DNA of 26,957 nt from a virus. How positions within the stretch are numbered: the stretch's first letter is position 1; each line of letters opens with the position of its first letter. This document shows positions 1 through 26,957 of this stretch, in pieces. The notes beneath the pieces are model-generated. The model did not search any database and had not been told where the DNA came from. It was given only the letters and a program-made list of their open reading frames with translations. The position numbers were made by a program, and so were the translations under genes. The DNA lies in IMG/VR virus record IMGVR_UViG_3300043409_000650, positions 1-26,957 of that record. One strand, given 5' to 3'.

Positions 1-348
1 ATCCGTATGTTTCCAGTTGCCTCCACACTGGGAGTTGCTGAAGGCATTGAAACATCACTGTCCTGCTATCAGGTGTATGGAGTTAATACCTGGTCAGTAA
101 TCAACGCCGGATTTATGGAGAAGTTCCGGGTACCGGCAGGCGTCAAACATCTCATCATTTTTGCTGATATGGATAAACATTCTGCCACTGGACAGGCCGC
201 AGCGTTTAATTGTGCCACCGCCAATCTCAGAGCAAAAAACGATTTGATATCTGTCAGCGTACGCTGGCCCGATAACGGCGATTTTAATGATTTCGTGATG
301 AACGGCGACCAAGTTCGTGAGCAGGTTTATACAAAGAGGGCAGCATAG
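1..348 (+). CDS. Toprim-domain primase/helicase, C-terminal part (5' end outside window)
   Basis: The reading frame is open from the first base, so this is the 3' end of a longer gene; the methionine at position 7 is probably internal. The visible 113 residues look like the toprim half of a phage DNA primase of the P4-alpha/Toprim_3 type. They contain an AEGIETSLS motif with the metal-binding glutamate, followed about 40 residues later by the acidic FADMDKH motif. In this family the toprim fold supports primer synthesis at the phage origin, often fused to a helicase. Its stop codon overlaps the GTG start of the downstream Q gene (TAGTG), so the two are probably translationally coupled, as expected for the end of an early operon. 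Family assignment is fairly sure; the full architecture cannot be seen. Confidence 0.8.
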   Translation: MRMFPVASTLGVAEGIETSLSCYQVYGVNTWSVINAGFMEKFRVPAGVKHLIIFADMDKHSATGQAAAFNCATANLRAKNDLISVSVRWPDNGDFNDFVMNGDQVREQVYTKRAA

Positions 349-1112
349 TGAAATTAGAATCAGCAATGAAACAGTTCAGCGCTAAGAGCCAGATGATTAC
401 GGATTCACCCCGCGCTACCTCTTCCGACTCGCTTAAGGGGCCTGATCTGGCTGCTGCAATGGGAATGGTTGAGGCTCGGGCCGGTTTCGGTATGGCTGCA
501 TATCTTGGCAAGGTTGGCATCAGCAAAGAGGACCGGATCAGAACCGTCGAACAGCTTACCCAGTTTGCCATGAAGAATGCCCCGAAACATGTCGGCAAAG
601 TATCGGGCCGTCGAATGGCGCAATGCATGGTGATTCTGGCTAAATTTGCCTACGAGGAATACAGCAGTTCAGCGGCGGCCACCACTCCATGTAAACACTG
701 CAAGGGGAAGGGGCTAATTTACAGCATTCAAAAAGTGGTTAAACACCCTGGATGTGGTGAAAAAACGGATTCATGGGTTAAAGAAGAGCTGGTAGGTGAA
801 TTATGCAATCCTTGCAACGGAAAGGGGAAAATCTCCTATCGTTGCCGCTGTAATGGTACCGGTAAGGTGCGTGACCTTGAGAAATCCAAACGAATTGGCG
901 CACCAGTAGAGAAAGAGTGTGAACGCTGCTCAGGAATTGGATACAAACGGACACCCTCAACAACAGCTTACAGAGCGATTACAGCGTTGCTTCCTGAACT
1001 AACCCAATCATCTTGGTCGCGCAATTGGAAGCCATTCTATGCGTCGCTGGTGGCTAAATGTGACATTGAAGAGAGTTATGCAGAGGATGAGTTTCAGAGA
1101 ATTACACGATAG
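348..1112 (+). CDS. Q: Late-gene antitermination protein Q (zinc-finger type)
   Basis: This 254-residue protein matches the phage 82/PA-2 type of Q antiterminator rather than the shorter lambda Q. Q binds DNA at the late promoter, loads onto paused RNA polymerase and makes it ignore downstream terminators. The middle carries a DnaJ-like cysteine array: C115/C118 followed by KGKG, C153/C156 followed by NGKG, C166/C168 followed by NGTG, and C191/C194 followed by SGIG, which should bind zinc. The basic C-terminal part (about 200-254) is typical of the family. The chosen start is GTG at 348, overlapping the upstream stop and preceded by AGAGGG; an ATG at 366 is an alternative. The position at the end of the early operon, directly upstream of a pR'-like promoter and terminator, supports the call. 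Confidence 0.9.
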   Translation: MKLESAMKQFSAKSQMITDSPRATSSDSLKGPDLAAAMGMVEARAGFGMAAYLGKVGISKEDRIRTVEQLTQFAMKNAPKHVGKVSGRRMAQCMVILAKFAYEEYSSSAAATTPCKHCKGKGLIYSIQKVVKHPGCGEKTDSWVKEELVGELCNPCNGKGKISYRCRCNGTGKVRDLEKSKRIGAPVEKECERCSGIGYKRTPSTTAYRAITALLPELTQSSWSRNWKPFYASLVAKCDIEESYAEDEFQRITR

Positions 1113-1155
1113 GCGCACGATTGGTACTAATAGCGACACTTTTTAAACATATCGC

Positions 1156-1191
1156 TTGCATTTTGCATAAAGTTGGCGTAATTTCTCTAAA
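1156..1191 (+). promoter_or_regulatory. Putative late promoter pR' with Q-loading region
   Basis: TTGCAT (1156-1161) and TAATTT (1179-1184) are separated by 17 bases, with transcription expected near 1191. The segment from ATAAAGTTGG to TAATTT resembles, from memory, the corresponding part of lambda pR' (ATAAAATTGG then TAAATTT). It sits 43 bases after the Q stop codon and just before a short intrinsic terminator, the order seen for lambda pR' and tR'. The -10 is a weak match to consensus, as is common for Q-dependent promoters. The exact start and Q-binding element are inferred. Confidence 0.6.
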
Positions 1192-1234
1192 TCATGGGCG
1201 TTTCTGTAGATGAGCGCCAAGAAAAACAATTAAG

Positions 1235-1266
1235 GCCTCGCATATCGCGGGGCTTTGTCGTTTATA
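1235..1266 (+). terminator. tR'-like intrinsic terminator, overcome by Q
   Basis: GCCTCGC (1235-1241) pairs with GCGGGGC (1247-1253) across a 5-base loop, giving 7 pairs including one T·G, followed by an interrupted T-rich stretch. It lies about 45 nt after the predicted late start, so without Q the late transcript would be a short leader RNA. This is the arrangement of lambda tR'. Confidence 0.65.
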
Positions 1267-1350
1267 GGGCTTGCATTAGTAGGGTGAATGTTCTGAAAAG
1301 TAACCTTGCTGATGGTGTGTTTATAAATTGATGCGTAGAATCTACTCCAA

Positions 1351-1428
1351 CCGCCACTAGCTCAGCTGGATAGAGCCGATAACCATTATTGTTGTAGGTG
1401 CGAGGTTCGAGACCTCGGTGGCGGGCCA
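1351..1428 (+). tRNA. tRNA-like gene with irregular anticodon arm (possibly degenerate)
   Basis: The acceptor stem CCGCCAC/GTGGCGG is perfect and followed by G and an encoded CCA. The D arm (GCTC/GAGC) and T arm (CGAGG, loop TTCGAGA, CCTCG) are canonical. The stretch between D and T stems is 24 nt, one longer than the usual 23 of class I tRNAs. The best anticodon stem is ATAAC (1379-1383) with GTTGT (1391-1395), giving loop CATTATT. That puts A rather than the near-universal U at position 33 and TTA at 34-36, formally a reader of the UAA stop codon. One base of slippage would give ATT instead. Lambdoid phages often carry tRNAs between Q and lysis genes. The overall fold is convincing; function and identity are not. 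Confidence 0.6.
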
Positions 1429-1535
1429 ATTTCAGCCCTTGAGTTAATCGTTCTGGTTTTTGTCATTTTGTGATGCATGACAACTATAAGCATGGTTATG
1501 TTTACTCTTTGTTTATAATTACAATGTTAATTATA

Positions 1536-1610
1536 TGGTGCTGTGATAGTTGCTTTGTAACGATTGTTGGCTCAGTCATCCTACCCGTGAAGTTAGCTAT
1601 CACAGCACCA
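1536..1610. repeat. Perfect 14-bp inverted repeat with 47-nt loop
   Basis: TGGTGCTGTGATAG at 1536-1549 is the exact reverse complement of 1597-1610. No T-run follows, so it is not a simple terminator. The arms contain TGTGA/TCACA half-sites, but these are too far apart for a standard CRP site. It could fold as an RNA stem in the late leader or act as a spaced DNA site. No convincing gene lies here. Confidence 0.7.
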
Positions 1611-1693
1611 AATTCAAAGCCTCAATTAATCGCTGGGCCTTTTTGCATGCTGGATTATCCCGTATGTAGAATCTGCCAACAAAGAGTAAGCCT

Positions 1694-1755
1694 GCATTCA
1701 CATGGGTACTGGATTGGTTAATCCGATCGTTGTGAAACAGTATCCAGCCGAATGT
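1694..1755 (+). ncRNA. Structured inverted-repeat element, copy 1
   Basis: An outer stem (1694-1700 with 1749-1755), an internal loop (CAT against AGC) and an 8-pair inner stem GGGTACTG (1704-1711)/CAGTATCC (1738-1745) enclose a variable region. Inside, GATTGG (1712-1717) pairs with CCGATC (1723-1728). A second copy with the same double stem but a different interior lies at 2096-2172. Both are preceded by a near-identical run (GGGCCTTTTTGCAT at 1635-1648 here). I do not recognise the family; it could be a structured leader RNA or a REP-like DNA repeat. Confidence 0.5.
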
Positions 1756-1769
1756 TGATTATTGGGTGC

Positions 1770-1805
1770 AAAAAAAACCCTTACCACCGTTTATCTTGGT
1801 AAGGG
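1770..1805 (-). terminator. Minus-strand intrinsic terminator
   Basis: CCCTTACCA (1778-1786) and TGGTAAGGG (1797-1805) form a perfect 9-pair stem. Eight A residues precede it on the plus strand, which reads as a T-run after the hairpin on the minus strand. It would stop transcription coming leftward, such as from the opposite-strand gene at 2578-3081, before it reaches the tRNA-like gene and Q. Confidence 0.7.
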
Positions 1806-2000
1806 GTGCCAATAGGCGAACACCAGGGAAATCTTTACTGCCAGATATCATATGATTGTTTTATTTAATTAATGTGACTTAAGTCAAATTGAATAGATAA
1901 GCTAATAAAATTCATAAAGATATACTTAATAATACGCATTCGTAATAGTGACTTTTATAAACTATCCAATCGCATTAATGGTTTCATAAGCTAGAGTTAA
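1806..2000. other. AT-rich gene-free leader segment with a 12-bp palindrome
   Basis: No credible reading frame is seen here. The stretch is markedly AT-rich, unlike the flanking phage genes. It holds the perfect palindrome TGACTTAAGTCA (1875-1886), a possible protein-binding site, and may carry promoter elements for the small-RNA candidate that follows. Nothing more specific can be supported. Confidence 0.4.
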
Positions 2001-2013
2001 TGTATAACCAACT

Positions 2014-2088
2014 AGCCAGTACCACGGGCAGGCCCCCGTAACGATACTCCTTTTATTAAGCCCTGACTCTAACCGGTCAGGGCTTTTT
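2014..2088 (+). ncRNA. Small-RNA candidate with anti-Shine-Dalgarno stretch and terminator
   Basis: TATAAC (2003-2008) could serve as a -10 box, with a start near 2014; no good -35 is visible. The RNA would have a hairpin ACGGG/CCCGT (2024-2039) and an unpaired pyrimidine-rich stretch containing ACTCCTTTTATT (2046-2057). It would end in a strong intrinsic terminator: AGCCCTGAC (2059-2067)/GTCAGGGCT (2076-2084) followed by Ts. ACTCCTTTT is complementary to AAAAGGAGT-type ribosome binding sites. This layout is typical of trans-acting bacterial sRNAs. The terminator is firm; independent transcription is inferred. Confidence 0.45.
2059..2088 (+). terminator. Strong intrinsic terminator in late leader
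   Basis: A perfect 9-pair stem, AGCCCTGAC/GTCAGGGCT, with an 8-base loop is followed directly by a T-run. It lies in the path of the late transcript from pR', so Q-modified polymerase must read through it to reach the lysis genes. It may also define the 3' end of the small-RNA candidate. Confidence 0.85.
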
Positions 2089-2095
2089 GCATTCT

Positions 2096-2172
2096 ACATT
2101 CGCATGGGTACTGAAAGAGCCTGAATCTTTCCATCCTCCGAGGCTTGGACGAGGCAGTATCCAGCCGAATGT
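2096..2172 (+). ncRNA. Structured inverted-repeat element, copy 2
   Basis: The outer stem ACATTCG (2096-2102)/CGAATGT (2166-2172) is perfect. The internal loop CAT/AGC and inner stem GGGTACTG (2106-2113)/CAGTATCC (2155-2162) repeat copy 1 exactly. The 41-nt interior is unrelated to that of copy 1 and can form AAAGA (2114-2118)/TCTTT (2126-2130) and CCTC (2135-2138)/GAGG (2151-2154), suggesting a three-way junction. The upstream run GGGCTTTTTGCAT (2080-2092) also matches the region before copy 1. Confidence 0.5.
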
Positions 2173-2395
2173 GGTGAATGCGCAGGCTGATGCGCTAACT
2201 CGCGTGGGCAATGCAACAACTTATACGGATAGAAGCACACACGCCACGGGGAACCGTAACGCCGGGATACTCAGCCCCGGACACCACAGAAGTACATTTA
2301 AAGGTATGCGGTCAGCACATTGGTAGGTGTTGACGCCGGAACCGTAACCGGCTTCAAATTATAGTTAACGGTATGAAAACGTTAACGTCCGTATT
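2173..2395 (+). other. Gene-free part of late leader with short hairpins
   Basis: No gene is supported. The sequence holds two copies of GGAACCGTAAC followed by a CCGG-rich hairpin half (around 2250-2265 and 2338-2353), the second forming GCCGG/CCGGC. It looks like structured leader RNA; I see no promoter or protein signal. Confidence 0.35.
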
Positions 2396-2426
2396 AAAGG
2401 CTCATTTCGGTAGGCCTTTCCGTTTC
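2394..2426. repeat. Terminator-like repeat, left copy
   Basis: AAAGGC (2396-2401) pairs with GCCTTT (2414-2419), a weak terminator-like hairpin usable on either strand. The segment matches 3186-3219 at 22 of the first 26 bases. The two copies bracket the opposite-strand gene at 2578-3081, so they may mark the edges of an inserted cassette. Confidence 0.5.
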
Positions 2427-2438
2427 TGTGAGGGCGTA

Positions 2439-2729
2439 ATGAAGATTTACTCAAGTCACTTTCACCCGAATGGTTTATTCATTAATTGTGAAGCGCAGGA
2501 AGGTTTTTGGGTATTACTGAGCATTTCTGTTGGGTGGGGGCGTTTCACTATGATTCGCCCCGATCAAGAGTTCAGTGCTACTGGAGGGCTTTTTCAATTG
2601 ACTGAATTACGGCCAGCGGATTCAGAGCGGCCGGAGTCAGTAGTTGAAGGGTCAAATGTTTTATGGCGTCTGCCGGAAGCTCTCGAAGTTTTGAAATCAG
2701 TCCAGACTTCTTCTCTTCAGGAAGGTTAG
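2439..2729 (+). CDS. Small hypothetical protein, possibly truncated
   Basis: An ATG at 2439 follows GAGGG at a good distance and opens a 96-codon frame. The first half reads like a real small protein, with aromatic and hydrophobic segments (EGFWVLLSISVGWGRF). The second half, from about 2578, lies opposite the 3' end of the minus-strand gene and reads like an antisense shadow. One reading is that an original small late-leader gene lost its 3' end when the minus-strand gene arrived. A longer frame starts at 2373 but lacks a comparable ribosome site. I recognise no family. Confidence 0.3.
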   Translation: MKIYSSHFHPNGLFINCEAQEGFWVLLSISVGWGRFTMIRPDQEFSATGGLFQLTELRPADSERPESVVEGSNVLWRLPEALEVLKSVQTSSLQEG

Positions 2730-3081
2730 CCACTCGAATGATGTCTTCCAGCGCAATGATTGTACTGTCGTGAAATTTCACGGTCTGAACATTCAGGATT
2801 GCACCAAGGCCACCATCATTCCGAATAAAATCAATTCCCCTATGTGTTATTTTTATCTGGTTAAGATTGATAATGTAATCATCCATGCCAAACTTTATAC
2901 CATTAGTGATGAGTCCATGCCCTTCAAGATAAATTAGGTTGGATGCAAAACTATCTTCACTACCGAATAATTGGCAAAAGTTATCGTATTCTTCTCGGCT
3001 AATTTCAAATGGCGCAGCATCATATAGCGCTTGTAACAACTGGCGCTGGTACTCCCTGCTATATTTGTCTATGTCTGACAT
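2578..3081 (-). CDS. Opposite-strand accessory protein with predicted winged-helix N-terminus (moron)
   Basis: This 167-residue protein is the only complete gene on the minus strand here. It starts at an ATG preceded by AAGGA at 7 bases. Residues about 10-85 look like a winged helix: helices, then SNLIYLEGHGLI and a strand-rich wing. A conserved-looking ITHRGIDFIRNDGGLGAIL (78-96) and a helical C-terminus containing LPADAIKHLTLQLL follow. I recall similar unnamed proteins near the lysis region of enteric prophages, none with a known function. Lying antisense inside the late leader, it must have its own promoter and could be expressed in the lysogen, as morons are. A regulatory, exclusion or defence role is possible but unproven. 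No aca-like gene is adjacent, so an anti-CRISPR call has no support. Confidence 0.8.
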   Translation of the reverse strand: MSDIDKYSREYQRQLLQALYDAAPFEISREEYDNFCQLFGSEDSFASNLIYLEGHGLITNGIKFGMDDYIINLNQIKITHRGIDFIRNDGGLGAILNVQTVKFHDSTIIALEDIIRVANLPEEKKSGLISKLRELPADAIKHLTLQLLTPAALNPLAVIQSIEKALQ

Positions 3082-3185
3082 GGTAATTCCTTCTTGGCTG
3101 TGTGAGAACTATCCAAGATACCACTACTGTCTAATGCGGATAAAGAACAGGCAGCGTTGCAAGTCAGTAATACTAACGCATAAAT

Positions 3186-3219
3186 TTTAAGGCTCACTTC
3201 GGTGGGCTTTTTTCATTTC
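3186..3219 (+). terminator. Intrinsic terminator, right copy of the flanking repeat
   Basis: GCTCAC (3192-3197) and GTGGGC (3202-3207) form a stem capped by a TTCG tetraloop and followed by six Ts. It sits just upstream of the lysis cassette and is another obstacle that Q-modified polymerase must pass. It is also the better-preserved partner of the repeat at 2394-2426. Confidence 0.75.
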
Positions 3220-3261
3220 AGCCATCCGGTCGCGCCGGTATGCGCACAACTGGATAGCAAT

Positions 3262-3873
3262 ATGGAAAACCAAAATAACCCACAGGGAAAACTTGAGAGT
3301 GCTGCGTGGTTAATTCGATGGGTAGATAGCTGGAAGAAGCTGGCGATTTTGATTGTGCTGACATTGTTTAGCATTGCGAGTTATTTGGCATATGACTACC
3401 GGCGAGAGATTACCTATTGGGCGCTGGCCCATTACGGCACCCCACGCATTGACCAGACAAAAATCGATGCTGAAGTACGCAGCATGATGAGCGATACCGG
3501 TGGCGTGACAGTTTCCGTCTGGAGCTTGAACCTACAGCGTAACCAGCGCATCGCTTTATACGTTCGCATTAGAGAGCAACGATTATCGAATCTGGAAGGG
3601 GTGGGAGATTTAATTTTCCGGCCTCACTCAAAACTATCAATGGCAGTTATCGACCTCCTGGATAAAAAGACGGTGTGCTACGACCTTGTGCAGTCTACGG
3701 CGATTGGCCGGGCGGCATGGGCTGCGGGTGCCACATACGTTTGCTCTGCTGCCGTCCCCCCGCAACACGGTTCAATGATAGGGCTTATTGCTGTTGGCTT
3801 CACTGAGAGGCCAGAGAATGAAGATTACGTTCGTCAGCGAATACTGCTGGCATCTGAGAGGATCATTAAATGA
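3262..3873 (+). CDS. Holin, phage T4 T-like (class III)
   Basis: The 203-residue product has one hydrophobic segment near the N-terminus (about 27-45) and a large hydrophilic C-terminal domain predicted to face the periplasm. This architecture and length match T4 holin T (218 residues, one N-terminal membrane segment). The C-terminal pattern ending in helix LLASERIIK also resembles T4 T, and there are two periplasmic cysteines (C139, C161), as T has a periplasmic disulfide. A holin opens the inner membrane to trigger lysis. The ATG at 3262 was chosen because the longer frame from 3202 would start inside the terminator; its ribosome site is weak. The stop overlaps the endolysin start (ATGA), and the lysis-cassette context is strong. 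Confidence 0.7.
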   Translation: MENQNNPQGKLESAAWLIRWVDSWKKLAILIVLTLFSIASYLAYDYRREITYWALAHYGTPRIDQTKIDAEVRSMMSDTGGVTVSVWSLNLQRNQRIALYVRIREQRLSNLEGVGDLIFRPHSKLSMAVIDLLDKKTVCYDLVQSTAIGRAAWAAGATYVCSAAVPPQHGSMIGLIAVGFTERPENEDYVRQRILLASERIIK

Positions 3874-4265
3874 CGACTAATTTTAGATTTAGCCAGCGCA
3901 GTGAGAATAACCTCAAGAGCGTTAACGCTAACCTGGTGAAAGTGGTGCGCCGTGCTCTGGAGCTATCGACCGTTGATTTCGGTGTTATCGAAGGTGTCCG
4001 TACGGTAGAACGGCAAAAAGAGCTGGTGGCCACTGGCAAGAGCCAGACCATGAATAGCCGTCATATCTCCGGCAATGCGGTTGACCTGCTCCCCACGGGT
4101 GCCGACTGGAATGATTATAAATGCTGGTTGCCGGTATTGGATGCCATGCACCGTGCCGGTAAAGAGTTGGGCGTTAAGCTGCGTTTCGGTATCACCTGGA
4201 CGGATAACCCAAATGACAAGCCAGCGAAGTTCTTGGACGGTCCGCATGTGGAAATACCCGCATGA
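3870..4265 (+). CDS. Endolysin, L-alanyl-D-glutamate peptidase (M15/VanY-like)
   Basis: This 131-residue protein has the zinc-peptidase motifs of the T5-type endolysins. The SRHISGNAVDL motif supplies zinc ligands H65 and D72, and DGPHVEI near the C-terminus supplies H126 as the third ligand. R44 in the GVRT motif fits substrate binding. Enzymes of this family cut the L-Ala-D-Glu bond in peptidoglycan stem peptides. No signal peptide is present, so it should depend on the holin for export. The start ATG at 3870 overlaps the holin stop and its own stop overlaps the Rz start, so lysis genes are tightly coupled. The length matches the family. Confidence 0.93.
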   Translation: MTTNFRFSQRSENNLKSVNANLVKVVRRALELSTVDFGVIEGVRTVERQKELVATGKSQTMNSRHISGNAVDLLPTGADWNDYKCWLPVLDAMHRAGKELGVKLRFGITWTDNPNDKPAKFLDGPHVEIPA

Positions 4266-4783
4266 AAGAAACCCTATTGAGATTGATAGCCGTCGCACTG
4301 ACGATTTCAGTTTTAGTCGGCGGCGGGTATTGGTGGGGCAGTGATAGTAAAAACTCGGAATGGTCTCTCAAGTGGACTAAGCGCGATAAATCAGACCTAA
4401 CGGCAGAAATAGCCGCCAAAAAAAGTGCTGCCGAAAAAGAGGCTCAACTTCAGGCTGCACAATCGGCCGGATTAAAGGCATATCAACAAGGGGTAGTCGA
4501 TGCTGAGAACAAAGCAAAAGGCACTATTGCTGCTTACCATGCTGGCCATATCAGGTTGCAAAAGCGCTTCGAGTGTCTCGCCGCTTCAGTTGGGGATATG
4601 CCCGTTACTCCCGCCAGTGGACAGCTCACTGATGCAGCCAGAGATTGCGGATTTTCAGACGCAGATGTCGGAATTCTTATTTCAATCGCTGAACGAGCCG
4701 ACAAGTTAGTCGAGAAGGTCACCGCGCTACAAAAGGTTGTCACTGACGACCGGTTAATAATCAACAGCACTACACATCAATAG
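4262..4783 (+). CDS. Rz: Rz-like inner-membrane spanin
   Basis: The 173-residue protein has an N-terminal membrane anchor (LLRLIAVALTISVLVGGGYW, about residues 5-24). A long alanine- and lysine-rich helical region with coiled-coil character follows (about 45-110), then a periplasmic C-terminus. This is the i-spanin plan: it pairs with outer-membrane Rz1 and fuses the two membranes in the last step of lysis. The start overlaps the endolysin stop (ATGA). An Rz1 frame is embedded within it, which confirms the identity better than sequence similarity, since spanins diverge quickly. Confidence 0.9.
   Translation: MKETLLRLIAVALTISVLVGGGYWWGSDSKNSEWSLKWTKRDKSDLTAEIAAKKSAAEKEAQLQAAQSAGLKAYQQGVVDAENKAKGTIAAYHAGHIRLQKRFECLAASVGDMPVTPASGQLTDAARDCGFSDADVGILISIAERADKLVEKVTALQKVVTDDRLIINSTTHQ
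4500..4709 (+). CDS. Rz1: Rz1-like outer-membrane spanin lipoprotein, embedded in Rz
   Basis: This 69-codon frame lies wholly inside Rz in the +1 frame. It begins with a charged start and hydrophobic core (KALLLLTMLA) and ends its signal with the lipobox ISGC, putting the lipidated cysteine at residue 20. The mature part is about 50 residues and proline-containing, as in known o-spanins. A GGGG-containing ribosome site precedes the ATG. The protein should be lipid-anchored in the outer membrane and bind the Rz C-terminus across the periplasm. Full embedding is the lambda arrangement. Confidence 0.88.
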   Translation: MLRTKQKALLLLTMLAISGCKSASSVSPLQLGICPLLPPVDSSLMQPEIADFQTQMSEFLFQSLNEPTS

Positions 4784-5168
4784 CGCTGGGTTGTCGCAGT
4801 CCACGGGTATTAGCAGTGACGTAGCACCTCTCTATCGAGCGTATCTGCGGAATCAAAAACAACCAATACACCTTGATCGTCGGGCATTAGCGGCAACATC
4901 AGCCGTTGTAGGCGAAGCGATGTGACAGCCGGAGAGACGGCCTGTATTGCAGCAGCCATTCAATGAGTGGTTGCGACAATGCACGATAAGCAATGCTACC
5001 ACCTGTTTCCCACCGCTCACTCTGAGTATTAACAGGCTGGTGGCATTTTATTTAATTCTGATATCGGCGAGTGTCCAACACGAAAAATAGCATAAACACG
5101 CTGTATTGATATCGAGTGGTCTTTAAAATCACCGGCATTATATTTCACTCACTAGCAGGAAGTTCTAA
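4784..5168 (+). other. Gene-free gap before terminase, with terminator at 4993-5052
   Basis: No coding frame is supported. A long imperfect stem, 4993-5007 with 5031-5046, has a small inner hairpin (CTCA/TGAG, 5016-5026) and is followed by a T-rich tract, so it probably ends or attenuates the lysis transcript. Packaging start sites (cos or pac) usually lie near the small terminase gene, so this gap is a candidate location, but I see no identifiable site. Confidence 0.5.
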
Positions 5169-5786
5169 ATGGACATAAAAAAGACGCTGACGTCTGAGCA
5201 GAAAGCGCTTTTTGATGCCCTGACGCAATTACAGCGTAGATTCGTTACAGCGCTACTTAATGGTAAGAATCAAACCGAGGCATATCGAAAGGCTGGCGGT
5301 AAGGCAAAGACTGATGATACAGCCAGATCATGCGCATCTGAAATCCTAACAAATCCTAACGTTCAAGCCTTCCTCCAGTCCGTCCAGTACGAAACAGTTA
5401 ACGAAGCCATCATGACCTACACCGAAGCGATGGAGCGACTCACATTGATGGGGCGCACGACAATTCATGACATCGCTACGTTTGGCAATTATCAGATTGG
5501 TGAGGACGAGGAAGGGCAACCGGTATTTCAGGCGTCGTGGAAGTTTAAGGACTCCAAGAATATTAAGCCCGAACACCTGGCCGCTGTCGCTGAATTATCC
5601 ACTGGCAAGGATGGGCTGAAAATTAAGCTGCATGATCCGAAAGCTGCTATCAAGCAACTGGCTGAAATGCGCGGGTGGGAAGCACCGAAGAAAACAGAAT
5701 TGACAGGCCCGAACGGTGGAGCAATTCAAACTGTGAATATGACCCCAGACGAAGCCGCCGAAGCCTACCGTAAAATGATGGGCTGA
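5169..5786 (+). CDS. terS: Terminase small subunit (Terminase_2 family)
   Basis: The 205-residue protein carries the N-terminal features of the Terminase_2 family: TQLQRRFVTALLNGKNQTEAYRKAG (about 20-44) forms the DNA-binding helix-turn-helix, with ASEILTNPNVQAFL following. The centre is helical and oligomer-forming, and the acidic C-terminus (PDEAAEAYRKMMG) is the usual contact for the large subunit. It recognises phage DNA at the packaging site and regulates the large subunit. AGGA lies eight bases before the ATG. Unusually, 228 non-coding bases separate it from the large subunit; most phages have the pair abutting or overlapping. Confidence 0.9.
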   Translation: MDIKKTLTSEQKALFDALTQLQRRFVTALLNGKNQTEAYRKAGGKAKTDDTARSCASEILTNPNVQAFLQSVQYETVNEAIMTYTEAMERLTLMGRTTIHDIATFGNYQIGEDEEGQPVFQASWKFKDSKNIKPEHLAAVAELSTGKDGLKIKLHDPKAAIKQLAEMRGWEAPKKTELTGPNGGAIQTVNMTPDEAAEAYRKMMG

Positions 5787-6014
5787 TTATAGTAAACATC
5801 CAGAAATAGCCCGTTAGATTGATAAATTCTCTATGCAAAATAGAGGGTGTTTTATGCATGTTTTATGCACCCAATTATCTAACTCCTTGGCACGTTAACC
5901 CTGACAAATAAGCCTCTCACGCTGCTTGTTCGATGAGCGCTGTGTGCTCGGTGCGGTTAACAGTCATTATGTTAAAAAGCCCTAAAATTCACTCATTTAT
6001 CGAGTAAAATCCAA
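5787..6014 (+). repeat. Intergenic element with repeat copy A (5913-5979)
   Basis: The gap between the terminase genes holds no gene. Bases 5913-5979 align without gaps to 9850-9916 (copy B, before the protease gene) at 48 of 67 positions, with identical ends CCTCTCA and TTATGTTAAAAAG. Similarity continues weakly for about 20 more bases. A GTTAACC/GGTTAAC inverted pair (starting near 5894 and 5955) surrounds the copy. The element could be a regulatory RNA or DNA site or the scar of an old duplication. Confidence 0.6.
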
Positions 6015-7637
6015 ATGCCTATTCCGTTCCCTTTTGACTTTAAGAACCCGGATTACATGCAGGTTTTTGAGTGGCGAATGGAGCGATTGCAGCGCATTCG
6101 TCAGCAGCCTGAATTACTGCCGGTCATGAAAGCGTTTTATAAAGACAATCCCGCTCAGTTCATTATTGATTGGGGCATGACGGTTGACCCGCGCAACGTT
6201 GAGCGTGGATTGCCTGCCCGTATCCCATTCCTCTTATTCCCAAAGCAGGAAGAGTGGATTGGGTGGTTTGTCGAGCGCTGGCGTAATGCTGAACCGGGTA
6301 TTACCGAGAAAACCCGTGATATGGGGATGTCATGGTTGACGGTTGGCATGGCCTCCTCGCTTTGTCTGTTCAATCGTGGCGTGTTTGCCGGGTTCGGCTC
6401 TCGCAAAGAAGAGTATGTTGATAAAATTGGCTCGCCTAAGTCGCTATTTGATAAGGCGCGTAATTTCATCTCGCTGCTACCCACTGAGTTTCGTGGTGGC
6501 TGGAGCCTAAAGCAGCATGCACCGCACATGCGTATCTTATTCCCAGAAACTGAATCGGCCATGACCGGTGAGGCAGGGGACGGAATAGGGCGCGGTGACC
6601 GCACCAGCTTTTACATAGTCGATGAGTCAGCGTTCTTGGAGCGGCCTTATCTGGTCGATGCGTCCCTGTCTGCGACGACTAACTGTAGGCAGGATGTATC
6701 AACGCCAAATGGTATGGCTAACTCATTCGCTGAACGGCGGCACAGCGGCAAGATTAAAGTATTCACCTTTCATTGGCGTGATGACCCGCGCAAAGATGAT
6801 GCCTGGTATCAAAAGCAGGTTGAGAATCTCGACCCCGTTACCGTGGCGCAGGAAATTGATATCAACTACAGCGCCTCTGTTGAGGGCGTATTGATTCCAT
6901 CCGCATGGGTACAGGCAGCAATAAACGCTCATGAGGTCTTGGGTATTGTACCAACTGGCCAGCGCTTAGGTGCTCTCGATATCGCCGACGAAGGTAAGGA
7001 CACCAATTCCTTCGCGGGTCGTCATGGCTTCTTACTTGAAAGCATCGAGGAGTGGTCAGGCAAAGGTGATGATATTTTCGGTACCGTACAGAAAGCCTTT
7101 GATATTTGCGATACACAAAACCTCGAAACTTTCCGCTTTGATACTGATGGATTGGGAGCTGGTGCTCGGGGTGATGCTCGGGTTATCAACGAGCAACGCG
7201 AAGAACAACGCAGACGGCATATCGTCGCTACGCCGTTCCGTGGTAGCGGTGGCGTAACAGACCCAGATGATGAGGCGGTCCCCGGCGATAACGGACAGCA
7301 AGGGCGGCTTAACAAAGATTTCTTTGCGAACGCCAAAGCGCAAGGCTGGTGGAGTTTGCGTACCCGGTTCCAGAAAACGTACCGAGCGGTTAAAGAGAAT
7401 ATGGAGTTCAATCCTGATGACATTATCTCTATCCCGAAAAACCTCAAAAACCTGACCAAATTAACTTCTGAATTATCGCAACCTACCTACTCAGTTAATG
7501 GCGTAGGGAAAATTGTGGTGGATAAAAAACCTGACGGCACCAAGTCACCTAACCTGGCAGATTCGGCGATGATCTTATATGCGCCAATGGAAGTCACTGT
7601 GATGGATGTTTGGGCTGCGATAGGTAAACAATCTTAG
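6015..7637 (+). CDS. terL: Terminase large subunit (packaging ATPase-nuclease)
   Basis: At 540 residues this has the length and order of a phage packaging motor. The ATPase half carries a variant Walker [11 protein letters not shown] (98-107), and Walker B SFYIVDES (198-205) with D203 and catalytic E204. The nuclease half has the RNase-H-like acidic residues: D322 and D325 in [11 protein letters not shown]376/D378 in FDTDG, and D516 in NLADSA. The protein docks on the portal, pumps DNA into the prohead and cuts the concatemer. The Walker A lacks the standard GKS/T tail, which is common in this terminase group with its arginine-type P-loop. The gene stands apart from the small subunit by 228 bases and is followed 24 bases later by the portal gene. 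Confidence 0.93.
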
Positions 7638-7661
7638 ATCGACAATGTTCTGTGAGGAAAT

Positions 7662-9131
7662 ATGGCCCGTAAGAATCGCCGAAACGGCGCGAGTAAGCCC
7701 GTTAGGACTACTGACGGGTACAATAATTTTACTGCAAAGATTGGTGCTCAAACGCAAAACATCCAGTCAGCGGGAACCTATGTTCCTGGATACATCACTC
7801 GCAATAGAGTGATACTGGAATTTGCTTACCGCTCATCATTTCTGGTTGGGGCCGCAGTTGATGCTATTGCTGATGATATGACCCGAAAGGGGATCAATAT
7901 CAACTCAAAACTCCAGCCGGGACAGAAAGGGAAAGTCGAAAATTTTTGGGATTCAGCCGCTATTTGGGATGGGTTGAACGACACAATCAAATGGTCTCGG
8001 CTCTATGGCGGCGCGTTCTTGGTGGTAATGATTGACGGTCAAGACATGTCAACGCTGCTGAATTTGGACACCATCACTAAAGATCAGTTTAAGGGTGTGA
8101 TGTGCCTTGACCGCTGGATGGTCAAGCCGACATATAACGATTTGGTAAAAGAGTATGGGCCTCACTTCGGCAAGCCACGGTTTTATAAAACAGTCACAAG
8201 TCAGCAGGGAATACCCAACTGGAAGATTCATTATTCCCGCATCATTCGGATGGAGGGCGACACACTACCATTCCAGCAGTCCATAACAGAGAACGGGTGG
8301 GGAATGTCGGTTATTGAGCGCATCTTCGAACGTATCCAGGCGTTTGATACCGCTACAGCAGGCACTACGCAACTCATCCATAAAGCACACTTACGCACAT
8401 ACAGTATTGATGGGTTAAGAAAGGCGCTGGCGGCGGGTGGTGACCTTGAAAAAGCGATAATGATACACCTAGATAAGATCCGCGAATTTCAGACCATCGA
8501 GGGCATGACCATCATGGATGCTAGCGATAAGTTTGAAACGCACAGTTACTCATTCGCAGGTATTGCCGACGTCATTCTTCGTTTTGCTGAGCAAGTTTCT
8601 GGCGCAACGGGTATCCCATTAGTTCGCTTATTTGGTCAATCGCCATCGGGATTTAGTACTGGTGATGGTGATCTAGAAAACTACTACAGCCGGATTAACT
8701 CACTTCAGGAGCGACGGTTACGGCGTCATATTCGCTGGTTGTTGGATATCACCTGGCGCTCTCAATTTGGTGAGCCATTACCAGATGATTTCTCATTCGA
8801 GTTCAACAAACTATGGGAAATGTCGGACACTGACCGCGCAACCATGGCAAGCAATGTTACTACTGCTCTGGCTACAGCAGTGCGTGATGTTGGCATGTCA
8901 CCTTCAGCCGCTTTGAGTGACCTTCGCAACCTGTCAGATGTGATCGGCATCGGTGGCTCAATAACAGATGAGGACATCGAGAATGCGCAGAAAGAGTGGT
9001 CGGAGGATGAACCTGAAACCAGCGCTCCACCGGCGTTCGGAAATCCTCTACAACAAAAGCCTACTGGGGATAGTCAGCCAGATAAACCAGATAGTAACTG
9101 GTTATTACGATGGTTCCCAGGCAAGCGCTGA
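7662..9131 (+). CDS. Portal protein (DUF1073 family)
   Basis: The 489-residue product belongs to the DUF1073 portal group. The N-terminal YRSSFLVGAAVDAIADDMTRKG and RLYGGAFLVVMIDG are typical of portal wing and clip regions, as are VSGATGIPLVRLFGQSPSGFSTGDGDLENYY (around 330) and the long helix LQERRLRRHIRWLLD. It should form the dodecameric ring at one capsid vertex through which DNA passes, docking the terminase and later the neck. GAGGAA precedes the ATG. The Pfam family is also labelled Acb1-like because some members carry an anti-CBASS domain; I see no 2H-phosphoesterase HxT/HxS motif pair here. The 3' end overlaps the next gene by about 150 bases in another frame. Confidence 0.9.
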   Translation: MARKNRRNGASKPVRTTDGYNNFTAKIGAQTQNIQSAGTYVPGYITRNRVILEFAYRSSFLVGAAVDAIADDMTRKGININSKLQPGQKGKVENFWDSAAIWDGLNDTIKWSRLYGGAFLVVMIDGQDMSTLLNLDTITKDQFKGVMCLDRWMVKPTYNDLVKEYGPHFGKPRFYKTVTSQQGIPNWKIHYSRIIRMEGDTLPFQQSITENGWGMSVIERIFERIQAFDTATAGTTQLIHKAHLRTYSIDGLRKALAAGGDLEKAIMIHLDKIREFQTIEGMTIMDASDKFETHSYSFAGIADVILRFAEQVSGATGIPLVRLFGQSPSGFSTGDGDLENYYSRINSLQERRLRRHIRWLLDITWRSQFGEPLPDDFSFEFNKLWEMSDTDRATMASNVTTALATAVRDVGMSPSAALSDLRNLSDVIGIGGSITDEDIENAQKEWSEDEPETSAPPAFGNPLQQKPTGDSQPDKPDSNWLLRWFPGKR

Positions 9132-9735
9132 CTCGGTTGCCTCTCATCTTATCGACTACTCTCAGGTTATTGATGATTGGGCCGCTCTGGCAGCCCAAAA
9201 GATGTTTTTGCAAGTTGAGCGTGAAGAGTGGCAGCAGTGGCGATCTGTATCGCAACAGATTTCAGAAGGTTTGCGTGATGTGGTGGGAAACACCCCTATA
9301 GGTCATGTGACACAAGATATTGTCTATCGGCAAATCCAGTTGATGAAATCACTTCCGCTGGAAGCTGCCGACCGGGTAAAAGATATTCAGGATCGCGCCA
9401 TTCAGGCAATGATTAATGGTGAGCGGCCAGACGAACTGTACGAGATGATCATGCAGTCCGGCGACGTTGCTGCAAGCCGTGCGCGTCTTATAGCACGTAC
9501 CGAGATAGGACGGGCAACAGGTGCTCTCACACAGGCTCGCGCTCTTGCTGTTGGTTCTGAGGGGTATTGGTGGCGTATTGAAGGTTCGGGGACAAGGAAG
9601 TCTCACCGAAAAATGAAAGATAAGTTTGTTCTCTGGGCTAATCCACCCACTCTTGACGGCATGACGGGGCATGCAGGGTGCTTGCCTAACTGTAAATGTC
9701 ATCCAGAGGTGCAGGTACCCGCTCCGAGAAAATGA
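8983..9735 (+). CDS. Head morphogenesis protein, phage Mu gpF-like
   Basis: The protein (about 250 residues) has the hallmark C-terminal region of the Mu F/SPP1 gp7 family: ARLIARTEIGRATGALTQAR and YWWRIEGSGTRKSHRKM, then the cysteine-histidine ending HAGCLPNCKCHPE. These minor head proteins bind the portal or enter the capsid and help head assembly. The frame opens at 8965, inside the portal gene. Possible starts are ATG at 8968, 8983 and 9010; 8983 is preferred because GAGGA lies eight bases upstream. It overlaps the portal 3' end by 149 bases in the +1 frame, which links its translation to portal synthesis. It is followed by a 261-base non-coding gap. Confidence 0.88.
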   Translation: MRRKSGRRMNLKPALHRRSEILYNKSLLGIVSQINQIVTGYYDGSQASADSVASHLIDYSQVIDDWAALAAQKMFLQVEREEWQQWRSVSQQISEGLRDVVGNTPIGHVTQDIVYRQIQLMKSLPLEAADRVKDIQDRAIQAMINGERPDELYEMIMQSGDVAASRARLIARTEIGRATGALTQARALAVGSEGYWWRIEGSGTRKSHRKMKDKFVLWANPPTLDGMTGHAGCLPNCKCHPEVQVPAPRK

Positions 9736-9849
9736 GGAAAATACGGCTTACGGTATCGAATTTAATTCAACACCCATTAGCCCGATTTGTTATCAAAATG
9801 TTATCGGTGAGATATCCCCATTTTTCGGTAATTGATACCAAGTTTTGGC

Positions 9850-9916
9850 CCTCTCAACGTGCTAATTGAGTGAGAGGTGTTCCACCGGTGCGCTTAAGGG
9901 TCTTTATGTTAAAAAG
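9850..9916 (+). repeat. Intergenic repeat copy B
   Basis: This 67-base segment matches copy A (5913-5979) at 48 of 67 positions without gaps, ending in the same TTATGTTAAAAAG. CCTCTCA (9850-9856) pairs with TGAGAGG (9871-9877), a hairpin not conserved in copy A. Nearby, TGTTATC occurs twice (about 9788-9804). The rest of the 9736-9996 gap holds no gene, apart from the terminator at 9951. Confidence 0.6.
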
Positions 9917-9950
9917 TCACTAAATCAGCACAATTATCTTTTTCTGAATG

Positions 9951-9971
9951 GTCGCTTAGGCGGCTTTTTTT
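9951..9971 (+). terminator. Intrinsic terminator inside the head operon
   Basis: GTCGC (9951-9955) pairs with GCGGC (9960-9964) across a TTAG loop and is followed by seven Ts. Its position between head-morphogenesis and protease genes means the downstream capsid genes need antiterminated polymerase or partial readthrough. Confidence 0.65.
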
Positions 9972-9996
9972 ATGCCCGTAATTTAGCAGGTAACAC

Positions 9997-11262
9997 ATGA
10001 GATATTTCTACACTGCCAAACTGGGTGATACACGGTTTCTTCAGGCTGACGGCTCACTGTTATGCAAAGACGTAGCTATTGCGCGAACAGGCACACAAAG
10101 GTACCGACCGGAAGAGGTTGATCTTATTCCGGGGCCGGATGGTTCGGTTTTGGTGTATCGCACTGAAGATGAAGTGTTTGCGCCGGAAACGATAGCCAGC
10201 TTTGAAGGTGTCGCAGTAACACTGGGGCATCCAGAGGACGACGAGGGCAATATCGTTTTCGTTAACCCTTCCAACTTCTCTGAACTGGCCCACGGACACA
10301 TTCAGAACGTACGCAGAGGTACTGGTGATAAATCAGACCTGCTGCTGGCTGACGTGCTGATCAAGCGTCAGGAGGCCATTGATGCCGTTAATTCAGGGCT
10401 GACCGATGTCAGTTGTGGCTATGACGCGCTGTATGAACAAATCGCCCCTGGCAAGGGCAATCAATACCAAATCACAGGAAACCACCTAGCTGCTGGCATT
10501 CCACGCGGTCGGGCTGGTGTCCGTTGTGCTATCGGGGATTCAGCCCCAAACATCAAAAAGGAGAAGCCTGCAATGTCATGGCTTAAGAATCTGGCGAAAG
10601 CCATTAAAACCAAAGATGAAGCTGCGTTACAACAGCTTATCGACGAAGCGCCGGATATGCCTTCTGATGGCATGAATTCAATCCCCGGTCACACCATTAA
10701 CATTAACGTACCGTCACAGGCTACAGCACTGCCCGTAACAGAACGCACCACTACGGACAACGCACTCGAACCCGAGAACAAAACGACTGATGAAGATGTT
10801 CCCGCATGGGCGCAGGCTTTAATTGCACGTATTGCTGCGCTGGAAGGGAAAACCACGGATTCAGAACCCGATCCTGACGTGTTAACGACTGATGAAGATA
10901 AGGAAGAGGACGCGAAAGTCACGGCTGATGCTGCCTATCGCCGAAATATCATCTCTGATGCTGAAATTATTTGTCCGGGATTCAAACCAACCGGTGATAA
11001 AGGATTGAAACGTCAGGTACTGAACAACGCGATCCGCACGGGTGATAGCGCCTACTTGAAATCGGTTGGCATTCAGGATTACGCCAAGGTACCGAAAGCC
11101 ACTGTAGATGCAGTTTTCAATGGCGCAGCAGCGTTGAATAAAGCTAAAAACCAAATCACTCCACAGTCACTCCACACGGTAGATGGTGCGGTTAATACAA
11201 AACACACCTCTCCGGCAGAGTTGAATAAAATCTACGCTGCTCACTGGGCCAAAAACAAATAA
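9997..11262 (+). CDS. Capsid maturation protease fused to scaffold (DUF2213)
   Basis: The 421-residue protein has an N-terminal DUF2213 domain (about 1-185), with LGHP, GHIQNVRR and DVSCGYDALYE segments typical of these prohead proteases. A low-complexity acidic and helical part follows (193-421), rich in Asp, Glu and Thr, as in phage scaffolds. The protease domain should cut the scaffold and itself during maturation, clearing space for DNA. The fused layout resembles the lambda C/Nu3 and DUF2213 heads. An in-frame ATG with a strong ribosome site at 10573 probably makes the scaffold alone. The capsid gene follows two genes later. Catalytic residues cannot be assigned confidently from sequence alone. 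Confidence 0.85.
   Translation: MRYFYTAKLGDTRFLQADGSLLCKDVAIARTGTQRYRPEEVDLIPGPDGSVLVYRTEDEVFAPETIASFEGVAVTLGHPEDDEGNIVFVNPSNFSELAHGHIQNVRRGTGDKSDLLLADVLIKRQEAIDAVNSGLTDVSCGYDALYEQIAPGKGNQYQITGNHLAAGIPRGRAGVRCAIGDSAPNIKKEKPAMSWLKNLAKAIKTKDEAALQQLIDEAPDMPSDGMNSIPGHTININVPSQATALPVTERTTTDNALEPENKTTDEDVPAWAQALIARIAALEGKTTDSEPDPDVLTTDEDKEEDAKVTADAAYRRNIISDAEIICPGFKPTGDKGLKRQVLNNAIRTGDSAYLKSVGIQDYAKVPKATVDAVFNGAAALNKAKNQITPQSLHTVDGAVNTKHTSPAELNKIYAAHWAKNK
10573..11262 (+). CDS. Probable internally initiated scaffold protein
   Basis: Within the protease gene, AAGGAG at 10558-10563 lies nine bases before an in-frame ATG. This would yield a 229-residue protein identical to the C-terminal part of the long product. 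It starts with a helix (MSWLKNLAKAIKTKDEAALQ) and continues with an acidic, disordered-looking middle and a helical end, as expected for a scaffold that must be abundant and free of the protease. Lambda Nu3 within C is the textbook parallel. Expression of the short form is inferred. Confidence 0.6.
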   Translation: MSWLKNLAKAIKTKDEAALQQLIDEAPDMPSDGMNSIPGHTININVPSQATALPVTERTTTDNALEPENKTTDEDVPAWAQALIARIAALEGKTTDSEPDPDVLTTDEDKEEDAKVTADAAYRRNIISDAEIICPGFKPTGDKGLKRQVLNNAIRTGDSAYLKSVGIQDYAKVPKATVDAVFNGAAALNKAKNQITPQSLHTVDGAVNTKHTSPAELNKIYAAHWAKNK

Positions 11263-11272
11263 GGTAATAAAC

Positions 11273-11776
11273 ATGTCTGGAAATGCTTATACATACCGGA
11301 TGCCTATGGGCATTGCCGGGGCAGTCACTCGTCCTCGTGAATCGACCATCGAGCCGGTAACGCTGAATAACCAAAAGGTGTTCAGCGGCTACGGGTTATC
11401 AGGTAAATACGTGGACGATAAATTTGTCCCGCTTGAAAGTGGTGACATTATTGATCTGGTGAAAGGTATTTTTATTCGCCCCTTCCCGATCACCTCTCAA
11501 GCTGACCTTGCGTATCTCAAAGTTAACGCAAACCCAGTCGGCGATAATCTGAAGCGTGGTTATGTCTGCGTGAAGATCACTGCGGGTAACGCTACTACCG
11601 CCAAAAAAGGCGCGCCAATTTACGTGCGTGTTGCCGGTGGTACCACACAAAGCCCGGTTGGTTCTTTTGTTCTTGTTCGGGATGCAACCGCCACAAACAC
11701 ACCTCGACTGACTACCGCAGAGGCAATGGGTCCGGGTGATGCTGATGGTCGTCTTGAAATCGCCTTCAATATTTGA
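11273..11776 (+). CDS. Probable head cement/decoration protein
   Basis: The 167-residue protein is rich in Gly, Thr and Val, with predicted strands throughout and no membrane segment. It starts with YRMPMGIAGAVTRP, and its end (GSFVLVRDATATNTPRLTTAEAMGPG then LEIAFNI) resembles the gp24-like structural cement proteins that lie just before DUF2184-type capsid genes. Such proteins bind the outside of the mature shell and stabilise it. The position between scaffold and major capsid supports a head role. It starts ten bases after the protease stop behind AAGG. Confidence 0.65.
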   Translation: MSGNAYTYRMPMGIAGAVTRPRESTIEPVTLNNQKVFSGYGLSGKYVDDKFVPLESGDIIDLVKGIFIRPFPITSQADLAYLKVNANPVGDNLKRGYVCVKITAGNATTAKKGAPIYVRVAGGTTQSPVGSFVLVRDATATNTPRLTTAEAMGPGDADGRLEIAFNI

Positions 11777-11786
11777 GGAATAATTA

Positions 11787-12734
11787 ATGTTTACAATTGA
11801 CCGAGCTACTATCGATTCATCCGGTGCGTTCCTGATTGGCGAACTGGAACGCATGGATCAAACACTGAACATGCCATTGACCTCTGTGAAGTGGTCGCGT
11901 GACATGCCTTTACGCAGTGATATCTCTATCGCTGATGAAGTTTCATCTTTCACTAACACCGACTTTGCTAGCGTGGGTGGGCCAAATCCGACCGGTAAAA
12001 ACTGGCTGGGGAAAAACTCAACCGCTATTCCGGGCATGAATCTTGACATCACCCCAACACGTAACAACTTGACCCCATGGGGGCAAGAGGTGAGTTGGAC
12101 TGTTTTGGAACTCGCCTCAGCGCAACAGGTTGGGCGTCCAGTCGATACGCAGAAGTATGAAGGCATGCGTCTTAAATGGAACATGGACACTGATGAGCAG
12201 GTTTACATCGGTGATGCAGAACTCGGCGTTCCGGGGTTGTTAAACCTTCCATCCATCGCTGCTATTTCTGCTGCTGCGCCCTGGACTGCAACGACCGATC
12301 CGGATGTGATTGTTCATGATATTAACCTGGCACTTATTGACGGATGGGTGCGGTCTGGTTATGCGGTATGCCCGGGCAAGTTGGGTATGGCCCCGGCATT
12401 ATTCGGACTACTGGCAAGTAAAAAGGTTTCTTCCGCAGGGAATATGTCTGTTCTTGAATATGTGAAAATCAACACCATCGCATTCCAAGAAAACGGCGTT
12501 CCACTGGAAATTGTCTCCATGAAATTTGCCAATGGCCGTGGCGCTGGTGGTGCTAACCGTATTGTTGCGTACACACAAGACGAGAAATATATTCGTTTCC
12601 CAATGGTTCCACTGCTGAGCACCCCACTTGAGTATCGTGGTATGCAACAGCTTACTGTGTACTACGGCAAACTGGGGCAAGTTGAAACCCCATATTCGAA
12701 CACCATCGCTTACCTGGATGTCCCAGCAGCTTGA
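11787..12734 (+). CDS. Major capsid protein (DUF2184 family)
   Basis: This 315-residue protein resembles the DUF2184 group of HK97-fold major capsid proteins. Recognisable parts are the early SVKWSRDMPLRSDIS segment, the TPWGQEVSWTVLELASAQQVG helix region (around 100-120), the KYEGMRLKWNMDTDEQVYIGD stretch and the C-terminal PLEYRGMQQLTVYYGKLGQVE. Hundreds of copies build the icosahedral head. No cleaved N-terminal delta domain is obvious; the scaffold is supplied by the upstream gene. GAGGAA lies before the ATG, and base usage is even throughout, as for a highly expressed gene. Confidence 0.88.
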   Translation: MFTIDRATIDSSGAFLIGELERMDQTLNMPLTSVKWSRDMPLRSDISIADEVSSFTNTDFASVGGPNPTGKNWLGKNSTAIPGMNLDITPTRNNLTPWGQEVSWTVLELASAQQVGRPVDTQKYEGMRLKWNMDTDEQVYIGDAELGVPGLLNLPSIAAISAAAPWTATTDPDVIVHDINLALIDGWVRSGYAVCPGKLGMAPALFGLLASKKVSSAGNMSVLEYVKINTIAFQENGVPLEIVSMKFANGRGAGGANRIVAYTQDEKYIRFPMVPLLSTPLEYRGMQQLTVYYGKLGQVETPYSNTIAYLDVPAA

Positions 12735-12772
12735 TTTGTGGCGGGGAAACCCGCCTTTCATGGAGTATTGAA

Positions 12773-13165
12773 ATGAAATATATCGTATCGGGTCATTCGG
12801 TTCTTAACCTTGCTGATGGTTCTAATTACACATTAACCCCCGGCATCCACGATGGCTTTTCTGACGAGGTGAAAAAACACTGGGCATTTAGCGCCTATGC
12901 CAAACCGCTCGATGAATCCGACCTTGCTAAAGAGGTAGAAAACCTCGATCTGGTTGCGCGAGTCAAATTGCTTGACGAAGAAATCACCAGTCTGAAAGCA
13001 CAGGTGGCAGAAAAGGACGAAGAAATCACCAGTCTGAAAGCACAGGTGTTAAGCCTAACCGCTGAATCAGCCAGTGAATCGACATCTGGCGAGACTGACG
13101 AGCAGCCAGCAGAAGCCGAGAAGGTATCCGCAAATGCCAAGAAACAGTCTACTTCCAACAAGTGA
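12773..13165 (+). CDS. Hypothetical head-region protein with duplicated coiled-coil unit
   Basis: GGAG lies before the ATG at 12773, which is preferred to a longer frame from 12731. The 130-residue protein has a compact N-terminal part (about 1-60) and then a coiled coil. Residues 68-78 (DEEITSLKAQV) recur exactly at 82-92, a 14-residue period equal to two heptads. The C-terminus is acidic and low in complexity (SASESTSGETDEQPAEAEK). I do not recognise the family. Its place between capsid and connector suggests a head accessory or vertex protein. The gene overlaps the next one by 32 bases. Confidence 0.7.
   Translation: MKYIVSGHSVLNLADGSNYTLTPGIHDGFSDEVKKHWAFSAYAKPLDESDLAKEVENLDLVARVKLLDEEITSLKAQVAEKDEEITSLKAQVLSLTAESASESTSGETDEQPAEAEKVSANAKKQSTSNK
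12974..13048 (+). repeat. Exact 33-bp direct repeat encoding coiled-coil unit
   Basis: Bases 12974-13006 and 13016-13048 are identical at every position, including synonymous sites, and are offset by 42 bases (14 codons). Identity at wobble positions points to a recent duplication rather than convergent selection on protein. Confidence 0.9.
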
Positions 13166-13541
13166 TCAGTTCCGCGAAAGCTTCCCTGAGTTTACCGATA
13201 CAACCCGTTACCCCAACACCTCAATAAACTTTTACCTCAGCATGGCTGATGACCTTCTGGATCAAGATAGGTTTGGGGATAAGTTTGTTTATCTGGCTGA
13301 GTTAATGACGGCGCATTACGTTGAATTACGAGGTAAGCGCACAGCATCAGCAGCACTGGGGGGCGTAAATACCTCCGGTGGTGGTGTGGCGACATCCAAG
13401 TCGGTTGATAAGGTCAGCGTCAGCTATGACGTCTCAGGCATCATTAATCCTGACGCCGGTTTTTGGAATAACACCGATTACGGCCGTGAGTTTTTCTGGT
13501 GGTGGTCGATGTTTGGTGCGGGTGGAAGGCAAATCCTATGA
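13134..13541 (+). CDS. Head-tail connector/adaptor (DUF4054)
   Basis: Starting at the ATG at 13134, the 135-residue protein has the DUF4054 features: SDQFRESFPEFTD near the start, then YPNTSINFYLSMADDLLDQDRFGDKFVYLAELMTAHYVEL, and a later glycine-rich loop. These proteins form the ring under the portal that starts the neck. The region GREFFWWWSMFGAGG near the end is characteristic. It overlaps the previous gene by 32 bases and the next by ATGA, indicating coupled translation. Confidence 0.83.
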   Translation: MPRNSLLPTSDQFRESFPEFTDTTRYPNTSINFYLSMADDLLDQDRFGDKFVYLAELMTAHYVELRGKRTASAALGGVNTSGGGVATSKSVDKVSVSYDVSGIINPDAGFWNNTDYGREFFWWWSMFGAGGRQIL

Positions 13542-14044
13542 AAAGCGGGTTGAAGGTCAGAAAGGACAATGCCGAGTCTGTTTTGTCCTCTCTACGCGCC
13601 CTTTCAAAAATGGATGTGCTGGTGGGAATTCCAGAGGCCAATGCGACGCGCAAGGAAGGGGAAACCCTGAACAACGCAGAAATTGGCTATCTGCAATCCA
13701 CTGGGGCCACGATACAGATTGGCGGTCAGACCGTCACACTAGAGCCTCGCCCGTTCTTGGATATGGGCATTGAAGATTCACAGGAGATCACTACCGGACA
13801 CCTGAAAGCCGCCGCAGAGTTGGCACTTGAGGGTAAGCAGGATGCGGCTAAGCGTGAATTGGAAAAGGCGGGAATGGTTGCCCGGGATGCGGCGAAAAAG
13901 GTGATCGGAGACGGTGATAGACTGCATCCACTATCAGAAAAAACACTCGAAAATAGACGGGCGCAGGGTATCCCTGGTGAAAAGCCGCTTTACGCTCACG
14001 GGTTCCTTTTACGCTCAATTACCTATGTCGTAAGGAGTAAGTAA
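13538..14044 (+). CDS. Neck/tail-completion protein (HK97 gp10 or Mu gpG-like)
   Basis: The ATG at 13538 overlaps the connector stop (ATGA); a longer frame from 13499 lacks support. The 168-residue product has the pattern of tail-completion proteins: KMDVLVGIPE early, NNAEIGYLQSTGATI in the middle, EPRPFLDMGIEDSQ and a helical C-terminus ending in a hydrophobic GFLLRSITYVV. Related proteins sit between connector and tail terminator and help join head to tail. Its neighbours and length agree. Family assignment is by motif shape only. Confidence 0.65.
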   Translation: MKSGLKVRKDNAESVLSSLRALSKMDVLVGIPEANATRKEGETLNNAEIGYLQSTGATIQIGGQTVTLEPRPFLDMGIEDSQEITTGHLKAAAELALEGKQDAAKRELEKAGMVARDAAKKVIGDGDRLHPLSEKTLENRRAQGIPGEKPLYAHGFLLRSITYVVRSK

Positions 14045-14430
14045 TGCCATTTCTTGATGTGACAGAGGTGCTTCTTGATCCTGATTTCGTGGACACCACG
14101 CTGGTATGTCACCGGCAACTGCAAACGGTTGATGATGATGGGTTCACGAAAAATACACCACAGGACACCCCTTTTAGTGGTGTTGTGACGGTTGACCGGT
14201 CACTGGAAGCCAAGCGCATGCAGGCGGGGCAGAACATTAACGGGGCCATTCTCATTGTGACTCAGTTCCGGCTTACCCAAGGGCAACCAGGGCTTGATGC
14301 TGACGTGGTTACATACCGAGGCAGAAAATACCGAGTGACCTTTGTCGATCCCTATACCGCTTATGGTGCTGGGTTTGTCCAATCCCACTGCGAGTTGATG
14401 GACTTTGACGGAGGAACGCCGATTGAGTAA
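14044..14430 (+). CDS. Head-tail joining (neck) protein, hypothetical
   Basis: This 128-residue protein starts at TAATG overlapping the previous stop. It appears mostly beta-stranded, with SGVVTVDRSLEAKRMQAGQNINGAILIVTQFRL and YRGRKYRVTFVDPYTAYGAGFVQSHCEL, the look of small neck or stopper proteins. I do not recognise a named family. Gene order, between connector and tail terminator, is the main argument for its job. Confidence 0.6.
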   Translation: MPFLDVTEVLLDPDFVDTTLVCHRQLQTVDDDGFTKNTPQDTPFSGVVTVDRSLEAKRMQAGQNINGAILIVTQFRLTQGQPGLDADVVTYRGRKYRVTFVDPYTAYGAGFVQSHCELMDFDGGTPIE

Positions 14431-14965
14431 CGACAGCACAACGGCGGGCTACCTGACACCGACAGGGCCGCCGCCTCTCTACGATGAGGAACTGGAGCGG
14501 GAAATCAGTAGGTGGATCAGGGCGGTCTCTGGATTACCGGCCAAGATGGTTTTTCCCCGCATGACTGATCCACAAACGCAGATACCCCAAAACGGAACCA
14601 CCTGGTGTGGCTTTAGCATATCGGACTTTAATCAGGACGCTTACCCCGCCCTTATTGCGGGGGAGGAAAGCAGCCAGCAATGGGATCATGAAAGCCTAAA
14701 TATTTTATGTTGTTTTTATGGTCCAGCCGGGCAGCAAACAGCTACACGCTTTCGTGCCGGGATATTCATCTCACAAAACAATGATGAGCTAAAGCGCCTC
14801 GGCCTCACGCTCTGGCAATGCGGGAAAATGTATAACGTCCCCGAACTCATTAATAACCAGTGGGTACGGCGGTACGACATCACCGTAATCCTGCGCCGCA
14901 AAGTAATACGCGAGTACGGCATTAAATCGCTGACCTCCGCCCCCGTTAAATTCTTCGGAGAATAA
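14423..14965 (+). CDS. Neck/tail terminator protein (LIC12616-like)
   Basis: A TTG at 14423 is the best start: GGAGGA (14410-14415) lies seven bases upstream, while the frame from 14405 would begin before that site. The 180-residue protein has [33 protein letters not shown] and a C-terminal [20 protein letters not shown], resembling phage neck terminator proteins. These cap the finished tail and attach it to the head. The gene overlaps its predecessor by 8 bases and the sheath gene follows directly, as expected for a myovirus. Confidence 0.7.
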
Positions 14966-14967
14966 CC

Positions 14968-16443
14968 ATGTCGCAGGGATTACCTGTTTCTAACATCGTC
15001 AATGTGACGGTGAATATGGCTGTGCGTGCTGCCATGGCGCGGAACTTTGGTTCCCTGCTAGTGGTTGGCCCGTCGCCTGTTATCGATGCTCACGAACGTC
15101 TGCGCAGCTATTCAAGCGCGACAGATATCGCATCTGACTTTGGTCTGGATGCGCCCGAGTATAAAGCCGCTAATTTGTATTATCAGCAATCCCCACAACC
15201 GATTGATTCCTATGTCGGCCGATGGGTGAAAGAGGATGCAGCCGGACTGTTGCGGGGGGCGATTTTGAACCCAACTCAGCAGCTTATGGCTAACTTTACC
15301 GCCGTGGTAGATGGTTCGATGAAAATCACGGTAGATGGCACGGTCAAGACAGTAACCGGTGTTGACTTGTCAGCGGAAACAAATCTGAACGGTGTTGCCG
15401 CGCGCGTGGCTGACAAACTCACCACTGCAACCGTTATCTGGAATGGTTCTCGCTTCATCATCACATCAAAAACCACGGGTGCAGCATCGGCGGTTGGTTA
15501 TGGTTCTGCCAATACCACCGGTACCGATATTTCTGTACTGATGGGATTGATTGAGAGCGCCGGTGCGCTGCCGGTTCAAGGTCTGGCGAGTGAAACTATT
15601 CAGGCATGCATTTATAAATTGGCTGACATGTCTACCCGCTGGTATGGGCTGGTTATTGCCGACCCATCATTAAGCGATGCAGACGTGATCAGTATTGCCT
15701 CGTTTATCCAGAGTGATGATGTTTCGCGAGTTTACGGACACACCACGCAGGTAACCTCTGCCCTTGATGCGGATATTGATACGGATATCGCCAGCAAACT
15801 GAAAGCGGCTAAATATGCCCGTACCCTGGTGCAGTATTCCAGTGCCAGCCCGTATGCCGCCGCCTCTATTTTTGGTCGTGCGTTTACCGTGAACTTTAAC
15901 GGTAATAACACCACTATCACGCTGAAATTTAAACAGCAGCCGGGCATTACCGCTGAATCACTTTCCCAGTCGCAAGCCAGTGCGCTGAAAGCGAAGAATT
16001 GCAATGTGTTCGTCAATTACGACAACGACACGGCGATTATTCAGGAAGGTGTGATGTGCAATGGCGATTTTTTTGATGAGCGCCACGGCCTCGACTGGTT
16101 GCAGAACTACGTACAGAACAACCTCTACAATCTGCTATTTACCAGCACTACCAAAATTCCACAGACAGATGCCGGTGTGACTCGCTTGCTGACCAATGTA
16201 GAGAAATCACTGGATCAGTCGGTCACTAACGGGCTGGTGGCTCCGGGTGTATGGGGTGGTGATAGTTTTGGTGTACTGGAAACCGGCGACACGCTGACCA
16301 AGGGCTATTACGTGTACGCACCGCCAGTGGCATCACAGGCGCAGGCCGACCGTGAAGGGCGTAAAGCGCCGGTGATGCAGTCCGCAATCAAGATGGCCGG
16401 TGCTGTTCATTACGCCGATGTCATCATCAATGTTAACCGCTAA
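14968..16443 (+). CDS. Contractile tail sheath protein (DUF3383)
   Basis: The 491-residue protein matches DUF3383 sheath proteins of this phage group in length and order. It begins [30 protein letters not shown], has a variable insertion domain (about 100-190, [20 protein letters not shown]) and ends with a conserved [31 protein letters not shown] that forms the interlocking arm. Sheath subunits contract to drive the tube through the envelope. It follows GGAGAA and is immediately followed by the tube gene, the normal sheath-tube pair, proving a myovirus tail. Confidence 0.88.
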
Positions 16444-16454
16444 GGAGCTGATGA

Positions 16455-16895
16455 ATGTCTACTTATAGCTTTATGGACGTTACCGCCTCTATTACTGGTG
16501 TAGGCGGTTCATTCGATCTGGGTTATGGCGCCGCCGTCGCCGAAGAGGGGATCACGACCTCAATGATCGAGAATAAAAACACCATGACCATTGGTGCAGA
16601 CGGTGAGGGTATGCACAGTCTACATGCGGGGAAAGGTGGCACGGTAACGGTAAACCTGCTGAAAAACAGCCCGGTTAATCGCAAGTTATCAGCCATGTAT
16701 AACGCGCAATCTCAGTCGAGTGCGACGTGGGGTAATAACATTATTTTTATCCGAAATACCGCCAGCGGTGATGAGTTCGCGGCGCGTGGCTGTGCATTCC
16801 AAAAGCAGCCGGATTTCAATAACGCCAAAGACGGCGCACTGGTGCCGTGGGTTTTTGACTGCATCAAGGTTGACCAACTGCTGGGTACTTTTTAA
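16455..16895 (+). CDS. Tail tube protein (DUF3277)
   Basis: This 146-residue protein has DUF3277 features: SFMDVTASITGVGGSFDLGYG at the start, NKNTMTIGADGEGMHSLHAGKGGTVTVNLLKNSPVN, and an end containing CAFQKQPDFNNAKDGALVPWVFDC. It forms stacked hexamers inside the sheath. AAGGAG precedes the start. Its place between sheath and chaperones is the standard order. Confidence 0.88.
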   Translation: MSTYSFMDVTASITGVGGSFDLGYGAAVAEEGITTSMIENKNTMTIGADGEGMHSLHAGKGGTVTVNLLKNSPVNRKLSAMYNAQSQSSATWGNNIIFIRNTASGDEFAARGCAFQKQPDFNNAKDGALVPWVFDCIKVDQLLGTF

Positions 16896-16905
16896 GGAGT
16901 AATTA

Positions 16906-17304
16906 ATGGAATTCACGATTAAAGGTATCGAGTACCGCTCTAAGAAACTCGACGTATTCGCGCAATTGAAAGTGTCCCGTAAGTTGCTGCCTTTGCTGGC
17001 GGGCATCCTCAAAGACCTGCGAAGCGGTACCGTGACGATTGAAGCGGCGTTACCCAGTATCGCCCAGTCACTCTCTGACATCAGCGACGAGGACTGCAAC
17101 GCCATTATTCACCCCTGCCTGGCGATAGTGACACGCAAGCACGGCAAAGCCTATAACCCGATCTTTACTGGCGGCGAACTGATGTTTGATGACATTGATC
17201 TGATGGCAATGCTGCAAATTGTTGGTCGGGTGGTAGGCGACTCCATGGGAAATTTTTTGCGCGAACTCCAAGAGAGCGAAACGGTGGAGCCGCCAGTGGC
17301 TTAA
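16906..17304 (+). CDS. Tail assembly chaperone, upstream frame (G-like)
   Basis: This 132-residue protein, behind a strong AAGGAG site, is a helical tail assembly chaperone by position between tube and tape measure and by its compact helical pattern (FAQLKVSRKLLPLLAGIL, then DIDLMAMLQIVGRVVGDSMGNFL). Such chaperones coat the tape measure during tail assembly and are absent from virions. Near its end, codons AAT TTT TTG form two overlapping slippery heptamers, and the -1 frame continues open into the next gene. The stop codon overlaps the ATG of that gene (TAATG). Confidence 0.75.
   Translation: MEFTIKGIEYRSKKLDVFAQLKVSRKLLPLLAGILKDLRSGTVTIEAALPSIAQSLSDISDEDCNAIIHPCLAIVTRKHGKAYNPIFTGGELMFDDIDLMAMLQIVGRVVGDSMGNFLRELQESETVEPPVA
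17250..17259 (+). other. Candidate -1 programmed frameshift site
   Basis: The bases AAATTTTTTG, read in frame as A-AAT-TTT-TTG, contain heptamers A AAT TTT and T TTT TTG, both of the X XXY YYZ type. A -1 slip continues without a stop through 17304 and to 17486, giving a fusion of about 193 residues. The known precedent is the lambda G/GT tail chaperone pair at the same genomic position. Confidence 0.65.
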
Positions 17305-17486
17305 TGCTGGATACGTTGCCGGGTGGTGAGGATTTTATCTTGCGCCCGGTAAAGCATCAGCTCACGACCATGGGGGAAATCAAAAGCGGGAATATCGACT
17401 TACTCGATATTGCATTGTTGAATGATTACCTCGATCTAGAAGCTGAGAACCAGGCGAAAATAGACAAGTGGAGATCCGATAAATGA
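17304..17486 (+). CDS. Tail assembly chaperone, downstream frame (T-like, DUF6889-like)
   Basis: The frame encodes 60 residues from its own ATG at 17304 and resembles the short DUF6889-type proteins found after tail chaperones (LDTLPGGEDFILRPVKHQLTTMGEIKSGNIDLLDIALLNDYLDL). The upstream ribosome site is poor: GGAG lies 15 bases away. The -1 frame is open upstream across the slippery site at 17250-17259, so it is probably expressed mainly as an extension of the upstream chaperone. Its stop overlaps the tape measure start (ATGA). Confidence 0.7.
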   Translation: MLDTLPGGEDFILRPVKHQLTTMGEIKSGNIDLLDIALLNDYLDLEAENQAKIDKWRSDK

Positions 17487-19501
17487 GTAACGCTGAAACC
17501 ATTAAGGATTTCCTGGTCAGTCTTGGCTTTGAACTGGATGAGGCGGGGGAGAAGAAATTCTCCGCTGTGGTCGCTGGCGTCACGGCCAATGTGCTGAAAA
17601 TGGGTGCGGTGGTCGAAGGGGCTGCGCTGGCCGTTGTTGGCTTTACGACCAAAATTGCCAGTGGGTTGGATAAGGTTTACTTCGCTTCTCAGCGTACTGG
17701 TGCATCGGTGGCGGGCATCAAGGCGCTGGGTTATGCCGCCTCGCAACTGGGTGTAGATGCTGCCTCTGCGCAAGGTTCACTGGAAAGCCTCGCCAGATTT
17801 ATTCGCAACAGTCCGGGTGCTGAGGGTTTCCTTAATCGGCTTGGCATTCAGACTCGCAACGCGAACGGCAGTATGCGCGACACATCAGCCATTTTTACCG
17901 GACTCCGTGCAAAACTGAGCAGCATGCCGTATTACCGCGCGAATCAGTACGCACAGATGCTGGGTATTGATGAAAATACGCTAATGGCAATGCGTAAGGG
18001 GCTGGGGGGCTTTACTGCTGATTACCGTAGCATGTTGAAAGTTACTGGATTCGATTCTGATAAGGCCGCAGTTCAGTCCAATAAATTCATGACATCCATG
18101 AGGGGATTAACATCTCTGTTTGGCATGGCCCGTGACAAGATTGGCGCTGATCTGGCGGGTGGGCTAAGTGGCTCAATCGACACTCTCCGTAAGCGCATCA
18201 TGGATAATTTCCCAAAAATTGAGGAAATGATCACCCGTGTTATCAAAACGATACTCTGGCTATCTGAGGCGTTTGGCCGGATGGCGTACCGGGCATATCA
18301 GGCTGTTGATCAGATAATCCAGTGGTGGAAAGGACTGGACATTGAATCTAAGAAATTGCTTGGCACACTTGGTGCTATTCTCGTCGCATGGCGCATGCTA
18401 AACAGCGCATTCCTGATGTCCCCTATTGGGCTGATTACAATGCTCGTCATTGCTCTTGGGCTGCTGTATGACGATTACAAAACGTGGAAAGAGGGCGGCA
18501 ATAGCCTTATCGACTGGAGTGAGTGGGAACCCAGCATTAAAAAACTACAGGAAGCAATTCTGTGGATCAGGGACAAACTCATTGAGTTGAAAGATGCTGT
18601 GGGCGGCTGGAAAAATGTGCTTATTGGTATTGGCATCTTTATGGGCGGTACATGGCTCAAGGCGATGATGGGGCCACTGGGTACCGTAGTCGCAGCGCTT
18701 AAGGGATTTCCTGCTATTTTTACCGCTGCAATGACGGCATCTGGTCTCTACGTCATTATTGCCTCGATTAATGAAGCCTACCAAAGAATGCTGGCCTTAC
18801 GTGATGGACGAACTTACGACGCTATAGCCAGCCACTCGGAAGAAATGACGGAGCTAGAGAGGTTGAAGCGTCGTAACTGGGCTGTAAACAATCCGGGCAT
18901 TCCTTACCCAGAGCCTGAGCAATATGCGCAGTCAGTCAAACCGCCAACAGCTTCGACGTCAGGCGCGGCTCTCTTGGGTTGGTTGCAACCCACTCTCACA
19001 AAACTGGAGGCATTAAATAACCTGCCTGCGGGTTTATTGCGCAGTGTGGCAATTACGGAGTCCAGTGGTAACCAGTTTGCGGTAGGTCCAAAAACCAAGT
19101 ACGGGCAAGCAAAAGGGCTTTTCCAATTGATGGACCCGACAGCAAGGGATATGGGGTTAAAAGATGGCGAAGAGTTTGACCCTGAAAAGTCAGCCGCCGC
19201 AGCCGCCAAATATCTTGGCATGTTGTTAAAAATGAACGGCGGCGATCTGGATAAAACACTAGCCTCTTACAACTGGGGGATCGGCAATGTTCAGAAACAT
19301 GGTTTAGACCTGATGCCAACGGAAACCCGCAACTACATTCCCAAAGTGCGCAGTAATATGCCGGGTGGTGGATTGCAGCAGGAGACGAATATTCATATTC
19401 ACGGAGTATCCGACCCTCGCGAAGCGGCAAGGCTCACCGTAGAACGTCAGAAAGGTGTGAACTCACAGTTAACCCAACAACTCCAGAGGGTGCCAGGATA
19501 A
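17483..19501 (+). CDS. Tape measure protein with lytic transglycosylase domain
   Basis: The 672-residue protein opens with a helical region (FLVSLGFELDEAGEKKFSAVVAG) and then alternates helices with hydrophobic segments (about 295-335 and 370-435), as tape measures that enter the membrane do. Residues about 505-620 form an SLT-type transglycosylase domain: catalytic E526 lies in SVAITESSGNQ, followed by KGLFQLMDPTARDMG and ASYNWGIGN. The enzyme would open peptidoglycan locally as the tail tip passes. It is short for a myovirus, implying a short tail of roughly 100 nm using the usual 1.5 angstroms per residue. It starts at ATGA overlapping the chaperone and ends overlapping the next gene (TAATG). 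Confidence 0.93.
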   Translation: MSNAETIKDFLVSLGFELDEAGEKKFSAVVAGVTANVLKMGAVVEGAALAVVGFTTKIASGLDKVYFASQRTGASVAGIKALGYAASQLGVDAASAQGSLESLARFIRNSPGAEGFLNRLGIQTRNANGSMRDTSAIFTGLRAKLSSMPYYRANQYAQMLGIDENTLMAMRKGLGGFTADYRSMLKVTGFDSDKAAVQSNKFMTSMRGLTSLFGMARDKIGADLAGGLSGSIDTLRKRIMDNFPKIEEMITRVIKTILWLSEAFGRMAYRAYQAVDQIIQWWKGLDIESKKLLGTLGAILVAWRMLNSAFLMSPIGLITMLVIALGLLYDDYKTWKEGGNSLIDWSEWEPSIKKLQEAILWIRDKLIELKDAVGGWKNVLIGIGIFMGGTWLKAMMGPLGTVVAALKGFPAIFTAAMTASGLYVIIASINEAYQRMLALRDGRTYDAIASHSEEMTELERLKRRNWAVNNPGIPYPEPEQYAQSVKPPTASTSGAALLGWLQPTLTKLEALNNLPAGLLRSVAITESSGNQFAVGPKTKYGQAKGLFQLMDPTARDMGLKDGEEFDPEKSAAAAAKYLGMLLKMNGGDLDKTLASYNWGIGNVQKHGLDLMPTETRNYIPKVRSNMPGGGLQQETNIHIHGVSDPREAARLTVERQKGVNSQLTQQLQRVPG

Positions 19502-20127
19502 TGGATATTCTTTCTGCTATTTTCCGGCAGCAGTCTCGACGGATAGGAATTATTATCCCGTCAGTGGTTGTGTCGGAGAAACACTCTGATGCTCTGGAAA
19601 TTACGGAGCATCCTGTCGAACGTCCAACGACTAATAGCGCGTCTGGTTTTATTGCCGATCATGCGTATAAGCGTCCTAGTGAAGTCACAATGGAACTGGG
19701 CTTTGCGGGGGGCGGTTCGTTACTGGATTTCGTGGATACATCAACCATCGGATTGAGCCTGGGTAAAAGCCCGAGAGAGATCTATCAGGACATCCTCGAT
19801 TTACAGTCTAGCAGGAAGCCATTCGACGTTATTACCGGTAAGCGGAAATACAGTAATATGCTTATTCGCGCTATTGAGGTGACGACCGATAAAACCAGTG
19901 AAAACGTGTTGATGTGTGTTCTTACCCTGCGTGAAGTCATTATGTCTCAAACCGAATCGGTACAGGTAGCTGATAAATCGGATATGAAAGATGGCGTCAG
20001 TACGTCAGGCATCCAGAACTCAGGAACGAAATCCACTACACCGGTCAATGATTCAATCATTAAATCAACCGGTTGGTTTGATGGACTCAAAGGAACATCA
20101 CTTGGAAACGCCATAGGTGTCAAATGA
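19501..20127 (+). CDS. Baseplate/distal tail protein (Dit-like)
   Basis: The 208-residue protein carries the Dit-like pattern of this phage group: IGIIIPSVVVSEKHSDALEITEHPVE at the start, IADHAYKRPSEVTMELGF, and a C-terminal ENVLMCVLTLREVIMSQTESV followed by a flexible Ser/Thr-rich tail. It probably forms the ring joining tube to baseplate hub. It directly follows the tape measure with overlapping stop and start codons, and its own stop overlaps the next start (ATGA). Confidence 0.75.
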   Translation: MDILSAIFRQQSRRIGIIIPSVVVSEKHSDALEITEHPVERPTTNSASGFIADHAYKRPSEVTMELGFAGGGSLLDFVDTSTIGLSLGKSPREIYQDILDLQSSRKPFDVITGKRKYSNMLIRAIEVTTDKTSENVLMCVLTLREVIMSQTESVQVADKSDMKDGVSTSGIQNSGTKSTTPVNDSIIKSTGWFDGLKGTSLGNAIGVK

Positions 20128-20429
20128 ACATAACCGAGATCCCACTTACTCCGAATAATCAGCAGTTCCGCATTCAACTGGCAGGAGTGACTTACACCAT
20201 CAAGATTGTTTGGCGGGATGCCGCTGGCTGGATAATGGACCTGATGGACAGCGGCGGCGAGGTACTCCTGTCCGGGGTACCTCTTGTTTCGGGCGTTGAT
20301 TTGCTAGGACAATACCCAGATCTAGGTATCAGCGGTGCGATGGTTGTTGGCTGCGACAATGGTTCTCCTGAACACCCCACCAAAACCAATCTTGGCGGAC
20401 GTAGCCACCTCATTTTCGTACAGGAGTAA
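20124..20429 (+). CDS. Baseplate plug protein (Pam3 gp18-like)
   Basis: This 101-residue, mostly beta-stranded protein starts NITEIPLTPNNQQFRIQLAG, contains YTIKIVWRDAAGWIMDLMDSGG and continues with GVPLVSGVDLLGQYPDLGIS, the pattern of the Pam3 plug family. The plug lies inside the hub of simple myovirus baseplates. It overlaps the Dit-like gene and precedes the hub by two bases. Confidence 0.75.
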   Translation: MNITEIPLTPNNQQFRIQLAGVTYTIKIVWRDAAGWIMDLMDSGGEVLLSGVPLVSGVDLLGQYPDLGISGAMVVGCDNGSPEHPTKTNLGGRSHLIFVQE

Positions 20430-20431
20430 AC

Positions 20432-21496
20432 ATGTCAACTAACTGGATGCGCCATTTCGAATTGCAGATTTTAGACCTGAATGGAAAGGGTATTTCGCTT
20501 TCTGATTTCAAGGTTACATTCCAGATCGAATGGGCGGACACGAAGTGGCCGCGCGTGGCGAATGTGAAGATTTACAATCTATCGACTGACACCACCAATA
20601 AAATACTCGGTCAAGAGTTCTCCAAAATACGCATTATCGCTGGTTATGATGGGATCGCGCCTGATGTGGATGCTAGTCAGGTGGGGAGGGTGCGGAATAT
20701 TCCCGAAGGGCAAGAGGGACAAACTGATGACCAGAACTATGGTCTTATTTTTGACGGTGATATTCGCTTTACAGTGACAGGAAAAGATAACATCACTGAT
20801 TCATGGGTACTCATTCAGGCTATTGGCGATCATGAGGCATTCCTTTTTGCACGCACTAAAACTACCATAGCGGCTGGGTATACAGTGGCTGATCTGCATA
20901 ATGTAACGATGCAGGGTTTCAACGCGTTCGGCGTGACTAAGGGCATTACTGGTAGTATGCCAACAACTGTTTTCCCACGCGGTCGTGTACTTTATAACGC
21001 ATCGCGTAACGTCATGGATAATATTGCCGCGCAGTGTAACGCAACATGGCAGTTGGTAGACGGGCAGGTGCAGATGGTTCCTGAAGATAAGTATATTCAC
21101 GAAGCTATCGTATTGAGCGCTGATACCGGACTTGTCGGCATGCCACAGCAAACTATGGGTGCGGGGGTGAATGTACGTTGCTTGATTAACCCTAACATCC
21201 GTATCAATGGACTCATCCAACTGGATCAGGCGTCTGTGTACCGTACAACTATTGGCAACAACGAGGTTGCTCAGTCACCAAGCCGAATTTCGGAGATTGA
21301 TGAAAACGGCAATCGTGTGTTAGATGGTACTACTTCACAAGCTGCGAGCATTGCGACGGATGGCGTTTATATCGTCAAAGCCATCGCTTATACTGGCGAC
21401 ACAAGAGGGCAGGAGTGGTACATGGATTTGATGTGCTTCGCGCGTGGCGATCGTGATCTTTATAGCTCGAAAGCTATACAAGGAACTACTAGCTAG
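20432..21496 (+). CDS. Baseplate hub protein (gp27/gp44-like)
   Basis: The 354-residue protein is the central hub by position and size. The N-terminal NWMRHFELQILDLNGKGISLSDFKVTFQIEW and VKIYNLS resemble the first beta barrel of hub proteins, and RGRVLYNASRNVMDNIAAQCNATWQLVDGQVQMV is typical of the second. It should form a trimer that adapts the sixfold tube to the threefold spike. AGGAG precedes the ATG. Normally the spike gene follows directly; here a secreted-protein gene intervenes. Confidence 0.78.
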   Translation: MSTNWMRHFELQILDLNGKGISLSDFKVTFQIEWADTKWPRVANVKIYNLSTDTTNKILGQEFSKIRIIAGYDGIAPDVDASQVGRVRNIPEGQEGQTDDQNYGLIFDGDIRFTVTGKDNITDSWVLIQAIGDHEAFLFARTKTTIAAGYTVADLHNVTMQGFNAFGVTKGITGSMPTTVFPRGRVLYNASRNVMDNIAAQCNATWQLVDGQVQMVPEDKYIHEAIVLSADTGLVGMPQQTMGAGVNVRCLINPNIRINGLIQLDQASVYRTTIGNNEVAQSPSRISEIDENGNRVLDGTTSQAASIATDGVYIVKAIAYTGDTRGQEWYMDLMCFARGDRDLYSSKAIQGTTS

Positions 21497-21508
21497 TGAG
21501 GTGAGGTT

Positions 21509-21853
21509 GTGGGACATTTAGCAGGCGCTATTGCCGTGTTGGGTATGTTGTTATCCGCGCCAGTATTTGCAGATCAGCAATGCGGTGATTTTAAAATTCA
21601 CTGGGCTGAAGATGGCTTAGCAAGAATAAATGGTGTAAGGCCTGAGACGCAAAAAATCACCTTCCTTAAAAATAAAGATGATTATAACAACATTAAAATG
21701 GATTGGCGCATGGCGACAGACCAACCGGGCCGCTGGGTCGGTATTGAATATATTAATCGAAATGGCAAGATCATCCTCAACGCTCAATGGCTTCAGGCGA
21801 ACATGGATGCGCCGCGCCAGTATGCCACTTACGATTGTGTGAAGGTAAACTAG
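21509..21853 (+). CDS. Secreted small protein of unknown function (moron candidate)
   Basis: GTG at 21509, preceded by GAGG, opens a 114-residue frame with a clear signal peptide: hydrophobic core IAVLGMLLSAPV and a cleavage site after A21 (VFA before DQQ). The mature protein is about 93 residues, with cysteines at C25 and C110 near its two ends, suited to one disulfide in the periplasm. It is not a lipoprotein and has no further membrane segment. I do not recognise a family. It sits between hub and spike genes, where no exported protein is required, and a terminator follows at 22091. A lysogenic conversion, periplasmic exclusion or hydrolase-inhibitor role is possible, but nothing in the sequence decides. 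Confidence 0.8.
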   Translation: MGHLAGAIAVLGMLLSAPVFADQQCGDFKIHWAEDGLARINGVRPETQKITFLKNKDDYNNIKMDWRMATDQPGRWVGIEYINRNGKIILNAQWLQANMDAPRQYATYDCVKVN

Positions 21854-21897
21854 AAGCGATCGTTTAAACCCTAACTTCTGTTTCAGGGATAACCTGT

Positions 21898-22086
21898 TTG
21901 ATATTATCGAGTAATTCTCTACTAACAGATGGAGATAGCTTAATTGTGAATAAGTCATTAGATATAACCTTTAACGGATCCTATATCAGTAAGTTAAGGG
22001 TCGCAGCATCACTGCTAAAGATTTGCTTTTTATTGGTATTTAATGAAAAAGCGATTCTGAGTTTAGAGGACTTTAATCCTAAATAA
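21898..22086 (+). CDS. Doubtful small ORF after the secreted protein
   Basis: A 62-codon frame starts at TTG (21898), with AGGGAT about eight bases before it; the frame is open from 21868. The product has a hydrophobic stretch (LLKICFLLVF) but no recognisable family. It ends just before the terminator at 22091. The stretch is more AT-rich than the neighbouring baseplate genes, like the rest of this insertion. It may be part of the accessory cassette or non-coding. Confidence 0.25.
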   Translation: MILSSNSLLTDGDSLIVNKSLDITFNGSYISKLRVAASLLKICFLLVFNEKAILSLEDFNPK

Positions 22087-22090
22087 TATT

Positions 22091-22114
22091 AACCCGCCAC
22101 TGAGCGGGTTTTTT
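22091..22114 (+). terminator. Intrinsic terminator after the secreted-protein cassette
   Basis: AACCCGC (22091-22097) and GCGGGTT (22104-22110) form a perfect 7-pair stem with loop CACTGA, followed by more Ts. It lies in the middle of the baseplate gene run, only 12 bases before the spike gene, which suggests that it arrived with the accessory gene. Confidence 0.85.
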
Positions 22115-22125
22115 ATGGAGTTTTT

Positions 22126-22878
22126 ATGCCAATCCCTACCCAGTCCCAAATTGGCGGAGAGCAACAAGCTGCACAGGCAATTGCTGATTCTATCGCTACC
22201 CAGCTAAGAGTTGCTATGCCGGGGATTATTCAATCATTCAATGCTGACGCCGTAACCTGCACCGTTTTACCTGCCATCAAAGGTAATGACTCTGGAACAT
22301 CTGGAGATAGGGAATCAGCAGACTTGCCGCTCCTGGTAGACGTCCCTGTAATATTCCCACGCGGCGGTGGCGTCACCATGACATTCCCCATTAAAGCAGG
22401 GGATGAGTGCTTATTGGTTTTTGGTGATCGGTGCATAGATTTCTGGTGGCAGAATGGCGGTGTGCAGGAACCAGTAGACTCCCGTCAGCATGATTTATCG
22501 GATGCGTTCGCCATCATTGGCCCCCAATCACAGGCAAAGAAAATTAGCGGCATCAGTACCAGCGCCGCGCAGTTCCGTAGTGACGATGGCTCAACCTACT
22601 TTGAAATAAATCCGACGACCAAGAAAATTAAAATCGTGGCACCTGGCGGCCTTGAGGTGGTGACGCCTAAGGCTGAATTCTCCGCTGGGGTTCTGGTTAA
22701 TGGGTTGTTCACGTTCCTTGGCGGGCTAGTGGGGAGTGCGGCGGCGGGTGTTTCTGCGAAAATCACTGGCGCTATCGAGTTTGTCGGCACCCTTACCTCT
22801 AACGGCAAGACGATTGACGATACTCACACCCACAAAGACGTGCAGCCAGGCACCGGCAGCTCGGGCAAGGTAAATTGA
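22126..22878 (+). CDS. Baseplate spike protein (gpV/Gp138-like)
   Basis: The 250-residue protein has an N-terminal OB-like domain (AMPGIIQSFNADAVTCTVLPAIKG to about 135, including PLLVDVPVIFPRGGGVTMTFPIKAGDECLLVF) typical of Gp138 and gpV spikes. A beta-helical stalk follows (TYFEINPTTKKIKIVAPGGLEVVTPKAEF). The end DDTHTHKDVQPGTGSSGKVN has the HxH motif that binds an iron ion at the tip of P2-like spikes. It is the trimeric needle that pierces the outer membrane. GGAG precedes the ATG. Confidence 0.88.
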   Translation: MPIPTQSQIGGEQQAAQAIADSIATQLRVAMPGIIQSFNADAVTCTVLPAIKGNDSGTSGDRESADLPLLVDVPVIFPRGGGVTMTFPIKAGDECLLVFGDRCIDFWWQNGGVQEPVDSRQHDLSDAFAIIGPQSQAKKISGISTSAAQFRSDDGSTYFEINPTTKKIKIVAPGGLEVVTPKAEFSAGVLVNGLFTFLGGLVGSAAAGVSAKITGAIEFVGTLTSNGKTIDDTHTHKDVQPGTGSSGKVN

Positions 22879-22879
22879 T

Positions 22880-23233
22880 ATGCGCTATCGCAGAGAGGAC
22901 GAGAACGGCGATTACACATTCGGTCAGGGTGATAACACCTTCCTTATTAACTCACCGGAGGCGGTCGCTCAGGCGGTAAAAACCCGCTTTGAATTATGGC
23001 GCGGTCAGTGGTTTTTAGATTTAACTGAGGGTACACCTTATATCCAGTCGGCACTCGGTAAGCAACGGTCTGATGTTTATATCCTGTCTATCCGTGAGCG
23101 TATTCTTGATACACAGGGCGTTAGCGCAATTCTGGAATTTGAAGCCAGCTATACCGGCGAAAATCGTCGCGTCACTTTCACCGCAACAATAGACACTATT
23201 TACGGCACCACCACCGTTACCAGCGAGGCATAA
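22880..23233 (+). CDS. Baseplate wedge protein (gp25/GpW-like)
   Basis: This 117-residue protein starts RYRREDENGDYTFGQGDNTFL and contains NSPEAVAQAVKTRFELWRGQWFLDLTEGTPY and IRERILDTQGV, the signature of gp25/Mu gp46-like wedge proteins. With the J-like protein it forms the ring around the hub that triggers sheath contraction. It starts one base after the spike stop, and the next gene starts directly after its own stop. Confidence 0.85.
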   Translation: MRYRREDENGDYTFGQGDNTFLINSPEAVAQAVKTRFELWRGQWFLDLTEGTPYIQSALGKQRSDVYILSIRERILDTQGVSAILEFEASYTGENRRVTFTATIDTIYGTTTVTSEA

Positions 23234-24421
23234 ATGTTAAACCTTGATACGTTAGGGCTGAATGTAATTGTCAGCGCTACGGGGATAACTGCGCCCGATT
23301 TTGAGACTATCCGCAGCACCCTTGTCAGTTATTTCCAAGAGATTTACGGCGGTGATAGCTATCTCGATGCGGACAGTAAAGACGGGCAGATGGTCACTCT
23401 GTATGCGCTGGGAATTCACGATGCTAACAATAGTGCCATTGCGGTATATAACTCGTTTTCTCCGGCAACCGCAGTCGGCAATGGGCTTTCCAGTAATGTA
23501 AAAATTAACGGTATTAAGCGGGACAAGGAGACCAATTCAACTGTTGATATGCTGATCACCGGTAATGTCGGGTTAGAGATTACCAACGGCGCAGCGCGTG
23601 ATGCTGATGGTGTTCGGTGGGATTTACCGGGCAGCGTGATTATTGGTCTAGATGGCACGGCAACTGCCACGGCGATTTGCTCGGTACCGGGCGCAATTGT
23701 TGCACTGTCCAATACTGTAAAAGAGATAGCGACACCGACGCGAGGCTGGTTAACCGTCAATAACCCAACAGGAGCTACTTTGGGTAAGCCGGTAGAAGTA
23801 GATGCGGAGTTGCGTGTCAGGCAGGCAGTATCAGTGGCGCTACCGTCGCGTACGGTGCTGGATGGTATCTTAGGGGCTATCGCGGGCATCAGTGGCGTTG
23901 AGCGGTATCGCGGCTATGAGAACGACACTAGCATTACCGATGGCAATGGAATACCGAGCCATTCGATCTCTATCGTAGTTGATGGCGGTGATGCGACAGA
24001 GATCGCCCAATCCATTGCATTGAAAAAAGGCCCAGGCTCGGGGACATATGGCACCACCACGATCCCGATTACGGATAAGTATGGGATTGTTCACCCGATT
24101 AATTTCTTCCGCAAGGGTACCGTACAGATTTATGTCAGATTAGAAATTAAGGCGCTACAGGGCTATACCTCATCAATCGGTACCGCTATTAAAAACTCAA
24201 TAGCGGAATATATTAATGAAATAGAAATTGGCGAGCCGGTACGTATTAAACGGCTTGATCTACCTGCGCAATTAAATGGCAGCATTGAACGGCTGACTTA
24301 CGATATTACTTTATTGGAAATCGGCATTTCTCCTGTGGCGCTATCTGAAAACAATATCGAGATAGCATTTAACAACGCAGCAGCTTGTGTGCCGGAGAAT
24401 ATAACCTTAGTGGTGACCTAA
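23234..24421 (+). CDS. Baseplate J-like protein
   Basis: The 395-residue protein has the length and features of the baseplate J family: YFQEIYGGDSYLDADSKDGQMV near the start, the central WLTVNNPTGATLGKPVEVDAELRVRQAVS, and HSISIVVDGGDATEIAQSIALKKGPGSGTYG. It forms the wedge arms that connect hub to fibres. Its stop overlaps the next start as TAATG. Confidence 0.92.
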   Translation: MLNLDTLGLNVIVSATGITAPDFETIRSTLVSYFQEIYGGDSYLDADSKDGQMVTLYALGIHDANNSAIAVYNSFSPATAVGNGLSSNVKINGIKRDKETNSTVDMLITGNVGLEITNGAARDADGVRWDLPGSVIIGLDGTATATAICSVPGAIVALSNTVKEIATPTRGWLTVNNPTGATLGKPVEVDAELRVRQAVSVALPSRTVLDGILGAIAGISGVERYRGYENDTSITDGNGIPSHSISIVVDGGDATEIAQSIALKKGPGSGTYGTTTIPITDKYGIVHPINFFRKGTVQIYVRLEIKALQGYTSSIGTAIKNSIAEYINEIEIGEPVRIKRLDLPAQLNGSIERLTYDITLLEIGISPVALSENNIEIAFNNAAACVPENITLVVT

Positions 24422-25095
24422 TGAGTGAGACTAAATATCAACGTCTCATCACGCCATATCACAAAAAGAAGCCTAAGTTTTACGATCATATATCCCTAAT
24501 CACCGCACCGTTCCTCGGTATCCAGCAGACGACAAATCAACTCACAAACGACTTTGACCTCGATAGCTCAATAGGCAATCAAGAGGATGCGGTCGGGCTA
24601 TGGGTAGGTATTGGGCGAAACATCAGAACGCCAATCACCGATGTGTATTTCTCACTAGATACCGAGGGGCTGGGTTTTGATCTGGGAAGCTGGAAAGGAC
24701 CGTATGACTCGTTAACAGGCTTTACTCGATTGGACGATGAGACCTACCGCACGATACTTCGGGCAAAGATACAGGCCAATCACTGGGACGGTACAGTCGA
24801 AACCCTCAGCGATATTTATCAAAGTATTTTCCCTGACGGGCGCACCAAGATATTCGCCGTCGATAACTTCGACATGACCATGACTATTTACATTGCCGGT
24901 GAGCAAATCTCATCAGTGATGCGAGCGGTCATTGCTCAGGGATATTTAGACGTTAAACCGGCAGGTGTCGGCGTTACAAATTACATCATTTCAACTGAGG
25001 CCGGTGCGTTATTCGGCTTCGATTTAGATAACGAATATTCCCGAGGGTTCGATCGTGCATCCTGGGGTTCACCATTAAGGGCAACAAATGGCTAA
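24421..25095 (+). CDS. Baseplate wedge/tail protein (DUF2612)
   Basis: The ATG at 24421 overlapping the J stop is preferred to the longer frame from 24385. The 224-residue protein shows DUF2612 features: FYDHISLITAPFLGIQQTTNQL, DLDSSIGNQEDAVGLWVGIGRNI and YRTILRAKIQANHWDGTVETLSDIYQSIF. Members lie between J and tail fibre and probably link the fibre to the baseplate, like P2 I. It overlaps the fibre gene by 8 bases. Confidence 0.85.
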   Translation: MSETKYQRLITPYHKKKPKFYDHISLITAPFLGIQQTTNQLTNDFDLDSSIGNQEDAVGLWVGIGRNIRTPITDVYFSLDTEGLGFDLGSWKGPYDSLTGFTRLDDETYRTILRAKIQANHWDGTVETLSDIYQSIFPDGRTKIFAVDNFDMTMTIYIAGEQISSVMRAVIAQGYLDVKPAGVGVTNYIISTEAGALFGFDLDNEYSRGFDRASWGSPLRATNG

Positions 25096-26173
25096 TGAAA
25101 TTCTACCGTTCGGGTTAGGTGCTGAGTCTAATGTAATGACGCAGGCAGGATATGAGGCGTTAGCCGCGCGTTCTAGCGGGTTCTCGTCAGGTGTGGCGAA
25201 GTCTGAGCAACTCAATAAAGTTTGGCGTCAATCATCGTTCGTGGCATCAGTTTTGGCCGACTTCATTGCTAAACAGTCAGGCAATAATGTGCTTGATGAT
25301 GGAAATGTGGCAGTGCTGCTGGCTAATTTGGAATTGGCAATTAAGACGTATGCTGGTAGTAACTTACCGGATGCCTCATTAACTCAAAAAGGTATTGTTC
25401 AATTAAGTAACGCAACCAACAGTACCAGCGAAGTACTCGCCGCGACCCCTAAGGCTGTTAGAGCGGTTGATATTGCGGCGTTAAAGATTGCTAATAACCT
25501 TTCTGAAATTAAAGCTGCTGGCCCGAGTGCTGTTGCACAGACTCTCTCCAACCTTGGTTTAGGCGACGTTCAGACAATGGGAGGAAGAATGGTTTCCTTC
25601 CTAACAGCGGGGACATTCACGTTCACCGTCCCCGCCGGAGTAACGCGCATTCGTGCTCGCGTTGTCGGCGGCGGCGGCGGCGCTGGTGCGGGAACCGATT
25701 CGTCGATATCGGGCGGTGGTGGTGGCGGCGGCGGTTATTCTGAATCATGGATAACGGTTACCCCTGGGGGAGTGCTCGACATTGTTGTTGGTTCTAGGGG
25801 TAGTGGTGGGCGTTATTCTGGGGCGAGTGGCACTAATGGCGGTACGAGTAGTGTTTCTTATTTCTTATCCGCATCGGGCGGTGGTGGCGGTTGGGCTGGC
25901 GATGGTGGTAGTCGTAGAGGTGGCTATGGTGGCTATGGCACAGGTGGCTATGGTGAGAGGAGTCATTTTAATACTGCGGGGTCCGATGGCTTAAGCGGGG
26001 AAGGAGTTGATAGCCACCATCCCGGACCTATAGGGTGGGGTGGTGGTTCTGTACTAGGTGGCACGGGTAGTAGACAAGGTGAATATCCCGTGAGAGGAGT
26101 TGGCGTCGGTGGTACATGTGATTTTTTACGGGGTGGACATGGTAGCGATGGCGCAGTCATTTTGGAGTATTAA
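25088..26173 (+). CDS. Tail fibre with glycine-rich receptor-binding end
   Basis: Residues 1-95 form a conserved attachment region, and TQKGIVQLSNATNSTSEVLAATPKAVRA (about 99-126) is a phage tail-fibre repeat found in many enteric phages. From about 175 the sequence FTVPAGVTRIRARVVGGGGG starts a Gly_rich_2-type domain, with glycine tracts (ISGGGGGGGGYS) and GGYGGYG repeats to the end. Such domains can pack as polyglycine-II helices with loops that contact receptors, as in phage S16 gp38. This 361-residue protein is probably the host-range determinant. The assembly chaperone follows. Confidence 0.87.
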   Translation: MANEILPFGLGAESNVMTQAGYEALAARSSGFSSGVAKSEQLNKVWRQSSFVASVLADFIAKQSGNNVLDDGNVAVLLANLELAIKTYAGSNLPDASLTQKGIVQLSNATNSTSEVLAATPKAVRAVDIAALKIANNLSEIKAAGPSAVAQTLSNLGLGDVQTMGGRMVSFLTAGTFTFTVPAGVTRIRARVVGGGGGAGAGTDSSISGGGGGGGGYSESWITVTPGGVLDIVVGSRGSGGRYSGASGTNGGTSSVSYFLSASGGGGGWAGDGGSRRGGYGGYGTGGYGERSHFNTAGSDGLSGEGVDSHHPGPIGWGGGSVLGGTGSRQGEYPVRGVGVGGTCDFLRGGHGSDGAVILEY

Positions 26174-26176
26174 TTA

Positions 26177-26602
26177 ATGAAAACATACGCATTTGTACAA
26201 CGTGGTGAAGTGGTGGAAATTATCCGGCCTGTCACTGATTCCGATGGCAAAGAAATTGAAATTCAAGCCCGATACGCTCCCGACTTTGCGGCTGTGATGT
26301 ACGACATTACAAAGATGAACCCAGCACCAACTCAGGGCTGGACATATGAAGATGGCGTATTTTCTGAGCCAGTTCCATATCAACCCACTTCAGAAGAAAT
26401 ATTGGCGAGAAACGAGTCAGAGAGGGACAGACTACTCACTGTTGCGGCTCTGGCTATTGCACCACTCCAAGATGCCGTAGATCTCGATGAGGCATTACCT
26501 GAAGAGATTGTGATGTTAAAAAAATGGAAGCAATACCGTGTTGCAGTTAATCGCACCGATTTAACGATACTCAATCCAGACTGGCCAGTCATACCAGAGT
26601 GA
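26177..26602 (+). CDS. Tail fibre assembly chaperone (Caudo_TAP)
   Basis: The 141-residue protein has the C-terminal Caudo_TAP features: RLLTVAALAIAPLQDAVDLDEALPEEIVMLKKWKQYRVAVNRTDLT, ending WPVIPE. It helps the fibre fold and trimerise. GGAG within the last fibre codons lies before its ATG at 26177, so the pair is co-expressed. Confidence 0.92.
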   Translation: MKTYAFVQRGEVVEIIRPVTDSDGKEIEIQARYAPDFAAVMYDITKMNPAPTQGWTYEDGVFSEPVPYQPTSEEILARNESERDRLLTVAALAIAPLQDAVDLDEALPEEIVMLKKWKQYRVAVNRTDLTILNPDWPVIPE

Positions 26603-26611
26603 TTACACAAA

Positions 26612-26640
26612 ACCGGGCTTAATGGCCCGGTCTATTAATG
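26612..26640 (+). terminator. Weak terminator at end of late operon
   Basis: ACCGGGC (26612-26618) pairs perfectly with GCCCGGT (26625-26631). The tail after the stem is not T-rich, so termination may be weak or factor-assisted. It lies just after the last late gene. Confidence 0.5.
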
Positions 26641-26716
26641 CTTATAGCGAGTGATTTTCGTGTCAACCGGATTTACAAGAATGGACTGTTCTGTCAACCA
26701 GCTAGGTTACAGGTAC

Positions 26717-26740
26717 AAAAAAGCCGACAGCGATGTCGGC
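26717..26740 (-). terminator. Minus-strand intrinsic terminator for the gene at the right edge
   Basis: GCCGACA (26723-26729) and TGTCGGC (26734-26740) form a perfect stem with a GCGA loop. Six As precede it on the plus strand, giving a T-run for minus-strand transcription. It lies about 80 bases past the stop of the leftward gene at 26817. Confidence 0.85.
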
Positions 26741-26816
26741 GAATGTACGACTTACATATTATAGTTTTGTTCTATTAACCCGGCTGTGGGGTTAGGGGAA
26801 GATCGATCGATAGCTA

Positions 26817-26957
26817 TTATTTATTGGGTTGCTCTAACATCGCGAAGTAGTGATTCTCTGCGGCGTCTAAAACTTTCCCTAGACTTTCTCTTTCAGGCCC
26901 AGTCATGCCATCAAATCCCTGACCTTCAGGTTTATTGAATTTAACAAAGTCATAAAT
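26817..26957 (-). CDS. Unidentified protein, C-terminal 46 residues (partial)
   Basis: On the minus strand the frame is open from the window edge to a TAA at 26817-26819. The visible end is hydrophilic and helical (GMTGPERESLGKVLDAAENHYFAMLEQ). It is convergent with the late operon and has its own terminator, which supports a real gene. I recognise no family. It could be an accessory gene at the phage end or the first host gene beyond the prophage. Confidence 0.6.
   Translation of the reverse strand: MYDFVKFNKPEGQGFDGMTGPERESLGKVLDAAENHYFAMLEQPNK

Follow-up and report, generated by a model that had tools for sequence, protein, structure and literature searches.

Two conserved overlapping genes on opposite strands, one of them unannotated, in phages and prophages

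Long antisense-coding gene pairs in bacteria and phages are few and disputed (PMC9927249). The closest described system is Tha/Ith of Staphylococcus aureus. There, the defence protein Tha is expressed in the lysogen and inhibited by the product of ith, a small antisense gene that overlaps with it and whose expression rises on induction; Tha carries a HEPN domain and is encoded in the cI operon, and ith is transcribed from a constitutive promoter of its own (PMC11087260). Other temperate phages offer related arrangements. The olg1/gene 10 pair of Pseudomonas phage Fc02 lies at the lysis-lysogeny control region and both of its products exclude phages (PMC9936078), an antisense RNA of phage BTP1, STnc6030, is reported to bring about the exclusion of superinfecting relatives (PMC7067206), and the SieB/Esc/sas system of phage P22 yields an exclusion protein and its inhibitor from the same locus, together with an antisense RNA (PMC12197685).

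Here we describe two overlapping genes, A and B, on opposite strands of a viral sequence 26,957 nt long, the whole of which we refer to as the window. Our main result is that the two form a conserved pair in which both strands code, and that B lacks annotation in the records inspected. Like Tha/Ith, it joins a prophage protein to a small overlapping antisense gene, but its coding overlap is ~150 nt long and the cassette is located in the late region between Q and the lysis genes rather than in the cI operon. No HEPN domain was matched in A or B in Pfam, NCBIfam or PADLOC. We therefore regard A/B as unrelated to Tha/Ith and not a member of that system, although by analogy the two would work alike. 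The Fc02 genes are, like A and B, opposed overlapping genes of a temperate phage, one made in the lysogen and one in the lytic programme, as we propose for A and B, and their position at the control region sets them apart from A/B. The P22 locus provides another likeness, in that an inhibitor is encoded at the locus of the exclusion protein, as would be the case here if B has the inhibitory role we propose. Unlike B, which is encoded on the strand opposite to A, Esc of P22 shares its gene and reading frame with SieB. Gene A itself is a member of phrog_3983, a library entry that has neither a description nor an antisense partner.

The two genes and their predicted products

Gene A is a well-formed open reading frame of 167 codons on the minus strand, with an ATG start preceded by AAGGA. 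It is placed between Q (phrog_127) and the lysis genes, antisense to the late genes; both its quality as a gene and its orientation are as the original prediction described them (Table 1). The reading frame is far beyond chance, with 63 relatives in IMG/VR and a full-length profile match to phrog_3983 that covers residues 5-167 (E=2.8e-52). No Pfam, NCBIfam or PADLOC family was found above cut-off, and the absence of a match to any PADLOC model means that A did not resemble a known defence protein by this measure.

The original prediction also called A a winged-helix protein. The AlphaFold model agrees, with a confident winged helix over residues 9-86 (helices 9-22, 29-39, and 42-54 plus the wing, with pLDDT mostly >90 there) followed by four less certain helices, whereas matches in a Foldseek search of the PDB are weak (best E=0.04, VanR), with MarR/PadR-type regulators ranked best and none of them significant. 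PDB sequence matches of A to protein A domains were rejected as helix-bundle look-alikes of a short helical fragment, because for the top entries no single stretch passes the threshold. Mean pairwise amino acid identity is 40% over residues 5-77, 73% in the core, and 71% in the tail. This pattern suggests that the variable winged helix may be the recognising part of the protein and that the conserved core and tail may be the acting part.

The picture of a single moron gene did not hold, as the locus is a dual-coding antisense pair. A plus-strand reading frame that starts at 2439 encodes a protein also found antisense to A in many relatives (tblastn); we name this gene B. In the window, A and B have 152 bp in common, stop codons included. 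The consensus of B is FHPNGFFIxADxQxDFWVxLSxxxGWGRFxxIRPxxEFSxxGGLFQLxELRPADSEPPESVxEGSNVLWRLPEALEVLKS, and its model (pLDDT 80, pTM 0.72) combines a sheet of five strands with a helix at the C-terminus. B has no match in PHROGs, Pfam or NCBIfam, and Foldseek returned nothing below E=0.1 in the PDB and BFVD. It is also without annotation in all annotated records inspected, which comprise RefSeq E. coli and the phages GF-2 and PhiR49_2; the PhiR49_2 version has copies in 27 of the 5426 genomes of an E. coli collection. B is probably missing because long antisense overlaps are dropped by annotation.

Table 1. Positions of the A/B cassette and of its neighbours in the window
Feature	Position	Strand	Remarks
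Q-like antiterminator, upstream	348..1112	+	phrog_127, E=5.7e-91
Accessory segment	2181..3185		~1 kb here; 64 unrelated nt in L071; other gene in L072
Hairpin before the ribosome site of B (left terminator of the original prediction)	2396..2419	+	matches position of relatives' terminators
Shine-Dalgarno GAGGG of gene B	2430..2434	+	from sequence
Gene B	2439..2729	+	96 aa, ATG; unannotated, conserved; predicted five-strand sheet and C-terminal helix
Dual-coding stretch, last 50 codons of A vs second half of B	2578..2729		first codon positions face each other
Gene A	2578..3081	-	167 aa; phrog_3983; predicted winged-helix N-terminal half, helical C-terminal half
Conserved core of A, residues 79-117, ITxxGIDFxxDDGGLxAILxVQTVKxHxxT	2731..2847	-	outside overlap with B
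Winged-helix part of A, residues 9-86	2824..3057	-	predicted fold; variable part of family
Shine-Dalgarno AAGGA of gene A	3088..3092	-	from sequence
Intrinsic terminator, right edge of accessory slot	3189..3210	+	kept in L071 and L072, without cassette
Downstream genes: phrog_31287 protein, endolysin, Rz-like spanin	3262..4783	+	family matches

Selection on both reading frames and conservation of the pair

Selection acts on both reading frames of A/B. Divergence at A-synonymous sites is 0.91 per site outside the overlap and 0.29 inside it (permutation p=1e-4), and the changes suppressed within the overlap are those silent for A yet not for B. Near the end of A, changes silent for B exceed those that alter both proteins (0.40 vs 0.15). 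A genes with an alternative tail, which lack B and serve as a negative control, exhibit little drop, from 0.95 in the core to 0.78 in the tail. The region that codes for A only has typical codon-position bias, and in the non-overlapping half of B the pN/pS ratio is 0.28, with 56% of changes at third codon positions. In this half of B, neither of the remaining frames on the same strand is ever open, and those in antisense are closed in 24-27 of 29 sequences.

When A is randomly recoded with synonymous codons, just 0.4-1.2% of the resulting sequences leave the B frame open over 49 codons, and an SD-like tetramer is present at the B start in 22 of 25 non-redundant relatives, compared with a background of 16%. 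Moreover, a profile built from just the half of B that lies outside the overlap, searched against 3331 ORFs, recovers an antisense B in Photorhabdus (E=1.7e-22) and, within the same set, in Noviherbaspirillum (7.7e-8), Desulfovibrionaceae (1.1e-7), and Xenorhabdus (4.5e-7). We put the probability that A and B form a conserved antisense dual-coding pair at about 0.95.

Most of the loci that we fetched from phages and prophages, ranging from Enterobacterales to Acinetobacter, Noviherbaspirillum, and Desulfovibrionaceae, have B opposite A. Of 66 A loci, 61 have B in the same relative frame, as 39 distinct proteins, mostly beginning 45-47 codons beyond the stop of A and finishing 49-62 codons inside A. 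A search with the alignment of B gave 109 viral loci, of which 80 were kept; the B motif was located in 77 of these, and A is antisense to B in 74 of the 77. The locus of Acinetobacter pragensis (L173, 3923-5288) contains two A genes in tandem, each with a match to the B profile in antisense.

The accessory slot and its transcription signals

Two phages, L071 and L072, are near-identical to the window beside this site and lack the cassette, indicating that A/B occupies an accessory slot. Between flanks that are 94-98% identical, L071 has 64 unrelated nt in place of the 1,005 found in the window, while in L072 another gene fills the site right up to the same terminator. The G+C content of the segment, 0.42 compared with 0.49 for the whole window, also counts for insertion, and the cassette-free L071 has one terminator copy, not the two that would speak against it. 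In these respects the accessory insertion put forward by the original prediction is supported. An empty slot (L071) and an A/B pair (L108) occur ~14 kb apart on a single contig, IMGVR_UViG_2671180713_000005.

The proposed route of insertion, recombination between near-duplicate terminators, agrees with the sequence on one side only. The stretches at 2394-2426 and 3186-3219 do match at 22 of 26 positions, which is unexpected in shuffles, but the terminator scan calls the right one only; the left hairpin is less stable, at -6.8 kcal/mol compared with -10.3 kcal/mol, and lacks a T run. On the right, L071 becomes homologous from 3186 onwards, as recombination there would predict, but the left limit of homology is at 2180, which is 214 nt short of the left hairpin. 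With this edge well before the hairpin, we rejected the two terminators as recombination sites for the left side.

Across loci, flanking coding sequence mostly runs with B (174,359 residues, vs 27,168 in the direction of A). The upstream neighbours of B often match Q, primase or antirepressor families, and the downstream neighbours endolysin, HNH or terminase families. In the window, the phrog_31287 protein (3262-3873, plus strand) is in the holin position and looks membrane-anchored; only four IMG/VR relatives of it were found. Following Q, a tRNA-like gene (1351-1428, plus strand) was called with the stop anticodon UUA, and its body matches the tRNAs of relatives. We rejected it as an ochre suppressor, its anticodon loop being without U33 and its anticodon arm unlike those of the relatives' Arg, Leu, and Phe tRNAs; given the absence of U33, it is probably a decayed tRNA.

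Many group-1 relatives have an intrinsic terminator whose end is within ~20 nt of the B start, directly before the ribosome site, and in relatives terminators of other sequence stand in the place of the left hairpin. Because the hairpin before B is weak in the window, control by read-through is clearer in the relatives than here. The terminator at the right edge belongs to the late (plus) strand. No good promoter of A was found in the window, and no promoter of B's own is in sight.

An element, ACTGTnnnnTATCAGG, occurs ~70-90 nt upstream of A in ten loci (L002, L004, L037, L043, L046, L054, L055, L060, L118, and L159); it is found at a near-fixed distance before A in 15 of 83 distinct upstream regions, compared with a background of ~1%. 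The window has a similar sequence, CTGTTCTTTATC, upstream of A. This conserved element is a possible promoter or operator.

Possible roles of A and B

In the mechanism that we propose, A would be a prophage protein that targets either incoming phages or the transcription of host or phage, with the winged helix recognising and the core and tail acting or oligomerising. B would form part of the late transcript and, based on the terminator or hairpin directly before its ribosome site, we infer that its synthesis would require read-through by Q-modified polymerase, upon induction or lytic infection. The same transcript would cross A in antisense and shut it off, the B protein would counteract A during lytic growth, and the shared bases would stop recombination from separating the two genes. 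It appears somewhat more likely than not that the late phase silences A and activates B. We propose only tentatively that B antagonises a lysogen-expressed A, and the mechanism as a whole, a lysogen-acting A counteracted by a late read-through B, may hold at somewhat less than even odds. It is possible, if rather doubtful, that these loci represent a widespread proteobacterial phage cassette encoding a lysogeny exclusion protein and its late antidote on two strands, in which the late operon would both silence A and make the inhibitor.

The near-constant company of B and A, together with the absence of B from alternative-tail A genes, fits B as a modulator of A. Counted against the mechanism are the lack of a defence-model match for A, the lack of a clear A promoter, and the fact that the alternative-tail A genes manage without B. 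Further points against it are the few loci with an intact A in which B is broken or missing (L017, L023, and L156) and those in which B is kept although A is broken, truncated or replaced (L169, in which A is broken and B intact, L157, L163, and L068-L070).

B could instead be an ordinary late protein with its own job, whose antisense strand was overprinted by the frame of an unrelated accessory gene, A, such that the link between the two is one of space and not of function. We consider this doubtful, though far from negligible. B without A is restricted to three related loci of the 77 (L103, L105, and L112, the same loci as L068-L070), where another antisense gene (phrog_26342) takes the place of A and the B frame runs on into it. 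The retention of B opposite this unrelated gene argues against B acting only on A and favours an independent function; the replacement of A opposite a kept B looks like the use of a slot for antisense accessory genes. B also runs with the late genes. The alternative-tail A genes, also phrog_3983 members, could be taken to mean that the B-antisense tail was acquired; a separate, non-overlapping B was looked for beside them and not found. Against an independent B, however, the pair moves between quite different genome positions and is kept in distant phages, and B otherwise occurs only with A, although lone occurrence would be expected often.

If A and B worked as toxin and antitoxin, or as a similar addiction pair that maintains the prophage or the cassette, with the overlap preventing separation, this would explain why two small proteins are inseparably encoded and nearly always found together. 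We consider this unlikely, as a convergent layout and opposite expected timing are unusual for such pairs and no toxin family was matched. Moreover, A is intact while B is broken or missing in L017, L023, and L156, which indicates that B is not strictly required.

It is quite unlikely that the working element is an antisense RNA, with the A transcript pairing with the late transcript of superinfecting relatives. A is indeed antisense to the late transcript, and STnc6030 of phage BTP1 is a precedent for exclusion of this kind (PMC7067206), but the A protein is conserved far beyond the overlap, with typical codon-position bias and its most conserved region in the core, and the position of the cassette differs between phages. 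That B is untranslated, the low variation of the overlap reflecting a DNA or RNA element, is very improbable: the frame of the predicted B protein is under constraint outside the overlap, its SD motifs, length, and start are conserved, and its non-overlapping half suffices to detect it in distant groups.

The A/B pair is recognisable across several bacterial groups and carries clear two-frame selection. B adds a protein family that is found neither in the libraries we searched (PHROG, Pfam, and NCBIfam) nor among the annotations of the records inspected. With a built-in control in the alternative-tail A genes that lack B, cassette-free neighbours, and a partner swap, the pair is directly testable. 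If it is true that B switches A off, A/B would be a Gram-negative counterpart of the Tha/Ith answer to prophage autoimmunity.
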